The notes below the pieces were generated by a model. The model was not told the DNA's origin, made no database searches, and saw only the letters and a program-made list of their open reading frames with translations. From Weeksellaceae bacterium (lineage in GTDB: Bacteria; Bacteroidota; Bacteroidia; Flavobacteriales; Weeksellaceae), in assembly GCA_019459455.1 (NCBI GenBank), contig JAIBEX010000009.1, positions 1 to 64,000 on the forward strand: a DNA stretch of 64,000 nt. Reading direction: 5' to 3'. Position 1 is the first letter of the stretch. The number at the start of each line of letters is the position of its first letter. Positions 1 to 64,000 of the stretch are shown in pieces. The translations under genes were made by a program, and so were the position numbers.

Positions 1-161
1 ATAAACTATTTTCTAAGTGACCAAATTTAAATTGAAAAAAAATTGAAGTTTTTATTAACTGTCTATATTTCAGCAAATAAATTCTCAGAGTTTTAATCCC
101 CTATCAAATCCGTCCTAAAGTTCTTCTGCGCTTCCCCTTTTCTTATATCGAATTGGGACTG

Positions 162-191
162 CAAAGATACACCTAAATTTTAATTATGCAA
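162..191 (-). promoter_or_regulatory. Bacteroidota-type promoter reading out of the left edge (proximal)
   Basis: On the minus strand TTG (191-189) is followed after 19 nt by TATCTTTG (169-162), a perfect match to the Bacteroidota consensus TTG-N19-TAnnTTTG. Transcription would start near 155 and leave the window at position 1. No start codon with a convincing reading frame is seen in the 155 nt that remain, which suits a stable RNA leader, but the target is outside the window. Confidence 0.6.
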
Positions 192-259
192 ATAAAAAAT
201 TATTTTTTTTCGTTACTCAATTTTAAGGTTACTACTTCTGCTCCACGATTAAGTGACTG

Positions 260-291
260 CAAAGGTAAGGCAATCCGCTTCTATAAAACAA
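260..291 (-). promoter_or_regulatory. Bacteroidota-type promoter reading out of the left edge (distal)
   Basis: On the minus strand TTG (291-289), a 21-nt spacer and TACCTTTG (267-260) form a second consensus promoter about 100 nt upstream of the one at 162-191 and in the same direction. Tandem strong promoters are usual in front of rRNA operons. The rest of the gene-free stretch from 1 to 562 is AT-rich; the short open frames at 249-494 and 392-610 overlap each other on opposite strands and show no family resemblance. Confidence 0.55.
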
Positions 292-562
292 ATGTTTTTT
301 AGTTTTATTGTGAAGCTGTGGACAAGCACGAAGCATTTCAAAATGACAATCAGAACGTTATCCCAAATTAAATAGTTTTCCACAATGTTAAATGAGCGGT
401 ATAACTGCTGTTTTCTACCTTTATCCGGTCCCCATTTATAGTGTCGGTGGGGAGTTAAACTCAAGTTTGCGTGCAGAGCTACATAAGTCAGCACGGAATT
501 ATCTTCGATTATATCAAATCAGACAACAATCAAATGCAAACTCAGTCAGTGAAAGAAAGAAA

Positions 563-922
563 TTAAAAAGGAAGCGATTTAGTTTTCTGAAACAGGAAGT
601 AACCTATTAATATGCCTGCCGTATCTGCGAACAGGTCGAAAACATCCAGCGACCGGCCCAACTGCATCTCTTCCTGCAATATTTCGGTCAGAAGGGCATA
701 GATGAGCATGACCTGAATGAAGTAACTGAATCTAATCTTCGGAAAGGCTGCCATAAAGCAGAAGCCCAATAATATAAAGGTGCTGACATGAATCATCTTG
801 TCTATACCATCAAAAATGAACCAATAGTCAACGTTCTCTGTGCCTGGCTTAAGGAGCATAAAACTAAGAAATGCCCAATAAATGGGCAAAATCTTAGTAA
901 ATATCTTTGAAATCTTATCCAA
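563..922 (-). CDS. VanZ-like family membrane protein
   Basis: Small integral membrane protein of about 119 residues with four hydrophobic segments and the VanZ-like signature: a first helix ending in LLKPG, then a [11 protein letters not shown] segment with the conserved Asp and His, and a final EILQE..LGRS..VFDLFAD.AG motif. The function of short stand-alone VanZ-like proteins is unknown; the name comes from a teicoplanin-resistance gene and does not imply resistance. The frame extends up to an ATG at 970, but that would overlap gcvH by 56 nt. A TTG at 922-920, giving LDKISKIF, overlaps the gcvH stop by only 8 nt and fits the family start better. It is the last gene of the minus-strand run and probably co-transcribed with gcvH. 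Confidence 0.75.
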
Positions 923-1292
923 GTGAAGCCTGGTATTCTTCGGCTGAGAGAAGTTCAGACTGATCTGCACCGTCCTGCATTTCTACCTTAATGATCCAGC
1001 CCTGTCCGTAGGGGTCGGTATTTAGAAGTTCCGGCTGGTCTTCCAGAGCGGCATTGAATTCGGTTACTTTACCTGTAACAGGAAGATAAAGATCGGAAAC
1101 AGTTTTCACTGCCTCCACACTTCCGAATACGTCGCCGGTGCTTAAATCATCATCAACACTCTCAACATCAACGAAAACAATGTCTCCAAGTTCTCCCTGT
1201 GCAAAGTCGGTGATTCCGATGGTAGCTGTGTTACCTTCAATTCTAACCCATTCGTGGTCTTTGGTGTACTTCAATTCTGCTGGTGTGTTCAT
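915..1292 (-). CDS. gcvH: Glycine cleavage system H protein
   Basis: Lipoyl carrier protein of the glycine cleavage complex. It shuttles the aminomethyl group from P protein to T protein in the cytoplasm. The 125-residue length is normal. The hallmark ESVxxVK-type lipoylation site is present as [12 protein letters not shown], with the lipoylated lysine at residue 63, and the C-terminal GWIIKVE strand is intact. The start is ATG at 1292-1290. The neighbour upstream on the same strand is sprA, 219 nt away. The other glycine cleavage genes (gcvT, gcvP) are not in the window. H proteins also serve as donors for lipoyl transfer to 2-oxoacid dehydrogenases in some bacteria. Confidence 0.96.
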
Positions 1293-1511
1293 TTTAATTT
1301 AATATTTCCTCAAAATTAATTAAAGAATTTGAGAATGGCAAGGATTATCTGTGCGCTTCAGAGCCATCGGTATGATTAATCTTTCAAAATAATCTTTCTC
1401 ACTTCAATCTTTCATTGTAAACTTCGTCATCAACATATTATATTATGTAGTTGGTGCTCATTTTAAAGTCTTATCCAGTAGATTTTCTCAAAATCAAATC
1501 AAGATTTATGT

Positions 1512-4500
1512 TTAGAATCCGCCACCTCCGTCAAAGGTAAAGGTTGCACGGATTCCGGCCCGTATTGTAGATAACGGGAATGCAGTGGAAATTTTGTACT
1601 TCGTCATCATCTGATCATAGAAGAGCATCAAATTAAGATTTTGTGATGCGTTATAATCCGCAGTAACCTTAATGCTGAACAGACGCTGACCACCGGTAAT
1701 CTGGGAATCATTGAGAAGGATATTGGATATCCGTGTCTTGTTATCCCTCAACTGGAAATCACCGCGGATGTTAAGGTCCGTGTTCAGTTTACCTGCGCCG
1801 GCACGTCTACGAACCGGAGCTCCACCCAAACGGAAATCCTTAATTATGTATCCAAAGCCTACCACGTAATCTGTTCCCGCATCTTCAGTCAACGTGTTGT
1901 TCACAAGACCCAGCATAAACATACGGTCCCTGTTGTAATGTGCGCGAAGCTGAATGTTGTTCCTCATCGTAACATCAACCCCCACCAAAGGAGCAAAGGC
2001 TTCCACATACCCTACCTGTGAGAATGTGAATGGATTTACGAAGTTACCGTTAACATCCCGCTGGGTTGAATCGTTGAAGTAATCTATACTCGACTGAATC
2101 CCAGTGGCTGTTTTCGTTGCATTGTACGCATGCAGAATATCAAACTTTGAAAAATAGGAATTAACCATCGGAATATTCCTTAAGCCTGAATATACCAGTC
2201 TCCAGTTTGGCAGTGGAAATCCGGATTTTTTCGCATCACTCAAAATTCCGTCAGGGTTCCTGCCCTCCACCGCAGCCTGGAATGCCGGAATCAGGATATA
2301 AGCATTAGCAATACCGTACCCGTCTTTGAAACCATCAGGGTTTGTTACGGTCGGCATCTGCTGGGAAATTGCTCTGGCGTTGCTGATCATGGTCCTATAA
2401 ATCTCGTCACCATCTGTAAATGCAGTATTAAAGGTCCACGCGGTATTCGAATAGGTAAGGAAATCATTAGCAAAAGCAAAATCGTGGTTTAAACGTGCCA
2501 GATTCTGAGGATCGTTATAACCTGCCTGCGAAAAATTGCGGGTGTAGTTGTGCAGAATGTTAAAATCTATCCGGAAATCGTTAACCGGCACAACCTGCAG
2601 GTTGGCAGTCAGACTTCTGTTCCGCATCTGAATGTAAGGATCGGTCATGTAGGTAGAAGTACTGATCCAGCCGTTTTCCAGGGCAATCCGTCTGATGTCG
2701 CTTTGCGAGCCCAAAAGGAATCCGGTGGTAGGTCCACCCAGAGTCTGGCCGTATCCGTACCAGTTTGGTGCTGAGAGCAGGCCAGGAAGAACCGTTCCGT
2801 TGTTTTCGTTATAACTGAAATCAAGCTGCCTGATGGAGGCAAGTCCGTAAGCCAGGCTTTGACCAATTGAGAGTTTATTCTTGAATTTATAATCTTTGTA
2901 ACGGAACCTTCTCTTTTCCCATTGCGCAGTGTAGACGGTATTCAATGAGTCAATTTCCCTCTTCCTCTTCTGCATGGTTGTATTGATGTCCCTGAAATAT
3001 TTCATTTTGCTGAAGAGTTTAGGGAAATCCGCTGTCGCAGTGGCCACAATGGTATTCGTGTTCTGTCCGATGGTTCCCAAACTCCCCTCCGGACTTGCCA
3101 GCATCGCGGTGGACCTGGAATTCCAGTTGTAAGTCATTCCATAACCCAGTTCGGCATCAATGAAATCTATGAATGGTAGATATTCAAACGGAAGTCTGTA
3201 ATTTGCCTGTATCCTGTGGTTGTAAAGAACAGGCCGGCCTGCACGAAACGCATTCTGAAAAATGGATTTGTTATCCATCATGTTAACATCCAGATTGTCA
3301 TTTAACGTACGCATTACCGAATTGACTTCCAGCTTAAGGGATTTGGTGAAATTCCAGCCAAGACCATACTGCCAGCCGAAATAGTAATTCCTGTTCTTGA
3401 TGACATCAAAATCACTCCCGATGTTTCCGTTCAGTATCGCTTCGATGTTACGGAATTCAAGTTCGTTGTAGTTTCTGTCAATATCGGTCCGGAAGGAAAG
3501 CCGGGTCGGAACCGGATTGATGTTGAATTCCTTTACCCATTTCAGATACTTCGCGGACTTTGCCGTATCACTTACCATTTTCTGGAAAGGCCTAAGCACC
3601 CATGGCTTGAAGTTATAGTTATAGTCCAGGTTTCCTCTCAGATACTGTCTGTAATTCTTTTTCGTGTAGACGTCACGGAAATAGTCGTCATTATACACCA
3701 TCGTCAGCGACAGATTTTCGACATCATAAGGCCTTGGTTTCCGCTGGGTATTCATCCTTTCCTTACGCATGTTCACGACGCCCAAACTTCTCTGTTGCGT
3801 ATAGGTCCTCGCTACCTGCTTCAATTCTTCCCTATTTGGAGCCTTGCTGAATTCCACATCGTTGTCGAGGGGATTGTATTTGGGATCCTCGATGGTTTGC
3901 GAATACGAGTAGTTTACAGGAATTTTGACTCCCGTTTTTTCTGGCAAAAACTTGTCAAGGTTGACAGCGGTGTTAATGTTGAATGCCGACTGTGTGGACT
4001 GTGTCCTTTCGGCAGGGCGGGAATCAATATTTCCAAAACCGATGGTTGAGTATGCTGCATTGGTATTTACGAGGGCAAAATCTCCAAGATTGAAACTCAA
4101 ACTTGCATTTCCTGCGTAACCTCCTTTATTTTCGATGTCAGCAAGACGTATCTCATTTACCCAAAGGACAAGGTCTTTTGCATCCCCACGTATTTCATTC
4201 CTTACCCCAACCATGATGGTCGTAATTCCTCCAAGCGACGGACGCCCCTTGATGAAAATTTTCTTGTATGCATCTCCATACTGGATATACTGGTAACGGT
4301 CCATGATCTGCGCGCCGGACTTGTCCCGAAGGATCTTTGCATCTACAAAATTCTGCATATCCAGGTCCACTTCGTTTTCCACAGGCCAAATGTCCAGCGG
4401 AGAGACCGCTGTTTTTGGGGTGTATTTCAGTGATGCTTCATATTCATAGTAGTTATCGGTAGCGTCACTACCCATACGAATAAAGAATTTTGTGTTGGGA

Positions 4501-7500
4501 TCAAGGGTGTTCTGGAAAGGATCTGCGTCATCCAGATTCTGCGCATGTACAAATAGCTTCAGTTTCCTGAATCTTCTTAAATCAAGACTTGTATTCTTGA
4601 ATACCCCTCTTGACTCATTTGAAAGTCCTTTCACTTTCATGTACAGGGACCCTTCATTCTGCCTTTGTGCTCCTGCGTTGCCGCTTAACACCTGCCTGTC
4701 GATTCCCGGAGGAAGTACATAAGGCGGTTGGTTCAGTCCGTTCTCTTCGAGGTTCACACTTCCAACCTCGAAATTGGAGTTGTTTACCAAAGTGGACCCT
4801 TCATCAGTTCCGCCACCGGAAAGGGTAGGAAAAATGTTCTTGGTATACTTTCTCCAGTCCGAGCGAATCAGGTCGAAGGTACCCAACCGGATGGTGGAGG
4901 TCTGGTCAAATCCTGTTAAAAGCAGTCTTGCAAAACGTACGTTGTTCAGCACGGAAGGATCGTTATCGCCCGCAGTATTTACATAGTCAGCAACCGGAAT
5001 CCTGACCAGGTACCATTTTACATCACTGGTCGTTCCGTTTTCGAAAAGCACAGGAACCGTTTTTACATCAACAATATGATTCGTTTGACCCAGTGCCAGA
5101 CTGGCAGGATCCAGATTCACTTCGTACTGGTTGTAGTATTCACTTTGGTCCAGGTTGAAATCCCGGTTTACATCTTCGGCATCCGGCGTTTGGGAAGCCA
5201 CCTCCAGCGAGTTGCTCCGTGAGTTTCCCTCCGGGTTTCTGAAATATTTGTACCGCTGCGGTACCGATGAGGCCAGGTTTCCCGGGAACTGGTCATTGAG
5301 ATAAAAAACGAAGTCATCTGCAGCAGGGTCGGCAACATTGGTTACCGGATTTACAAACGAGGTCCCGAATTTCAGGGATTCACCACCTGCGTCCAGGCCG
5401 TCAAAACCTAAATCCTGCTGGGTGCGGTCGCTTCCTTCTGTTGAAAATGCATAAAGGATTGGAGGCTGTTTGGGCTGCACCCCCAAATTGGAGTTTGAAA
5501 CCGTGGCGGGTGTGGAAGGCGTTGGCAAACCGTTCTCATACTGCATGAGTCCGTCTTTCAGGACGTCTTCTGATACATTACCGAGTTGCAAAAGCAGTTT
5601 TGGACTCGTACCCAGGGTATTGCCATCGGCATAAGGATCCATCATCCAGAATTCAACGTATTCAATATTTGAGTTGATGAAATTGGATACATTAATTGGC
5701 CGCATCAAACCACCCCATCTTTGCTGCGTGGTTTCTGGATTCGGATTTGCGTTGTAAGGACCTCTTTCCTGTGGATAATAGGTAATATCGAAGGTGTTTG
5801 TGAATACCTGCTCGCCGGCCACAAGGTCTTTGCTGTTGAATAGCTCCTGCACGCGAACCCTCCGGGATGCATGATTGGAGACGGCCTGGGCATCAATACC
5901 GGTTGGTGCATCGCCGCCAACTCCCCAAAATCTTGGGTCAATGTTATACCAGGTCACTAAACCTCTTCCATAGCCGTTGAGCAGGGTATTGTTCTGACCC
6001 GCACCCGAAAAGACGGGGTCAGACTGATTTTTCTCTGGTTTCGAAGCCAACGACCACGCAGTAGGTTCTTTAAGGGAAATCCGGGAGGTCGTCTGTTCAA
6101 AGTCATCGATATAGGACTGGTTGTTTATGGCATTGTTGAGTCCCGGAATCAGATAAGCGCCTTCCATCTTGAAGTTCAGGTTGGAGGGTGCTTCGGTATT
6201 TACAAGCGGAATCTTATCAGCAAGCCTTGTGAGGAAAGGCAGCTGATTGTTGTACATCAGGTTGATACCCGCCATTGTATTGTTTACGGCTTCCTGTCCG
6301 AAATTCACTTTTTGGGTAAGAGGAGCCTCAGAATAGTTGACCACCGTACCTCCAAGGATAAAGTTCTCACTGAACCTTCTTTCCAAATTCAAGCCGAGGA
6401 ATCTCTTCCGCTGGGTATTGAAGGTGAGCTGATTTTCAAGGGAGATGTTTATGGCCTGCCCGCTCTGTTTTACCTGCTCATTGATGATGGTCACCTGTCC
6501 GAGCATATAATCCACGGTGTAATCTACACCTTCGGTCAGCTGTACCCCGTTTGCTGTAACTTTTACCGATCCCTGCGGAACATTGATGGCGCCGAGTGAA
6601 ATTCCCTGGCCTTGTGAACCTTTGTAACGGCCTTCCATGGTATAGCGCAGCGCCAGATTACTCTGCGAGGCCACCTGCTTTTGTTGGGTGTAAAGGTCGG
6701 TGAAGACATATTGGGGGTCGTTGCTGCCCAATACACTTGCCATGTGACTTCCGAATGGCTGTACTTTTGTAAACATAAGTCTGCCCTCTTCCGGGCGGAT
6801 CGTTATGTTCGGGACAAAATCGAAGATTCCGTCACCCAGTTGTCCGTTACTGGACTGTATGTCGTTGTGGAGGTTCAGACGGTCCCAGTTGAGTAATTTC
6901 AGGAGGTTGATATCCTGCACAGGGGTATTTGGAAGGTAGTTCACCTTGCCACCGGTCTGCGTGTCCCTGTAATAGATATTCAGCATGAAATTATCTTGGT
7001 CCACCTGCATGCTTTCCAGCGAGTACATGTTCTTCATCATCAGGTTCCACATAGGGGATGATGTTTTCACGTTTGTATTCGGCTTAAGGACTTTGGTGAT
7101 GATTACCGGGCTTTCCTCGGAAAATTCCCCGACTTTATACACCTGGTTTGAACCGCTTACGGTATAGGAATAAGAAACCGCCAGGAGCTGATTGTCGTTG
7201 AGTTTTTGGTTTAAGGATACATATCCGAGTTGGGGATGATATCTGAATTCATTTTCTGAAAGGCGCCTTGCCTTACGGTTGAAGATGAAATGCTCCCCAT
7301 CCTGAAATACTTCGGTTCCACCCGTAGCATTCGGCAAGGTCTGTCCGTTGATGGCATTGTAAGCGGTATTGACATCCCGAAGCGCTGGTCCCAGTGCACT
7401 AACAGACTGGTACAGATTGTTTTGGGAGTTATCCGGAAAGCCGGTCGTTCCGTCGCCCAAATCCCGCACACCAACTATACTTTTCTGATAGGAAAGGTTG

Positions 7501-8552
7501 CCGTTCCCCTGATCCAGAACCCAGGCCTCAATTCTGTTGATGCTGATCCTGGAATTGATTTGCGGATAGTTGAGAAGGGCATTGTCGTAATCATTCAGGA
7601 AATAATGACCAAGAAAGTAGTGCTGATTGTCTTCGTAATCAATGGCATTAATTTTAAACGTGCTCATGACGCCTCCACCCTGCACCACGATGTTTCTGGC
7701 CTCGCCCTGCTGTTGAGAGAATACCACGGTCCCATAGGTTTTTCCGGCCTGAAATTCGGTCTTGATCCCGAACAGGGATTCGGATCCCCGGATCAGACTG
7801 GTAGAAAGCGGCATGTTCACATTCCCGAATTCAACCCTTTTTATGAATTTGTCTTCACCGCCGGTCGTAGGATCATTCAGTCCTTTACTTTGGAGGTCTT
7901 TCCAGGTTCCTTTAGCCTGCCAGATCAGGTTCATCCTGTTTTCAAAGGCAAAACCGCTCTGGGTGTCGTAATTTGCTTTTAACTGTAGGTTTTCTCCTAC
8001 CTTACCCAAAAGTCCGAGCTGGATCCGCTGTTCGATATCGAAGGCAAAACTGGTTCTATTCTGAGGTAAAATGAGAGGATTGTCTATCTTCTGGTAAAGA
8101 CCGCCTAGATCGAAAGAGGCGAAACCCGACGGGATGATTTCAATTTTATTTCCGCCGAAAATGGCTTCAAATATCTTATTCCGAACGTTCAGGCTTGGGA
8201 TCAGGCCCTGTCTGCGTGCCTCGGCTACATCTTTGCGGAACAGTAGGCTGTACTTATCAGATTTGTCTTTGTAGTAATCCCGCGAAGCCTGCATCATCAT
8301 AAAGTCCTGATATTCACGCGGCGTCATTACAAAAGGCGGCCCGGTGACGATGTCTCCAATCTTCGGATACACATAATACATACCGGTTTTGATATCGTAA
8401 AAGCCTTCGTAGACCGTGGGATCGGGAAGCTCATATTCCTGCCTAACCGATGTTTCGTTTTCAGGAGTTTGCTGTGCATGGACTTTAGCCAAAGAAAAAC
8501 ACAGAAAAAAGACAGCGAGCAGTTTATATAGAAAGATGTTTGTTCTTACCAA
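1512..8552 (-). CDS. sprA: Type IX secretion / gliding translocon protein SprA (Sov)
   Basis: A 2346-residue outer-membrane protein with an N-terminal signal peptide (residues 1-26, ending VHA-QQ). The order and size match SprA/Sov, known as the giant beta-barrel that is the export channel of the type IX secretion system in Bacteroidota. The sequence is dominated by alternating aromatic-rich beta strands; the N-terminal region has the SprA motif YEGFYDIKTGMYYVYPKIG around residue 50, and the chain ends in an aromatic strand (FTFDGGGGF) as expected for a barrel. It starts 4 nt after the ruvA stop, so the two are likely co-transcribed, an arrangement known in other Flavobacteriia. Its presence predicts that the organism secretes CTD-tagged proteins and may glide; the other T9SS genes lie elsewhere. 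Confidence 0.96.
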   Translation of the reverse strand: MVRTNIFLYKLLAVFFLCFSLAKVHAQQTPENETSVRQEYELPDPTVYEGFYDIKTGMYYVYPKIGDIVTGPPFVMTPREYQDFMMMQASRDYYKDKSDKYSLLFRKDVAEARRQGLIPSLNVRNKIFEAIFGGNKIEIIPSGFASFDLGGLYQKIDNPLILPQNRTSFAFDIEQRIQLGLLGKVGENLQLKANYDTQSGFAFENRMNLIWQAKGTWKDLQSKGLNDPTTGGEDKFIKRVEFGNVNMPLSTSLIRGSESLFGIKTEFQAGKTYGTVVFSQQQGEARNIVVQGGGVMSTFKINAIDYEDNQHYFLGHYFLNDYDNALLNYPQINSRISINRIEAWVLDQGNGNLSYQKSIVGVRDLGDGTTGFPDNSQNNLYQSVSALGPALRDVNTAYNAINGQTLPNATGGTEVFQDGEHFIFNRKARRLSENEFRYHPQLGYVSLNQKLNDNQLLAVSYSYTVSGSNQVYKVGEFSEESPVIITKVLKPNTNVKTSSPMWNLMMKNMYSLESMQVDQDNFMLNIYYRDTQTGGKVNYLPNTPVQDINLLKLLNWDRLNLHNDIQSSNGQLGDGIFDFVPNITIRPEEGRLMFTKVQPFGSHMASVLGSNDPQYVFTDLYTQQKQVASQSNLALRYTMEGRYKGSQGQGISLGAINVPQGSVKVTANGVQLTEGVDYTVDYMLGQVTIINEQVKQSGQAINISLENQLTFNTQRKRFLGLNLERRFSENFILGGTVVNYSEAPLTQKVNFGQEAVNNTMAGINLMYNNQLPFLTRLADKIPLVNTEAPSNLNFKMEGAYLIPGLNNAINNQSYIDDFEQTTSRISLKEPTAWSLASKPEKNQSDPVFSGAGQNNTLLNGYGRGLVTWYNIDPRFWGVGGDAPTGIDAQAVSNHASRRVRVQELFNSKDLVAGEQVFTNTFDITYYPQERGPYNANPNPETTQQRWGGLMRPINVSNFINSNIEYVEFWMMDPYADGNTLGTSPKLLLQLGNVSEDVLKDGLMQYENGLPTPSTPATVSNSNLGVQPKQPPILYAFSTEGSDRTQQDLGFDGLDAGGESLKFGTSFVNPVTNVADPAADDFVFYLNDQFPGNLASSVPQRYKYFRNPEGNSRSNSLEVASQTPDAEDVNRDFNLDQSEYYNQYEVNLDPASLALGQTNHIVDVKTVPVLFENGTTSDVKWYLVRIPVADYVNTAGDNDPSVLNNVRFARLLLTGFDQTSTIRLGTFDLIRSDWRKYTKNIFPTLSGGGTDEGSTLVNNSNFEVGSVNLEENGLNQPPYVLPPGIDRQVLSGNAGAQRQNEGSLYMKVKGLSNESRGVFKNTSLDLRRFRKLKLFVHAQNLDDADPFQNTLDPNTKFFIRMGSDATDNYYEYEASLKYTPKTAVSPLDIWPVENEVDLDMQNFVDAKILRDKSGAQIMDRYQYIQYGDAYKKIFIKGRPSLGGITTIMVGVRNEIRGDAKDLVLWVNEIRLADIENKGGYAGNASLSFNLGDFALVNTNAAYSTIGFGNIDSRPAERTQSTQSAFNINTAVNLDKFLPEKTGVKIPVNYSYSQTIEDPKYNPLDNDVEFSKAPNREELKQVARTYTQQRSLGVVNMRKERMNTQRKPRPYDVENLSLTMVYNDDYFRDVYTKKNYRQYLRGNLDYNYNFKPWVLRPFQKMVSDTAKSAKYLKWVKEFNINPVPTRLSFRTDIDRNYNELEFRNIEAILNGNIGSDFDVIKNRNYYFGWQYGLGWNFTKSLKLEVNSVMRTLNDNLDVNMMDNKSIFQNAFRAGRPVLYNHRIQANYRLPFEYLPFIDFIDAELGYGMTYNWNSRSTAMLASPEGSLGTIGQNTNTIVATATADFPKLFSKMKYFRDINTTMQKRKREIDSLNTVYTAQWEKRRFRYKDYKFKNKLSIGQSLAYGLASIRQLDFSYNENNGTVLPGLLSAPNWYGYGQTLGGPTTGFLLGSQSDIRRIALENGWISTSTYMTDPYIQMRNRSLTANLQVVPVNDFRIDFNILHNYTRNFSQAGYNDPQNLARLNHDFAFANDFLTYSNTAWTFNTAFTDGDEIYRTMISNARAISQQMPTVTNPDGFKDGYGIANAYILIPAFQAAVEGRNPDGILSDAKKSGFPLPNWRLVYSGLRNIPMVNSYFSKFDILHAYNATKTATGIQSSIDYFNDSTQRDVNGNFVNPFTFSQVGYVEAFAPLVGVDVTMRNNIQLRAHYNRDRMFMLGLVNNTLTEDAGTDYVVGFGYIIKDFRLGGAPVRRRAGAGKLNTDLNIRGDFQLRDNKTRISNILLNDSQITGGQRLFSIKVTADYNASQNLNLMLFYDQMMTKYKISTAFPLSTIRAGIRATFTFDGGGGF

Positions 8553-8556
8553 AATA

Positions 8557-9141
8557 TTAAATGTTTTTTAAAATTTGCTTTACCAAATCTTCCACAGAAA
8601 GGTCAGGATTTTGTTTCAGAATTCTGTCGGCAATTTTCTCACTCATCTTCTTTGGAATGCCCAAAACTTCTAATGCTGATAACGATTCTTCCTTTACTTT
8701 ATTATTTACAAATGTAGAAATATTTTCCGCAGAATCGCTGAATTTTAACACCTTATCACGCAAATCTACGATGATCCTTTCGGCTGTTTTAGTGCCAATA
8801 CCTTTCACTTTTTGCAAAAGTCCGCTGTTGCCGCTCTGTATGCCACTGGAAATCTCCTGCAAAGTGAGTGATGATAGCATGATGAGGGCTGAGGCCGGTC
8901 CTACGCCCGTAACGGAAATAAGCAGGTTAAAGAGTTCTTTTTCGTCCTTTGTGAAAAACCCGAAAAGCAGGTGTGCGTCTTCCCGGATAATCTGCTGTAT
9001 ATAAAGAAAGGTTTCGGCACCCTGGGACATGCGGTGTGAAGTTTGCAGGCTGATGCCCACGTAATACCCTACTCCGCTTACCTCCAGCACTGCATGGGTA
9101 GGGGTAAGTTCCTGAACCAAACCTTTTAAGGAATAAATCAT
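8557..9141 (-). CDS. ruvA: Holliday junction branch migration subunit RuvA
   Basis: DNA-binding subunit of the RuvAB branch-migration machine that processes recombination intermediates. At 194 residues it has the usual length. Domain I (OB fold, about 1-63) begins MIYSLKGLVQ; domain II carries the two helix-hairpin-helix motifs, seen as LISVTGVGPASALIMLS and LQKVKGIGTKTAERIIVDL (around 75-130); domain III (about 148-194) is the RuvB-contacting three-helix bundle ending in VEDLVKQILKNI. It is followed after 4 nt by sprA and preceded by a small membrane protein. ruvB and ruvC are not in the window. Confidence 0.96.
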   Translation of the reverse strand: MIYSLKGLVQELTPTHAVLEVSGVGYYVGISLQTSHRMSQGAETFLYIQQIIREDAHLLFGFFTKDEKELFNLLISVTGVGPASALIMLSSLTLQEISSGIQSGNSGLLQKVKGIGTKTAERIIVDLRDKVLKFSDSAENISTFVNNKVKEESLSALEVLGIPKKMSEKIADRILKQNPDLSVEDLVKQILKNI

Positions 9142-9230
9142 CGTATTTTTTTGAAGAATCCAAATATAGGAAATTGGCGGTAAAGAACAAATGCAGCCTG
9201 TGGGGACTGTTTGACAATAATTTAATCTAA

Positions 9231-9521
9231 CTAAAGTATATTAAGCTGTTCGCTGTCAAGGAAATAAACCAATACCAATATGCCCGTGGCTCCCACAGCA
9301 GTGATTATACTGCCGGCCAACGCCCACCTATATTTCGGGATATTCTTCTTTTCCTTAACAGTAATGTAGAGCACCCACCATGCGTAAAGTAGATTCAGGC
9401 TCAAAAAGATTATCCAAACCATCCATAGTACAGGCACCTCGTATCGCTTAACAAGTCCAAGGAATATGTATGATAATAAAGTTAAAAAGGATGAAATATT
9501 CTGATGTTTTTTGGCCCTCAT
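9231..9521 (-). CDS. Small hypothetical membrane protein
   Basis: A 96-residue protein that I do not recognise. It has three hydrophobic stretches (about residues 11-25, 33-55 with WMVWIIFLSLNLLYAWWVLYI, and 68-88) separated by short basic loops such as KEKKNIPKYRW, so it probably sits in the inner membrane with three helices. It lies in the same direction between the malic enzyme gene (147 nt upstream) and ruvA (89 nt downstream). The ATG at 9521 is the only good start. No catalytic motif is visible. It is a plausible real gene because of its clear membrane topology and gene-free surroundings, but no function can be given. Confidence 0.6.
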   Translation of the reverse strand: MRAKKHQNISSFLTLLSYIFLGLVKRYEVPVLWMVWIIFLSLNLLYAWWVLYITVKEKKNIPKYRWALAGSIITAVGATGILVLVYFLDSEQLNIL

Positions 9522-9668
9522 TGCTATATTCTCTAAACAAAAATTTTCACGATGTAAACCATGTTCTTGACAAACTTAATTCTAAATACAGTCATAGTTG
9601 CAAGCCATGTTTTATCGAATATATGGAATTATTCATTGCCTAAAACTAATCCACTACTCTGTTCACCC

Positions 9669-11954
9669 CTATTTCCCCTCCCGCATCTGCGCGTCAAGCA
9701 CCGCAAGGGTGGCCAGATTCACAATCTCATCCACACTGGCCCGCATCTGTAATACGTGAACCGGTTTGCTAAGACCCATCAGGATTGGTCCTACCACCTG
9801 GGCGACCTTCATGCCGCGGATGATTTTATAAGATATGTTGGCGCTTTCCAGGTTTGGAAAAACAAAAATATTGGCGGGCGTATTTCCCAGTTTTGAAAAA
9901 GGATAATCCGCCAGATGGTCACCGTTCATGGCGAAATCGGGCTGAATTTCCCCGTCCACAATCATCTTGGGATATCTTTCATGCAGGATGGCAACCGCTT
10001 TCGCCACCTTCTTGGAGGTTTCCGAAATGCCTGCAAAATTCTCGTACGCCAACATCGCAATCCTGGGTTCTATGGCAAAAGATTTAACAGTCATTTCAGA
10101 CATTTTTGCAATATTCACCAGGTCTTCTGCAGTTGGATTCGCATTAATGGAGGTATCGGCAAAGAAAATGGGCTTCTTTTCCGATAGGATCATCATCATT
10201 GAGGCGATTTTTCCAACACCGCTGTCCTTTTCAATCACTTCCAAAACCGGTCTCAGGACAGAGGTATAGTTTTTTGAGAATCCAACAATCAGGGCATCGG
10301 TGTCATCATGTTTCAGCATCAGCGGACCGAAATAATCGCGCTGGCGCACATATCTTTTGGCTTTGTACTCGTTCATTCCCTTCCGCTGGCGAAGTTTCCA
10401 GAGGGTTTCGCGGTATTTCTTCCGGTTTTCTTCCTGATCGTCATCCATTGGGTCTACAATCGGGACGTCAATGTCGATACCGTATTTCTCCATCTGTTCT
10501 TTGATGAATTTCTTCTCACCAAGCAAAATCGGGAATGCGATTCCTTCCTCATAAAGGATCTGTGCGGCCTTCAGCACGTTGTATTCTTCCGCATTTCCCA
10601 GCGTAACCCTTTTCGGATTGGAGCGTGCCCGCGTCTGCATCATCCGGATGAGTTTTTCGTCGCGACCCATACGGTCCAGCAATCCGGTTTCGTAATCATC
10701 AAAGTTGTCAATAGGTTTTCCGGCGACACCGCTTTTCATGGCTGCCCTGGCTACAGCCATTGAAACCCGCGTAATAAGCCGGTTATCAAAGGGCTTTGGA
10801 ATAAAATAAGCCCGACCAAAACTGAGGTTCTTCAGGTTATAAGCCAGCATCACTGCTTCCGGAACCGGTTCTTTGGCCAGATCGGCAATTGCATGAACCG
10901 CTGCCAGCTTCATGCTCTCGTTTATTGTGGTGGCCTGCACATCCAACGCTCCCCGGAAAATGTATGGAAAACCGAGTACATTGTTAACCTGATTGGGATA
11001 GTCGCTTCGTCCTGTAGCCATGATCACATCTTTGCGCGTTTCCATTGCCAAATCATAGTCTATTTCGGGAGTTGGGTTCGCGAGACCGAAAACAATAGGA
11101 TTTTTTGCCATTGTATTCAGCATTTCCGGAGTCATGACATCACCCTTTGACAGGCCGATAAAGACATCCGCACCTTTCAGTGCATCTTCCAGCGTTGCAA
11201 TTTCTGTTTTTGCAACAAAATCAATTTTTTCCGCGGTTAAATTTTCCCGGTAATGGTTAATGACTCCCTTGCTGTCGCACATGAGGACATTTTCTTTTTT
11301 TAGGCCAAGTTCCAGATAGAGTTTTGTACAGGCGATGGCTGCCGCGCCGGCACCGTTTACCACCAATTTCACTTTGTCAATTTTCTTTCCTGAAATCTCT
11401 AACGCATTGATAAGAGCAGCTGCGGATATGATTGCTGTGCCGTGCTGGTCGTCATGCATCAACGGAATGTCCAGTTCCTCCTTGAGTCGCTGCTCAATAT
11501 AAAAAGCCTCCGGCGCTTTGATGTCTTCCAGGTTGATTCCGCCAAACGTTGGTGCGATACCTTTTACAATAGCAATGAATTTGTCCGGGTCTTTTTCGTT
11601 GATTTCAATATCGAATACATTGATGTCGGCAAAGATTTTGAACAAAAGACCCTTCCCTTCCATCACAGGTTTTGAAGCTTCAGCTCCAATGTCACCCAGT
11701 CCCAGAACGGCAGTTCCATTGGATATTACTGCTACCAGGTTGCCTTTTCCGGTATAATCGTAAACTGCTTTGGGATTTTTTTCGATTTCCAGGCATGGGA
11801 TTGCAACGCCGGGAGAGTATGCAAGGGATAAATCCCTGGCGGAGGAGTGCGGTTTGGAGGGAATTACTTCAATTTTTCCTTTTGGTTCTGCTTTATGGTA
11901 TTCCAGTGCGGCCTGGTTAAAGTTCTTTTCGTCTCTGTTGGTTTTACTTGACAT
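9669..11954 (-). CDS. maeB: NADP-dependent malic enzyme with C-terminal phosphotransacetylase-like domain
   Basis: Converts malate to pyruvate and CO2 with reduction of NADP, linking the TCA cycle to gluconeogenesis and NADPH supply. The 761 residues divide into an N-terminal malic enzyme (about 1-425; SPGVAIPC substrate region, MHDDQHGTAII metal-binding motif, NGAGAAAIAC dinucleotide loop) and a C-terminal phosphate acetyltransferase-like half (about 430-761; LGLSKP..VLQMRAS near the end). In this well-known fusion the PTA half is usually not catalytic and is thought to be regulatory. It begins 20 nt after the kinase gene upstream, suggesting a shared transcript. In many Flavobacteriia the gene lies close to ruvA and sprA, as here. 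Confidence 0.95.
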   Translation of the reverse strand: MSSKTNRDEKNFNQAALEYHKAEPKGKIEVIPSKPHSSARDLSLAYSPGVAIPCLEIEKNPKAVYDYTGKGNLVAVISNGTAVLGLGDIGAEASKPVMEGKGLLFKIFADINVFDIEINEKDPDKFIAIVKGIAPTFGGINLEDIKAPEAFYIEQRLKEELDIPLMHDDQHGTAIISAAALINALEISGKKIDKVKLVVNGAGAAAIACTKLYLELGLKKENVLMCDSKGVINHYRENLTAEKIDFVAKTEIATLEDALKGADVFIGLSKGDVMTPEMLNTMAKNPIVFGLANPTPEIDYDLAMETRKDVIMATGRSDYPNQVNNVLGFPYIFRGALDVQATTINESMKLAAVHAIADLAKEPVPEAVMLAYNLKNLSFGRAYFIPKPFDNRLITRVSMAVARAAMKSGVAGKPIDNFDDYETGLLDRMGRDEKLIRMMQTRARSNPKRVTLGNAEEYNVLKAAQILYEEGIAFPILLGEKKFIKEQMEKYGIDIDVPIVDPMDDDQEENRKKYRETLWKLRQRKGMNEYKAKRYVRQRDYFGPLMLKHDDTDALIVGFSKNYTSVLRPVLEVIEKDSGVGKIASMMMILSEKKPIFFADTSINANPTAEDLVNIAKMSEMTVKSFAIEPRIAMLAYENFAGISETSKKVAKAVAILHERYPKMIVDGEIQPDFAMNGDHLADYPFSKLGNTPANIFVFPNLESANISYKIIRGMKVAQVVGPILMGLSKPVHVLQMRASVDEIVNLATLAVLDAQMREGK

Positions 11955-11974
11955 TTTTACAATTTTTGCAATAA

Positions 11975-12838
11975 TTAGTAAAGCTGGTGCAGGATGTATT
12001 TCTTATGATACTCCACCAGACTTTCAATTGGTTTTTGAACTACCTTCCCTACATTAAGATTAAGTTCGGCGGCGGCGGACCTTAAAATATCCTCATAATA
12101 AAAGGCAATGGAACCGATGAAGTTGATCTCTGCGCTATTTGCCTCTTCATAGGGTAATACCTGATAATCCAGGAAATTTTTCATTTCATCAAAAACCATG
12201 TTCTGAAAATAAGGGTGTGACTTGTGATCCACCACAAACTTGTTGAATTCTGCCAGATAGGCGTTCGCCCTTGGATTGTGGTACATGTTTTTAAGAGCCT
12301 CTTCAATAGTGAGCTGGTATCTCTCAACAAATTTATCATGAAGGTCACGTGGTAATTTCTTCATGAAAAAACGACGCAGGAGATGCTTGCCAATAGCACT
12401 GCCACTACCTTCGTCGCCAATCAGGAATCCAAGGGAAGGGAGCTCTCTTCTTACGGAAGTCCCGTCGAAATAGCAGGAGTTGGATCCCGTACCCAAAATA
12501 CAGACTATGGCAGGTTTGCCGTTGTAGGCCGCATAGGCCGCGGCTGTTAAATCCTCCTTGACGGTAATCTCACCATTCCGGAAAACTTTCTGAAGTTCCT
12601 TTTCAACCACAGCAGCATTCTCGGCCACACCGCAGCCTGAGCCATAGAAAAAAACCTTCTGCATACTGTACTTAACAGTGAGAAGGTTTTGATTTTTCTC
12701 GATTTCCGGCACAATAAGTTCCGGGTGTATGATATTGGGATTAAAGCCTATGGTTTCGGTTTTCAGGAATATTTTTCCAAATTTATCCAGTACGACCCAG
12801 TCGCATTTGGTGGAACCGCCATCTACAATAGCTATCAT
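11975..12838 (-). CDS. N-acetylglucosamine kinase-like ATPase (BadF/BadG/BcrA/BcrD family)
   Basis: A 287-residue member of the ASKHA superfamily resembling eukaryotic-type N-acetylglucosamine kinases. It shows the phosphate-1 motif DGGSTKCDWVV at residues 6-16, a phosphate-2 motif LGTGSNSC around 115-122, the glycine-rich FLIGDEGSGSAIG segment, and a late adenosine-type segment FIGSIAFYYEDIL. It probably phosphorylates an amino sugar such as GlcNAc released from cell wall or chitin. The nearby sugar transporter gene at 14634 would fit uptake of the same substrate, but it is on the other strand, so the link is inference. It lies 20 nt upstream of the malic enzyme gene. Confidence 0.85.
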   Translation of the reverse strand: MIAIVDGGSTKCDWVVLDKFGKIFLKTETIGFNPNIIHPELIVPEIEKNQNLLTVKYSMQKVFFYGSGCGVAENAAVVEKELQKVFRNGEITVKEDLTAAAYAAYNGKPAIVCILGTGSNSCYFDGTSVRRELPSLGFLIGDEGSGSAIGKHLLRRFFMKKLPRDLHDKFVERYQLTIEEALKNMYHNPRANAYLAEFNKFVVDHKSHPYFQNMVFDEMKNFLDYQVLPYEEANSAEINFIGSIAFYYEDILRSAAAELNLNVGKVVQKPIESLVEYHKKYILHQLY

Positions 12839-12909
12839 AATTTCAACATTTTTAGGAAAGGAAATGCTAAAATAGGAATTAATTTAAAATGTACGGGATT
12901 AGTGGGTGA

Positions 12910-13164
12910 TTATTCCAGTTTTTCATCTGCCGTATTGTCCAGCCACTGTTCAATCTCATCTTCCAGAAAGGTGGTTTGCAGTTGTACAGAATTGATGAAG
13001 TCGTCAGGCACACCTACGCCCGGAGTTGTTTCCAGATTCCATAACTCCTCGGACATGAGATTATATTCGCTGTATACCCTTCTGAATCTGGAATTTGTTT
13101 TTTCCAGATTGGCAATCTTATCCTGCTGTCCCTGAAACTTTCTATATGGATTTTGTTTATTCAT
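12910..13164 (-). CDS. Small conserved hypothetical protein
   Basis: An 84-residue charged, soluble, mostly helical protein (starts MNKQNPYRKFQGQQDKIANLEK) that I do not recognise by function. It is rich in Glu, Asn and Gln, has no signal peptide or membrane segment, and contains a Pro-Gly stretch TTPGVGVPDD that may be a hinge between an N-terminal coiled-coil-like region (15-45) and a C-terminal amphipathic helix. It lies 71 nt upstream of the kinase gene in the same direction. The frame is clean and has normal base composition for the window, so it is likely real. Confidence 0.6.
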   Translation of the reverse strand: MNKQNPYRKFQGQQDKIANLEKTNSRFRRVYSEYNLMSEELWNLETTPGVGVPDDFINSVQLQTTFLEDEIEQWLDNTADEKLE

Positions 13165-13355
13165 TCGTATTCTATATTCAGTTAAATGATGAAGACAAGA
13201 AGTTCAATATGTATAATCGCGATAGAATCAACTTCAGAAAATGCTGAAAATGAAAGCATTATCAAGTAATATTTCTAATCGGAAGTTTAAAGGTAAAAAG
13301 ATTTGTAAGAGAAAAAAATAATTTAACACTATTTCTAATTATTTAACATATAGTG

Positions 13356-13363
13356 TAAATTTG
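13356..13363 (+). promoter_or_regulatory. -7 element in front of the GtrA-like gene
   Basis: TAAATTTG matches the Bacteroidota -7 consensus TAnnTTTG. It overlaps a TTG codon at 13361 that opens the longest reading frame, so that codon cannot be the start; the ATG at 13379 lies just downstream of the expected transcription start, giving a very short leader. No clear TTG is present at the -33 position. Confidence 0.5.
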
Positions 13364-13378
13364 CACTTTCCTTTTAAA

Positions 13379-13837
13379 ATGAAGCATCTGCTGTTAAAGC
13401 AAAAACAAGTGCTGTTTTTTATTCTTGCAGGTGCTATGAGCGCAGTTGTGGAGATTGGCAGTTTTAAACTTTTCAGTGTTTACCTTCCACCTGTTCTTTC
13501 ATGGGAGCAGAATCTTTTCGGTATCCACTACCCCTTGAGTAACGTCCTTTCCACCACCTGTGGAATCGTCTTTAACTATTTCCTTAGCATCTGGTTTGTT
13601 TTTGAACGCGGAAAACATTCCAAGAAAAGGGAATTCGCTTATTTCATGTTTGTTTCATTTTTCTCGACTATATTGAGTTTAACTGTTTTTCAGATTTTCT
13701 ATAATTTCGTCTTCCGCGATAATATCGACCTTGGCTTCTATACGCTAAGCCCCATCATGATAAGTAAAATCGCTGCCATCGGGTTGGTTTCAGTCATCAA
13801 TTACTCGGTAAAGAAAAGAGTTATTTTCAACGGATAA
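13379..13837 (+). CDS. GtrA-like family membrane protein
   Basis: A 152-residue inner-membrane protein with four transmembrane helices (about 11-32, 52-74, 83-105, 125-145) and the GtrA-like signature: FFILAGAMSAVVEIGSF in helix 1, a CGIVFNYFLS..FVFE segment after helix 2, and a final helix with SVINYSVKKRVIF. GtrA-like proteins are thought to translocate lipid-linked sugars or to help polysaccharide modification. The ATG at 13379 is chosen because an upstream TTG lies within the promoter. The acyltransferase gene follows after 30 nt in the same direction. Confidence 0.88.
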   Translation: MKHLLLKQKQVLFFILAGAMSAVVEIGSFKLFSVYLPPVLSWEQNLFGIHYPLSNVLSTTCGIVFNYFLSIWFVFERGKHSKKREFAYFMFVSFFSTILSLTVFQIFYNFVFRDNIDLGFYTLSPIMISKIAAIGLVSVINYSVKKRVIFNG

Positions 13838-13867
13838 TTCGCTATTTTTGACCTATATTTATATTTG

Positions 13868-14599
13868 ATGTCCCGGATTCTAAACTATATCTGGCGCGGG
13901 TGGTTTGTCCTCCTCGCTTTTCTTTTTATCATCCTTTTTACAATACCCGTACTGCTTCTTTCCATAAAGGAAAAGCATTTTAAATATGCCTATATCTTCA
14001 TCTGGCTTTTCTGCGTAATCGTATTCTATGGCATGGGTTTCCGCTACGAACTCATTAAAAAAACGCGGGAAGAACTGGACAAGGACCGGAACTATATTTT
14101 TATTGCGAACCATACCTCCACCATAGACATTATGCTTATAACGGTTCTGCACCGTCATCATCCAGTGTGTTTCATAGGCAAAGCTGAACTTGCCAAAATT
14201 CCCATCTTCGGACTGCTTTACAAACGTATTGCAATTCTTGTGGACAGGAAAAGCGCTAAAAGTAGGGCAGACGTGTATCGCCGCGCAGCGGAAAAAATGC
14301 GCCACGGTCAGAACATCGTTATTTTTCCTGAAGGAGGAGTGCACGATGATCCCAACCTCCTGCTGGATGAATTTAGAGATGGTGCCTTCATCCTGGCCAC
14401 GAAACACCAGTTTCCTATAGCGGTCTATACTTTTGTAGGTCTGAAGGAGATGTTTCCGTTTGACAATGGAAAAGGACACCCAGGAAAAGTAACGGTATAC
14501 CTCAATAAAATAATGGAACCCACAACGCTTGAGGAAATGAAATCCAAGTCATTTGCAGAAATTAAAAAAACACTTCAGGAACATCCTTTGGGGAAATAA
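13868..14599 (+). CDS. plsC: 1-acyl-sn-glycerol-3-phosphate acyltransferase (PlsC-like)
   Basis: Membrane acyltransferase that probably adds the second acyl chain to lysophosphatidate in phospholipid synthesis. The 243 residues begin with one or two hydrophobic helices (about 10-32 and 43-60). The catalytic HX4D motif is present as NHTSTID, followed by FIGKAELAKIPIFG (block II), an IAILVDRKS segment and the FPEGGVHDDPN block III in place of the common FPEGTRS. The start is the ATG at 13868; a TTG three bases upstream is in the same frame. A sugar transporter gene follows after 34 nt. Confidence 0.92.
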   Translation: MSRILNYIWRGWFVLLAFLFIILFTIPVLLLSIKEKHFKYAYIFIWLFCVIVFYGMGFRYELIKKTREELDKDRNYIFIANHTSTIDIMLITVLHRHHPVCFIGKAELAKIPIFGLLYKRIAILVDRKSAKSRADVYRRAAEKMRHGQNIVIFPEGGVHDDPNLLLDEFRDGAFILATKHQFPIAVYTFVGLKEMFPFDNGKGHPGKVTVYLNKIMEPTTLEEMKSKSFAEIKKTLQEHPLGK

Positions 14600-14605
14600 A
14601 TTAGT

Positions 14606-14613
14606 TATATTTG
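14606..14613 (+). promoter_or_regulatory. -7 element in front of the sugar transporter
   Basis: TATATTTG, a full match to TAnnTTTG, lies 20 nt before the ATG at 14634 and 6 nt after the plsC stop. A TTG at 14588-14590 is present but only 15 nt upstream, shorter than the usual spacing, so the -33 element is doubtful. Confidence 0.45.
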
Positions 14614-14633
14614 TTTTAAGAAATTATTAACAA

Positions 14634-16082
14634 ATGTCTACAAATTATTCGAAACAAACCAACTGGGGGCAGTTCGTGCCGTTGGTTACCGTATTTTTCT
14701 TTTGGGGATTTGTTGCAGCGAGCAACGATATTTTAATCCCGGTTTTCAAAAAAGCATTCAACCTGACACAGGGGCAAAGCCAACTGGTTTCCATGGCTTT
14801 TTATGTAGCCTATACCGTAGGGTCGTTGATTTATATGTTTATTTCAAAAACACTGAAGCAGGATTTGGTAAACAGGATTGGTTATAAGAATGGTTTAATA
14901 GTAGGACTTCTCATTTCCGCCGCCGGAACCCTGCTCTTTTACCCTGCCGCAAATATGGGATCTTTCCCACTGATGCTTTCAGGTTTGTTTATTGTTGGGC
15001 TGGGGTTTTCACTGCAGCAAATTGTGGCAAATCCACTTGCAATTGAGGTCGGGCCTACAGAAACAGGATCACAGCGGTTAACAATGGCTGGAGGAATCAA
15101 TAATTTCGGGACCACCATAGGACCCCTGATCGTATCTTTTGCTATTTTCGGGTCTGCAACAGCATCCAATACCGAAGCCAGTATAGAATCCGTGAAGGTC
15201 CCCTATCTTGTTTTGGGAGCAGCTTTCCTTTTGGTAGCTCTGCTGCTTAAATTTTCTTCTTTACCACAGATTACACCTACCATTACAGAAGATACCGATG
15301 ATGATGTTCCGGGTGAACACCGGGATTCTGCTTTAAAGTATCCACAACTGGTTTTGGGGATGATCGCTATTTTCGTTTATGTGGGTGTGGAAGTTTCGAC
15401 TGCCAGTAATTTACCGGCATATATGGAGAAATCACTTGGCTTTGAAACGAAAGATATTGCACCCTATGTTTCCCTGTATTGGGCATCACTGATGATTGGC
15501 CGTTGGACCGGAGCTGTTGATGCTTTCGATATAAGTGCTGGATTCAAGAAGATTTTAAGGTTTCTGGCTCCCTATCTCGCTTTCGGAGTATTCCTTCTTG
15601 TCAATGCCATTGCACAGCATGATCTGTCGCATTTCTATATTTACGGTTTAATCATCCTTGTAATGATTGCCTGCGACATCATGAGTAAAGGAAATCCGGC
15701 GAGGATGTTACTGATCTTCTCCTGTATGGGTATTCTGGCTCTGGTCGTTGGAATGCTTACCTCAGGGATGACCTCAGTCTATGCGTTCACCAGTGTGGGT
15801 TTATTCTGCTCCACCCTATGGCCATGTATTTTTGCGTTGGCGATAAACGGATTGGGGAAACACACCAATCAGGGTTCCGGCTATCTCATCATGATGATTA
15901 TGGGAGGTGGGATTATTTCGTGGCTGCAGGGCATGCTTGCGGATATGACCAACATCCATTTCAGTTATATTGTAGGTGTTCTATGCTTCGCTTATCTGGT
16001 TTTTTACGCCGTTCGGGTAACCGGAATACTGAAAGCGCAGGGCATCAGTCTCGATCAGGTTAAATCGGGAGGTGGGCACTAA
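14634..16082 (+). CDS. MFS sugar transporter, FucP/GluP (FHS) family
   Basis: Proton-coupled sugar uptake protein with about 12 transmembrane helices over 482 residues. The opening FVPLVTVFFFWGFVAASNDILIP and the ANPLAIEVGPTETGSQRLTMAGGINNFGTTIGP segment in the first half are characteristic of the fucose/glucose-galactose/N-acetylglucosamine permease group of the major facilitator superfamily. Which sugar it carries cannot be told from sequence alone. The kinase-like gene at 11975 on the other strand could act on an imported amino sugar, but this is speculative. The reading frame ends 11 nt inside the next gene. Confidence 0.9.
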   Translation: MSTNYSKQTNWGQFVPLVTVFFFWGFVAASNDILIPVFKKAFNLTQGQSQLVSMAFYVAYTVGSLIYMFISKTLKQDLVNRIGYKNGLIVGLLISAAGTLLFYPAANMGSFPLMLSGLFIVGLGFSLQQIVANPLAIEVGPTETGSQRLTMAGGINNFGTTIGPLIVSFAIFGSATASNTEASIESVKVPYLVLGAAFLLVALLLKFSSLPQITPTITEDTDDDVPGEHRDSALKYPQLVLGMIAIFVYVGVEVSTASNLPAYMEKSLGFETKDIAPYVSLYWASLMIGRWTGAVDAFDISAGFKKILRFLAPYLAFGVFLLVNAIAQHDLSHFYIYGLIILVMIACDIMSKGNPARMLLIFSCMGILALVVGMLTSGMTSVYAFTSVGLFCSTLWPCIFALAINGLGKHTNQGSGYLIMMIMGGGIISWLQGMLADMTNIHFSYIVGVLCFAYLVFYAVRVTGILKAQGISLDQVKSGGGH

Positions 16083-17130
16083 ATTAACTCACATATTAAA
16101 AAAGAAGAGGTTTTGGGCAGGTGTTTTACTTGTCCAATTTCTTTTGTTTTTTCTTCTTTCCAGAATCGGGTTTATGGGAATATTTGAAAGGTTTTTTGAG
16201 GTCCGGAAAGAATTCCATCAATCATTATTTCAAGACCTCAGTTTTTCAGCAGGCGATGTTCTGTACGTTTTGCTGTTACTCTATATACTTATTCTAGTTG
16301 CTAAAATATTACGAAACAAAACGAGGCACTCGGCGTTAGTTTCATTTCTTGTACTGTTGAATATCCTATATCTTACCTATCAGCTGTTTTGGGGAATGCT
16401 ATACTTTCAACAACCCGTGAGTGAAAAACTTCCTGAAGGTAAAACATCCCCGGCAGCGATCAAACAATTGGCCTTTAAATACCTTGACCGCTGCACCGAG
16501 ACCCGTAAACTGGTGCAGGAGGACAGGAATGGGGTTTTTAAAGTGTATGACATTCATAAAATTCAAACAGAAATTCTGGCGAACCAGACCAAAATCCCCC
16601 GATTCATAAATCAAAAAAAAACAACGAATGTTAATTCTATCAAACCCAGTTTGTACACGGGTATCATGAGCTACACCGGTATTATGGGATATTACAATCC
16701 ATTTACAGCGGAAGCGCTGTACAATCCCAAACTCCCGTCCACTTACCTACCTTTTACTTTGGCTCACGAGAGCGCGCACCAGTTGGGATATGCACGGGAA
16801 CAGGAGGCCAATTTCATAGGTTTTTTGTTGGGAAAGAATGCGGAAAATCCGGACTTGAGATACAGCACGGAATATTTTGCGTTGAAATCGCTTTTGAACG
16901 CCCTGGTGGAATCTGAACCGGAGTTTGTAAAGGGTGTCATAAGAAAATATCCAGTACAGATGAAACGCGACCGCCTGGCCGAAAAGATGTTCGTAAAAAG
17001 ACATTCGGGAATGCTGGAGGTGTTTTTCGGGTTTACCAATGACCTGTTTCTTAAATCAAACCAGCAGGATGGAACGATCACCTATTCCTACTTTGTGGAT
17101 TTACTAGTGCGTCATGAGAAAATGGAGTAA
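16072..17130 (+). CDS. DUF3810 family membrane protein with zinc-peptidase-like motif
   Basis: A 352-residue protein with three hydrophobic helices near the N-terminus (about 14-34, 62-81 and 90-108) and a soluble C-terminal part. It matches the DUF3810 family of Bacteroidota. Residues 232-236 read HESAH, an HExxH zinc-binding motif, followed after a short gap by EQEANFIGF, which could give the third (Glu) ligand, so a membrane-bound metallopeptidase activity is likely but unproven. It starts with GTG at 16072, overlapping the transporter stop by 11 nt, which points to translational coupling. It ends just before a minus-strand terminator. Confidence 0.85.
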   Translation: MGTKLTHILKKKRFWAGVLLVQFLLFFLLSRIGFMGIFERFFEVRKEFHQSLFQDLSFSAGDVLYVLLLLYILILVAKILRNKTRHSALVSFLVLLNILYLTYQLFWGMLYFQQPVSEKLPEGKTSPAAIKQLAFKYLDRCTETRKLVQEDRNGVFKVYDIHKIQTEILANQTKIPRFINQKKTTNVNSIKPSLYTGIMSYTGIMGYYNPFTAEALYNPKLPSTYLPFTLAHESAHQLGYAREQEANFIGFLLGKNAENPDLRYSTEYFALKSLLNALVESEPEFVKGVIRKYPVQMKRDRLAEKMFVKRHSGMLEVFFGFTNDLFLKSNQQDGTITYSYFVDLLVRHEKME

Positions 17131-17135
17131 ATAAA

Positions 17136-17244
17136 GAAAAAAAAAGAACCGCAACTTGCGAAGCGGTTCTAAAAACACAAATGATGAAAAAAAATTTATT
17201 GCCTCTTCGGACAGCATTACCATCCTTAAAGCGATGTAAAAGTA
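17136..17244 (-). ncRNA. Candidate small RNA, copy 1 (about 90 nt, own promoter and terminator)
   Basis: On the minus strand a promoter TTG (17266-17264)-N19-TACTTTTA (17244-17237, one mismatch to TAnnTTTG) is followed by a 27-nt AT-rich block at 17197-17171 and a terminator hairpin AGAACCGC/GCGGTTCT (17170-17145) with a T run. The 27-nt block is identical to one at 43407-43433, also directly in front of a terminator of different sequence. No gene in the same direction lies downstream, since DUF3810 is convergent, so this is probably a free-standing RNA. An 8-residue Phe-rich reading of the block (NFFSSFVF) exists but is explained by the T run. Confidence 0.5.
17145..17170 (-). terminator. 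Rho-independent terminator of the candidate small RNA
   Basis: Eight-base-pair stem AGAACCGC/GCGGTTCT with a 10-nt loop; on the minus strand the hairpin is followed by a T run (complement of 17136-17144). It is also the end point for the convergent DUF3810 transcript. Confidence 0.75.
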
Positions 17245-17395
17245 GCATTATTTCCTGAACTTGCAAACTTTTACCAAGTAATTTTTACTGTTGTTTAATA
17301 CCGCCTTAGCTATCAACAGGATATATTTAATTTTTTTTGTCCGGAGAGATTAATCACACAACCTACTCTAATATTTAAATGCATTTCGTATCAAC

Positions 17396-17426
17396 AAAAA
17401 AATCCCAACCGTAAAGTTGGGATTTT
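17396..17426 (-). terminator. Terminator of tRNA-Met
   Basis: Nine-base-pair stem AATCCCAAC/GTTGGGATT with a six-base loop directly after the tRNA 3' end, followed on the minus strand by seven T residues. Confidence 0.85.
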
Positions 17427-17427
17427 G

Positions 17428-17501
17428 TAGCGAAGACGGGAATTGAACCCGTGACCTCAGGGTTATGAATCCTGCGCTCTAACCAACTGAGCTACCTCGC
17501 C
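17428..17501 (-). tRNA. tRNA-Met (anticodon CAT)
   Basis: A 74-nt cloverleaf on the minus strand. The 5' end is GGCGAGGTAGCTCAGTTGG, the anticodon arm is CAGGATTCATAACCCTG with CAT in the loop, the T arm contains GGTTCAATTCC, and the acceptor stem pairs GGCGAGG with CTTCGCT through two G-U pairs; discriminator base A. No CCA is encoded. CAT could also be a tRNA-Ile(k2C) or initiator, but the first G-U pair and overall sequence fit elongator Met best. A consensus promoter TTG-N19-TATATTTG lies immediately upstream. Confidence 0.92.
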
Positions 17502-17513
17502 GTTAAAGTGGTG

Positions 17514-17543
17514 CAAATATAAAAATAATTTGAAATCTGGCAA
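17514..17543 (-). promoter_or_regulatory. Promoter of tRNA-Met
   Basis: On the minus strand TTG (17543-17541), 19-nt spacer, TATATTTG (17521-17514): a perfect Bacteroidota promoter. Transcription would start about 6 nt before the tRNA 5' end. It lies between the tRNA and the end of the thioredoxin-like gene. Confidence 0.8.
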
Positions 17544-17545
17544 AA

Positions 17546-18832
17546 TTATTTCAGCTTTAAAAACTGTAAAACATCGCTTACATGGTCGGGTCTGGCAATA
17601 ATTTTATTTTGCGAATCCAAAACGAAATACGTGGGTGTTGCATGCACATTATATGTTTCTGTGTAAGAACTGTTCCAACCTCTAAGTTCACTGTCATTAA
17701 TCCAAGGTAAAGCCGATACTTTGCTGCTATACACCGCCTGATCTGTATCAAGCGAGAGTCCGATTACTTCAATGTTTTTTGCTTTCATTTCGGTATATTT
17801 CTCCAGAAGCTTAGGTAGCTCAGCTTCGCAGTGCGAGCAGGTAGAGGACCAGAAAACTACGATTTTTCGGTCTGCTTTTATTTCATGAAGATTTTTTGCT
17901 TTGGTATTCGACGGTGACCTAAAAGTATGATTCGGAAATACAGCTCCCAACTCAACATTCTTATTCGCTTTTATTGTGGCGGCCAACCGGTCGTTAATCG
18001 TGCATTTTAAGTTTTTTGCCTGCGTTAGATATTTTTCCTTAAGCGCAGTCATCGCATAGATGTCAAAAATATCGATCAATTCCGACATCACGGTCTGCCC
18101 TCTGGGCGTTTCCACATTCAGCCTTTTCAAAAGAGCATCTACGGAGGCATCCACATTTGCGTTTCCGCCTGCATTCATATAATTAACAAGCAGCGGACGT
18201 AGCAGGGACGACGTCTCAAGCATGTCTCCCGAGTTTTCGATAAAAGCTGCAATCTCGGTCTGAGACGGCGCGGCACCTGTCGGTTGCTCCACGAGAAATT
18301 TATTATAATTGGTGTTGTAGTAGCTGACGAAGGGATTTTTAGCCGGATCAACAGTGTTTATACGGCTGATCTCGCCAATTTCTCTGTTCAGGGCCTTTCC
18401 AAACTCAGAATCATCCCGGTAATAATCCTTGATTTGCACCAAAGCCGGAAAAATAAGATCCTTCTTCTTTTGCTGGTCCTGAACCTTTTCCATCAGCTTG
18501 TTTGACTCGTCGTGGTAGATGACATTGGTGACTTTACCGGCCGTGGCATCGAGTTTAACATTAATATTACTGTTCTCCGAAATAAAATTGAATGAAGTGT
18601 TGGTTTCGGGAAAGTATATTTTCATCATACCAGTATATCGCTGGGGCATCTTGAAGGACCAACCTGTGTTCATTCGCATTTCTTTTGAAACTATAATGTC
18701 TTTTGAACCGTTCAACGAATAAAGTATTGCCTCTTTTGGTCTAAATGAGGCCGGGGCTTCTACAGCTATGGTAAACTGAGCCTGTACTAAAGAACCTGCG
18801 GCTAATGCGGCAAGCAGAATTAAATTTTTCAT
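17546..18832 (-). CDS. TlpA-like thioredoxin-fold protein, exported
   Basis: A 428-residue protein with an N-terminal signal peptide (residues 1-18, ending VQAQ). The C-terminal third (about 290-428) is a thioredoxin-like domain of the AhpC/TlpA type: VVFWSSTCSHCEAELPKLLEKY contains the redox CxxC (CSHC), followed by EVIGLSLDTD and the cis-proline region VHATPTYFVLD. The first two thirds are a helical, all-beta-start region typical of the large Bacteroidota TlpA-like proteins, whose partner is unknown. It probably acts as a thiol-disulfide reductase in the periplasm. It shares no obvious operon; the tRNA-Met promoter sits just downstream. Confidence 0.9.
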   Translation of the reverse strand: MKNLILLAALAAGSLVQAQFTIAVEAPASFRPKEAILYSLNGSKDIIVSKEMRMNTGWSFKMPQRYTGMMKIYFPETNTSFNFISENSNINVKLDATAGKVTNVIYHDESNKLMEKVQDQQKKKDLIFPALVQIKDYYRDDSEFGKALNREIGEISRINTVDPAKNPFVSYYNTNYNKFLVEQPTGAAPSQTEIAAFIENSGDMLETSSLLRPLLVNYMNAGGNANVDASVDALLKRLNVETPRGQTVMSELIDIFDIYAMTALKEKYLTQAKNLKCTINDRLAATIKANKNVELGAVFPNHTFRSPSNTKAKNLHEIKADRKIVVFWSSTCSHCEAELPKLLEKYTEMKAKNIEVIGLSLDTDQAVYSSKVSALPWINDSELRGWNSSYTETYNVHATPTYFVLDSQNKIIARPDHVSDVLQFLKLK

Positions 18833-18945
18833 AATTTGAAAATAAGCGGTAATGATTATTTCTTAAAAAATGCGAGCAGTATACTAAGGTTAAATGCACG
18901 GTAGTGGACGTATCTGTTTAAGACCGTAACACTCACAAACTCATT

Positions 18946-20133
18946 TTAGCTGCTCATTTGCACGTCCTCGGCCAAAAGTATGATTTCGTCCTGCTCTCCT
19001 ATAGAAAACATGAAGTCTTCAAGCACTTTTTCTGTGGTTCCTCTCAATCCTCTTGCACCAAGACCCTTCTCCATGGTTTCTTCCACAATCTTATCAATTG
19101 CGCTTTCTGTGAATTCCAGTTTTATCCCGTCCATCTTGAAGAGTTCTACAAACTGGTTTACTATTGAGTTCTTAGGCTCTGTCATAATTCGGATCATCGT
19201 CTCTTTATCCAGTGCATCCAGATAGGTCACTATCGGAAAACGGCCCAGAAGTTCCGGGATAAGACCAAACTTTCTTAAATCTATCGCGTTAATCTGACTT
19301 AAAATATACTTTTCTTCCTCGGTGTGGTTCAGTTTCTCGGCACTGAAGCCTATGGCCTGTTTGTTTAACCTTCGTTCAATGATTTCTTTGATGCCGTCAA
19401 ATGCACCACCGGCGATAAAGAGGATGTTCTGGGTGTTTACCTGAATGTATTTCTGGTCCGGATGCTTCCGGCCACCCTGTGGCGGTACATTAACGATACT
19501 TCCTTCCAGTAATTTAAGCAATCCCTGCTGTACACCTTCACCGGATACATCACGCGTTATACTTGCATTATCGGATTTCCTGGCGATTTTGTCTATCTCA
19601 TCAATGAAGACAATCCCTCTTTCTGCTTTTTCAACATCAAAATCAGCTACCATAAGGAGCCTGGAAAGGATACTCTCCACATCTTCCCCCACGTAGCCAG
19701 CCTCAGTCAGAATGGTAGCATCCACGATACAGAAGGGCACGTTCAGTTCCCTGGCAATGGTTTTTGCCAACAGGGTTTTACCTGTTCCTGTCTCGCCAAT
19801 CATAATGATGTTTGATTTTTCAATCTCCACTTCCCGATTTTCCTCTTTTGAATGAAAAAGCCTTTTATAATGGTTGTACACCGCAATGGAAAGCTGTTTC
19901 TTAGCCTGCTCCTGCCCTATTACATATTCGTCCAGATAGGTCTTTATCACTTTAGGTTTCTTCAGGTCGGCAACATTTTCCGCAGGCGATGGACTTTCTG
20001 ATTTCTTACCGTCCTTAACGATAGCGTGTGCCTGCTCTATGCAATTTTCACATATAAATCCTTCCTGACCCGAAACGAGCATCTCTACTTCACTTCTTTT
20101 TCTGCCACAAAAAGAACATTGATTTTTATTCAT
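18946..20133 (-). CDS. clpX: ATP-dependent Clp protease ATP-binding subunit ClpX
   Basis: AAA+ unfoldase that feeds tagged proteins into the ClpP chamber. The N-terminal zinc-binding domain has four cysteines at residues 6, 9, 28 and 31. The Walker A motif GETGTGKT is at 113-120, followed by the pore-loop region [10 protein letters not shown] and Walker [11 protein letters not shown]; sensor 2 region GLGARGLRG is intact near residue 365. At 395 residues it is slightly shorter than E. coli ClpX, mainly at the C-terminus. clpP is not adjacent. The gene appears monocistronic, with a hinT-like gene following after 101 nt downstream on its upstream side. Confidence 0.97.
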
Positions 20134-20234
20134 GTTTATTTATAAAATAATTTTTCTCCCGTTGATGTAAGTGAGTTATTAGCGTCACCTGATAAAAAAG
20201 TCGTAAAAATTTTATTCTTACGACTTCCAAAATT

Positions 20235-20624
20235 TTAAGCGTGGATTATTGCGCTCTGAATCTCTAAATATTCTTCTTCCGATAACTTCAGTCTCTCATT
20301 GCCGAAGTTCATGTCACCAACTGAATTCAGCGGCACGAGATGGATATGGGCATGTGGAACCTCCAGTCCCACAACTGCAACTCCCACCCGGACGCAGGGA
20401 ACTGCCTTCCCCACTTTCTTTGCCACCTGCTGTGCAAATGCCCAGAGGTTTTTATATTCTTCGCTTTCCAGATCGAAAATTAAATCCACTTCTTTTTTTG
20501 GAATTACCAATGTGTGTCCTTTTACAAGGGGCATTACATCCAAAAATGCAAGAAAATCTTCACTTTCTGCGATTGTATAGGCCGGAATCTCTCCGTTTAC
20601 AATTTTTGTAAATATAGAGCTCAT
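20235..20624 (-). CDS. HIT family protein (HinT-like purine nucleotide hydrolase)
   Basis: A 129-residue histidine-triad protein. It begins MSSIFTKIVNGEIPAYTIAE, a typical HIT start, and contains the triad HAHIHLVPL near residues 95-103, in which the central histidine is the nucleophile. Proteins of this type hydrolyse AMP-lysine or other nucleoside phosphoramidates. It follows greA (54 nt) on the same strand, an association seen in other Flavobacteriia, so the two probably share a transcript. Confidence 0.92.
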   Translation of the reverse strand: MSSIFTKIVNGEIPAYTIAESEDFLAFLDVMPLVKGHTLVIPKKEVDLIFDLESEEYKNLWAFAQQVAKKVGKAVPCVRVGVAVVGLEVPHAHIHLVPLNSVGDMNFGNERLKLSEEEYLEIQSAIIHA

Positions 20625-20678
20625 GGGTGTTTTTTCTTTGTTTGACTTGGTTGTGAATGTAGAGGAACGAATGGATTT

Positions 20679-21149
20679 CTAGAGGGATATTTCCAGCACT
20701 TCAAACGAAAGTTTGTTCCCGTTCGGAAGTTCGATTTCAGCCTGGTCACCAACAACCTTACCCAACAAGCCCTTAGCTATGGGCGTATTTACAGAAATCT
20801 TACCGCTTTTCAGATCACTTTCATTGTCCGGAACTAAGGTAAATTTCTGTTCCTGCTTTGTTCCGTTATTTTTAAGCCTCACTGTAGTCAGTATCGAAAC
20901 CTTCGACGTATCCAGCATGGTTTCGTCGATTACCTTTGAGGTCGAAATGAGATCTTTAATTTTGGAAATCTTCATTTCCAGCATTCCCTGCGCCTCTTTG
21001 GCTGCATCGTACTCCGCATTTTCCGAAAGGTCACCCTTATCTCTTGCTTCTGCGATTTGCTGGGTGATTTTTGGTCTTTCTATGCTTTCAAGTTTATCCA
21101 GTTCGGTTTTCATCTTATCCAGACCCTCCTGTGTTACGTATGATGCCAT
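20679..21149 (-). CDS. greA: Transcription elongation factor GreA
   Basis: Stimulates RNA cleavage in backtracked RNA polymerase. The 156-residue length is normal. The N-terminal coiled-coil (about 1-75) carries the acidic tip DLSENAEYDAAKEAQ, and the C-terminal FKBP-like domain ends in ISVNTPIAKGLLGKVVGDQAEIELPNG, the conserved GreA signature. A -7 element for this gene lies at 21231-21238 on the minus strand, giving a leader of about 75 nt. A hinT-like gene follows. Confidence 0.96.
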   Translation of the reverse strand: MASYVTQEGLDKMKTELDKLESIERPKITQQIAEARDKGDLSENAEYDAAKEAQGMLEMKISKIKDLISTSKVIDETMLDTSKVSILTTVRLKNNGTKQEQKFTLVPDNESDLKSGKISVNTPIAKGLLGKVVGDQAEIELPNGNKLSFEVLEISL

Positions 21150-21210
21150 TGTTTTTATTTTTGGAATTAGTAAAAAAAAATTATCCGGCCATTACAGCCC
21201 GGACAATGTT

Positions 21211-21218
21211 TATCTTTG
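21211..21218 (+). promoter_or_regulatory. -7 element in front of the Rieske-like lipoprotein
   Basis: TATCTTTG on the plus strand, 34 nt before the ATG at 21253, matches TAnnTTTG. No TTG is present at the expected -33 distance. It lies back-to-back with a minus-strand element for greA. Confidence 0.4.
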
Positions 21219-21230
21219 TATTTCGTTGTA

Positions 21231-21238
21231 CAAATATA
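21231..21238 (-). promoter_or_regulatory. -7 element in front of greA
   Basis: TATATTTG on the minus strand matches the consensus -7 sequence; transcription would start near 21225 and run towards greA. The -33 TTG is not found at a normal distance. Confidence 0.4.
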
Positions 21239-21252
21239 TAAATTAATTTAAT

Positions 21253-21702
21253 ATGAAAAACACAGCAAAGATCATTTTGCCCATGTTTATACTGATTTTC
21301 AGCACATTAAATCTTAACTCCTGCGGCAGGTCGGTGGAAACAGTGAGCTGCTTTCCGGACACCAATATCAACGTTGTCCTTAACCTCAACCTCCCGGCTT
21401 ACCAGAACCTTCAGAACGTCGGTGGCTGGATCTACATCAACGAACAAAGCCCCGGAACCAGAGGTCTGATTGCCGTACGGACTACCAACGGCTTTAAGGT
21501 CTATGACCGTAACGCCCCTCACCTCTGCCCGGATTCCAATACAACCCTTACTGTAATCGACAATATAAAGATTCGCTGCACAAAGGACGGTGCCGAATGG
21601 ATTCTGTACACCGGAGAGCCTGTTCAAATTGCGCAGGTCCCTCCTAAAACCTATCAGTACAGTTACAATGCAGGGAATAATGTATTAAGCATTTATAATT
21701 AG
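21253..21702 (+). CDS. Lipoprotein with degenerate Rieske-like fold
   Basis: A 149-residue lipoprotein; the signal peptide ends LNSC at residue 24. The C-terminal half (about 60-135) follows the pattern of Rieske proteins of Flavobacteriia: GGWIYINE, RGLIAVRTT.GFKVYDRNAPHLCP, then IRCTKDGAEWILYTGEPVQ, which aligns with the usual C-x-x-H-G-S-x-F-x-x-x-T-G-x-P. The cluster ligands are not conserved: CxH is replaced by NAPH and the second CxxH by CTKD, so a 2Fe-2S cluster is unlikely. It may be a structural or binding relative. dtd follows after 9 nt. Confidence 0.7.
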   Translation: MKNTAKIILPMFILIFSTLNLNSCGRSVETVSCFPDTNINVVLNLNLPAYQNLQNVGGWIYINEQSPGTRGLIAVRTTNGFKVYDRNAPHLCPDSNTTLTVIDNIKIRCTKDGAEWILYTGEPVQIAQVPPKTYQYSYNAGNNVLSIYN

Positions 21703-21711
21703 TTCTTCCAT

Positions 21712-22161
21712 ATGCGCGTGGTAATCCAAAGAGTGTCTGAAGCCAATGTTGCGGTAGAAGGCAAACGGGTGGGTGAAATCGCACAAGGTCTCGTTTTGCT
21801 CGTTGGAATGGATGAAGCGGACACTCAAAAGGACGCCGACTGGCTTGTTCAGAAAATCCTGAATCTTCGTATCTTTGGAGATGACGAGGGCAAAATGAAC
21901 CTGTCTGTGACCGATGTAAAAGGAGCAATGCTTTGCATAAGCCAGTTTACCCTAATTGCCGATTACAGAAAGGGCAACCGCCCCTCTTTCATAAAAGCCG
22001 CAAAACCCGAACATGCCATACCCCTTTTTGAATATTTCAAAGCAGCGCTTTCAGCAACAGGGCTAACAGTTAGCAGTGGGATTTTTGGTGCTGACATGAA
22101 AGTTTCACTCGTAAACGACGGTCCTGTGACGATTATAATGGACAGCATTTCGAAAATCTAA
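21712..22161 (+). CDS. dtd: D-aminoacyl-tRNA deacylase
   Basis: Removes D-amino acids mistakenly attached to tRNA and thereby protects translation. The 149-residue length and start MRVVIQRVSEANVAVEG are typical. Both catalytic signature motifs are present: SQFTL (around residue 77) and the cross-subunit NDGPVTI (around 137), the second a slight variant of NxGPVT. The gene begins 9 nt after the lipoprotein stop and ends just before a hairpin shared with a convergent lipoprotein gene. Confidence 0.96.
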   Translation: MRVVIQRVSEANVAVEGKRVGEIAQGLVLLVGMDEADTQKDADWLVQKILNLRIFGDDEGKMNLSVTDVKGAMLCISQFTLIADYRKGNRPSFIKAAKPEHAIPLFEYFKAALSATGLTVSSGIFGADMKVSLVNDGPVTIIMDSISKI

Positions 22162-22170
22162 ATACTTTCA

Positions 22171-22200
22171 AAAAAAAGCCTTCAAAAAATATGAAGGCTT
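22171..22200 (-). terminator. Terminator between dtd and a convergent lipoprotein gene
   Basis: Nine-base-pair stem AAGCCTTCA/TGAAGGCTT with a seven-base loop. The T run is strong on the minus strand (complement of 22171-22177), so it mainly serves the lipoprotein at 22236, but dtd transcripts probably stop here too. Confidence 0.75.
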
Positions 22201-22235
22201 CTTACTGAAATATATATAGAGAAAATTTTGCTTTC

Positions 22236-22748
22236 TTAATTGGATGTTACCGGCACACTGCTGAAATTCATGGAAGTCCTTATGTTAAGATCTGTTGCGG
22301 GGGTTGTTTTCAGAATGTAGACCACTCTTTGCTGTACCGCATTTCCTGATTTCATTATATTGTCAAGGATCTGACTGGAGTTTACATCAAGCGAAAGTGA
22401 ACTTCCAATATTATCTGCTATATTATCCCTTGACCCAACTAAAACCTCACTACCACCGGCTGAAAGATAAACCCTTACACTCTGAAAAACGCCCATGCTC
22501 TGTCCGCCGGAGCTCACCGTCATGTTCGCACTGGCCACCCTGATATCTTTTACATTTGCTGCAGCTCCCACCAACTGATTGATGCTTGTACCAGCTCCAA
22601 CTGCCGAAAGCTGAGTATTGGCAGGTGACCCCTGTGTAACCACTATGTTGGTGGTGTAAGGGAAGGTATTCTGCATAATTGACGAAACGGTGGAGCAGCT
22701 TGCCATAGCGGCAGAAGCTACGATTGCTGATAAGAAAATATTTTTCAT
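22236..22748 (-). CDS. Hypothetical lipoprotein
   Basis: A 170-residue protein with a lipoprotein signal (MKNIFLSAIVASAAMASCSTV, lipid-modified cysteine at residue 18). The rest is a beta-rich, Ser/Asn/Val-rich sequence (VSSGGQSMGVFQSVRVYLSAGGSEVLVGSRDNIA) that probably forms an exported beta-sandwich. I do not recognise the family. It has its own terminator and no close partner gene; the DUF892 gene lies divergently upstream. Confidence 0.75.
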   Translation of the reverse strand: MKNIFLSAIVASAAMASCSTVSSIMQNTFPYTTNIVVTQGSPANTQLSAVGAGTSINQLVGAAANVKDIRVASANMTVSSGGQSMGVFQSVRVYLSAGGSEVLVGSRDNIADNIGSSLSLDVNSSQILDNIMKSGNAVQQRVVYILKTTPATDLNIRTSMNFSSVPVTSN

Positions 22749-22883
22749 AGTATTGAAATTAAATTAGTCACTTGCATTCAGAAATTGTACCAATGTTTGG
22801 CAATTAACACTTAATTAACTTTTTATAAAATCCCTGTGGAAAGATTATTGCAGTCCAATGCTTACATCAAAAAACAAAATATT

Positions 22884-23396
22884 ATGAGTTCAGAAGAAAT
22901 GAAAAATTCAGACTTCCACAAATTTTTCGTGGATGAGTTAAAGGACCTTTACTGGGCAGAAAATGCCGTATTGAAAGAACTTCCAAAAATGCAGGCCGCA
23001 GCGACAAGTACCGACCTTAAGGAAGGTTTTGCAAAGCATGAATCGGAAACCAAACTCCACATTGCACGGTTGGAGCAGGTTTTCGAAAGTCTTGGTGAAA
23101 AAGCCGAAGGGATAAAATGCGATGCCATGGAAGGGATTCTGAAGGAAGGCAAATCGATTATAGAAGACACTTCAAAAGATTCGATGACAAGAGATGCCGG
23201 CCTTATTTTGGCGGCACAGAAAGTAGAACATTATGAGATTGCCACTTATGGTACCCTGAAGGTCTTTGCAAAACACATGGGGCACGAAGAAGCTGAAAAG
23301 CTGCTCGGTGAAACCCTTGATAATGAAAAAGCCACCAATGCCTCCCTGACAGGGCTGGCTGAAAAATTCATCAACGAACAGGCGGTTGCGGAATAG
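22884..23396 (+). CDS. Ferritin-like DUF892 (YciE-type) protein
   Basis: A 170-residue cytoplasmic all-helical protein of the DUF892 family, related to ferritin-like four-helix bundles and often linked to stress response. It begins FHKFFVDELKDLYWAENAVLKELPKM, the family signature, and contains metal-ligand candidates in FAKHESETKLHIARLEQVFE and AQKVEHYEIATYGTLKVFA. The start is the ATG at 22884; the frame extends 48 nt further up without a better start. A strong terminator follows. Confidence 0.9.
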   Translation: MSSEEMKNSDFHKFFVDELKDLYWAENAVLKELPKMQAAATSTDLKEGFAKHESETKLHIARLEQVFESLGEKAEGIKCDAMEGILKEGKSIIEDTSKDSMTRDAGLILAAQKVEHYEIATYGTLKVFAKHMGHEEAEKLLGETLDNEKATNASLTGLAEKFINEQAVAE

Positions 23397-23414
23397 TTTT
23401 TAAACGCCTAAATT

Positions 23415-23443
23415 AAATGCTGTGATTTCTCACAGCATTTTTT
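23415..23443 (+). terminator. Terminator after the DUF892 gene
   Basis: Eleven-base-pair stem AAATGCTGTGA/TCACAGCATTT with a TTTC loop and trailing T residues; convergent with the lipoprotein gene that ends at 23446. Confidence 0.8.
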
Positions 23444-23445
23444 GT

Positions 23446-23976
23446 TTACCTGATCTGGATTTCAAACTTTCCGGTAGATGCCCCACTGGCCATATTGCTT
23501 CTGCCGATGATGAGCCAGATTTCACCGCTCTCTCTGAATTTAAAAATCATTCCTCTTCCAAATGGTCCATATGTTTCACCATTGGGTAGTTTTATCTGAT
23601 TAAAACGGATATTCATTTGAGGATTCTCCGGAATAATTTCCCCGGAAATATTTTCACGGTCGAAATTTTTAATCTTCAAAATATACCGTTGATCATCATT
23701 AACAAATTCATCCCGTACCGTAAGGGGAATCATATCTCCGTTAATGGTTTTAATGATCTTATTGCCTTCCGTGGCCCTAAAAGTGCCGGATACAGGCTGT
23801 TGATTTTGTACCGCGTCCATGCTCACCACCCCATTTTGTGGTGAATCAGCAGGAACGTTAACCGTCACCTGATCCGAAACAGCAGCGGAATCAATCCCTG
23901 TGGTTATTTCGGTTACCGCCTCTTTTTTACTGCACGCCATCATTAGGAATGTACTTAGCAGAATCTCTGTTTTCAT
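23446..23976 (-). CDS. Hypothetical lipoprotein
   Basis: A 176-residue lipoprotein: signal MKTEILLSTFLMMACSKKEA with the cysteine at residue 15, then a Ser/Thr/Val linker, then a beta-rich domain (about 65-176; GTFRATEGNKIIKTINGD, RFNQIKLPNGETYGPFGRGM). The end, GRSNMASGASTGKFEIQIR, may be the last strand of a beta-barrel or lipocalin-like fold. No function recognised. It begins 4 nt after the stop of the DUF4173 gene, so the two are probably one operon. Confidence 0.72.
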   Translation of the reverse strand: MKTEILLSTFLMMACSKKEAVTEITTGIDSAAVSDQVTVNVPADSPQNGVVSMDAVQNQQPVSGTFRATEGNKIIKTINGDMIPLTVRDEFVNDDQRYILKIKNFDRENISGEIIPENPQMNIRFNQIKLPNGETYGPFGRGMIFKFRESGEIWLIIGRSNMASGASTGKFEIQIR

Positions 23977-23980
23977 TTGG

Positions 23981-25342
23981 TCAAAACTTTATCGTTTGGT
24001 AGTAGATAATCTTCGAAAGGAAGGTCCTGTTGTGTTCTTTGTCCATTTCACCTGGTTTTGTAGTCATGTAGACCTCTTCGGGGTACTTTTCAAAAAGCAG
24101 TCCGTCATTATAGTTCATACTTTTATGAAAATCAAAATTCCCTTTATTGTTGCTGATGTTATAAGACGTTGCCAAATGGCCCCAGTTGATGAAAGCCGCT
24201 GCCAAAACTGTTCCATAAAAATACCAGGCCATATGGTTGAAAAGGAAGGCGTTCGTTTTCTGCTTCCTGATTTTGATGAAGGTAAGAACAAGACCAATAA
24301 GACACAGGACGAGAAAAGCGTAGACCCCCAGTCTTTTATAGGTAAGACCCAAATTGATGATGTATTCGGAATTTTTTGCAACCGCGGATATTACCAGAAT
24401 TACATTAAGACTGAGCCAGATCTGTGCTAAAATTTTAAGCGTTTTGGCTTTAGCACCGAAGTTGAAATTACCTTTAAAATAAAACATAATGACTAGCACC
24501 GCCATTACAATGGATAAAATAACTGCGTTCACCCGGTCATGCGTTTCTTCCGAAAGCTGATTGGGGGTCTTTGTAACTTCTATAAACTGTTCGTAATTGA
24601 AAGTCACGATAAAAACCAACAGCATCATGTTGAGTGCGGCAAACGAAATGACTCCACTTGTTCTTTCCGAATCGATGCCCAGAAAGGAGGTCGTGGGCTT
24701 TTGGACCCGGTCTTCGTTCACGAAGTCATTCTTCAGATAGTGGTTCCATCCGAAAATGAATTTTTCAATTTTAAAATTCCAGAAGTTGAAGGCAATAAAG
24801 AATCCCAATGCGCTCAGGACGATAAACTGCCAGACCTCAAAATCAAATTCCCAGTTCTCAAAAATCCCCGCAAAATGCGCACTCCCAAGCGAGTAAACGC
24901 CAAAGAATGCCAGTATAAAAACTGCCGGGATCAGAATCACCGCCACCAGTCTTTTAAATGCTGCGGAGGTATTCGTCTTAGGTAACCATTCCCCAAACTG
25001 AAAGACCCGGTATACAAAGGTGACAAAGTTCACCGCGAAAACGGGGATTACGAGAAGTGATTTCAGTTCGCGGTTTCGGGACCTGAAGGCCAGCAAAAAG
25101 AGCGAGGTAAAGACCGCCAGAAAGGAGACGAAATCCCCGTACCACGCAAAAGCGACGCTGGACAGAATGCCGGTCACAAAAAGAATGAGGAATGTACGTG
25201 TACGGCTGGATTCCGGAGTACAAAACAGCGTTAGCAGGGCATAGGAAATACCCAGAATTCCGAAATTGAGTCCCATTTCTTCGCCGTAAAAAAGCGTAAC
25301 GAAGAGGACCGTAGTGAGGAGGATGAGCTGATGTGTTTTCAT
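23981..25342 (-). CDS. DUF4173/DUF4153-type integral membrane protein
   Basis: A 453-residue protein with about 11 predicted transmembrane helices and a soluble C-terminal tail of some 60 residues. The central segment VYRVFQFGEWLPKTN..FKRLVAVILIPAVFILAFFGVY and the later LTYKRLGVYAFLVLCLIGL motif are typical for the DUF4153/DUF4173 group, in which the TYKRLGV segment is a hallmark. The role is unknown. It is part of a minus-strand set with a winged-helix regulator and another membrane protein upstream, a combination that suggests a regulated membrane function. Confidence 0.85.
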   Translation of the reverse strand: MKTHQLILLTTVLFVTLFYGEEMGLNFGILGISYALLTLFCTPESSRTRTFLILFVTGILSSVAFAWYGDFVSFLAVFTSLFLLAFRSRNRELKSLLVIPVFAVNFVTFVYRVFQFGEWLPKTNTSAAFKRLVAVILIPAVFILAFFGVYSLGSAHFAGIFENWEFDFEVWQFIVLSALGFFIAFNFWNFKIEKFIFGWNHYLKNDFVNEDRVQKPTTSFLGIDSERTSGVISFAALNMMLLVFIVTFNYEQFIEVTKTPNQLSEETHDRVNAVILSIVMAVLVIMFYFKGNFNFGAKAKTLKILAQIWLSLNVILVISAVAKNSEYIINLGLTYKRLGVYAFLVLCLIGLVLTFIKIRKQKTNAFLFNHMAWYFYGTVLAAAFINWGHLATSYNISNNKGNFDFHKSMNYNDGLLFEKYPEEVYMTTKPGEMDKEHNRTFLSKIIYYQTIKF

Positions 25343-25453
25343 TGTTAAAAATTTAAGTTGTTGGTTTAGATTAATGTCAATTCATTTTTAGAGATGAAAA
25401 ATATAATTCAAAGAACTTTGTTTTTCAAAGTTAGTACGTAAAAAAATATAGGT

Positions 25454-25744
25454 TTACCTTCCCAATAATTTTTCCAGCGCGGTTAAATGTTCACTAAATG
25501 CTTCTTTTCCTGCAGTTGTTACGCGGTAGGAAGTCCTGGGTTTTTTGCCTACAAATTCCTTTTTCACTTCTATATATTTTGATTTTTCCAAGGCGGTGCT
25601 GTGGCTGGCCAAGTTGCCGTCGGTAATTTCGAGCAGGTTTTTCATCTCGGAAAAATCAACCCAGTCGTTTACCATCAGAACGGACATAATCCCCAGTCTG
25701 ACGCGGCTTTCAAATTCTTTGTTGAGTTTACTGATGTTGATCAT
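25454..25744 (-). CDS. Winged-helix transcriptional regulator
   Basis: A 96-residue DNA-binding protein of the short MarR/PadR-like winged-helix type. It begins MINISKLNKEFESRVRLGIMSVLMVNDW, followed by the helix-turn-helix FSEMKNLLEITDGNLASHSTALEKSKYIEV and the wing KKEFVGKKPRTSYRVTTAGKEAF. The ATG at 25744 is preferred over one 42 nt upstream because it coincides with the family start. Small regulators of this type usually control the neighbouring membrane-protein genes, here the ones at 25836 and 23981. Confidence 0.9.
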   Translation of the reverse strand: MINISKLNKEFESRVRLGIMSVLMVNDWVDFSEMKNLLEITDGNLASHSTALEKSKYIEVKKEFVGKKPRTSYRVTTAGKEAFSEHLTALEKLLGR

Positions 25745-25835
25745 TATGTAGGTTTCAGATGGAAGACTTGAGATTTCAGACTTCACATTTTGTTCGTTTT
25801 ATTATCCTTGATTCCTGGTTCTTCTCTCGGACCTC

Positions 25836-26453
25836 CTATTTATATTTCTTATGCATCACCAAACCATACACAATATGCAAAACACCGAACCCAAACGCCC
25901 AGAAAACAAGGCCCCAGCCGAGAAAAAAGAAGGACAAAAGTCCCAAAGCAATCTGGCAATAGCCCAAATTCTGAATATCGGTAAAGGTGTATTTGGAAGC
26001 ATTAACCAAAGCCAGCCCGTAAAAGATCAGAGTTGCGGGAGCGAGAAATACAAACATTCCGTGGTAAAGCAAACCCAGACAGAACAGTCCGCCCGTGACC
26101 AACGGAACCGCAAAATTGAAAAGGAGCCTTTTCGTCGTCTGGTCCCAGATCTTCAGATTCTTCTCCCTGCTTTTCTTCGCCGTGAAGATGTAGCCGGATA
26201 AAATGGCCAGAGCAAGAATAACAACTGCAACTATAACAAGTTCCCGGACAATATCTTCACTGAAAACATTCCTTTCCCCGTCGAAATAATCAATTCCTTC
26301 GCGCTGGAAAACAAAATAAACATACACGGCACCCAGCAAAGCCACCAATCCGGCGAAAACTCCGGAAAGTCCGCTCAATGAAATAAACCGTGAACTGCGC
26401 TCCATCATGGTGCGGATGTGCGACAGGTCTTCGTGATAATTTTTTGACTCCAT
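25836..26453 (-). CDS. Hypothetical four-to-five-helix membrane protein
   Basis: A 205-residue inner-membrane protein with five hydrophobic segments after a short cytoplasmic N-terminus MESKNYHEDLSHIRTMMERSSRFISLSGLSG. The motif HIRxMMERSSRFISLSGLSGVxAG is shared by a Bacteroidota family that is usually encoded next to a small winged-helix regulator, as here (the regulator starts 91 nt downstream). The function is unknown. The start is ATG 26453; an in-frame codon 9 nt upstream is less likely. Confidence 0.8.
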   Translation of the reverse strand: MESKNYHEDLSHIRTMMERSSRFISLSGLSGVFAGLVALLGAVYVYFVFQREGIDYFDGERNVFSEDIVRELVIVAVVILALAILSGYIFTAKKSREKNLKIWDQTTKRLLFNFAVPLVTGGLFCLGLLYHGMFVFLAPATLIFYGLALVNASKYTFTDIQNLGYCQIALGLLSFFFLGWGLVFWAFGFGVLHIVYGLVMHKKYK

Positions 26454-26619
26454 AAAAAGCACTTTGAATTACAAAGTTAAAAAATAATTTGAAGCTGCAA
26501 GATATTTTTTTGATTATTTTGCTAATGCAAATTATAAGTTTAGGCGGGATCTGTGCAAAAGTTCATGACGGATACTCAAAATATACTTATATTTAACCAA
26601 CCTCTTTCAACAGAAATAT

Positions 26620-28221
26620 ATGGATAAAAAAGAACTCCGAAGTTCCATTTTCAGACATTTGGACGGAATTGTAACTGCTCCGGTTGTGGCCGCCCTCCAA
26701 AAAAAAGAAATCCTGGATTTAATAGTCCGTTCTAAAACCATAACCCTTCAGGAACTCACGGCGCGGACCGGCAGCAATGAAGGCTATCTGAATGTGGCCC
26801 TGCGTGTGCTCGCTTCCCAAGGTTTTCTGGATTATAGCCTGAACAGCAACGATGAGTCTGTAACGGTCTCTGCAAATGCGAATACCGGATTTCTGCTTTC
26901 TTTTTCGAAGATGTATGAAAAAGTGATTCCTTTTCAGAAGGAATCTACAACATTCAACTTCCAGCACCTGGAACCGGAGTCCTTCAATAACCTGGTGCAC
27001 CTTTTTGATGAATTCAGGGACCGTTTCGGACTTGAGGTTTCAGTAAATGAGGAGGAAAGGCAAGTTCAGCATCAAATCCTTAAACACATCGAAGGATGTC
27101 TGGTCGGACCCATCATCGTACAGTTGGGGATGAACGGAATGTTCCACAAATATTTTATGGAAACTTCTTTCCAGGCCGTGGAATTCCACAAAAACCCTGA
27201 AAATTTCGAAAAGATCCTGGACTTCCTGACAAATCTCGGCTGGTTTACCAAAAACAACCAAAACTATAAATTCACGGAGAACGGACTTTATTTTGCGCGG
27301 CGTGCAGCTTCTTATGGCGTTACCGTTTCCTATCTGCCCCTGTTTAACCGCCTGGAAGACCTGCTTTTCGGAAATCCAAAAAAGTTAAGGGAAACCGCTG
27401 AAGGCGAAGACGAAATCCATGTGGACCGGAAGATGAATGTTTGGGGAAGTGGCGGTGCCCACTCCATTTATTTTAAAGTAGTAACAGATTTCATTGTGTC
27501 CATTTTCAACCAACCTATCCATCTTCAGCCAAAGGGCATTTTGGACATGGGTTGCGGGAACGGCGCATTTATCCAACACATTTTTGAAACCATTGAAAGG
27601 CATACTTTACGCGGAAAAATGCTCGAAGATTATCCGCTTTTTCTTGTAGGGGCCGACTATAACCAAGCTGCGCTGAATGTCACCCGTGCCAACCTCATCA
27701 ACAATGATATCTGGGCAAAAGTAATCTGGGGCGACATCGGAAATCCGGATCAGCTGGCGAATGACCTTAAGGTAAATTACGATATTAATCTGGCCGACCT
27801 CGTGAACATCCGGACGTTTCTGGATCACAACAGAATCTGGAAAGATCCCGAAAACATGAATCCTGACCGGATTTCAACCTCAACAGGTGCTTTTGCCTTC
27901 CGGGGAAAAAGGATTCCCAACAAACTGGTGGAAGAAAACCTGAAGGAACACCTGAGCCTCTGGCTTCCGTATATTAAAAAGAACGGTTTGCTCGTCATTG
28001 AACTCCATACGCTGACTCCCGAACTGACCAACAAACATCTTGGAGAAACCGCCGCTACCGCCTACGATGCCACGCACGGATTTTCCGACCAGTATATTGT
28101 GGAAGTAGACGTGTTCCATAAAATCTGCAATGAAGTCGGACTGACGGTGGATAAAGAGCTGTTTAAAAAGTATCCGGACTCCGAACTGGCTACGGTTTCC
28201 ATAAATCTGCTGAAGGCATAA
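26620..28221 (+). CDS. Class I SAM-dependent methyltransferase with winged-helix domains
   Basis: A 533-residue protein. The C-terminal part (about 290-533) is a Rossmann methyltransferase with motif I ILDMGCGNG at 307-315, an acidic VGADYNQAALNVTRAN segment that would bind the SAM ribose, and a post-motif region SLWLPYIKKNGLLVIELHTL. Upstream are two winged-helix-like domains: residues 1-75 (ITLQELTARTGSNEGYLNVALRVLASQGFL) and about 150-235. This layout resembles methyltransferases of the polyketide-associated AprA type, but no biosynthetic genes are near. The substrate is unknown. It has its own terminator and appears monocistronic. Confidence 0.78.
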   Translation: MDKKELRSSIFRHLDGIVTAPVVAALQKKEILDLIVRSKTITLQELTARTGSNEGYLNVALRVLASQGFLDYSLNSNDESVTVSANANTGFLLSFSKMYEKVIPFQKESTTFNFQHLEPESFNNLVHLFDEFRDRFGLEVSVNEEERQVQHQILKHIEGCLVGPIIVQLGMNGMFHKYFMETSFQAVEFHKNPENFEKILDFLTNLGWFTKNNQNYKFTENGLYFARRAASYGVTVSYLPLFNRLEDLLFGNPKKLRETAEGEDEIHVDRKMNVWGSGGAHSIYFKVVTDFIVSIFNQPIHLQPKGILDMGCGNGAFIQHIFETIERHTLRGKMLEDYPLFLVGADYNQAALNVTRANLINNDIWAKVIWGDIGNPDQLANDLKVNYDINLADLVNIRTFLDHNRIWKDPENMNPDRISTSTGAFAFRGKRIPNKLVEENLKEHLSLWLPYIKKNGLLVIELHTLTPELTNKHLGETAATAYDATHGFSDQYIVEVDVFHKICNEVGLTVDKELFKKYPDSELATVSINLLKA

Positions 28222-28225
28222 ACAT

Positions 28226-28256
28226 AAAAAGCAAAGACCGAAATCTTTGCTTTTTT
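28226..28256 (+). terminator. Terminator of the methyltransferase gene
   Basis: Twelve-base-pair stem AAAAAGCAAAGA/TCTTTGCTTTTT with loop CCGAAA and a T run. The symmetric A and T tracts allow termination from either side, which suits the convergent gene at 28290. Confidence 0.85.
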
Positions 28257-28289
28257 ATTATTTTTCTCTTACGAAAACACGTGTAGAAA

Positions 28290-29057
28290 TTATTTAGCGC
28301 GCAACCTTTCCTTAATCTTTCCGATATTCTGCTTGGCAGAATCTTCAAGAATCAGACTTGCACTCATCTGGATTCTTTCCGGCATCAGGTTTTCGAAATG
28401 TTCCGTTCCTTCCCATGATACTTTTTTTATGAGTGCTAAGGCGTCAGTACTTCTTTCCGATAGTTTAATCATAAACTCCTGCATTTTTACATCCATTTCA
28501 ACGATGGAAGGGGACACTGAATGGTACACATCGTGCTTCATGCACCAGTCGGCGCTGCGGAAATCGGCGTCAATCGACATCGCTTCATAGGCTGACTTCC
28601 CGATTTTTCTCTCCACATAAGGTCCGATTACGAATGGTCCGATTCCCAGATTAAGTTCGGTGAGTGCCATTGCCGAATTCTCCGTAGCAAAACAGTAATC
28701 TGCCGCGCATGCAATACCTACTCCACCACCCGTTGTTTTTCCCTGAACGCGTACGATGACGAGTTTGCCGCAGTTCCGCATGGCATTAAGCACTTTTGCA
28801 AAGCCGCCGAAGAATTTTGTAGATGTTTCAAGCTCTTCAATGGAAAGCAGTTCATCAAAACTGGCGCCGGCACAGAAGGCTTTTTCACCCTCAGATTTTA
28901 GGAGTATGGCTTTTACATTGTGGTCTTTACCCTGGTCCAGAATAGTCTGGGCAAGTTTTTCCAGAATTTCGCCCGGAAGTGAGTTGCTTTTAGGATGTCC
29001 GAAAGTGATTTCGGCAATATTATTGTTGATTTCGTGGTTTACAAATCCGTTGTTCAT
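28290..29057 (-). CDS. Enoyl-CoA hydratase/isomerase family protein
   Basis: A 255-residue crotonase-fold enzyme. The CoA-binding oxyanion-hole regions are seen in EKAFCAGASFDELL and VRVQGKTTGGGVGIACAADYCFAT. In classical enoyl-CoA hydratases the catalytic Glu pair lies after these; here the first position is in the GGVGIA segment and the second in ELNLGIGPFVIGPYV, so the exact reaction is open. It overlaps the next gene upstream (SMUG2-like) by 4 nt, ATGA. It is separate from the paa operon and is unlikely to be its isomerase. Confidence 0.85.
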   Translation of the reverse strand: MNNGFVNHEINNNIAEITFGHPKSNSLPGEILEKLAQTILDQGKDHNVKAILLKSEGEKAFCAGASFDELLSIEELETSTKFFGGFAKVLNAMRNCGKLVIVRVQGKTTGGGVGIACAADYCFATENSAMALTELNLGIGPFVIGPYVERKIGKSAYEAMSIDADFRSADWCMKHDVYHSVSPSIVEMDVKMQEFMIKLSERSTDALALIKKVSWEGTEHFENLMPERIQMSASLILEDSAKQNIGKIKERLRAK

Positions 29058-29749
29058 TTTTCTTTATTTAACGCAATTAAATATTTGTCGATGTATAACT
29101 GTTTCTCTTTGCTTTTGTACTGCTGAATATATCGGGGATGCTCCAGCACGGTCATCTTGTCAAAAAACAGGTTTTCACGGTTCAGTTTTTCAATAAAGGT
29201 GGCATTTTTCTTCCCCAACACAAACACTTCCGACGTATCGAGCCCCAGACTGATGTGGCTCTGGAGGCTTTTCACCATAAAATGCTTTACCGATTCAAAA
29301 AGCGCTTTATCGTCGTAATAATTTGCATTCAGCCAGCTTCCGCCTTTCTGCTTTCTGATAATGGCCAAAGGGAACGGCGAATTTATGTAAAAATCGGCAT
29401 AAAACCGCTCCGGGCCGCCATACTGACTGATCACGTCATATAAAAATACAGACGAAATCTCGTGCGTATGCGCAGACTTCATTTCAATTCCGCAAGCACT
29501 TTCCAGCCTTTTGGTATCGGTAAAGGGAACAGCAGTAACACCCGCACCATGCCTGCTTGGATTGATACCGATAATAAATTTTCTCGGCCGCTGATCATTG
29601 TAGAACTTATGGTAGAAAGCGGTCATCGCGTCTATTGTTTCCGGATTGTCGAAGAAGGGATTCAGGACATCAAAACCTGCAGGCAGCTCGCCGTCAAAGT
29701 GGAGGATTTTGTTGAAGGTGACTACTTTTTCGCCGAAGGATTCTTGCAT
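29054..29749 (-). CDS. SMUG2-type uracil-DNA glycosylase family protein
   Basis: A 231-residue protein of the DUF4918/SMUG2 group of the uracil-DNA glycosylase superfamily. The expected motif 1 is seen as GINPSRHGAGVTAVPFTD (around residue 78), the motif with the usual GMNPGPxGM pattern of SMUG proteins, and the late HPRYIQQY segment (around 204) corresponds to the minor-groove intercalation loop. It should excise damaged or deaminated bases, but its preference is not known from sequence. The last 4 nt overlap the start of the enoyl-CoA hydratase-like gene. Confidence 0.85.
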   Translation of the reverse strand: MQESFGEKVVTFNKILHFDGELPAGFDVLNPFFDNPETIDAMTAFYHKFYNDQRPRKFIIGINPSRHGAGVTAVPFTDTKRLESACGIEMKSAHTHEISSVFLYDVISQYGGPERFYADFYINSPFPLAIIRKQKGGSWLNANYYDDKALFESVKHFMVKSLQSHISLGLDTSEVFVLGKKNATFIEKLNRENLFFDKMTVLEHPRYIQQYKSKEKQLYIDKYLIALNKEK

Positions 29750-29824
29750 ATAAAGATATTTTCTGAAAATTGTTGGATAGGTTGTCTCCCCAGCCCGCGT
29801 CTTGACTACCTTCTACCAATGAGC

Positions 29825-29895
29825 AGGATTCCTCCGGAATCCTATCTGCGTAGTTAAAAAATTGACGTTCTCTAGGGGCGTCCCGTAGGGACGCT
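29825..29895 (+). repeat. REP-like double palindrome, copy 1 (direct)
   Basis: Two small palindromes 36 nt apart: AGGATTCC-TCC-GGAATCCT at 29825-29843 and GCGTCCC-GTA-GGGACGC at 29878-29894, joined by a spacer containing ATCTGCGTAG. The same arrangement occurs at 30551-30618 in the same orientation and at 30404-30471 inverted. It lies directly downstream of the Y1 transposase-like gene. Confidence 0.8.
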
Positions 29896-29910
29896 ATCTT
29901 GGATTTTCTG

Positions 29911-30375
29911 TCAGTCATAAAAATCAAACAAATATTTATCGTCATACTCAATTTCGAACTTGCTCAGGAAATCCAGATATTCTTCCCTGAAACTTCTTCG
30001 CTGGTGATGCTGAGCCTGATTAAAAATATAATTACTCACCGAATCCTTTTGACTTTTGGAATATGAAAATACACCATAACCTTCCTGCCAGAAAAACTTA
30101 CCGCTTGTTAAGTTCGTTTCATTAATAAAATTTGTGGATTCTGTTTTTACAATTTTAACCAATTCAGGAACTGTAATTCGCAGATTCTTATAACTAAACA
30201 AAATATGGATATGGTCGGGATTGGCGTAAATCGCAAGTACTTTCTGACCTTTATTTCTAAAGATTCCACAGATGTACTTTTCAACTTCATCTTTAATTGT
30301 CGCACCTATTTTGGTTTCTCTGCCTTTTGTAGCAAAAACCAATTGGAGATAGATTTGTGAATAGGTGTTTGGCAT
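29911..30375 (-). CDS. REP-associated tyrosine transposase-like protein (RAYT, IS200/Y1 type)
   Basis: A 154-residue HUH-type single-strand nuclease. It begins MPNTYSQIYLQLVFATKGRE; the HUH motif is DHIHILF (around residue 59-65), and the nucleophilic tyrosine is likely within FSYSKSQKDSVSNYIFNQAQHH near residue 125-135. Proteins of this type cut and join at small hairpins. Because the gene lies between paired palindromes instead of IS200 ends, with no tnpB, a domesticated or REP-linked role is more likely than an active IS. The gene is intact. Confidence 0.88.
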   Translation of the reverse strand: MPNTYSQIYLQLVFATKGRETKIGATIKDEVEKYICGIFRNKGQKVLAIYANPDHIHILFSYKNLRITVPELVKIVKTESTNFINETNLTSGKFFWQEGYGVFSYSKSQKDSVSNYIFNQAQHHQRRSFREEYLDFLSKFEIEYDDKYLFDFYD

Positions 30376-30403
30376 CGCAATTATTTTTAATGTCTTAAAT
30401 ATA

Positions 30404-30471
30404 GCGTTCCTACGGAACGCACAATTTCCCCCTACATTCTTTCTACACAGATTTTGTTCCTATGGAACAAA
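30404..30471 (-). repeat. REP-like double palindrome, copy 2 (inverted)
   Basis: Reading on the minus strand: TTTGTTCC-ATA-GGAACAAA (30471-30453), ATCTGTGTAG (30453-30444), then GCGTTCC-GTA-GGAACGC (30420-30404). This is the same layout as the direct copies with compensating base changes in the stems. It lies upstream of the transposase-like start codon (30375). Confidence 0.8.
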
Positions 30472-30550
30472 TATTAACCACTATTAAAATTAGTTCACCG
30501 ACAACGATCTCAATGCGCGAGAATATTTAATATATCATACAACTTCCAAA

Positions 30551-30618
30551 GATTCCGTAGGAATCGTATCTGTGTAGTTTTAAAACCTGATTCCTGTAAC
30601 GGCGTCCCGTAGGGACGC
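30551..30618 (+). repeat. REP-like double palindrome, copy 3 (direct)
   Basis: GATTCC-GTA-GGAATC (30551-30565), spacer with ATCTGTGTAG, then GCGTCCC-GTA-GGGACGC (30602-30618). The second palindrome is identical to that of copy 1. A degenerate inverted copy follows at about 30665-30692 (CTAGACAGAT ... TTCCACGGAA), and three ATCTGCG heptamers at 9-nt intervals fill 30725-30749 before paaZ. Confidence 0.8.
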
Positions 30619-30776
30619 TATCCTAAAATCAATCCTATTAACGCAAATTCCTTCCTATATTATTCTAGACAGATTTTTTCCACGGAACAAAACCAATTTC
30701 AGTACTCCAACCAACTCCTACAAAATCTGCGCGATCTGCGAAATCTGCGGGAGAAATTTATTTTAAATCCGTGCGC

Positions 30777-33269
30777 CTACAGCAATCCGAACTGCTCAAA
30801 ATGATGCGTGAAGTGTTTCCTGTGGAATAACTCCATCATCTCCTTGTTCAGTGTTCCGAAACGAGGATGGAAATGTTCAGCGTCCGGGTTTTCACGGTAG
30901 TAAATAAGATATTCCTTAAGGGTTTGCATCAGGTTTTCTTTGGCCTGAGCAAGATTTTTGAATCTGAGCGTCGGCTTTTCACCTGCCGTAAGCATTGGAT
31001 ATTTCGCTCCGGGTCTGATTTTTTGGTCCGTATAAATCCAGTCCTGCAGCAGTTCCATTTTTTCTGCCGGAATCTCTGGGAAATCTGAAGGGTCAAGTCT
31101 GCTGAAACCGTTCCGCAACACTTCCTCCAGATGTTCAACCATCATTTGCGGCGTCATTTCTCCGAACTTCCTTTCTGTGGATTCGGTAAGTCCGTTCAGA
31201 CGTTTCTGGATTTCTTTTGCATTCAGTTCCATAAACGGTGACTGTTTCGCGACCAAAGTCAGAATCGTAGCTACACAAACGATTTCATCGCGCTGGTTCA
31301 CGACTTCGACAAGCCACTTTACCACGCCGCTGGGGATGTTCCGTCCTTTAACACCTTTGTTGATTTTCTCTTTAGCGGTAAGATATACGGTAATCGTGTC
31401 CCCGGCATACACCGGCTTAAAGAAACTTGCGTTTTCAAGCCCGTAATTCGCAATCACCGGCCCCTTTTTACCGGAAACAAACAGACCTGCAGCTGCGGAA
31501 AGGATGAAATATCCATGAGCTACGGTCTTGTCAAAGATGGTTCCGTTAAGGCTGGTCGCATCTGTGTGTGCATAGAAGTGGTCCCAGGAAACATTGGAGA
31601 AATTCACGATGTCGGCTTCGGTAACCGTTCTGCCGGCGGTTTCAAGCGAATCACCTATTTCCACTTCCTCGAAAAACTTCCTGAAAGGATGTCTGTCGGA
31701 GAAATTCTGCGTGGCGCCCTGCTGATACACTTTCGTAATTGCAGTCAGCATATCCGGAGATCCCTGGATAGCCGTTTTCTGAAGGAAAAAGTGCAGACCG
31801 TTCAGGCCGCCCATCTCCTCACCGCCGCCTGCTCTGCCGGGACCGCCGTGCATTAAGGTCGGCAGCGGAGAGCCGTGCCCTGTACTTTCTTTGGCGCTGT
31901 CGCGGTTCAACACGAAAATACGTCCATGCTGCGAAGCCATTTTCCAGGATGTTTCGGCTACAAATTTTTCGTCATTGGAAACGATGGAACCGACCAAACT
32001 TCCCTTTCCACGTTTGGCCAAAGCAGCGGCTTCTTCCGCATCTCTGTAAGGCATGAGTGTGGACACGGGACCGAAGGCTTCCACATCGTGGGAAATATTC
32101 TTTTCGAAAGGCTTATCATTGTAAAACAGTTTCGGACTCATAAAGCATCCCGAACCATAATCTGCATCGACCAGTTCATGCTGCCCATCATAAATCAGTT
32201 CAGTTTCGGCTTTCAGCTGATGCACTTTATTCAGAACCTCCTCATACTGCTGTTTCCCGACCAAAGAACCCATACGCGTCTCGCGGCTCAGCGGGTTACC
32301 GATTTTCGTCTGGTCCAGCGCTTTACTCAATGCACTCTGAACATCGCCGACCAAATTCTCGGGCACCATGATACGGCGGATCGCGGTACATTTCTGCCCC
32401 GCTTTTGTTGTCATTTCGTTGCGGACTTCCTTTATGAAGAGGTCAAATTCCGGCGTTCCGGGTTTTGCATCCAGTCCTAGAATAGAACAGTTCAGGGAAT
32501 CCGCTTCCATGTTGAACCTCACCGCGTTTGAAGAGACGGAGGGCAGTGATTTAAGTTTCTTTCCCGTGCTGGCCGAACCTGTAAACAGGACAGAATCGCC
32601 ATCCTGCACATAATCCAGGATATTGCCCGGTTCACCACAAACCAATTGGATAGCACCTTCCGGAAGAATCCCACTCTCAATCATATCGGCGAAAACGGCA
32701 TTGGTAAGGTAAGAACCCGGAATTGCGGGCTTTACGATACTGGGAACCCCCGCAAGCAGTGAGGTAGAAAGCTTTTCCATCATTCCCCAGACCGGGAAAT
32801 TATAGGCATTGATCTGCACCGATACGCCTTCACTGGGCGTCAGGATATGAGTGCCGAGGAAAGTACCGTTTGCGGAAATCTTCTGGGTATCCCCATCTAC
32901 CCAAAATGGGGTGTTGGGCAGCATCCTTTTTGCCAGACCGGAATAGGTGAAAAACGTTCCGAATCCTCCTTCAATGTCCACCCAGGAGTCGCTGTGCGTT
33001 GCACCGGTCTTGTAGGAAAGTTCATAGTATTTCTTCTTTCTTTCCAGCAGGTACAGTGCGACCTTTTTCAGCATTTCGCCTCGGTCATAGAAAGTCATGG
33101 AAGAGAGGTTTTTGTAACCTACGGTTCTTCCATAATCCAGCGCCTGCTGAAAATCAATTCCTCCGGTATCGGAAATGGCAACAAGTTCGCCGTTTACCGC
33201 GTTATATAAAGGAGTTTCTGCGCCGGAACCTTCTGTCCACTGGCCGTATATATAATTTTTTAGTTTCAT
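30777..33269 (-). CDS. paaZ: Oxepin-CoA hydrolase / semialdehyde dehydrogenase PaaZ with C-terminal DUF1569-like domain
   Basis: Bifunctional enzyme of phenylacetate catabolism: opens the oxepin-CoA ring and oxidises the resulting semialdehyde. The aldehyde dehydrogenase domain (1-500) has the catalytic Glu at 255 (NMEADSLNCS) and Cys at 294 (GQKCTAIRR). The R-specific hydratase (MaoC-like) domain (525-675) has Asp563 and His568 in WDHFYAHTD. Residues 680-830 are extra compared with the 681-residue E. coli enzyme and look like a DUF1569 (DinB-like) helical domain ending RKHFTHHFEQFGLL. It is the last gene of the paa operon, 116 nt after a small unknown gene. Confidence 0.93.
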   Translation of the reverse strand: MKLKNYIYGQWTEGSGAETPLYNAVNGELVAISDTGGIDFQQALDYGRTVGYKNLSSMTFYDRGEMLKKVALYLLERKKKYYELSYKTGATHSDSWVDIEGGFGTFFTYSGLAKRMLPNTPFWVDGDTQKISANGTFLGTHILTPSEGVSVQINAYNFPVWGMMEKLSTSLLAGVPSIVKPAIPGSYLTNAVFADMIESGILPEGAIQLVCGEPGNILDYVQDGDSVLFTGSASTGKKLKSLPSVSSNAVRFNMEADSLNCSILGLDAKPGTPEFDLFIKEVRNEMTTKAGQKCTAIRRIMVPENLVGDVQSALSKALDQTKIGNPLSRETRMGSLVGKQQYEEVLNKVHQLKAETELIYDGQHELVDADYGSGCFMSPKLFYNDKPFEKNISHDVEAFGPVSTLMPYRDAEEAAALAKRGKGSLVGSIVSNDEKFVAETSWKMASQHGRIFVLNRDSAKESTGHGSPLPTLMHGGPGRAGGGEEMGGLNGLHFFLQKTAIQGSPDMLTAITKVYQQGATQNFSDRHPFRKFFEEVEIGDSLETAGRTVTEADIVNFSNVSWDHFYAHTDATSLNGTIFDKTVAHGYFILSAAAGLFVSGKKGPVIANYGLENASFFKPVYAGDTITVYLTAKEKINKGVKGRNIPSGVVKWLVEVVNQRDEIVCVATILTLVAKQSPFMELNAKEIQKRLNGLTESTERKFGEMTPQMMVEHLEEVLRNGFSRLDPSDFPEIPAEKMELLQDWIYTDQKIRPGAKYPMLTAGEKPTLRFKNLAQAKENLMQTLKEYLIYYRENPDAEHFHPRFGTLNKEMMELFHRKHFTHHFEQFGLL

Positions 33270-33385
33270 GTTTTTCGACGCAAAAAGCGTTAAGATTTAA
33301 TTAGTAAATATTATATCTTTTTTTGATTCACAAAGTCACTTGATTAAGCTAAATTATAAGTAATTATATTTTGTCCGCTATGTTT

Positions 33386-33700
33386 TTATTTGAGTATACC
33401 TTCATGCCAACAAATCCAGTGAATATATCGATTCAACGCTTTAAAGCCTTTTTCATTTATCCATGGATAATTTTCTTTTAAAAATGAAAAGGAAAGAGCC
33501 TCTATTTGAACGATGTTTAATGTTAAATTTGGTTGTGAAACGTTCCACAAATATTCGTAAACCTTCGCTCTGATCTCATCAAATTCATTTAAAACCTTGT
33601 CACAATCTGCTAAGTTATTTCTGTTAAAATATAATGTCATTCCATCTCTATCTAAACTGAATACCGATGAAAAGAGATGTAAAAGTTCATTTTTGTCCAT
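33386..33700 (-). CDS. Small hypothetical protein within the paa operon
   Basis: A 104-residue soluble protein that I do not recognise (MDKNELLHLFSSVFSLDRDGMTLYFNR). It is helical, rich in Asn and aromatic residues, with a Trp-rich C-terminus (YPWINEKGFKALNRYIHWICWHEGILK). Its start codon directly follows the paaI stop, so it is co-transcribed with the pathway, but no link to phenylacetate is known. It is less GC-rich than its neighbours, which hints at later insertion. Confidence 0.6.
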   Translation of the reverse strand: MDKNELLHLFSSVFSLDRDGMTLYFNRNNLADCDKVLNEFDEIRAKVYEYLWNVSQPNLTLNIVQIEALSFSFLKENYPWINEKGFKALNRYIHWICWHEGILK

Positions 33701-34114
33701 CTACAAATCCGTCACTTTTTTATCAATTTTATACACTGTTCCGCGGAAAGTGGCCACCAAAACCTTATGCTGGTTTGTGATTGAGATATCGTAAACGCCG
33801 GTTTTACGGGTATCGGAAATCAGAACACTTTCTGCGGTAAGGGTATCCCCCATTCTAACGGCTTTCGTAAAGTTGATCATGCAATTCAGCGCTACCGAAG
33901 CCTCGTTGGTATTGTTGCTGGAAAAAGCCAGCGCCGAATCGGCGAGGGAAAAGGTGATGCCGCCGTGTACGGTTTTCAGACCGTTGATCATTTCCGGCTT
34001 AACGGGCATCTCAATGAGGCAGTATTTTTCGCGGACCTCAATCAGCTTAATTCCCATCCATTTGGAGAATTCATCCTGATTGAGCATATACTGAGCAATT
34101 TCAAAAGTTGTCAT
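33701..34114 (-). CDS. paaI: Hydroxyphenylacetyl-CoA thioesterase PaaI
   Basis: Hotdog-fold thioesterase of 137 residues that releases CoA from dead-end intermediates of the phenylacetate pathway. The signature VHGGITFSLADSALAFSSNN contains the catalytic Asp (in ADSALA), and AVRMGDTLTAESVLISDTRKTGVYDI follows. The start ATG at 34114 lies 14 nt inside the upstream small membrane protein gene, and the stop abuts the next gene, so the order is tightly packed. Confidence 0.93.
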   Translation of the reverse strand: MTTFEIAQYMLNQDEFSKWMGIKLIEVREKYCLIEMPVKPEMINGLKTVHGGITFSLADSALAFSSNNTNEASVALNCMINFTKAVRMGDTLTAESVLISDTRKTGVYDISITNQHKVLVATFRGTVYKIDKKVTDL

Positions 34115-34352
34115 TTTCTAATTTATTGTGGTGATAACGCAAATTTTCTTTTCTCCGCTCCCTTTGAAATTGGATATACTCAAAAGCAAAATACACGGCG
34201 AACATGACGGACAACATTATGAGGAATCCAACAAATTCATTATGTAAATACTGGGTAAACGAAATATTTTCTTCAGAAAAATAACCGAATACTATAAGAA
34301 ACACTGAAAAGAAAAGTGCCTCGAGAAAGCTTTTAGATAGTATTCTTTTCAT
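34101..34352 (-). CDS. Small hypothetical membrane protein within the paa operon
   Basis: An 83-residue protein with two hydrophobic helices (about 9-25 and 40-60) and a basic, Asn-rich C-terminal tail (QFQRERRKENLRYHHNKLENDNF). I do not recognise the family. It starts 9 nt after the paaH stop and overlaps paaI by 14 nt, so it must be translated from the paa transcript if real. The clear topology and the tight fit support a real gene. A membrane role in the pathway is not known. Confidence 0.6.
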   Translation of the reverse strand: MKRILSKSFLEALFFSVFLIVFGYFSEENISFTQYLHNEFVGFLIMLSVMFAVYFAFEYIQFQRERRKENLRYHHNKLENDNF

Positions 34353-34361
34353 AAATAAAGT

Positions 34362-35495
34362 CTATAGTTCTGAAAGTAATAAGCTTTGTCTGTACCGCTC
34401 TTCCTGATAGTCTTCATACAGGAATAAAAGCGTATCGGAAATTTTCCTGTAACCAATTTCCTCTCCCCAGGCCAACAAACCTTTTGGATAATTTACGCCT
34501 TTCTGCATGGCCAACTCCAAATCGGCATCGCTGGCAATACCCAATCTTTTCGCCTCCACTGCTTCATTGATGAGCATAGAAATAATCCTCATAAAGATCT
34601 CCGCATACAGTTTTTCATCTTTCACAGGTTCGGGTTTCACCGCATTTGCCGCATAATCATAAAACCCCATGCCCGTTTTGCGGCCGTGGAGTTTTGCTTC
34701 GCTCATGCGCTGCTGAAGAAGGCTCGGCTTGTACTTAGGATCATAGAAATAATCTGCGTAGACCGTCTTCGTTACTGAAAAGTTGACATCTATACCGATC
34801 AGGTCCATCAGTTCGAAGGGCCCCATTCTGAAATTACCTACCATCCGCATGGCATCGTCAACCTGTTCCGGCGTAGCAATATTTTCTTCAACAATACGAA
34901 GCGCTTCTCCATAAAAAGGTCTGGCGATACGGTTTACAATAAATCCGGGAACATCTTTGGCAATGATGGGCTCCTTACCCCATGACTTCATTAAATCATA
35001 TATCTGCTGAGGAAGGTTTTTTTCGGTTAAAAGTCCGGGAATTACTTCAACCAATGGCATCAAAGGTGCGGGATTGAAGAAATGTATGCCTATAAAGCGG
35101 GCAGGCTTCTGCAGTTCCGCTGATAATGACGTAATGGAAATAGATGACGTATTGCTTGCAATTACGCAGTTTTCTGAAACCGTTTCCTCCAGCTTGCGGA
35201 AAACATTGGTCTTTATTTCCTTGTTTTCAATGATGGCCTCAATTACAAGGTCGCAGTCCTTAAGTTCATTGATATCGCGGCAGAATTGTATTCTTCCGAA
35301 AATCTGATTTGATTCCTCCTCTGAAATTTTGTTCTTTTCAATGAGTCTGGCAAGTGTCTTATTAAGACCCACCAGCGATTTTTCCGTCTGCGCGGCGTTT
35401 GCATCATATAGAAAAACAGAGCATCCAGACGTTGCAGCAACCTGTGCAATGCCGATTCCCATTGTCCCCGAACCGATAATTCCTATTTGTTTCAT
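34362..35495 (-). CDS. paaH: 3-hydroxyadipyl-CoA dehydrogenase PaaH
   Basis: NAD-dependent 3-hydroxyacyl-CoA dehydrogenase of the lower phenylacetate pathway. The 377-residue chain has the N-terminal Rossmann loop GIIGSGTMGIGIAQVAA, the catalytic His region FIGIHFFNPAPLMPLVEVI and the DVPGFIVNRIARPFYGEALRI segment that leads into the helical C-terminal domain. A repeat of that domain at the C-terminus (about 295-377) is typical of this group. The ATG at 35495 fits the family start MKQIGIIGSG; an upstream frame extension to 35531 is ignored. Confidence 0.94.
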   Translation of the reverse strand: MKQIGIIGSGTMGIGIAQVAATSGCSVFLYDANAAQTEKSLVGLNKTLARLIEKNKISEEESNQIFGRIQFCRDINELKDCDLVIEAIIENKEIKTNVFRKLEETVSENCVIASNTSSISITSLSAELQKPARFIGIHFFNPAPLMPLVEVIPGLLTEKNLPQQIYDLMKSWGKEPIIAKDVPGFIVNRIARPFYGEALRIVEENIATPEQVDDAMRMVGNFRMGPFELMDLIGIDVNFSVTKTVYADYFYDPKYKPSLLQQRMSEAKLHGRKTGMGFYDYAANAVKPEPVKDEKLYAEIFMRIISMLINEAVEAKRLGIASDADLELAMQKGVNYPKGLLAWGEEIGYRKISDTLLFLYEDYQEERYRQSLLLSEL

Positions 35496-35560
35496 AAACC
35501 TAAATATAAAAAGATAGCTTTGATTGACCAAAACTATCTTGAAGTGTTTTTGTATTTAAC

Positions 35561-36367
35561 CTATTTGCCTTTGTAAACAGGCCTTCTCTTATCCGTAAAA
35601 GCAAGTATTCCCTCTCTGAAATCCTCTGTTCCGGAAGCTGTAGACTGGTATCTGCTTTCAATATCGAGCTGTTCTTTCAGACTGCTGTCATAGGATTTGC
35701 GCAACGCTCTTTTCGTTAAGGACAGTGCTACGGTAGGCTGGTTGGTTATGTTTTCAAGCATCTCCATTGCCTTCGCTTCAAATTCGGATTCAGGCCAAAC
35801 TTCTGCAACCATCCCCAACCTATGGGCCTCTTCAGCACTTAGTTTCTTACCTGTATAAGCAAGATAATGCGCCATCTGTCTTCCTACCACTTTCTGCAGG
35901 AAGTACGTGCCGCCAGTGTCCGGAATCAGTCCGATTTTTGAAAAAGCGGTGGAAAAATATGCGTTTTCCGAAACGACCGAGAAATCACAAATCAGCGCAA
36001 GCATGGCCCCTGCTCCTACTGCCGGTCCGTTTACCAGGGAAATTACCGGCTTCCTGGCGTACACGATGGACATAACGAGCGGGTTGTAATAATCCAAAAC
36101 TATTCTCTGTACCTCGCGGGGTACATCCACATCGGGATGCATAAAGTCGATGGCTGCAAGGTTCTGTCCGGAAGAGAACGCTTTTCCGCGTGCCGCAATC
36201 GCAATGCAGCGGGTATCCTCATCTTTATCGTAGAACTCTACAAACTCCCTAAGTTCAGTCAACAAAGGCTTGGTAAGGGCGTTCATGGTTTCCGGCTGAT
36301 TAAGATAGGCGATTTTCAGTCTTCCCCCGAAGTGAGATTCTACATCGAACTGTGAATACGTATACAT
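35561..36367 (-). CDS. paaG: 1,2-epoxyphenylacetyl-CoA isomerase PaaG (enoyl-CoA hydratase family)
   Basis: Crotonase-fold enzyme of 268 residues that converts the ring epoxide into oxepin-CoA. The start MYTYSQFDVESHFGGRLKIAYLNQP is typical; the oxyanion regions are RGKAFSSGQNLAAID and LVNGPAVGAGAMLALICDF, followed by the FSKIGLIPDTGGTYFLQKVVG segment in which PaaG enzymes carry the catalytic Asp (PDTGG). It lies between paaD and paaH in the order expected for a phenylacetate operon. Confidence 0.92.
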   Translation of the reverse strand: MYTYSQFDVESHFGGRLKIAYLNQPETMNALTKPLLTELREFVEFYDKDEDTRCIAIAARGKAFSSGQNLAAIDFMHPDVDVPREVQRIVLDYYNPLVMSIVYARKPVISLVNGPAVGAGAMLALICDFSVVSENAYFSTAFSKIGLIPDTGGTYFLQKVVGRQMAHYLAYTGKKLSAEEAHRLGMVAEVWPESEFEAKAMEMLENITNQPTVALSLTKRALRKSYDSSLKEQLDIESRYQSTASGTEDFREGILAFTDKRRPVYKGK

Positions 36368-36406
36368 AGCTAAGTTTAATTTTTATTTCATTAAAGATAC
36401 AAAATA

Positions 36407-36871
36407 TCAGTGACATTTAAAATAGTCGAAGGGCTCCAGACAGTCGCTGCACTGGTAACTGGCTTTGCAGAGTGTAGAGCCGAAACGGCTGATCTGCATG
36501 GTATTGGATGACCCACAGCGGGGACACTTTTTCCGAATTTCAAGATGATCTTTATCTGCTCCTTTTTCGGGCGGGGTGATTCCGTACACCCTCAGTTTTT
36601 CGCGTGCCTCCTCCGTCATCCAGTCGGTGGTCCAGACTGGGGAAATCTTTGTAATGACTTTTGCAGCTATCCCTTTTTCTCTGAATAATTTGATGATGTC
36701 CTCTTCAATATTGAACATGGCCGGACAGGCCGAATAGGTGGGGGTGATCACAATCTCCACTTCGTTTTCAGAAGTCATATGCGCATCGCGGACAATCCCC
36801 AATTCCACGATGTTGATGACGGGAATTTCGGGATCCGGGATTTGGGACAGTATTTCTAAGAGGTTATGCAT
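36407..36871 (-). CDS. paaD: Phenylacetyl-CoA epoxidase assembly protein PaaD
   Basis: A 154-residue protein with an N-terminal MIP18/DUF59 domain (IPDPEIPVINIVELGIVRD...) and a C-terminal zinc-ribbon with CPRCGSSNTM and CSDCLEPFDYFKC cysteine pairs. PaaD proteins are believed to help assemble the iron-sulfur or di-iron centre of the PaaABCE monooxygenase. It is encoded after paaC (52-nt gap), as in E. coli. Confidence 0.94.
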   Translation of the reverse strand: MHNLLEILSQIPDPEIPVINIVELGIVRDAHMTSENEVEIVITPTYSACPAMFNIEEDIIKLFREKGIAAKVITKISPVWTTDWMTEEAREKLRVYGITPPEKGADKDHLEIRKKCPRCGSSNTMQISRFGSTLCKASYQCSDCLEPFDYFKCH

Positions 36872-36923
36872 TATTTTTTAACCACAAAAGGCTTATAAGG
36901 TTTACAATTCAGGCTCCCTTCTT

Positions 36924-37673
36924 TTACCACGTACAGTTTGGATACGTGCGCTGCATATACTGCAGTTCGCATAAAATGAAACCGAAATATTCAGTATGAT
37001 AACCGGTGCGGGAGCCTTTCTGCATGAAAGTGCTTTCCGGGAGTTCAATACCGAATTTGCCGAAGTCATCCATCACTGCAGATTTCCAGATTTCATACAA
37101 CAGTTTTGAATCCGGAACGATATCAAGTGATACCAGTTCTGCTTCACCCTGACTTTCCGCAAACATACCCTGGGTATATTCCCAAAGATTCTGCACGGCT
37201 GCATTTAAACGGGTTTTGCTTTCTTCCGTGCCACCGGCAAACATCTTAACCCACGTAGATGAATGGGTATAGTGGTATTTCACTTCCTTTAGAGACTTCT
37301 CCGCGATGGCCGACAACTGGGAATCAGTACTTTTCATCAGTTCCTGATACAGAAGTTTCTGGTACAGCGAGAAAAAGTACACTTTAAGTAATGTATTCGC
37401 ATAATCGCCGTTCGGGAGTTCGGAGAGCTGACAGTTCAGATAGTCCTTTTCCAGCCTAAGGAAGGCAAGATCGTCTTCGGTGCGGTTTTCACCCTGGATC
37501 TGTGCTGCATATTTGAAAAGGTTGCTGCTTTGTCCCAGATAATCAAGTGCAATATTGGTGAGGGCGATATCTTCTTCAAGATAAGGGCCCTGCCCGCAAA
37601 GTTCACCTAACCGCTGACCGAAAATAAGGGTATCATCAGCGAGTTTTAGGGTATAGTTGTAAAGTGGATTCAT
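36924..37673 (-). CDS. paaC: Phenylacetyl-CoA epoxidase structural subunit PaaC
   Basis: A 249-residue ferritin-like subunit that forms the inactive partner of PaaA in the epoxidase complex. It begins MNPLYNYTLKLADDTLIFGQRLGELCGQGPYLEEDIALTN, and the YLGQSSNLFKYAA and HYTHSSTWVKMFAGGTEES motifs are typical. The start is ATG 37673; the frame extends 15 nt upstream to another ATG. An unusual repeat-rich spacer of 85 nt separates it from paaB. Confidence 0.94.
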   Translation of the reverse strand: MNPLYNYTLKLADDTLIFGQRLGELCGQGPYLEEDIALTNIALDYLGQSSNLFKYAAQIQGENRTEDDLAFLRLEKDYLNCQLSELPNGDYANTLLKVYFFSLYQKLLYQELMKSTDSQLSAIAEKSLKEVKYHYTHSSTWVKMFAGGTEESKTRLNAAVQNLWEYTQGMFAESQGEAELVSLDIVPDSKLLYEIWKSAVMDDFGKFGIELPESTFMQKGSRTGYHTEYFGFILCELQYMQRTYPNCTW

Positions 37674-37683
37674 TATTTTTAGA

Positions 37684-37751
37684 TTCAAGAATCAAGAATC
37701 AAGAATCAAGACTTCGAGATCATGTCTCGGTTCTTGGGTCTCGGTTCTTGG
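37684..37751 (+). repeat. Short tandem repeats in the paaB-paaC spacer
   Basis: Four heptamers of the type ATCAAGA at 37684-37710, and an exact 14-nt tandem duplication GTCTCGGTTCTTGG at 37724-37751. CAAGAA in the first set can pair with TTCTTG in the second, so the spacer could fold on the paa mRNA. Confidence 0.7.
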
Positions 37752-37758
37752 GTCTGTT

Positions 37759-38040
37759 TTACATATTTTTCACATCGTTCGGGATGGCGTAAAAGGTCGG
37801 GTGACGGTACAGTTTGTCATCTGCCGGATCAAAAAAGGCTTCTTTATCCACCCCTTCGGAGGTCACCAAATATTTGCTCGGAACCACCCAAATCGAAGTT
37901 CCCTCCATTCTTCTGGTATACACATCTCTTGCATTTTGCAGCGCCATCTCTGCCGTTGGTGCCTGCACAGTGCCTGCGTGCTTGTGTGAAAGTCCCGGTT
38001 TGGTCTGGATAAAGACCTCCCACATTTCTAAATTGCTCAT
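37759..38040 (-). CDS. paaB: Phenylacetyl-CoA epoxidase subunit PaaB
   Basis: Small structural subunit (93 residues) of the PaaABCE ring monooxygenase. It has the typical start MSNLEMWEVFIQTKPGLSHKHAGTVQAPTAEMALQNARDVYTRR and the GTSIWVVPS segment. It starts 16 nt after paaA. Confidence 0.95.
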   Translation of the reverse strand: MSNLEMWEVFIQTKPGLSHKHAGTVQAPTAEMALQNARDVYTRRMEGTSIWVVPSKYLVTSEGVDKEAFFDPADDKLYRHPTFYAIPNDVKNM

Positions 38041-38056
38041 TATATTCTAAATCTGT

Positions 38057-39001
38057 TTAATTTGTATTCGCTGAATTTTCCGTTCTTTCCGCAAACGCCA
38101 TCGCTGCATCTTTCACCCACGCATGATCCCGCTGCGCTTTTCTTTTGGTTTCCAGGCGTTTTTTATTGCAAGGTCCGTTTCCTTTCAGCACTTCCATGAA
38201 TTCGTCCCACGGAAGTTCACCGAAATCGTAATGCTGGGTTTCCTCATTCCATTTCAGATTTTCATCCGGGATCTTAAGACCCAGGAACTCCGCCTGACCT
38301 ACGGTGACATCGATAAACCGCTGTCTTAGATCATCGTTGCTTTCCCGTTTTACACGATAATTCATGGATTTCTGTGAATTTGGCGAAGACTCATCATTCG
38401 GACCGAACATCATCAGAGCCGGCCACCAAAAACGGTTCAGGGCTTCCTGAGCCAGGTCTTTCTGCTCCCTGGTACCGCGGCAAAGCGTCATAAGAATTTC
38501 GTAACCCTGTCTTTGGTGGAAGGATTCTTCCTTACAGATCCTCACCATCGCTCTGGAATATGGCCCGTAGGAATTTCCCATCAGCATTACCTGGTTCATG
38601 ATTGCTGCACCGTCAACGAGCCAGCCAATCGCGCCGATATCTGCCCAAGAAAGTGCCGGATAATTGAAAATACTGGAGTATTTTGCTTTCCCGGATAACA
38701 TATCATTATAGGTGGAATCGCGGTCTGCGGCGATTTCGCCGTTATTCAGCGTCTCTGTAGCAGCATATAAATAGAGTCCGTGCCCTGCTTCATCCTGAAT
38801 CTTCGCCAAAAGAGCCATCTTTCTCCTAAGTGAAGGCGCTCTCGTAATCCAGTTCGCTTCAGGGAGCATCCCTACGATTTCCGAATGGGCATGCTGGGAG
38901 ATTTGCCTCACCAACAGTTTCCTGTAATCCTCGGGCATTACATCTTTCGGCTCTACCTTGTTTTCTGCCTGAACGTATTCTAAAAATTTTTCCTGATTCA
39001 T
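38057..39001 (-). CDS. paaA: Phenylacetyl-CoA epoxidase catalytic subunit PaaA
   Basis: Di-iron oxygenase subunit (314 residues) that inserts oxygen into the aromatic ring of phenylacetyl-CoA. The ferritin-like fold ligands are seen in [34 protein letters not shown] (ExxH) and [16 protein letters not shown] (ExxH). The length and order match the family. It is separated from the upstream 85-residue gene by 41 nt. Together with PaaB, PaaC and PaaE it forms the monooxygenase, with electrons from NADPH through PaaE. Confidence 0.96.
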
Positions 39002-39042
39002 TTTTATTTGTAAAATGTAAACTCTTTAATACTTTGTAAATT

Positions 39043-39300
39043 CTATAATTTGCCGTCATGCAAATCATCCTTCAGATAGATCCCGACTTTTGAATCGATG
39101 AACTCCCCTGCGACAAAACTGATGGTCCTGTCGTTTCCTTCAATCTGATACTCCTTGAAAAAGTACACATTCCCGTTATCGGGTCCTTTTACTTCCACCT
39201 TCTTGTCCACGCAGTGCCAATAGTGGTTCCAGATATTGATTCCTTCTATTTTGAACTCCTCATTTTCGTTTACTGCCTTTGCAAATTTCCAGTGAGCCAT
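39043..39300 (-). CDS. Small conserved hypothetical protein between paaE and paaA
   Basis: An 85-residue soluble protein beginning MAHWKFAKAVNENEEFKIEGINIWNHYWHCVD, beta-rich and aromatic, with a C-terminal amphipathic end (VGIYLKDDLHDGKL). I do not recognise the family, but its place inside the operon, between the reductase gene paaE (32 nt) and the oxygenase gene paaA (41 nt), suggests a role linked to the epoxidase complex. There is no counterpart in the E. coli paa operon. Confidence 0.75.
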   Translation of the reverse strand: MAHWKFAKAVNENEEFKIEGINIWNHYWHCVDKKVEVKGPDNGNVYFFKEYQIEGNDRTISFVAGEFIDSKVGIYLKDDLHDGKL

Positions 39301-39332
39301 AATCTTATAATTTTAAAACTTTGAAGCTTTAT

Positions 39333-40421
39333 TTAAACGTCATAATTCAGCATCACCACATTAGTGGTCGGGTGACACTGGCACGTAAGCACAAATCCGC
39401 GCTCGACCTCATCTTCTGTAAGTGCGAAATTCTTTTCCATAAACACTTCACCTTCCATAACCTGTGCTTTGCAGGTACAGCATACGCCTCCTTTGCAGGC
39501 GAACGGAACCGGCAGTTTGTCATGCAGCGCCTGGTCCAGAATGCTCCTTTTCTTTGAATTAAGGTGAAAGGAATATTCATCATCATCAATGATGAGCGTT
39601 ACCATGCTCTCCAGATTGGGTATTGCCTTAAATTCGTCACTCATTTCCGCATTCTCCCCATCGTCCGGAGCTGCGTAATATTCGTACATGATCTGCAGCG
39701 ACGGGACTTTTTTATCATTCTTAAGATAACCGGAAATATCCCTGATCATTTCTGCAGGGCCACAGATGAAATAAGTGGCATCCTGAACCGGAATGCCCGA
39801 AAATCTGTTAAGAATTTCTTCGAGTTTAGCTGCACTGATGCGGCCCTCAAAGAGTTCATCCTCAAAATGTTTTTCGCGGGAGAGAAGATAGATTACCTTC
39901 AATCTTCCCTGAAACGTATCAACCAAATCATCGATTTCTTTTTTGAAGATGATATCGTTCACGCTTTTGTTACTGAAAAACAGGTAGGCGTTACTTTTCG
40001 GTTCCTGATAGAGTGCTTCTTTTACATTGGATAAAACCGGAGAAATCCCGCTACCTGCTGCAAGCCCAACATAGGTCTTTTCATTCGATGGGTGATAATG
40101 GGTATAGAAATGTCCCATCGGTGCCAGAACTTCTATCAGATCACCGGCCTTCAGTTCATTATTTAAAAAAGTCGATACCCTGCCTCCATCCAAATGTTTT
40201 ACCAGGATTTCCAGTTCGGAATTACCCTCACTCGGCGCATTTACAATGGAATAGGAACGCCTGAGGTCTTCATCCCCAAAAATGAAGCGAACATTTAGAT
40301 ACTGACCCTGTTTGAAAGAAAATTCATGTCGCAGATGTTGCGGTATTTCAAAAGCAATATTTACGGAATCATTCGTTTCCTTTTTTACTCTTACCGTTTT
40401 TAACAGATGAAAATGATGCAT
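39333..40421 (-). CDS. paaE: Phenylacetyl-CoA epoxidase reductase subunit PaaE
   Basis: Electron-transfer subunit (362 residues) of the epoxidase. The N-terminal FAD domain has RRSYSI; the middle NAD(P) domain has LAAGSGISPVLSNVKEAL; and the C-terminal plant-type ferredoxin domain has PFACKGGVCCTCKAQVMEG, followed by VLTCQCHPTT which gives the fourth cysteine of the 2Fe-2S cluster. It is the first gene of the operon, about 30 nt downstream of a likely transcription start. Confidence 0.95.
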   Translation of the reverse strand: MHHFHLLKTVRVKKETNDSVNIAFEIPQHLRHEFSFKQGQYLNVRFIFGDEDLRRSYSIVNAPSEGNSELEILVKHLDGGRVSTFLNNELKAGDLIEVLAPMGHFYTHYHPSNEKTYVGLAAGSGISPVLSNVKEALYQEPKSNAYLFFSNKSVNDIIFKKEIDDLVDTFQGRLKVIYLLSREKHFEDELFEGRISAAKLEEILNRFSGIPVQDATYFICGPAEMIRDISGYLKNDKKVPSLQIMYEYYAAPDDGENAEMSDEFKAIPNLESMVTLIIDDDEYSFHLNSKKRSILDQALHDKLPVPFACKGGVCCTCKAQVMEGEVFMEKNFALTEDEVERGFVLTCQCHPTTNVVMLNYDV

Positions 40422-40456
40422 ATTTTTATAAAAAAACTCGTGATAAGTGAGTCCAA

Positions 40457-40464
40457 CAAATATA
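40457..40464 (-). promoter_or_regulatory. -7 element of the paa operon
   Basis: TATATTTG on the minus strand, a full match to TAnnTTTG, lies 36 nt upstream of the paaE start codon. No TTG is visible at -33, which could mean that the promoter needs an activator or a different spacing. Confidence 0.5.
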
Positions 40465-40552
40465 CTTTTTTTTTGGATGGTGGGAAAGTACTCTTACCAC
40501 TCCTCCACCGGGTAGGTAACCTTCTTTGTTTCACTTTATTTGTTTCCAGACC

Positions 40553-40620
40553 TTAAATCGGCAATTCTGTCTTAAAACATTAGGAGTCAAAACGTTAAAA
40601 TCGGAAATTATGTCTTAAAA
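40553..40620 (+). repeat. Imperfect direct repeat between paaE and clpB
   Basis: Two 25-26-nt copies, 40553-40577 and 40595-40620, share TTAAA(A)TCGG.AATT.TGTCTTAAAA and differ by one insertion and two substitutions. They lie upstream of the clpB promoter (about 60 to 150 nt before its start point) and could be operator sites. The intergenic stretch 40422-40759 otherwise holds only the promoters for paaE and clpB. Confidence 0.7.
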
Positions 40621-40678
40621 AGAGGCTGTAAAAATTTGAAGAACACTTTTTGCGGGAAAGGATTTGATTAAAAAATGA

Positions 40679-40709
40679 TTGATAAAGGTATTAGGAATTC
40701 GTAAATTTG
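40679..40709 (+). promoter_or_regulatory. Promoter of clpB
   Basis: TTG (40679-40681), 20-nt spacer, TAAATTTG (40702-40709): a good Bacteroidota promoter. Transcription would start near 40716, leaving a 5' leader of about 45 nt before the ATG at 40760. The first in-frame start-like codon of the reading frame, at 40679, is inside this promoter and is not used. Confidence 0.75.
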
Positions 40710-40759
40710 TATGGGTTCCTACTATTTTTCAAAAACTGAAAACCGAAAATCACCTTAAT

Positions 40760-43351
40760 ATGAACTTAAATCAATATACCGTAAAATCGCAGGAGGCCAT
40801 CCAGAAAGCGCAGCAGATTGCAATGGAATTTGGCAACCAAAGCATTGAACCTCAACATTTACTTGAAGGAATTTTCCAGACAGATGAAAATATATCGGAT
40901 TTCCTCCTGAAGAAATCTGAAGCGGAACTCTCGCTGGTGCGGGAGAGGAACCGTTCAAACATCGAAAAACTTCCGAAAGTGGAAGGCGGTAACGTGTACC
41001 TGTCGCAGTCCGCGAATAAGGTACTGCTGGACGCACCCAACATCGCCAAGAAGATGGGTGATGAATATGTAACGATAGAACACCTGTGGCTCTCTCTTCT
41101 GGAGAGTGGTTCTGAAGTATCAAAGATGCTCAAGGATATGGGCATCACCAAAAAAGGCCTGGAATCAGCCATTAATGAACTCAGGAAAGGATCAAAGGCC
41201 ACCTCAGCCAGCTCTGAAGAAACCTACCAGAGTCTGAACAAATACGCGAAGAACTTCAATGAACTCGCTGCCGAGGGCAAACTTGACCCTGTAATCGGCC
41301 GTGATGAAGAAATCCGCAGGGTGCTGCAAATCCTTTCCAGAAGAACTAAAAACAACCCCATCCTTATCGGTGAGCCCGGTGTGGGAAAAACCGCGATTGC
41401 TGAAGGAATCGCCCACCGGATCATCTCGGGCGATATTCCGGAGAACCTGATGGACAAAACCCTTTACTCTCTTGACATGGGCGCATTGATTGCAGGAGCG
41501 AAATATAAAGGGGAGTTCGAGGAAAGACTGAAATCCGTCATCAACGAAGTCATTAAATCAGATGGCCAAATCATCCTGTTTATTGACGAGATCCACACCC
41601 TGGTGGGCGCCGGTGGTGGCGAGGGCGCCATGGATGCTGCAAATATACTGAAGCCGGCTCTGGCAAGAGGCGAACTGCGGGCAATTGGAGCTACGACGCT
41701 GAATGAATACCAGAAATATTTTGAGAAGGATAAGGCCCTCGAAAGACGGTTCCAGAAAGTAATGGTGGAAGAGCCGGACACCGAATCGGCAATTTCCATT
41801 CTGCGGGGAATTAAAGATAAATACGAGGCTCATCATAAAGTTAGAATAAAAGATGAGGCAATCATTGCAGCGGTGGAACAGTCGCAGCGGTATATTTCCG
41901 ACCGGTTTTTACCTGATAAAGCCATTGACCTAATTGATGAGGCATCCGCCAAACTGAGAATGGAAATCAATTCCAAACCCGAACAGCTGGATGTACTGGA
42001 CCGCAAACTGATGCAGATGGAGATTGAACTTGCCGCAATTTCCAGAGAAGGCAACGAAGTGAAGATCAACCACCTGAAAGAAGACATTTCAAAGCTTTCA
42101 GAACAGCGTAACGAAATCAATGCGAAGTGGCTGAAGGAAAAACAGAAATCGGAAGACTTAACAACGATCAAAAAAGATATTGAAGCCCTTAAACTGGAAG
42201 CCGAGCGGGCCTCCAGAGCAGGAGATTACGCAAAGGTTGCTGAGATCCAGTACGGAAAGATAAAAGAGAAGGAAAATGATCTGGAGAAACTCGAACTCGA
42301 GATGCAGAATAATCAGAACGAGCTGATTAAAGAAGAGGTGACCGCTGAAAATATTTCCGAGGTCATTTCAAAATGGACCGGAATTCCTGTGACCAAACTG
42401 CTGCAGAGCGAAAGGGAAAAACTCCTGCATTTGGAAGACGAGCTGCACAAAAGAGTGGTCGGCCAGGATGAAGCCATCGTATCCATTGCTGATGCAATAC
42501 GCAGAAACAGGGCGGGTCTGAACGATGAAAAGAAACCCATTGGATCCTTTCTCTTCCTCGGAACCACCGGCGTGGGGAAGACCGAGCTCGCAAAAGCACT
42601 CGCTGAATACCTTTTTGACGATGAAAATAACATGACCAGGATTGACATGAGCGAATACCAGGAAAGACATTCGGTGTCCAGACTGGTTGGTGCTCCCCCG
42701 GGATACGTAGGGTATGATGAAGGCGGCCAGCTGACGGAAGCGGTAAGGAGACGGCCCTACTCTGTCGTCCTTTTGGATGAGATTGAAAAGGCCCATCCGG
42801 ATGTATTCAATACCCTGCTGCAGGTTCTGGATGACGGCCGACTGACAGATAACAAAGGAAGAATGGTGAATTTCAAGAATTCGATCATCATCATGACTTC
42901 CAATCTGGGCTCACATTTAATCCAGGAGAATTTTGAAAAGATAACAGATGAAAATGTTGAAGCAATTGTAGATAAAACCAAAGACGAAGTTTTCACCTTA
43001 CTGAAGCAAACTTTAAGACCTGAATTCCTGAACCGGATTGATGAAGTCGTCCTTTTCCAGCCTTTGAACAGAAAGGAAATAGGGAAGATTGTACATTACC
43101 AGCTTCGCGGTTTCAACAAAATGCTGGCGAAAAAGGGAATCATTCTTACTGCTACGGAAGACGCAATCAACTACCTTATGAACAAAGGATATGACCCCAG
43201 TTTTGGTGCGCGGCCGCTGAAAAGGGTGCTTCAACAGGAAGTTCTTAATAAATTGTCAAAAGAAATCCTTGCCGGTAATGTGAATGACGGGGACCGGATT
43301 ACCCTGGACTATTTTGAGGAAAGCGGACTTGTATTCCGTCCCACAGACTAG
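40760..43351 (+). CDS. clpB: ATP-dependent chaperone ClpB
   Basis: AAA+ disaggregase (863 residues) that works with DnaK to rescue aggregated proteins. It starts [26 protein letters not shown], the Clp N domain. NBD1 has Walker [10 protein letters not shown] and Walker [16 protein letters not shown]; the middle coiled-coil domain (about 405-530) is present, which separates it from ClpA; NBD2 has GTTGVGKTE and [14 protein letters not shown]. The ATG at 40760 is chosen because the upstream extension lies in the promoter. No heat-shock partner genes are adjacent. The next feature downstream is a candidate small RNA. Confidence 0.97.
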
Positions 43352-43384
43352 TGAACTTTAACTTCTATTAACAAATAACAGCAC

Positions 43385-43468
43385 GATATTTGCGTTATAG
43401 CATTGAAAATTTTTTTTCATCATTTGTGTTTTTTAGAATCCGTTGATTTATCAACGGATTCTTTTTTT
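43385..43468 (+). ncRNA. Candidate small RNA, copy 2
   Basis: The 27-nt block AAATTTTTTTTCATCATTTG... at 43407-43433 is identical to the one in copy 1 (17197-17171, minus strand) and is again followed at once by AGAA and a terminator hairpin (43435-43468). A possible -7 element GATATTTG (43385-43392, one mismatch) gives a start near 43399 and an RNA of about 70 nt. It could also be the 3' end of the clpB transcript, since clpB stops at 43351. Confidence 0.45.
43435..43468 (+). terminator. Terminator of the candidate small RNA / clpB
   Basis: Twelve-base-pair stem AGAATCCGTTGA/TCAACGGATTCT with loop TTTA, followed by seven T residues. The stretch from there to 43740 is AT-rich and shows no further feature. 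Confidence 0.9.
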
Positions 43469-43748
43469 GATATGTAATGGTTCAAATATTTTCGAAAGCC
43501 TTTAAACCGGAAAGGCAATAGAACAAATGTTCACAGTGAATTTTATTTACAATATCCTAATAAAAAGGTAGATAGACTTTATCTCTTTGATTTTTCTGGA
43601 ATTAATCTATCAAATCATTAACATTAATATAATATTCGTTTTTATGTATTTTTATTACATACGTCCTTATTGCAAACAATACGATACTTCAAACACATAT
43701 TTGTTATCAATATCACCACATATTTTTAAAAATATTTTATAAAAAGTA

Positions 43749-43779
43749 TTGCACAGTAATTTTGAACTGTATAAATTCG
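43749..43779 (+). promoter_or_regulatory. Promoter of the M43 metalloprotease gene
   Basis: TTG (43749-43751), 20-nt spacer, TAAATTCG (43772-43779; one mismatch to TAnnTTTG), 30 nt before the ATG at 43809. Confidence 0.5.
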
Positions 43780-43808
43780 TTCTCCTAATATTAAATATCG
43801 AGAATAAT

Positions 43809-44795
43809 ATGAAAAAACTGTTTATTGGTGCATTTGCTCTGACTATGCTTGCCGCATGTAATACGAATGAGGAAAATCTGGTCACTCCGGACGAAACTGA
43901 ATCCTTATCTGCAGGGACTGCCGAACGCAGGAACTGTCCTTCTGAAGAAATCCGGAACACTGCCCTTCAAAACAGTCCGGAACTCATGGCGAAATATGTG
44001 GACATTGAAAACAAGACCAACAAGTTTGTACAGGACGCTTCTCTGGGCAGAGTCCTGGCAGATGGAACAGTTGAGATTCCGGTAGTGGTAAATGTCCTGT
44101 ACAGAACCGCTGCAGAAAATATTTCTGATGCTCAAATCGCATCTCAAATTGCTACTTTAAATAAAGATTTTGGCGGCACAAACGCGGATGTTAATCAAAT
44201 CCCTCAGGAGTTTGCCTCAGTGGCCGCCGGTGACACCAAAATAAAATTCCGTCTGGACCGTGTGGTACGGAAATCGACAACGGTGCGTTCCTGGAGAGCC
44301 AACGATGCAATGAAAAAGACATCCAGCAAAGGACAGAACGCTTTCGATCCGGCTCATTACTTCAATATTTGGGTAGTTGGCGATATGGGTGGCATCCTTG
44401 GATACGCTACATTCCCGGAGTCATCCGGACTTTGGAACGATGGTGTGGTGATTGCCGCAAAATATTTCGGAAACACCTCTTATGCACCGTATAATCTTGG
44501 AAGAACAGCGACGCATGAAGTTGGACACTACCTGAACCTTCGCCATATTTGGGGCGACGGCAACTGTGCCACCGATTATGTAGCCGATACGCCAACCCAG
44601 CAGGACAAGAATTTCGGAACTCCCTCCTACCCGCAGTATGACATTTGCGGTGGGGTAAGCCGCTCCATTCAGTTCATGAATTATATGGATTATGTGAATG
44701 ATTCTGCCATGTATATGTTCTCTGCAGGTCAGAAAACAAGGATGCAGGCGGTAACCGCAACCTCCGGACCAAGAGCCGGCCTGAGACTTTACTAA
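43809..44795 (+). CDS. M43 family (pappalysin-like) zinc metalloprotease, lipoprotein
   Basis: A 328-residue secreted metalloprotease of the cytophagalysin/ulilysin group. The signal peptide is lipoprotein-type (LAAC, cysteine at 17). The zinc motif HEVGHYLNLRH is at 236-246; the third-last position that is Gly in the metzincin consensus HExxHxxGxxH is Asn here. The Met-turn is MNYMDY at 290-295, and conserved cysteines surround it (GNCATDYVADTP, YDICGG). The C-terminus stops soon after the Met-turn and has no type IX secretion CTD, so it is probably exported by Sec and anchored by lipid. The ATG at 43809 follows from the signal peptide. Confidence 0.88.
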   Translation: MKKLFIGAFALTMLAACNTNEENLVTPDETESLSAGTAERRNCPSEEIRNTALQNSPELMAKYVDIENKTNKFVQDASLGRVLADGTVEIPVVVNVLYRTAAENISDAQIASQIATLNKDFGGTNADVNQIPQEFASVAAGDTKIKFRLDRVVRKSTTVRSWRANDAMKKTSSKGQNAFDPAHYFNIWVVGDMGGILGYATFPESSGLWNDGVVIAAKYFGNTSYAPYNLGRTATHEVGHYLNLRHIWGDGNCATDYVADTPTQQDKNFGTPSYPQYDICGGVSRSIQFMNYMDYVNDSAMYMFSAGQKTRMQAVTATSGPRAGLRLY

Positions 44796-44858
44796 GACCT
44801 TTCATTTTTACTTTTCTTTTTGATCCACCGGTTATTCTTCCGGTGGATTTTTTGTGGG

Positions 44859-45268
44859 TCAGTCAAATTTAAGTTCTGCCAATACAGGGAAGTGATCGGA
44901 GGGAAAGAAGGTTTTCCTGCCGGTCGTTGATGGTGCAGTAGGTCTTACAGGTGAAACTTTCACAAAGATATAATCGATCGGGTCGGTGGAAATGCTCGAA
45001 GTACTGGGCCGGACTGAAGCAAGTCGGTCTCTCGGCACAAAAAAATTGCGGAATACTCCCTGTTGGTACCATCGCCGCGGCGACACCAACAAAAACCAAA
45101 GTTCTTGAGGCCGCATTAAGATCTGCCATAAGTTGGGGCAAAGCCTCCTGAACACCCATAAGGTCCGTATGGTACTAATTCATCAGTTGCAGGGCCTCCG
45201 CTTTCCGGTTGGCCCAGGAATTCTGTTTGTCAGAATCCAACGCGAAGCGGATATTGAAAGTTGTACTT
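44859..45268 (-). pseudogene. Decayed endonuclease/exonuclease/phosphatase family gene
   Basis: Reading downwards from 45268 the pieces of an EEP-family protein appear in order but broken. First STTFNIRFALDSDKQNSWANRKAEALQLMN, then an in-frame TAG at 45177-45175, then MGVQEALPQLMADLN in the same frame, then GDGTNREYSAIFL in another frame, and finally DPIDYIFVKVSP and SDHFPVLAEL in a third. About 120 residues of the middle are missing, and the N-terminal signal peptide is replaced by the adjoining SDR gene, whose stop is at 45276. Intact relatives are about 280 residues. The gene is non-functional. Confidence 0.75.
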
Positions 45269-45275
45269 TGAATTA

Positions 45276-46154
45276 TCAGTTTGATTTCTTTGCCTTGATC
45301 ATCGCCTCCAGCATATCCCACATTTCCTGCGGTATCTCTTCCAGCATGTTGAATTCGCCGGCACCCTGCAGCCACTCGCCACCGTCTATGGTAACTACTT
45401 CACCGTTCATATAGGCGGAATAATCCGACACCAGGTATGCCGCCAGGTTGGCCAGTTCCTGATGTTCACCCACCCTGCGCAGCGGTACTTTTTTGCGCAT
45501 ATCGAATTTCTCCTGCAGATCGCCAGGCAGAAGCCGGTCCCAGGCGCCTTTGGTCGGGAAAGGTCCGGGCGCAATCGCGTTGAAACGGATATGGTACTTG
45601 GCCCACTCTACCGCAAGACTGCGTGTCATCGCCAACACCCCCGCCTTTGCGCAGGCCGAAGGAACCACGTATGCAGAGCCGGTCCAGGCATAGGTGGTTA
45701 CGATGTTCAGCACGGTACCGGGTATTTTATTGTCAATCCAGTATTTGCCCACGGAGAGCGTGCAGTTCTTCGTGCCTTTCAGTACAATATCCAGAATGGA
45801 ATCGAAGGCGGAATGCGTAAGTCTTTCGGTGGGCGAAATAAAATTACCCGCCGCGTTATTGAGCAGGATATCAATCCGTCCGAATTCTTTAATCGCCGCT
45901 TCCTTCATAGCTTCCACCTCATCCCAGTTCCTCACATCGCAGGCAACGCAAAGCACGCTGCCGCCCGTCTGATCTTCAAGTTCTTTGGCCGTAGTCTGCA
46001 GCTTTTCCAGATTCCGGGAGGTGATGACGACTTTTGCACCGAGTTCCAGGAAGTATTTGGTCATTGCCTTGCCGAGGCCGCTTCCGCCACCGGTTACAAT
46101 GGCTACTTTATCTTTCAGGGCGCCTTCGCGCAGCATGGGTTCAGTATATTTCAT
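45276..46154 (-). CDS. SDR oxidoreductase, 2,4-dienoyl-CoA reductase-like
   Basis: A 292-residue short-chain dehydrogenase/reductase. The cofactor loop is TGGGSGLGKAM (residues 21-31), with CDVRNW and LLNNAAGNF typical of the family. In place of the usual YxxxK the active site reads SAYVVPSACAKAG, in which Ser and Lys are kept and the expected Tyr position is Ser; this is the pattern of mitochondrial-type 2,4-dienoyl-CoA reductases. It probably reduces dienoyl-CoA in the breakdown of unsaturated fatty acids using NADPH. Upstream is a 12-nt tandem repeat, CTTAACCTCAAC twice (46158-46188). Confidence 0.88.
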   Translation of the reverse strand: MKYTEPMLREGALKDKVAIVTGGGSGLGKAMTKYFLELGAKVVITSRNLEKLQTTAKELEDQTGGSVLCVACDVRNWDEVEAMKEAAIKEFGRIDILLNNAAGNFISPTERLTHSAFDSILDIVLKGTKNCTLSVGKYWIDNKIPGTVLNIVTTYAWTGSAYVVPSACAKAGVLAMTRSLAVEWAKYHIRFNAIAPGPFPTKGAWDRLLPGDLQEKFDMRKKVPLRRVGEHQELANLAAYLVSDYSAYMNGEVVTIDGGEWLQGAGEFNMLEEIPQEMWDMLEAMIKAKKSN

Positions 46155-46306
46155 ATTGGTTGAGGTTAAGGTTGAGGTTAAGTTTAAGCCTTAAAGTTAA
46201 TGAAAATTTCAAGCGGTTTGGTGGGGATTACGATGCGGCGCACACTTTTGGCGGATGGCTGATGGCTTTTTGCTTATTTCTTATTTCTTATGGCTTTTTG
46301 CTAAAG

Positions 46307-46333
46307 AAAAAACCACCAAGCCGGCGGTTTTTT
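46307..46333 (-). terminator. Terminator after the DUF6261 gene
   Basis: Eleven-base stem AAAAAACCACC/GGCGGTTTTTT with one A-C mismatch and loop AAGCC. The A and T tracts make it effective on both strands; on the minus strand it follows the DUF6261 stop by about 20 nt. Confidence 0.75.
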
Positions 46334-46352
46334 CTGTTATAATCAAAGGTTT

Positions 46353-47087
46353 TTATTCAGTAGGAACCGCAGGGTTTTCCGGCGGCGTTACGCGGTGAAG
46401 CAGCAATGCATTGTACTGATCGGTGAGGGCGTTGAGTTGATTGATCACCGTGGTATAAGGCGATGGCGGCGTTTCTACCAGCGTGTGCAGCGCATCGATG
46501 CGGTCGCGAAGGGCGTAATACGTCTCATTCACTTCCTCTCTTTTCGACTTGATGGTTTCCGGATTGGCGGCGCCGTATTCCTGGGTGCGGGTGAGGTATT
46601 CGTCATTAAACTGCGTGTTAGCGTCCTGCAGCTCGCTGAGCCAGGGCTGCAGGCTGAACGCCGTCACTGCCGCTGCCAGTTCCGGTTTGTTCGCAAAATC
46701 GTTCAGCATATTGTTCAGCGTTGCGGTTTCCGACTGATAATTCTGGCGCGCAATTCCGCTGCCGTACATCGCCATATTGGTGAGCAGTTTTTCGGCATTC
46801 TGTTTTTTGTCGGCTTCGTAATGGTAGGCATAGCCCTGCAGAAATGCCGCGATGCCGTTGATGGCATTATCCCTGCGCTCATCCAGCTGCAGGATGACGC
46901 GGGTCCGGTCATTGGCAAGGGCTTTTTTAAAGAGACCTTCCAGCTCTGCGGTTTCGGTGGTGAAGGCGGTAAGTTTGGCGGCGATCTGCAGGGTGGCGGG
47001 AGCGTTGAGGTTGATGATGCCCGCAAAATCTTTCATGTACTGCAGGTATTCTGCATTGCGGAGTTTAGTTAGATCAATTGCATTCAT
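46353..47087 (-). CDS. DUF6261 family protein
   Basis: A 244-residue soluble, almost entirely helical protein (MNAIDLTKLRNAEYLQYMKDFAGI), rich in Ala, Asn and Leu, ending in a Pro-rich tail TPPENPAVPTE. It matches the DUF6261 family of Bacteroidota, whose function is unknown. It is markedly more GC-rich than the downstream island at 47400. A tandem repeat of 42-nt units lies between its start and that island. No signal peptide or enzyme motif is present. Confidence 0.8.
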   Translation of the reverse strand: MNAIDLTKLRNAEYLQYMKDFAGIINLNAPATLQIAAKLTAFTTETAELEGLFKKALANDRTRVILQLDERRDNAINGIAAFLQGYAYHYEADKKQNAEKLLTNMAMYGSGIARQNYQSETATLNNMLNDFANKPELAAAVTAFSLQPWLSELQDANTQFNDEYLTRTQEYGAANPETIKSKREEVNETYYALRDRIDALHTLVETPPSPYTTVINQLNALTDQYNALLLHRVTPPENPAVPTE

Positions 47088-47148
47088 GACATTGTTTTTG
47101 GTTAAATGAATATTGAATGAAAAAACTGTTTTCCTGAAGATTTTTACC

Positions 47149-47316
47149 CGAAAGTTCCAAGCACGCGTGCGACAAGCATTCGGGTGTTCCCGAAAGTCTG
47201 CTGCACGGGTGCAACAACCTTTCCGGTGTTCCCGAAAACCTCAAACACGCGTGTAACGGCTTTTCGGGAGGTCCCGAAAACTGAAAGTACAGGTGCAACA
47301 GCATTTCGGGAAACTG
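47149..47316 (+). repeat. Tandem repeat, 4 x 42 nt, with nested palindromes
   Basis: Four contiguous 42-nt units at 47149-47190, 47191-47232, 47233-47274 and 47275-47316. Each starts CGAAA and contains a CACGCGTG-type palindrome (GCACGCGTGC, GCACGGGTGC, ACACGCGTGT, GTACAGGTGC) and an arm pair TTCGGG ... CCCGAA at the junctions. The period is divisible by three, so two minus-strand frames and one plus-strand frame stay open, but this follows from the repeat. Rest of the gene-free stretch 47317-47561 shows no feature. Confidence 0.85.
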
Positions 47317-47561
47317 AGCAGCACCGCCCCCATTTTGTACTGAAACCAACCTGCATCGCGATGCGCTTTTTCTCTTTTGGGCTAACCCAAAATTAAAAAA
47401 ATTATTGCTGAATTGGCAAGATTTCGACTGAATTTTTTAATTGTCTTTAAAGGTTTTTGATGGATGGAGTGTATTCCATAATTAATTTATGGGTGAATAG
47501 TTGCGTGGAAAGGTTTTTTGAGTAGATTAGCGGGAGAAAAGTATGACGCTTATTATACAAA

Positions 47562-47618
47562 GCCAACGGGAGTTGGTGGGATATGTATGGTTTTGTTATA
47601 CATATAAACGAGTTGGCC
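47562..47618 (+). repeat. attC-like site 1 (start of cassette 1)
   Basis: GCCAAC at 47562-47567 and GTTGGC at 47612-47617 are exact inverted repeats enclosing a hairpin ATATGTAT-N9-ATACATAT (47581-47605). The outer pair resembles the R''/R' cores of integron attC sites (AAC ... GTT). The right core GTTGGCCGAAA is matched, inverted, at the far end of the following gene pair (49090-49100) at 9 of 11 positions. Confidence 0.5.
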
Positions 47619-47648
47619 GAAATTTTTCCAAACTAACATAGTAATGAG

Positions 47649-48392
47649 ATGAAATCAAAATTTTTACTTCTATTAATCATTTTAATACTTCCGATTTCGC
47701 TTTATATTTTATTTAAAGATCGCATACAAACCTATTGGGAGGATTTCGATACAATGTTTACGATTGTGACATATTCTACTTCTGTTGTTTTATTTCTCTA
47801 CACGGCTAACTTAAAATTTCACTTTGCGATAAACAAAATCCTTTCGTGGTTTAGACATGACCACACTATTTGGATGTATTCCTATTCTGTGGAAATTGAT
47901 AATAAGTTTAATGATACTTTATTATTAGAAGAATTGACGAAACTTAATATTAAAATCAATAAGCATTTCAATGATCAAATAGAATTTATTTACAATGATA
48001 GTCAACTATATAGATTTCAAATAAATACTTTAGGTGATGTTCCAACTCTGCATTTATTTTCCAATAAGATCATTGTTCCAAGTAAAAGAGTAAATTCGAC
48101 AATCCATGAAATTATTGAATTAACCGAAACTGTCGAGGATTCTATAAATCATGATAAACAATCGAGGAAATTTGATTTAACAATTGAATATCCAGGATCT
48201 AGTCCTTTTTATACATACTGGGTTAAAAAATTACCCGAACAAAATATATTCAATTTCAATTTCAGCATAAGTGTTCCCTCAAACAAGAATATTGTCAAAG
48301 TCAACAAAAATCAAATTTTGATCAGTTCGAAGTCAATATCGACACTTTTTGAAACAACCAGAAATTATTTAAGCTTACAAATCGAATTATGA
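47649..48392 (+). CDS. Hypothetical membrane-anchored protein, first gene of an unknown pair
   Basis: A 247-residue AT-rich gene product that I do not recognise. Two hydrophobic helices lie at the N-terminus (about 4-22, FLLLLIILILPISLYILF, and 38-57), and the remaining 190 residues are a soluble beta/alpha domain (IEFIYNDSQLYRFQINTLGDVPTLHLF..., later FDLTIEYPGSSPFYTYWVKKLPEQNIFNF). It overlaps the next gene by 4 nt (ATGA), so the two are translationally coupled. It starts 31 nt inside the attC-like boundary. An effector or sensor role in defence is inference from its company only. Confidence 0.75.
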   Translation: MKSKFLLLLIILILPISLYILFKDRIQTYWEDFDTMFTIVTYSTSVVLFLYTANLKFHFAINKILSWFRHDHTIWMYSYSVEIDNKFNDTLLLEELTKLNIKINKHFNDQIEFIYNDSQLYRFQINTLGDVPTLHLFSNKIIVPSKRVNSTIHEIIELTETVEDSINHDKQSRKFDLTIEYPGSSPFYTYWVKKLPEQNIFNFNFSISVPSNKNIVKVNKNQILISSKSISTLFETTRNYLSLQIEL

Positions 48393-49084
48393 ATACATAT
48401 AGATTAGTGAAAATAGAAGCATTTCCCAATATGGAAGTCGGCACTGGATGTACAAAACATTATAATTTGACAATTCCAGGTTTTACGGAAGATAAACAAA
48501 CTAAGTTAACTCATATCGCAACCGCATATCATGGTTTTGAATATTATGAAATTGAACATGAAATGGTTATAAAAGATACAGGATTAGCCTTTGGATTTGT
48601 TGATGGTCAACCTATTAAAATGGAGCTTAATGGGTATAAGAAAAATTTCACAATCAAATTTTACATTAATCATGAGAAACAATACGGTTTCTTATGCGAA
48701 AATAGTTTAGTAATTAAAGACCTTATTCGAACTCTGAAGCGCGACACTTCTTTAGGGGTTAAACTGAAGGAAGTTGAATTAAATTTTAATGAACTTCACA
48801 AATATATTGAGCAATATATCGGTGCTTGGTTTCGGGGCGTCAGTTCAAGAGTTACTTCCTCTGCCGTTTTTGGCGCTGATTTGGAAAATGAACCTCTGTT
48901 CAATCAGCTGCGAAATGATGGCGCGGATCTTTCGAGTATAATAATTCCATATAAAGGAATGAATATACAATTGAGCAAATCAGGAGGAATTTCTTCAAAT
49001 CAATCGCTAAATGATATCAAAGCTGAACTGGCATTAATACAAAAAATAAAAGAAGAAATAATCGATCCCGTACTATTGCAGTAA
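48389..49084 (+). CDS. Hypothetical soluble protein, second gene of an unknown pair
   Basis: A 231-residue cytoplasmic protein of unknown family. The N-terminal half is beta-rich (YRLVKIEAFPNMEVGTGCTKHYNLTIPGF, IEHEMVIKDTGLAFGFVDGQPIKMEL); the middle and end are helical, with GAWFRGVSSRVTSSAVFGADLENEPLF and a final coiled-coil-like stretch DIKAELALIQKIKEEIIDPVLLQ. The MAGAZ-like Mg-chelatase fold is not evident and no nuclease motif (PD-D/ExK, HNH) is seen. It stops 9 nt before the next attC-like core. Confidence 0.75.
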   Translation: MNTYRLVKIEAFPNMEVGTGCTKHYNLTIPGFTEDKQTKLTHIATAYHGFEYYEIEHEMVIKDTGLAFGFVDGQPIKMELNGYKKNFTIKFYINHEKQYGFLCENSLVIKDLIRTLKRDTSLGVKLKEVELNFNELHKYIEQYIGAWFRGVSSRVTSSAVFGADLENEPLFNQLRNDGADLSSIIIPYKGMNIQLSKSGGISSNQSLNDIKAELALIQKIKEEIIDPVLLQ

Positions 49085-49093
49085 TAAAACTTC

Positions 49094-49225
49094 GCCCAAC
49101 ATTGCATAACGGCAATGCCTGCATTTTAACTTCGTCAGAAACTACTCAGGTGAATCAAATTTTCGATTTCTTAGATACTTATCTTAAGTTTACGGCACTG
49201 ACCTTTATGCGAGACCGTTGTGTGC
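49094..49225 (+). repeat. attC-like site 2 (between cassettes 1 and 2)
   Basis: Core GCCCAAC at 49094-49100 and core GTTGTGTGC at 49217-49225 enclose an imperfect inverted repeat: GCATAAcGGcaATGCC (49104-49119) against GGCAcTGacctTTATGC (49194-49210). The AAC/GTT cores and 132-nt length fit attC sites. The left core is the inverse of the right core of site 1, and the right core is the inverse of the sequence after the AbiC-like gene. Confidence 0.5.
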
Positions 49226-49265
49226 AATCTTATAAAAAACTGATAATAATTATTTCTAGCTATTA

Positions 49266-50450
49266 ATGATGAAATTTTTACTTAAACTATTCTCTATTAT
49301 TTGTATTCTATCTGGATTAATTATTAGTTGTTATTTTTTCATAAAAATTAGCAATGATTACAATATAAGCCTTAATAAACCAACAGTAATGGCTGAAACT
49401 GGCCAGGTTGGAGATTTTATCGGAGGAATTGTAGGTACAATTTTTTCACTTGGAGGATTTCTAATTTTAATTCTTACACTATCCGAGCAAATAAAATTCG
49501 CAAACAAAGAACGGTTTGAAAGTAAATTTTTCGATTTATTGAAGATACATCGAGAAAACATTCAAGAAATGAGTTCAAAATCAAAAAGTGGACGAAAAGA
49601 ACTAACTGACATTTTTAGCCAATTTCTAAAATGCAAAGAAGAAACTATGTTTTTTTTTAAGAGGAAAAAAGAAAATCACATTTATCAAAATGATTACTTA
49701 ATGAAACTTAAAAAATCTTTTGAATTAACAAACAATAATGTGGATGTAGTAACTCTTGCAAAACTTAACATTCCTTATATCATAGTGTTTTATGGTTTAA
49801 GTGCTGAAGGAAAAGAAACTATAAAAGCACAGTTTAAGAAAAAATATCACCCAGAATTTTATGAGCCAATTTTAGATTTTCTTGCAATGAAACCTATTAA
49901 AGAAAGTCAGCATCATAAAAAATGGAAAAGTATAAATACAATTGCCGACAAAAGAAACAAGAAAAGAGCATTTGAAATTATAAGAATGCTAAGAAATAAT
50001 CCTAATCATAATGAAGAAGATTATCCAAATATCTCTGAAAAGGCAAAAAGAAACTTTTACCCCAATAACTATATAAAGTATTATGGTGGACATCAATATA
50101 AACTTGGTCACTATTTTAGACACTTATTCCAGACTTTTACCTTCATCAATGAACAGAAAAATTTGAGCAACGAAGAAAAATATTTTTATGCTAAAACATT
50201 GCGTGCACAATTATCTACCTCAGAACAATTATTACTTTTTATAAATAGTTTATCACATCTTGGAATTGTTTGGGATTTGTCTCCAAGAGTTAGTAAAAAA
50301 ACAATTGATTTTTGTTATACTAAGCGATTAAATAATAAAAGACTAATAACTAAATATAATTTAGTGAAAAATCTCCCGTCTGAAAGTATATTTGGAATAA
50401 AGTACAAAGAGTTTTATCCAAATATTAATTATGAAATTGAAGAAGAATAA
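49266..50450 (+). CDS. Putative phage abortive infection protein (AbiC-like)
   Basis: A 394-residue protein with two N-terminal membrane helices (about 4-26 and 52-72) and a cytoplasmic helical domain. It matches the putative phage abortive infection family (AbiC-like): FESKFFDLLKIHRENIQEM after the membrane part, and YYGGHQYKLGHYFRHLFQTFTFI plus YAKTLRAQLSTSEQLLLFINSLSHLG near residue 275-340. The mechanism of the family is unknown; members are found in defence islands. It is AT-rich and bounded by inverted GTTGTGTGC/GCACACAAT sequences. Two ATG codons at 49266 and 49269 are both possible. Confidence 0.85.
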   Translation: MMKFLLKLFSIICILSGLIISCYFFIKISNDYNISLNKPTVMAETGQVGDFIGGIVGTIFSLGGFLILILTLSEQIKFANKERFESKFFDLLKIHRENIQEMSSKSKSGRKELTDIFSQFLKCKEETMFFFKRKKENHIYQNDYLMKLKKSFELTNNNVDVVTLAKLNIPYIIVFYGLSAEGKETIKAQFKKKYHPEFYEPILDFLAMKPIKESQHHKKWKSINTIADKRNKKRAFEIIRMLRNNPNHNEEDYPNISEKAKRNFYPNNYIKYYGGHQYKLGHYFRHLFQTFTFINEQKNLSNEEKYFYAKTLRAQLSTSEQLLLFINSLSHLGIVWDLSPRVSKKTIDFCYTKRLNNKRLITKYNLVKNLPSESIFGIKYKEFYPNINYEIEEE

Positions 50451-50453
50451 AAA

Positions 50454-50469
50454 GACTGCACACAATGAC
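50454..50469 (+). repeat. Right boundary (half-site) of cassette 2
   Basis: GACTGCACACAATGAC at 50454-50469 is the inverse of GTTGTGTGCAATCTT at 49217-49231 in 13 of 15 positions, including the 8-base core GCACACAA. It lies 8 nt after the AbiC-like stop. The other half of a complete attC site is not found; unrelated sequence with GC-rich patches follows. Confidence 0.45.
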
Positions 50470-50679
50470 TAAGCTTTCGTCCTGTCCGCAGGACACGAGA
50501 TGAAAGCCCGTTAGATCCTTCGCTGCGCTCTGGACAGGCTCACCTCCGGTAGCTTTTTCAGCAGTATTTTGGCAGACTATGGAGTTGTCGTTTTCAGAAT
50601 TTAGGATTACAAAGCAGTTTTTCATTTTGAAATAATCTATCACCAAACGGTCACCGCGCCCCGACCTGGGTGGAGCTCT

Positions 50680-50691
50680 CCGCCGCGGCGG
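50680..50691. repeat. GC-rich palindrome in the intergenic stretch
   Basis: CCGCCGCGGCGG is a perfect 12-nt palindrome within a GC-rich patch (50653-50700) in otherwise AT-rich surroundings; no gene is recognised from 50470 to 50728. Confidence 0.6.
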
Positions 50692-50728
50692 AAGCGGAAC
50701 GGATTTTTTTATAAATAAAGCGTTTAAA

Positions 50729-50980
50729 TTGAAGAAGAAATATTTTCACATTCTGATTGTGCTCTTGATTGTTCTAATTCCAATATTTTACTTCGGAATA
50801 ATTAATACTATGGTAAGTTTAAAATACGAAACAGATTCTCCAGAGGAATGTATTTCAAAAATAACGGGAGATAATTTATGTGAATCTGTCAGCAACTTAA
50901 AAACATTAATTTATTCTGATATTGTTTTAATTGTTCTTCTAATTATTTTTAGAAATAAACTGACAAGAGCTGCGATATAA
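50729..50980 (+). CDS. Small hypothetical membrane protein
   Basis: An 83-residue frame starting with TTG (KKKYFHILIVLLIVLIPIFYFG...). Two hydrophobic helices (4-22 and about 62-77) flank a loop containing two cysteines in PEECISKITGDNLCESV, which could form a disulfide outside the membrane. I do not recognise the family. It is AT-rich like the island to its left and may be the last gene of that island. The TTG start and small size keep the call moderate. Confidence 0.5.
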   Translation: MKKKYFHILIVLLIVLIPIFYFGIINTMVSLKYETDSPEECISKITGDNLCESVSNLKTLIYSDIVLIVLLIIFRNKLTRAAI

Positions 50981-51061
50981 TCCTTCGACAAGCTCAGGAT
51001 AAACCCCTTCGACAGGCTCAGGGTAAACTCGGGCGGTCCCGATAGCTTTCGGGAGGCGCCC
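50981..51061 (+). repeat. 24-nt tandem repeat followed by a GC-rich hairpin
   Basis: Two 24-nt copies, 50981-51004 and 51005-51028, share CTTCGACA(A/G)GCTCAGG(A/G)TAAAC. They are followed by an inverted repeat GGGCG..CCCGA/TCGGG..CGCCC at 51031-51061. The CTTCGACAGGCTCAGG type of sequence is widely dispersed in bacterial genomes. No gene lies between 50981 and 51190. Confidence 0.7.
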
Positions 51062-51136
51062 TAATCAAAACTTTGGGATTGCTTCGTCGTCGTGCCTCCT
51101 CCTCGCAATGACAACTTTACGTTTCCCGCAATGACA

Positions 51137-51167
51137 CAAAAAAACTGCTCCGAATCCGGAGCAGTTT
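51137..51167 (-). terminator. Terminator of the M16 peptidase gene
   Basis: Eleven-base stem AAACTGCTCCG/CGGAGCAGTTT with a four-base loop; the minus strand has a run of T residues right after it (complement of 51137-51141). Confidence 0.85.
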
Positions 51168-51190
51168 CTGTAAATAGTATGCTGTAAGGT

Positions 51191-54115
51191 TTAGTACCCG
51201 AAAAGTTCTTCCAGGGTAATCTTCTTCACTTCGCCAATCTTTTTAAGATCGTCCATTTTCATATTCTTTTCAGAAGCCACCAACGCATACGTGTAAGGTT
51301 TCCCCGAAATATTGGTCGCATGGAAGTTTTTAAGATCGTTCATCGTAATCTTGTCCACATTCGTGTACAGGTCTTTACGGATATCGTCTTTCAAACCGAG
51401 TTGTTTAGCACCCAGATATCTGAAGATAATATCGTCCTGCATAATCCTTTCGGTCTGGATGTCCTTCTTCACCGAATTCTTGGCCAGATCCAGGTTTACA
51501 GGAAGCTGAGGCATGGTGGTAAGCAGCTCGTTCATGGCGCCTACGGCATCACCAAACTTATCGGCCTGGCTGCCCACATAACTCATCATATAATACTGGT
51601 CCTCTTTTTTTGAAGGCTGCACATAATAACCGTAGGTACTGTAAGCCAAAGCTTTACTTTCACGAATGGTCTGGAAGACTACAGAGCCCATACCGCCACC
51701 GAAATAATTGTTGAAAACCATGACCATTGGGGTTTTTGCCGGATCGTAGGCATCCGTATTGCGGATCCATCTTGTTTCGGCCTGAACCATGTCATAATCC
51801 GTGAACAGCACCTGCGTTTTGGTTTGTGGAAGCTGTTTGAAGGACTTCAGCGGGCCTGCCACGGCAAATGTTGCCGGAACTTTGTGCATGGTTCCCAATT
51901 TGACGGTCAGATTTTTAAGCGGTTCCGGACCGTAATAGATCACAGTCTGCTCGTAGTTGTTCAGATTCTTCATTCTGTCCACCAGTTCCTGAGCGGTGAT
52001 CGCGTTGATTTCCGCATCAGAAAGCGTGTTGTTGAATTTATTCTTCGGGCCGTACATGGCATAGCTCGTAAGTCCCTGCAGAATGGCTCCCTTATTGGCT
52101 TTTGCATCCTTTCTGGATTTTGCAATACGGGCTTTAAGCGCCGTAAGCGCGGTTTCGTCCGGTTTTGCGTTTACAACAAGGTCTTCATAAAGCTTCACCG
52201 CCTTATCAAAATTCTCCTGCAAACCTTCAATGGTCACCATCGTGTACTCCTCACCTGTGGATACATTGAAACTCGACGCGATCTTGTAGAACTCCTTGGA
52301 GATTTCTTCAGAAGATTTTTTGTCGGTTCCTAAAAACTGAAGGTACTGGGAGGCCAGAGACTGTTTAGGGTCATTCAGTGTTCCTACTTTGTAACGGTAT
52401 CTCAGTCTGTACAGCTGGTTTTCGGTATTCGGCACATAAAGCACTTCCGCTTTGCCCAGTTTGGACTTCTGGATATCCTTGTCGAAGTTCAGGAACACAG
52501 GCTCTGAAGGCGTAGACGGCATTTCGTTCACCATTTTTACAAACGCAGACTGCTTGTCCGGGTTGGTTTCAACAGGAGTGATGGCGGGTTTCTCGATTTT
52601 CTGAGGGTTTTTGTTCTCGCCTTTTTTCTTCAGGATGGCCACATAATTGTTGCCGAAATATTTATTGGCGAAGGCTACCACATCTTCCTTTCTGATTTTG
52701 GAGATATCATCTACATACGCAACCTGATCTTTCCAGTCCAGTTCGGCGTTAAAAGCACTCTGCAGCATTGATGCCCTGTCACCGTAACGTTCGGTGCTCT
52801 GTATCTTCTCTTTCTTGATGTTGTTGATAATAGAAGGAATCAGATCAGCATCAAAATTTCCTTTTTTCAGGTTTTCAATTTCGCTAAGCACCAGCGTCTG
52901 TACTTCTTCCAGGGTCTGTCCTGTAGTTGGCGCAGCTGAAAGATAGAGGATGCCGTGATCCTGCAGGGTATAAGTAAAGGCACTTGCACGAAGCAGTTTC
53001 TGTTTTTTAACCAGGTTCAGATCCAGAAGACCTGCCTTGCCGTTGGTCAGGATGGAACCCACCAGGTCTGCAAGCAGCACGTCTTTGTCTTTATTCCCCG
53101 GCAAACGGTAACCGATGGTAAGGCTTTCCGCATCGGGCCCTACGATCTCCTTAACGATCGGAGCGGCCATTGGCTGTTCCGGCTGGAAAGTATATTTCGG
53201 TACCGGCTTGTTCTTCATATAGGAGAAGGCCTTATCAATTTTCGCAATCGCATCGTCCGGATTAAAATCTCCGGAGAGGATTACTCCCATATTGTTGGGA
53301 ACATAATAATTGTTGAAATAGTTACGGATCTCCACAAGGGAAGGATTCTTTAAATGCTCCACGGTTCCGATCGTTGTCTGCTTACCGTAATTGTGGTTTT
53401 TGAAGAGTGTTGCAAATAGGGTTTCAAAAACTTTTCTGCCGTCATTATCCAAAGTCCGGTTTTTTTCTTCGTAAACCGCTTCCAGTTCGGTATGGAAAAT
53501 CCTGAGTACCGGATTGCGAAACCTTTCAGCCTGCACCGCCAGGTAACGGTCCAATGAGCTGGACGGAACATCGTCGGTATAAACGGTTTCTTCAAAATTC
53601 GTCCACGCGTTGGTACCCTGGGCACCCATTGCCGTCATCATTTTGTCATATTCGTTGGCAATAGCATATTTTGCAGCCACTCCTGAAACGGAATCAATCT
53701 TTTTGTAGATGGCCTTGCGCTTAACCTCATCTTTGGATTTGTTGTACTGCTCATACAGCGCATCAATCTTGTCGAGTTCAGCCTTTTCTTTAGCCCAGTC
53801 CAGGGATCCGTACTTGTCGGTACCTTTGAAGAGCATGTGCTCCAGATAGTGCGCCAATCCGGTGTTCGTAGCAGGATCGGTCTTGCTGCCCGCTTTTGTT
53901 GCGATGTACGCCTGAATTCTCGGGTCCTTCTTGGTAGGGCTCAGGATTACGGTAAGACCGTTCTTCAGGGTATAAAACCTGGCCTGCGTGGGATCGTTGG
54001 TTACGTATTTATACGTGTAACCGCCACTCTTAGCTTCTTTCCACTGGTAATCCTGTGCCTGAGCGGTGAAGAGGATCCCAACAGCAAAAAGCATCAAAAA
54101 CTTTTTTCTGATCAT
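51191..54115 (-). CDS. M16 family zinc metallopeptidase (two-domain, insulinase-like)
   Basis: A 974-residue exported peptidase. The signal peptide is residues 1-20 (ending AQA-QDYQW). The inverted zinc motif HxxEH is HYLEH at 89-93, with the third ligand Glu in TELEAVYEEKNR (about residue 160-170). It has four M16 repeats in two halves; the second half (about 540-974) lacks HxxEH, as usual. Such enzymes sit in the periplasm of Bacteroidota and degrade small peptides. The gene seems to be transcribed alone and ends in a strong terminator. Confidence 0.93.
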   Translation of the reverse strand: MIRKKFLMLFAVGILFTAQAQDYQWKEAKSGGYTYKYVTNDPTQARFYTLKNGLTVILSPTKKDPRIQAYIATKAGSKTDPATNTGLAHYLEHMLFKGTDKYGSLDWAKEKAELDKIDALYEQYNKSKDEVKRKAIYKKIDSVSGVAAKYAIANEYDKMMTAMGAQGTNAWTNFEETVYTDDVPSSSLDRYLAVQAERFRNPVLRIFHTELEAVYEEKNRTLDNDGRKVFETLFATLFKNHNYGKQTTIGTVEHLKNPSLVEIRNYFNNYYVPNNMGVILSGDFNPDDAIAKIDKAFSYMKNKPVPKYTFQPEQPMAAPIVKEIVGPDAESLTIGYRLPGNKDKDVLLADLVGSILTNGKAGLLDLNLVKKQKLLRASAFTYTLQDHGILYLSAAPTTGQTLEEVQTLVLSEIENLKKGNFDADLIPSIINNIKKEKIQSTERYGDRASMLQSAFNAELDWKDQVAYVDDISKIRKEDVVAFANKYFGNNYVAILKKKGENKNPQKIEKPAITPVETNPDKQSAFVKMVNEMPSTPSEPVFLNFDKDIQKSKLGKAEVLYVPNTENQLYRLRYRYKVGTLNDPKQSLASQYLQFLGTDKKSSEEISKEFYKIASSFNVSTGEEYTMVTIEGLQENFDKAVKLYEDLVVNAKPDETALTALKARIAKSRKDAKANKGAILQGLTSYAMYGPKNKFNNTLSDAEINAITAQELVDRMKNLNNYEQTVIYYGPEPLKNLTVKLGTMHKVPATFAVAGPLKSFKQLPQTKTQVLFTDYDMVQAETRWIRNTDAYDPAKTPMVMVFNNYFGGGMGSVVFQTIRESKALAYSTYGYYVQPSKKEDQYYMMSYVGSQADKFGDAVGAMNELLTTMPQLPVNLDLAKNSVKKDIQTERIMQDDIIFRYLGAKQLGLKDDIRKDLYTNVDKITMNDLKNFHATNISGKPYTYALVASEKNMKMDDLKKIGEVKKITLEELFGY

Positions 54116-54231
54116 AATATATTGTTGTTAATTCTGTATTAGACGGTAAATTTTGTTAAATGTTTCAAAAAAAGGTAAATTATTTCAGGAACTGCAATCC
54201 TGGTGAGCGGTCAGGGCTCCGGAACTACTGA

Positions 54232-55566
54232 TTACCGGTCAAACAAAAGCCGTTCGCCGTGCTTCTCCTTTGCCACTTTCCCGTTTTCATACGCTAAGAA
54301 TCCGTTCACAAAGGTGTGCGTCACTTTTGCTGAAAACTCGGTTCCCTCCAATGGCGACCACCCACATTTATAGAGGATATTTTCTTTGGAAACGGTCCAT
54401 TTTGAATCCAGATCCACCAGTACCAGATCGGCTTTATACCCTTCGCGCACAAAACCCCGCTTTTCAATTTGGAACAGAATGGCGGGATTATGACACATTT
54501 TCTCCACGATTTTCTCCAGCGTAATCCTGCGTTTGGCGTGCATTTCGAGCATAGCCACCAATGCATGCTGTACCAGCGGCGCTCCGGACGGGCACTTACT
54601 GTACACCTCATCTTTCTCTTCCAGGGTATGCGGTGCGTGGTCGGTTGCAATTACATCAATTCGGCCGTCCTGAAGCGCCTTCCAGAGTCCTTCTTTGTCG
54701 GCATGCGTTTTCACCGCAGGGTTCCACTTGATAAGGGTTCCTTTGGTATCGTAATCCGCGTTGGTGAACCACAGGTGATGTACACAGACCTCGGCGGTTA
54801 TTTTTTTATCCTTTAAGGGAATATCATTCCGGAAAAGTTCCGTTTCCTTTGCTGTGGAAAGGTGATAAATATGAAGCCGGGCTCCCGTTTTTTTTGCCAA
54901 CTCTACTGCTTTTGAGGAAGAAAGGTAACAGGCCTCCTCAGATCTGATAAGATGATGATACTTCACCGGAATATCCTCGCCATACTGCTCCTTATACCTT
55001 TCCGTATTTTCACGGATGGTTTTTTCATCTTCGCAGTGTACGCAAATGGGCATTTTGACTTTGGTGAAAATTTCTTCCAGCGTTGCGGGATCATCCACCA
55101 GCATATTCCCGGTTGATGAACCAAGGAAAAGCTTAACTGCGGCTACATTTCGCGGATTGGTTTTCAAGACCTCATCCAGGTTATCATTCGTTCCGCCCAT
55201 GGAGAAGGAATAATTGGCAAAAGATTTCTCTGCTGCAATGCGGTATTTGTCTTCCAGCAGTTCCTGGGTCACCGCGTTGGGAACCGTATTGGGCTGTTCA
55301 ATGTAACTTGTTATACCCCCTGCTACAGCGGCACGTGATTCACTCTCTATATCCCCTTTAGGGGTGAGGCCCGGTTCACGAAAATGAACCTGGTCGTCTA
55401 TCACTCCTGGTAAAAGGTACTTTCCGCGCGCGTCGATTACTTTATCAGCCTTCTCTTCAGGGATGTCTTTGTCAATGGTTAGGATGAGGTCGTTTTCGAT
55501 GAGCAGGTCGCTTTCAAGGATTTGATTCTCGTTAACGATCCTTGCATTCTTAATGAGGATTTTCAT
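54232..55566 (-). CDS. pyrC: Dihydroorotase (class I type)
   Basis: Cyclises carbamoyl-aspartate to dihydroorotate in pyrimidine synthesis. The 444 residues form an amidohydrolase barrel: LPGVIDDQVHFREPGLTPKGD near residue 52, where the first His of the usual HxH metal pair is Gln (QVH), a form common in Bacteroidota; then VKLFLGSSTGNM with the carboxylated lysine, CVHCEDE, LHIYHLSTAKE and ATDHAPHT for the remaining ligands. The other pyr genes are not in the window. The C-terminal half is complete. Confidence 0.9.
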   Translation of the reverse strand: MKILIKNARIVNENQILESDLLIENDLILTIDKDIPEEKADKVIDARGKYLLPGVIDDQVHFREPGLTPKGDIESESRAAVAGGITSYIEQPNTVPNAVTQELLEDKYRIAAEKSFANYSFSMGGTNDNLDEVLKTNPRNVAAVKLFLGSSTGNMLVDDPATLEEIFTKVKMPICVHCEDEKTIRENTERYKEQYGEDIPVKYHHLIRSEEACYLSSSKAVELAKKTGARLHIYHLSTAKETELFRNDIPLKDKKITAEVCVHHLWFTNADYDTKGTLIKWNPAVKTHADKEGLWKALQDGRIDVIATDHAPHTLEEKDEVYSKCPSGAPLVQHALVAMLEMHAKRRITLEKIVEKMCHNPAILFQIEKRGFVREGYKADLVLVDLDSKWTVSKENILYKCGWSPLEGTEFSAKVTHTFVNGFLAYENGKVAKEKHGERLLFDR

Positions 55567-55671
55567 TTTTTAGGCACTTTCATTTAGTTAAGCGTAAAAT
55601 TAAACATAATATCTTTTTCTGAACCCAACCTGCAGATGTTATTGTATGATGCGGGAATAAAACTGAATAAT

Positions 55672-55679
55672 TACCTTTG
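55672..55679 (+). promoter_or_regulatory. -7 element in front of the flippase gene
   Basis: TACCTTTG matches TAnnTTTG exactly. The TTG at 55677 that opens the longest flippase frame is part of this element, so the true start must be downstream (probably TTG at 55698). A TTG for the -33 box is present only at 27 nt distance. Confidence 0.5.
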
Positions 55680-55697
55680 CGTGAAAATATTCAGAAA

Positions 55698-57155
55698 TTG
55701 TATAAAAAATTATTGGGACAAACTGCGCTGTATGGTCTAACGACCATTATCATCCGGTTGTTCCCTTTCTTTTTAAGCCCTTTTATTTTTAAAGCCTTCG
55801 GTCCTACAGCCTATGCTCCCTATGCGGACTTTTACTCCGTGGCGGGAATTATTACAGTTCTGCTTACCCATGGGATGGAAACGACCTTCTTCCGCTTTGC
55901 GCTTAAAGAGAATGATCATAAAAAACTTATTTCCACCGCATTTTTCAGTGTGCTATTTGCGGCCATCACCTTTTTGGTTTTTGCGCTGGTTTTCCGCGAC
56001 CCTCTTGCTGTGGCCTTCAAAACACCCACGCAGGTTCATTTGCTCACCTTCCTGGTCATTATACTGGCGCTTGATGCCTTTTCGGCCATGCCCTTCGTAA
56101 TCCTTCGGAAACAGGAAAGACCCGTTAAGTTCGCCGTAATCAAAATTATTAACGGTTTCATCAATTTCTCGCTCGTCATCTTCTTCATTCAGATACTGCC
56201 GCGGCATCCGGAGGGACTGCTTGGTTTCAAATACAATCCGGAATTTGGCATCGGCTATGTTTTTGTGGCCAATCTGGTGGCAAGTACCGTAACCTTCCTG
56301 CTGCTTTTCAGCGAAGTCCTGGTGGCGCGCTTCCGTCATTTTGACTTTTCCCTCTGGAAGAAAATGATGAAGTACTCCCTGCCCATCATGTTTGCCGGCC
56401 TGGCGGGCATCGTAAATGAAACCCTGGACCGGCAGTTCCTTAAATTCCTTCTGCCCGAAGGCATTGCACAGGAACAACTCGGGATTTACGGGGGAGTAAC
56501 AAAGATTGTGACCTTTGTACTGCTTTTTAAGCAGGCCTACGTACTGGGCATTGAACCGTTCTTTTTCAGCCATTCGAAAAATGAAAATTCAAGGCAGACC
56601 TATGCGCGTCTTATGGATGTATTCATTACCGCCAACTGCCTGATCATCCTTTTTCTAATGGTGAATCTGAGCTGGCTGGCGCCCATGTATCTCAAAAACC
56701 CCGCGTATTTTGAAGGAATTGACATTCTGCCAATATTATTCATTGCCACGCTGTTCTTGGGAATCTATCTTAATTTGTCCATCTGGTATAAACTGACCGA
56801 CAGGACTATAAACGGAGCATATATCTCACTGATTGGAGCTGCGGTTACCATTGGTGTTAATTTCTATTTTATACCAAAATACGGCTACTGGGCGTCTGCC
56901 TGGGCAACGATTGCTGCATATTTTACGATGATGATGGTATCCCTGATCTGGGGGCAGTTAAAATACCCGATTCCTTACAATCTTTATAAAAATGCGCTCG
57001 TTATATTAATCACGGTGATTGCAGGACTCGCCTATTATCAGAATTTTCAGGAACATATTTGGCTGGGGAACATTCTCTTTATTATCTTGGCGTTGGTCTT
57101 TATCATTTTCCAGAAACTGATCCCCAATAAACTGCTAAACAAAATAAGAGTATGA
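55698..57155 (+). CDS. Oligosaccharide flippase family protein (MATE/MVF fold)
   Basis: A lipid-linked sugar exporter of the polysaccharide transporter (Wzx-like) family with about 14 transmembrane helices over some 485 residues. The start [47 protein letters not shown] is typical, and [31 protein letters not shown] in the middle fits the family. It probably flips a capsule or O-antigen precursor. The start codon is uncertain: a TTG at 55698 is preferred because the upstream TTG at 55677 lies in the promoter. It overlaps dut by 4 nt (ATGA). Confidence 0.88.
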
Positions 57156-57592
57156 AAATAAAAGTAATAAATAAGTCCGGCCATGAGCTTCCGAAATACC
57201 AGACACCCTGCGCGGCAGGTATGGATCTTTATGCCGAACTGAATGAACCGGTGACGCTGAAGCCCCTTCAACGAAAATTAGTAGCAACGGGGCTGTATAT
57301 AGAACTTCCGGAGGGTTTTGAAGCCCAGGTGCGTCCCAGAAGCGGATTGGCTTTAAAGAACGGCATAACCGTACTCAATACGCCGGGAACAATTGACGCA
57401 GACTACAGGGGAGAAATCGGGGTTATTTTAGTAAATTTGTCAGATACCGAATTCACCATAAACGATGGGGACCGCATCGCACAAATGGTAATTGCAAAAC
57501 ACGAATGTGCGGAATGGGTCGAAGTTTCGGAGCTGAATACTTCGCACCGCGGTGCAGGAGGATTTGGCAGCACCTCAGTAAAACCATCGTAA
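57152..57592 (+). CDS. dut: dUTP diphosphatase
   Basis: Hydrolyses dUTP to dUMP, keeping uracil out of DNA and supplying thymidylate synthesis. The 146-residue length is normal. All five trimeric dUTPase motifs are there: [47 protein letters not shown], and the glycine-rich end [10 protein letters not shown]. It overlaps the flippase stop by 4 nt. Confidence 0.97.
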
Positions 57593-57661
57593 ACTCCTGA
57601 TAATTAAAACAGATATAAATCCCTGGGCAGATAAACGCTCAGCAAAAAGCACTTAACACGT

Positions 57662-58681
57662 ATGAAAATAATCGTCCCTATGGCAGGAAGAGGTTCCAGA
57701 TTAAGGCCTCACACATTAACAGTCCCTAAACCTTTAATACCGATTGGAGGAAAACCCATTGTGCAGCGTCTGGTAGAGGATATTGCCAAAGTAGCAGATG
57801 AAAATATCGAGGAGATCGCTTTTATCATCGGGGATTTCGGAACTGAGGTGGAAGCCTCACTAATCAAAATCGCAGAGAAACTGGGCGCAAAAGCCAGTAT
57901 TTACTCACAGGATTTGCCCCTGGGAACAGCCCACGCTATTAAATGTGCTGAAGCGTCCATGCAGGGCGACGTAGTGGTTGCCTTTGCGGACACCCTGTTC
58001 CGCGCAGATTTCGACCTGGATAAAACTTCAGACGGCGTTATTTGGGTGAAGAAAGTGGACGACCCTTCCGCCTTTGGGGTTGTAAAACTGGACGATTACG
58101 GTTTCATAACCGATTTTGTAGAAAAACCGAAAGAATTTGTGTCTGACCTGGCCATTATTGGAATTTATTATTTCAAGTCTGCTGAAAAGCTGATGGAGGA
58201 AATCAACTACATCATGGATAACGATATCAAAGTCGGCAACGAATATCAGCTCACGACCGCGTTGGAAAACCTGAGGCAGAAGGGGGCGAAATTCTCATTG
58301 GGAAAAGTGGATGACTGGATGGACTGTGGCAACAAAAATGCAACAGTGGAAACAAACGGCAAAATTCTGCAGTATGAAAAGCAGGAATTTGCGAATTTCC
58401 CGGTGTCGGCCAAGATTGACACCAGCCTAATTATACCGCCTTGTTTTATCGGGGAAAACGTAACGGTTAAGAATTCCAAGATTGGACCGAATGTAAGCAT
58501 CGGAAACAACACAAAGATCCTCAACTCCAATATTGATAATTCACTTATACAGGAGAATACGGTAATCAACCATGGTAACCTCAGCAATTCCATGATTGGA
58601 AATTCTGCAGAATATTACGGAGTGTCCCGGGAAATTTCTCTGGGAGACTTCTCTGTTCTGGATTTCCTGTCTAACGATTAA
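57662..58681 (+). CDS. Sugar nucleotidyltransferase with left-handed beta-helix domain
   Basis: A 339-residue enzyme of the NTP-transferase family. It begins MKIIVPMAGRGSRLRPHTLTVPKPLIPIGGKP, the G-x-G-x-R..PKP nucleotide-binding signature; the acceptor region includes VVVAFADTLFRADF and WVKKVDDPSAFGVV, and the C-terminal part (about 255-325) carries hexapeptide repeats (ENVTVKNSKIGPNVSIGNNTKIL). It forms an activated sugar such as dTDP- or UDP-glucose, but the sugar is not told by sequence. The flippase upstream suggests surface polysaccharide synthesis. Confidence 0.88.
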   Translation: MKIIVPMAGRGSRLRPHTLTVPKPLIPIGGKPIVQRLVEDIAKVADENIEEIAFIIGDFGTEVEASLIKIAEKLGAKASIYSQDLPLGTAHAIKCAEASMQGDVVVAFADTLFRADFDLDKTSDGVIWVKKVDDPSAFGVVKLDDYGFITDFVEKPKEFVSDLAIIGIYYFKSAEKLMEEINYIMDNDIKVGNEYQLTTALENLRQKGAKFSLGKVDDWMDCGNKNATVETNGKILQYEKQEFANFPVSAKIDTSLIIPPCFIGENVTVKNSKIGPNVSIGNNTKILNSNIDNSLIQENTVINHGNLSNSMIGNSAEYYGVSREISLGDFSVLDFLSND

Positions 58682-58699
58682 TCCGGACCTGTACTGACC

Positions 58700-58738
58700 A
58701 ACGCAAACCACACAAAACAATTTGTGTGGTTTGGCGTT
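58700..58738. other. Strong hairpin after the nucleotidyltransferase gene
   Basis: A 17-base-pair stem with a single bulged base (AACGCAAACCACACAAA against TTTGTGTGGTTTGGCGTT) and loop ACAA. It has no T run, so it is not a standard terminator; it could be a processing site or a bidirectional stop. Confidence 0.65.
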
Positions 58739-58783
58739 AATATTGTAAACTTTTTAATCATTTAATTGATTAAACACATAATA

Positions 58784-59623
58784 ATGAAAAAACTCATTCT
58801 CATTTTTCTTGCAGGCTTTTTTTTGTTTTCATGCAGAGCAAAAAAAGCGGCGGAAGGCAGTACCGGCATCGACAGTTTAGCCGTAGGGTCTAACCGTCCG
58901 AAAGATGCAAATAAGCCCATAGATGCAGATGTACGGTTTTTCCAAAAAGTGCTGCTGCCTCCCCAGTTTGAACAGCTCAGGATGATGAGTAAGATCAGTG
59001 TGGAATCACAGTCTAATTATCTGCCAACTCTGGATGCTACTGTGTATATTGAGAATAACGAAAAAGTCTGGATGAACCTCTCGGCATTTTTTATCTCTGT
59101 GGCCCGGGGAGTTGCAACACCGGAAGGCGTAAAGGCATACAATAAAAGTGATAAGACCTTTATCGATTCCGATTTCGAATATCTGAACACCCTCCTCAAC
59201 ACCAATTTCGTCAACTATACTTCGCTGCAGCGTTTATTGATGGGACGAACCTTTGTTAAGATCAATGACCGCGAATTCATCCTGACCCAAAATGCACAGG
59301 GATATAAAATGGCCTCCCGGATCAGTCAGTTGATGGAGTCGTCGGACGGTACTGTGAGGGAATATAAAATTGAACTGAATTATGCGCCCAATTACGATCT
59401 GCAAAACGTTTACCTTCGGGATGTAAATAACTCAGATGAACTCCAGGTAAGCTATAGCAACTGGGAAGAATTCAGGAATTACCGACTGCCAAAAAATGTT
59501 AAAATAATTATAAAAGGGTCTAAATCCAGTCAGATATTACTTGAAAACACGAAATTTGACGATTCCAAAATGCAAACTCCTTTTTCCGTACCTGGAAATT
59601 ATACGAAAATAGAAATCAGATGA
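58784..59623 (+). CDS. DUF4292 family lipoprotein
   Basis: A 279-residue lipoprotein; the signal MKKLILIFLAGFFLFSCRAKKAAEG puts the lipid-modified cysteine at 17. The rest is a beta-rich domain like the LolB/DUF4292 type: MMSKISVESQSNYLPTLDATVYIENNEKVWMNLSAFFISVARGVATPEGVKAYNKSDKT, and INDREFILTQNAQGYKM. It may carry lipoproteins or lipids across the periplasm. Its last 4 nt overlap the start of the EnvC-like gene, giving a tight operon. Confidence 0.82.
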   Translation: MKKLILIFLAGFFLFSCRAKKAAEGSTGIDSLAVGSNRPKDANKPIDADVRFFQKVLLPPQFEQLRMMSKISVESQSNYLPTLDATVYIENNEKVWMNLSAFFISVARGVATPEGVKAYNKSDKTFIDSDFEYLNTLLNTNFVNYTSLQRLLMGRTFVKINDREFILTQNAQGYKMASRISQLMESSDGTVREYKIELNYAPNYDLQNVYLRDVNNSDELQVSYSNWEEFRNYRLPKNVKIIIKGSKSSQILLENTKFDDSKMQTPFSVPGNYTKIEIR

Positions 59624-61170
59624 TTAAAAAGATCAGTTTTTTAACCGCAGTTTTACTCTTCGGAATTTCATTCGGTCAGAATAAAGAACAGCTTCAGAAG
59701 CAGAACGCTGAGCTTAAAAAACAAATAGCCTCCATTAACAATCAGCTTGCAAAGACCAGAAATGAGTCCAAATTATCACTTGCTTATTTGGAAGGCGTTA
59801 ATAAAAAAATCCAGCTTCGCGAGAAAGTCTATACCAATACACAGAAAGAGAAGAGATTCATTGAAGATGATATCTACTTAAGACAGCTTGAGATTAACCG
59901 CCAGAACCGCGAACTTGCCGTTTTAAGGCAGAATTATGCTAAAGTTTTGGTAAATGCTTATAAAAACAGGGATTTAAAGAACAAGGTAACGTTCATTCTT
60001 TCATCAAAAAGCCTTGGTGAAGCCATTAGGAGGGTACAGTACCTCAAGTTTTATTCCGATTACCAGGACAAACAGGCGACTAAAATTACAAAGGCCGCCG
60101 ACAATCTTACGCGCACCGTGGAGGAACGGGCGAAATCTGTAAAACAGAAAAGCATATTACTGTCCAACCAGCAGAAAGAAATTACCACCATCTCCGCGGA
60201 GAAGCAGCAGAAAGAAAAGTTGGTCCAGGAATTTAAGAAAAACGAGGCCAATCTTAGTGCAGAACTTAAACAGAAACAAACCCAAAGTAAAAATCTGGAG
60301 GGACAGATCCGTTCCATTATCGCTGAGGAAATCCGAATCGCAAAAGCCAATGAAGACGCAATTAAAAAAGCGGAAGCAGAAAAAATGCGTCTTGCCAGAG
60401 AAACAGCTGCCAGGGAAAAGGCAAGAATAGATGCCGAAAATAAGGCGAAGGCTGATATCCTGGAAAGAGAAAGAAAGGTTGCAGAAGCCGAAGCCAGGAA
60501 AGCCGCAGACCTCGCTGCCAAAAAAGCGGCCGACGAAAGGAAGCGTACAGAGGAAGCCGCAAAAGCTGAAGCCAGTGCAAAAGATGAATCAAGAAAAATT
60601 GCGGCTGAAAAAGAATCAAAGGAGGCTGCGGAAAAGTCCCGCGCCGCCAACGAAAAGCTTGCAGCTGCACGGGCTGCCGAGGCTGAACTAACAAGAAAGA
60701 AAGATGTTGAAAAGAAGGCTGCTGAATCAAAAGCGATGACCAACTATGGAGTTTCGACAAACGCTTCAAGCAGTTTTGCAGAAAACAGGGGCAGGATGAA
60801 CATGCCGGCATACGGAACCATAACGCACCGGTTCGGAAGACAGCCGCATCCGGTTTTTAAAAATATTGTAGAGGAAAATAACGGAATCAAAATCGCCGTA
60901 ACAAAAGGAAGTGGGGCAAAAGCGATTTTCCCGGGCACCGTTTCGAAAGTCATGCCTTCTGGCGACGGTACCCGCACGGTAATCGTAAAACACGGAAATT
61001 ATTTCACGATTTACTCCAATCTGAGTACAGTTTCGGTATCACAGAACCAACAGGTGTCCGCAGGCACCCCAATTGGAATAATTGCGGAGGATTTTGACGG
61101 GTCCTACACCCTGGATTTCCAGATTTGGAACGGCACATCGCCGGTAGATCCGCTGAGTTGGGTAAACTAA
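59620..61170 (+). CDS. EnvC-like murein hydrolase activator (degenerate M23 domain)
   Basis: A 516-residue exported protein: signal peptide 1-19 (FGISFGQ), a very long charged coiled coil (about 20-370, rich in Lys, Glu, Ala and Gln), and a C-terminal LytM/M23 domain (about 390-516). The active-site residues are not all kept: NNGIKIAV has Lys for Asp, and the HxH position reads LDFQIW instead of LHFEIW, while HGNYFTIYSN keeps its His. It should therefore activate amidases at the division site instead of cleaving peptidoglycan. It follows DUF4292 with a 4-nt overlap. Confidence 0.85.
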   Translation: MIKKISFLTAVLLFGISFGQNKEQLQKQNAELKKQIASINNQLAKTRNESKLSLAYLEGVNKKIQLREKVYTNTQKEKRFIEDDIYLRQLEINRQNRELAVLRQNYAKVLVNAYKNRDLKNKVTFILSSKSLGEAIRRVQYLKFYSDYQDKQATKITKAADNLTRTVEERAKSVKQKSILLSNQQKEITTISAEKQQKEKLVQEFKKNEANLSAELKQKQTQSKNLEGQIRSIIAEEIRIAKANEDAIKKAEAEKMRLARETAAREKARIDAENKAKADILERERKVAEAEARKAADLAAKKAADERKRTEEAAKAEASAKDESRKIAAEKESKEAAEKSRAANEKLAAARAAEAELTRKKDVEKKAAESKAMTNYGVSTNASSSFAENRGRMNMPAYGTITHRFGRQPHPVFKNIVEENNGIKIAVTKGSGAKAIFPGTVSKVMPSGDGTRTVIVKHGNYFTIYSNLSTVSVSQNQQVSAGTPIGIIAEDFDGSYTLDFQIWNGTSPVDPLSWVN

Positions 61171-61202
61171 AAAATAACTTACATTTGCAAAAAATATATG
61201 TC

Positions 61203-61388
61203 ATGGGAGGAATAGGTTTTAGAGAAATATTAATAATCGCCTTGATCATCATTATCCTTTTTGGAGCGAAGAAAATTCCTGAATTAATGAGGGGAATGGG
61301 ATCCGGAATAAAGGAATTCAAAGATGCGGTTAAAGAAGAGGACAAGAAGCCGTCGGAGTCAAAACAAAACAGTGATCCTACCCTTTAA
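61203..61388 (+). CDS. tatA: Sec-independent protein translocase subunit TatA/TatE
   Basis: Pore-forming component of the twin-arginine pathway. The 61-residue chain is short but complete: one transmembrane helix with the conserved FG hinge (MGGIGFREILIIALIIIILFGAKKIPELMRGMGSGIKEFKDAVKEE) and a charged tail. The ATG at 61203 is chosen over an upstream extension into the EnvC-like gene. tatC is not nearby. It lies 32 nt after the EnvC-like stop in the same run. Confidence 0.93.
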   Translation: MGGIGFREILIIALIIIILFGAKKIPELMRGMGSGIKEFKDAVKEEDKKPSESKQNSDPTL

Positions 61389-61402
61389 TCAAATAACAGG
61401 GA

Positions 61403-62011
61403 ATGGATTTTGCAGAAACTGCCTGGGATATTTTCAGCCAATCTATTGAAGATTACCACATCACGGATCATGTAGACTCGCCTTCAAACAATCACTTTAA
61501 AAATGAAAGTTTGGAACATCTTTTGTATGCCAAGAACTGGATTGATACCGTTCAGTGGCATTTAGAGGATATCATTCGCGATGAAAGCATCAAACCGGCA
61601 GAAGCATTGGAAATAAAAAGAAGGATTGATGCTTCAAACCAGAAACGAACAGATTTAGTTGAATTTATAGACAGTTGGTTTCTCAGCAAATACAAAGATA
61701 TTACTCCTGATTCAGAAGCTAAAATCAACACTGAAACACCTGCCTGGGCAGTGGACAGGCTCTCAATTTTAGCACTGAAAATATATCACATGTCACTGGA
61801 AGCCAATCGAACAACAGCTACGGAAGATCACCGTATAAACTGTACAGCAAAACTAAATGTCCTGCTGGAACAAAAAGTTGATTTGATGACTTCCATAAAT
61901 CAGTTATTGTCTGATATAGAGAACGGTAAAGTAAGGATGAAGGTGTACAAACAAATGAAAATGTACAACGATGAAAGTCTTAACCCGGTCCTCTATCAAA
62001 AGGCAAAATGA
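61403..62011 (+). CDS. DUF4254 family protein
   Basis: A 202-residue soluble helical protein of the DUF4254 family. It starts MDFAETAWDIFSQSIEDYHITDHVDSPSNN and includes SLEHLLYAKNWIDTVQWHLEDIIRD, SNQKRTDLVEFIDSWFL and ETPAWAVDRLSILALKIYHM, all typical. The family appears only in Bacteroidota and its function is unknown; in these genomes it often lies near ribosome, surface-sugar or tat genes. It overlaps the next gene by 4 nt. Confidence 0.85.
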   Translation: MDFAETAWDIFSQSIEDYHITDHVDSPSNNHFKNESLEHLLYAKNWIDTVQWHLEDIIRDESIKPAEALEIKRRIDASNQKRTDLVEFIDSWFLSKYKDITPDSEAKINTETPAWAVDRLSILALKIYHMSLEANRTTATEDHRINCTAKLNVLLEQKVDLMTSINQLLSDIENGKVRMKVYKQMKMYNDESLNPVLYQKAK

Positions 62012-62466
62012 TGAAAAAACCTGTAATTTTCTTTCTTCTCACCACATTGCTCATATCGTCCTGTGCTGCAGAGAAGTATACCTCATCACCTTTCAGTTCT
62101 TCCAGTTATTCCGCGCAAACCCACGGGCCTAGTCTTGAAGACCGGCTTGGGGGTACGATGAAGCAGAACATCAACGCTGCGGAAATTACAAACCTTATTG
62201 CAACGTTTCCACGGTTTAGCACTGATGCCGTTGACAAGGAGGTGTTACTTTTGAAAGAGCAGCTCCAAAATTACCTTTACGCATATGAAGCATACAATTT
62301 GGAGGGAAAAAAAAGGGCGCTGAAGGAAATTGAAAAAAGGTACAGAAAAATCCAGCAACTAAGAAAATTCCTTAGTCCTGATGACGACGAAGTCATCAAC
62401 CGCTATCTGGTGAGGATTAAAACCAATATTTCTACGCTGGAGTCACCCGCACTGCTCCAACCATAA
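62008..62466 (+). CDS. Hypothetical lipoprotein
   Basis: A 152-residue protein with a lipoprotein signal (KPVIFFLLTTLLISSCAAE, Cys at 18). The rest is helical and charged (KEQLQNYLYAYEAYNLEGKKRALKEIEKRYRKIQQLRKFLSPDDDEVINRYLVRIKTNISTLES) and might form a coiled coil in the periplasm. I do not recognise the family. The start overlaps the DUF4254 stop, so it belongs to that operon. Confidence 0.75.
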   Translation: MMKKPVIFFLLTTLLISSCAAEKYTSSPFSSSSYSAQTHGPSLEDRLGGTMKQNINAAEITNLIATFPRFSTDAVDKEVLLLKEQLQNYLYAYEAYNLEGKKRALKEIEKRYRKIQQLRKFLSPDDDEVINRYLVRIKTNISTLESPALLQP

Positions 62467-62484
62467 AAGCTCTAAAGACAAGCC

Positions 62485-63093
62485 ATGATAAAAATACAGG
62501 CCGAAGCCAATGTTCCCACGGACTATGGCAGTTTCCGGATGATTGCTTTTTCTGAAGATGTAAGCGACTGGATGCCACACGTGGCTATTGTTGCTGAACA
62601 CACCGATTTTTCTAAACCGGTAAATGTACGTTTCCACTCCGAATGTATCACTGGAGAAGTTTTTCACTCCCGGAAGTGTGAATGCGGCCAACAGCTTGAT
62701 GCGGCAATGAACTACATCCACCTTAATGGCGGTATTATCGTTTACCTGCGGCAGGAAGGAAGGAATATTGGCCTCATCAATAAACTGAAAGCATACGCGC
62801 TTCAGGAAAAAGGAATGGATACCGTAGAGGCAAACCTCCATCTTGGATTACCGGCCGATGACAGGGACTTCGGTATTGCGATTGAAATCCTACATCAACT
62901 TGGCGTCACTGAAATTAATCTTCTCACAAACAATCCCGATAAACTTCGTTTTGTAGAAGACAGTACGATTCATTTAAATAAAAGAATCCCCCTACAGATT
63001 GATGCCCATGAAATGAGCAAATCCTATCTTCAAACTAAAAAGGATTATTTCGGTCACCTGCTAGAAGACAGGGACGAAACCAGCTCCAGGTAA
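62485..63093 (+). CDS. ribA: GTP cyclohydrolase II
   Basis: First enzyme of riboflavin synthesis (202 residues), a stand-alone form without DHBP synthase. The zinc ligands are in VFHSRKCECGQQLD, with the first Cys in HSECITGEV. The motif YLRQEGRNIGLINKLKAYALQEKGMDTVEAN and the LTNNPDKL end are diagnostic. It lies 18 nt after the lipoprotein stop. The other riboflavin genes are not in the window. Confidence 0.95.
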   Translation: MIKIQAEANVPTDYGSFRMIAFSEDVSDWMPHVAIVAEHTDFSKPVNVRFHSECITGEVFHSRKCECGQQLDAAMNYIHLNGGIIVYLRQEGRNIGLINKLKAYALQEKGMDTVEANLHLGLPADDRDFGIAIEILHQLGVTEINLLTNNPDKLRFVEDSTIHLNKRIPLQIDAHEMSKSYLQTKKDYFGHLLEDRDETSSR

Positions 63094-63095
63094 AC

Positions 63096-63803
63096 CTACA
63101 TTTTCAGTACCGACTGCAGCGCGAGTTCAATCATTTCGCGCAGTGCCCGTTCTCTTTCATTCGCAGTGATTTGCTCGCGCGTCGGAATGATATCCGAAAC
63201 GGTCAATAGTGTTGCGGCGTTTTTACCTAGATATTGTGCATTCGCAAAAAGCGCGAAGGCCTCCATCTCCACCGCCAAACAATTATACTTTTGTGCAATC
63301 GTAGGAATTCCTTCATCCTTTCTGTAAAATATATCGCTGGTATGAATATTTGCTGTCTTCGTAATTCTGGACGACTCCAGCGCCGTGTCGTTAATCAAAC
63401 TGAAAATCTTTCCCTGATTCGAAATGATTTCATCATCATTACCCCAGGCGAACTTTGCATAAGTGGACTCACTTGCGGCGTTTTCGACATTAATGAGATC
63501 GAAGAGTTTTAGATCGGGGGTGTATGCGCCGCACGTTCCAATCCTGATGATGGTATCAACATCATATTCAGTGAAAAGTTCATAGGAGTAAATACCTATA
63601 CTTGGTATTCCCATTCCGCTTGCTCCCACCGATATTTCTTTACCCTGATACGTTCCGGTATAGTAGAAAATATTACGGGTGTGACTTACCAGTTTGGCAT
63701 CGGTTAAAATATTTTCTGCAATGAATTTTGCTCTTAACGGATCGCCTGGCTGGAGTACAACTTTAGCAATCTCCCCTTTTCCTGCACTGATGTGGACACT
63801 CAT
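63096..63803 (-). CDS. deoD: Purine nucleoside phosphorylase, DeoD type
   Basis: Phosphorolysis of purine (deoxy)nucleosides for base salvage. The 235-residue length fits the hexameric DeoD type. It begins MSVHISAGKGEIAKVVLQPGDPLRAKFIAENIL; the phosphate and base pocket motifs RIGTCGAYTP, CLAVEMEAFALF and LLTVSDII (with the catalytic Asp) are present. It is convergent with ribA, with only 2 nt between the stop codons. Confidence 0.95.
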   Translation of the reverse strand: MSVHISAGKGEIAKVVLQPGDPLRAKFIAENILTDAKLVSHTRNIFYYTGTYQGKEISVGASGMGIPSIGIYSYELFTEYDVDTIIRIGTCGAYTPDLKLFDLINVENAASESTYAKFAWGNDDEIISNQGKIFSLINDTALESSRITKTANIHTSDIFYRKDEGIPTIAQKYNCLAVEMEAFALFANAQYLGKNAATLLTVSDIIPTREQITANERERALREMIELALQSVLKM

Positions 63804-63893
63804 GTGATTCTTTTAAACAAAGATACCAAAGTTTTATGAGATTATTTAAATCAATAATGCTGCTGCAATAGAGGATTTTTGACCCATAATAAA

Positions 63894-63922
63894 ACAAAAA
63901 GCCTGCAGAAAATCTGCAGGCC
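63894..63922 (-). terminator. Terminator of the gene at the right edge
   Basis: Nine-base stem GCCTGCAGA/TCTGCAGGC with an AAA loop; on the minus strand it is followed by TTTTTG. It lies about 20 nt after the stop codon of the partial gene at the window edge. Confidence 0.85.
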
Positions 63923-63943
63923 TCTTTGTGAATAGTAGAAAAA

Positions 63944-64000
63944 TTAAAGGTTTATAACCTTGGAATCGTCTATGTTGAAAAATTTGATTACCGCATTGTA
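63944..64000 (-). CDS. 3' end of an unidentified gene (partial)
   Basis: The last 18 codons of a reading frame enter from the right edge and end YNAVIKFFNIDDSKVINL before TAA at 63946-63944. A terminator follows at once, which supports a real gene end. The family cannot be told from 18 residues. Confidence 0.5.
   Translation of the reverse strand, partial: YNAVIKFFNIDDSKVINL

Follow-up and report, generated by a model that had tools for sequence, protein, structure and literature searches.

A candidate multicopy small RNA family with a nearly invariant core in Chryseobacterium-like bacteria

Does a short block that recurs in a bacterial contig, each time followed by a terminator hairpin, mark a small RNA, and if it does, how might such an RNA act? 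The question arises from the window analysed here, a stretch of 64,000 nt from a Weeksellaceae bacterium (assembly GCA_019459455.1, contig JAIBEX010000009.1), in which the 27-nt block AAATTTTTTTTCATCATTTGTGTTTTT occurs at 17171-17197 on the minus strand (copy 1) and at 43407-43433 on the plus strand (copy 2). The two occurrences lie about 26 kb apart and are identical at every position, as the initial annotation had observed. None of 100 dinucleotide shuffles gave a match to the block, even when as many as 3 mismatches were allowed, and the source genome holds a third copy outside the window (G000:C13:335100-335156, minus strand). From this recurrence and the comparisons across genomes set out below, we judge it very likely that a small RNA family exists.

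Table 1. Positions in the window of the two copies, their parts and the genes beside them
Feature	Position	Strand	Basis
TTTG, upstream promoter element of copy 1	17264..17267	-	Sequence; alignment with other loci
TACTTTTA, TAnnTTTR -7 box of copy 1	17237..17244	-	Anchor of the promoter alignment
Predicted small RNA, copy 1, about 90 nt	17141..17232	-	Start inferred from promoter, end from terminator
5' hairpin of copy 1	17201..17232	-	Predicted fold, -12.4 kcal/mol with flank
22-nt nearly invariant core TTTTTTCATCATTTGTGTTTTT, proposed seed	17171..17192	-	Block recurrence; family-wide conservation
Terminator hairpin of copy 1	17145..17170	-	T run after the hairpin, 17137-17144
DUF3810 gene, recurrent convergent neighbour of copy 1	16072..17130	+	PF12725, E 2.4e-75; synteny
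Copy 2	43407..43462	+	Block 43407-43433 and terminator hairpin 43435-43462
clpB, 3' UTR holds copy 2	40679..43351	+	Pfam ClpB domains

In copy 1, read along the minus strand, TTTG and a 19-nt spacer precede TACTTTTA; next comes a hairpin, which AATAAATT separates from the core TTTTTTCATCATTTGTGTTTTT, and behind the core stand a terminator hairpin and a run of T (Table 1). The promoter with 19-nt spacing had been proposed from this locus at the outset, and its layout proved to be conserved in other loci. A promoter scan of the window did not list it, the consensus used being of the E. coli type, and the same scan gave only a shorter stem for the terminator. The sole minus-strand ORF listed across copy 1 is a mechanical 62-aa TTG ORF (17078-17266), in line with the original view that no coding gene runs in this direction. 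A covariance model matched both copy 1 (17141-17233, E 5.7e-14, copy 1 itself being among the model's sequences) and copy 2 (43376-43465, E 4e-7), and the terminator of copy 2 is built from other base pairs in the layout seen in copy 1, again as first described. What had to be revised is the reading of copy 2 as a unit with a promoter of its own: the distance from the end of clpB to the 17-nt centre of the block is 60 nt, and no TAnnTTTR box occurs within 75 nt upstream, so that copy 2 is better read as a copy carried in the clpB 3' UTR. A peptidase M43-domain gene follows copy 2 in the window (43749-44795, plus strand).

Both arrangements recur in related genomes. Of 116 copies, 72 have a TAnnTTTR box no further than 75 nt upstream, compared to 85 of 533 control windows. 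A long ORF on the same strand ends no more than 150 nt before 29 of the copies, and 17 of these lack the box; by the rule applied here, the remaining 27 have neither a promoter box nor a 3' UTR position. When 23 loci (21 beside DUF3810, together with L003 and L010) were aligned on the -7 box, 21 rows had T at -23 and 22 rows had it at -22, with TG or G coming next in most, and TTTG or a near variant stood 19 nt before the box in nearly all of them, L003 being without it. TTTG / TAnnTTTG is a promoter type known from Bacteroidota, and the predicted promoter of copy 1 fits this type. Among the neighbours, the initially noted tRNA-Met is not shown to be constant: it was found in 7 of 21 loci, with two of the seven representing one place, and some loci do not extend far enough for a decision. 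The recurrent neighbour is instead the DUF3810 gene. With regard to clpB, three genomes (G004, G035 and G012) have a copy about 57-69 nt behind the gene, and copies are also found further on, roughly 0.4-0.85 kb past the matched clpB stretch, in G053 and two Kaistella loci. In Kaistella (L170 and L186), two tandem copies share the strand of clpB and lie about 0.5-0.85 kb downstream of it.

Conservation was assessed at loci picked by the DUF3810 gene alone, regardless of the RNA, by reading the stretch behind the gene in 68 of 70 genomes. The 22-nt core was present on the opposite strand in 43 of these 68 genomes, representing 22 genera, with 38 exact cores, 4 with one substitution and none with two to five changes; G012 also carries the core. 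Compensatory changes were found at 9 of 11 terminator pairs (23 sequences from DUF3810-linked loci). In a cross-pairing test, which counts genera as independent and uses one locus for each of 21 genera (one N-containing locus was left out, and g11 is represented by the outer copy of a tandem pair), terminator arms paired better with their own partners than with those of other genera (-14.1 vs -6.9 kcal/mol, p 3e-5), and so did the arms of the 5' hairpin (mean -11.6 vs -6.5 kcal/mol, p 6.7e-6). Self-pairing of the 5' hairpin was better than 90% of crosses in 14 of the 21 genera; g30 has no such hairpin and g17 only a weak one. A near-fixed core between flanking hairpins that are re-paired from genus to genus is what the initial annotation had proposed in calling this a structured RNA family. 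RNAalifold found no common structure in the mixed set A2, probably owing to unequal terminator lengths, and the terminator alone in set A1, where the alignment had misplaced the 5' hairpins; for this reason z-scores and cross-pairing were used to test the 5' hairpin. Across 104 non-redundant copies, the 5' region had a mean z of -1.5 against shuffles, with 51 of the 104 below -1.5, and the core was predicted to be largely unpaired, the mean unpaired probability ranging from 0.49 to 0.82 per position. The 5' part otherwise varies freely among DUF3810-linked loci, which speaks against a conserved peptide. Together, a promoter of its own or a 3' UTR position, an intrinsic terminator and the lack of a conserved ORF are the features of a trans-acting small RNA.

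We also asked how widely the element occurs. Of 296 genomes sampled from the bacterial family, 248 have the exact 17-mer at the centre of the block, TTTTTTCATCATTTGTG; these represent 23 of 33 genera, and a genome may hold as many as 11 copies. The reversed-pattern control gave one match, in G070. The block is not a common terminator. The 17-mer is absent from six genera for which several genomes were sampled (g9, g16, g18, g21, g28 and g29). Searching related genomes for a terminator next to the block, one of the checks suggested at the outset, gave an adjoining hairpin with a T-rich tail at 143 of 154 distinct sites, compared with 25 of 400 places picked at random in that set of loci, the sites having been made distinct by core and flank before terminators were counted; some of the 11 sites without one are start regions or coding matches. 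The covariance model that had likewise been suggested was built (R1) and run on the order with filters able to lose weak matches, and it matched 47 of 296 genomes, 45 of them in the bacterial family. The two matches outside it (E 0.0036 and 0.0012) were treated as chance, and three weak matches in other families (L054-L056) do not, on reading, look like copies. Named genomes scanned with a 21-mer yielded at least 118 stretches, and the titles among the matches listed were Chryseobacterium, Kaistella, Epilithonimonas, Halpernia, Elizabethkingia and Cloacibacterium, all of which we take to be Weeksellaceae genera, as well as 'Weeksellaceae bacterium' and one contig labelled Mycoplasmatales (L202), whose site has no adjoining terminator. 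From the covariance matches and the 17-mer and 21-mer distributions, this looks like a small RNA family confined to one bacterial family, that holding Chryseobacterium.

Copies also occur in unusual settings. One genome (G006) carries tandem arrays of six (L060) and two (L071) core-plus-terminator copies, about 105-317 nt apart and partly behind short ORFs with proline-rich ends. Among viral contigs, 34 distinct 17-mer sites were found, of which 5 pass the terminator rule, the other 29 having been judged by that rule alone; of the 5, only L223 has a T-rich flank, and this IMG/VR contig thus holds a copy with its terminator inside viral sequence (L223:11923-11939). Spread by phage or plasmid was considered for copy 1 and rejected, as it had no match in plasmid and phage records.

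Is this a known RNA? Rfam searched against the window at gathering scores gave no match to the copies, and a relaxed search of the loci around the three own copies, with E as high as 1, returned nothing that could fit; besides tRNA, the relaxed matches (RefA9, GcvB and others) were far below gathering scores. Multicopy small RNAs with a pairing motif shared by several copies are known from Listeria (LhrC), an unrelated lineage that was compared by description only. The nearest known kind is FopS, the family of paralogous sRNAs of Bacteroides (RF04319), whose model matched 3 of 5 FopS-seed loci and none of the copies described here. These RNAs are reported to be multicopy, to combine an unpaired seed with a variable terminator, to include one 3' UTR-derived member and a phage copy, to bind the RRM protein RbpB and to repress translation by pairing with start regions (PMC11697453). 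The family here resembles FopS in that numerous paralogues share one seed and differ in their terminators. By our own reading, moreover, the FopS seed contains TTTTTCAT, the complement of ATGAAAAA, as does the core, and a TTTG and TAnnTTTG-type promoter is visible upstream of many FopS copies examined. The R1' seed of FopS begins GTGTTTTTCATAGTATTAG (PMC11697453), however, and shares with TTTTTTCATCATTTGTGTTTTT only short stretches such as TTTTTCAT. FopS has its seed in single-stranded 5' sequence, whereas in copy 1 the core is preceded by a 5' hairpin, and the targets of FopS, which belongs to another lineage, are SusC-like transporters rather than the csgE candidate introduced below. On these sequence comparisons, the putative family is not FopS by model or by seed, but has a similar plan. 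A flavobacterial small RNA, Rfp18 of Flavobacterium psychrophilum, is linked to metalloprotease expression; in a comparison by description only, its predicted pairing region lies in a third stem-loop, whereas the core here is predicted to be largely unpaired (PMC9723704). Among the matches listed from open-licence PMC papers on small RNAs of Chryseobacterium, Elizabethkingia, Riemerella and Weeksellaceae and on pieces of the core, no title describes the family, and this small RNA family of Chryseobacterium-like bacteria is apparently undescribed.

The core is the complement of AAAAACACAAATGATGAAAAAA, a start-codon region, and we explored whether start regions are candidate targets. In Chryseobacterium, the start of csgE, a curli-export gene of the curli operon, reads AAAACACARATGATGAAA or a close variant. 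The csgE start forms a duplex with the core of -17.3 kcal/mol or better at 16 of 19 loci picked by CsgE (Pfam CsgE) and taken to be Chryseobacterium, loci which share ancestry and are not 19 independent cases, the count being what is left of 24 after exclusion of 5 found via the seed-complementary pattern and being without four further genomes with CsgE (G129, G153, G192 and G193). Pairing is weaker in three Chryseobacterium (G156, G176 and G189), and outside the genus csgE showed none, the best of 24 loci reaching -9.6 kcal/mol; 7 of 55 loci had been dropped from the csgE set for want of a callable start. Changes at the csgE site are mostly wobble-compatible (A to G, C to T), to which we give little weight because these are also common mutations, and two species have an A to C mismatch. 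The source genome itself gave no CsgE match and no convincing start-region site for the core. One 22-nt perfect start-region match was found (L137), at a locus that had been chosen for an exact match, and other exact or wobble matches fall at the starts of exported-looking proteins, an ADP-ribosylglycohydrolase and an HRDC-domain protein. The best-supported single target candidate is csgE.

A general preference for start regions was not borne out. At -12 kcal/mol, start regions were not enriched: 37 of 577 paired, as did 36 of 577 gene interiors, and the core was equalled by 28 of 60 shuffled seeds; the strong form of a global anti-start hypothesis was therefore rejected. Beyond -18 kcal/mol there were 3 start regions, one of which is L137, vs 0 gene interiors. 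With exact small RNA cores excluded, the seed-complementary pattern occurred in 187 of 296 genomes vs 13 for the reversed pattern, a control that ignores start-codon bias. Among the matches listed, 90 sites were classified, giving 17 start regions (at least 3 of them, L360, L393 and L441, lying inside longer reading frames), 11 sense sites before a terminator, 8 degenerate-looking small RNA copies and 54 in no class, a large share of the sense matches being coding coincidences or of unclear nature.

Taken together, comparison points to an RNA that is made from its own promoter or from a host 3' UTR and ends in an intrinsic terminator of variable sequence; its core of about 22 nt is nearly invariant and predicted to be largely unpaired, and in the DUF3810-linked form a variable hairpin lies 5' of this core. 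As a seed, the core would pair with messages where AACACAA precedes a start codon (AAAAACACAAATGATGAAAA), and such pairing would block translation of a limited group of proteins, most of them exported, csgE of the Chryseobacterium curli operon being the best candidate; several copies could pool their dosage and respond to different triggers, for example heat shock via clpB. We consider this account of a multicopy, trans-acting family probable as a whole, and pairing with start regions likely, on balance, to be its mode of action. An RRM protein may assist: a search of the source genome for Hfq gave no match (control genomes matched in 5 of 14), and the genome encodes one RRM_1 protein of 115 aa. 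FopS and RbpB offer such an RRM-based setting (PMC11697453), which the source genome resembles.

In a rival account, the invariant core is a protein-binding site, U-rich and recognised by an RRM or cold-shock protein which it would titrate or load, base pairing being secondary. For a seed that serves many targets, an invariant core of 22 nt is long and more constant than required; it is U-rich and largely unpaired by prediction, the genome encodes one RRM_1 protein and gave no Hfq match, and start regions are not enriched overall. Against a protein site, the core can be read as complementary to a start region (ATGATGAAA, preceded by AACACAA), and csgE retains its match in most Chryseobacterium tested; we regard a protein site as possible but rather unlikely. 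It is improbable that the copies are cis elements, terminators or 3'-end stabilisers of the DUF3810 and clpB messages: they do lie just 3' of these genes (convergent to DUF3810, on the same strand as clpB), but the copy 1 hairpin has its T run on the minus strand only, DUF3810-side copies have their own promoter, and neighbours vary between copies whereas the core does not. Least probable of all is a mobile terminator-bearing repeat devoid of RNA function, which would explain many copies per genome, tandem arrays and copies in 3' UTRs but should decay, whereas copy 1 keeps one site in 22 genera with its core exact or one letter off, its hairpins compensated and its promoter conserved, and matches no plasmid or phage record.

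Under the preferred reading of a trans-acting RNA with a pairing core, Chryseobacterium, Kaistella, Epilithonimonas, Elizabethkingia and their relatives would possess a clear and testable conserved regulatory RNA without a match in Rfam 15, and a second multicopy anti-start family of Bacteroidota beside FopS would suggest a general control of exported proteins without Hfq. A more speculative extension, which we put forward tentatively, is a family-wide network without recognisable Hfq, in which one 22-nt anti-start core, almost constant over 22 genera and borne by promoter-driven and 3'-UTR-borne RNAs, links stress (clpB) to surface traits such as curli through csgE and is buffered by sense copies before terminators acting as sponges.

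Target-like sense sequence stands directly before an intrinsic terminator at L349 and, recurring between genomes, at L339/L341 and L368/L373/L424/L429; these could be sponge sites for the small RNA. The target-like 13-mer also lies inside two apparent recurrent reading frames, mostly with KNTND (L359, L370, L390, L402, L416 and L426; L361, L382, L401, L405 and L422), where it is probably a coding coincidence. Finally, at six loci (L026, L077, L194, L101, L179 and L103) copies follow shortly after the stop of an ORF ending in a motif such as GDPxxPPKK or G(S/T)NxxxxN, and these ORFs are possibly peptide-precursor genes with small RNAs in their 3' UTRs.
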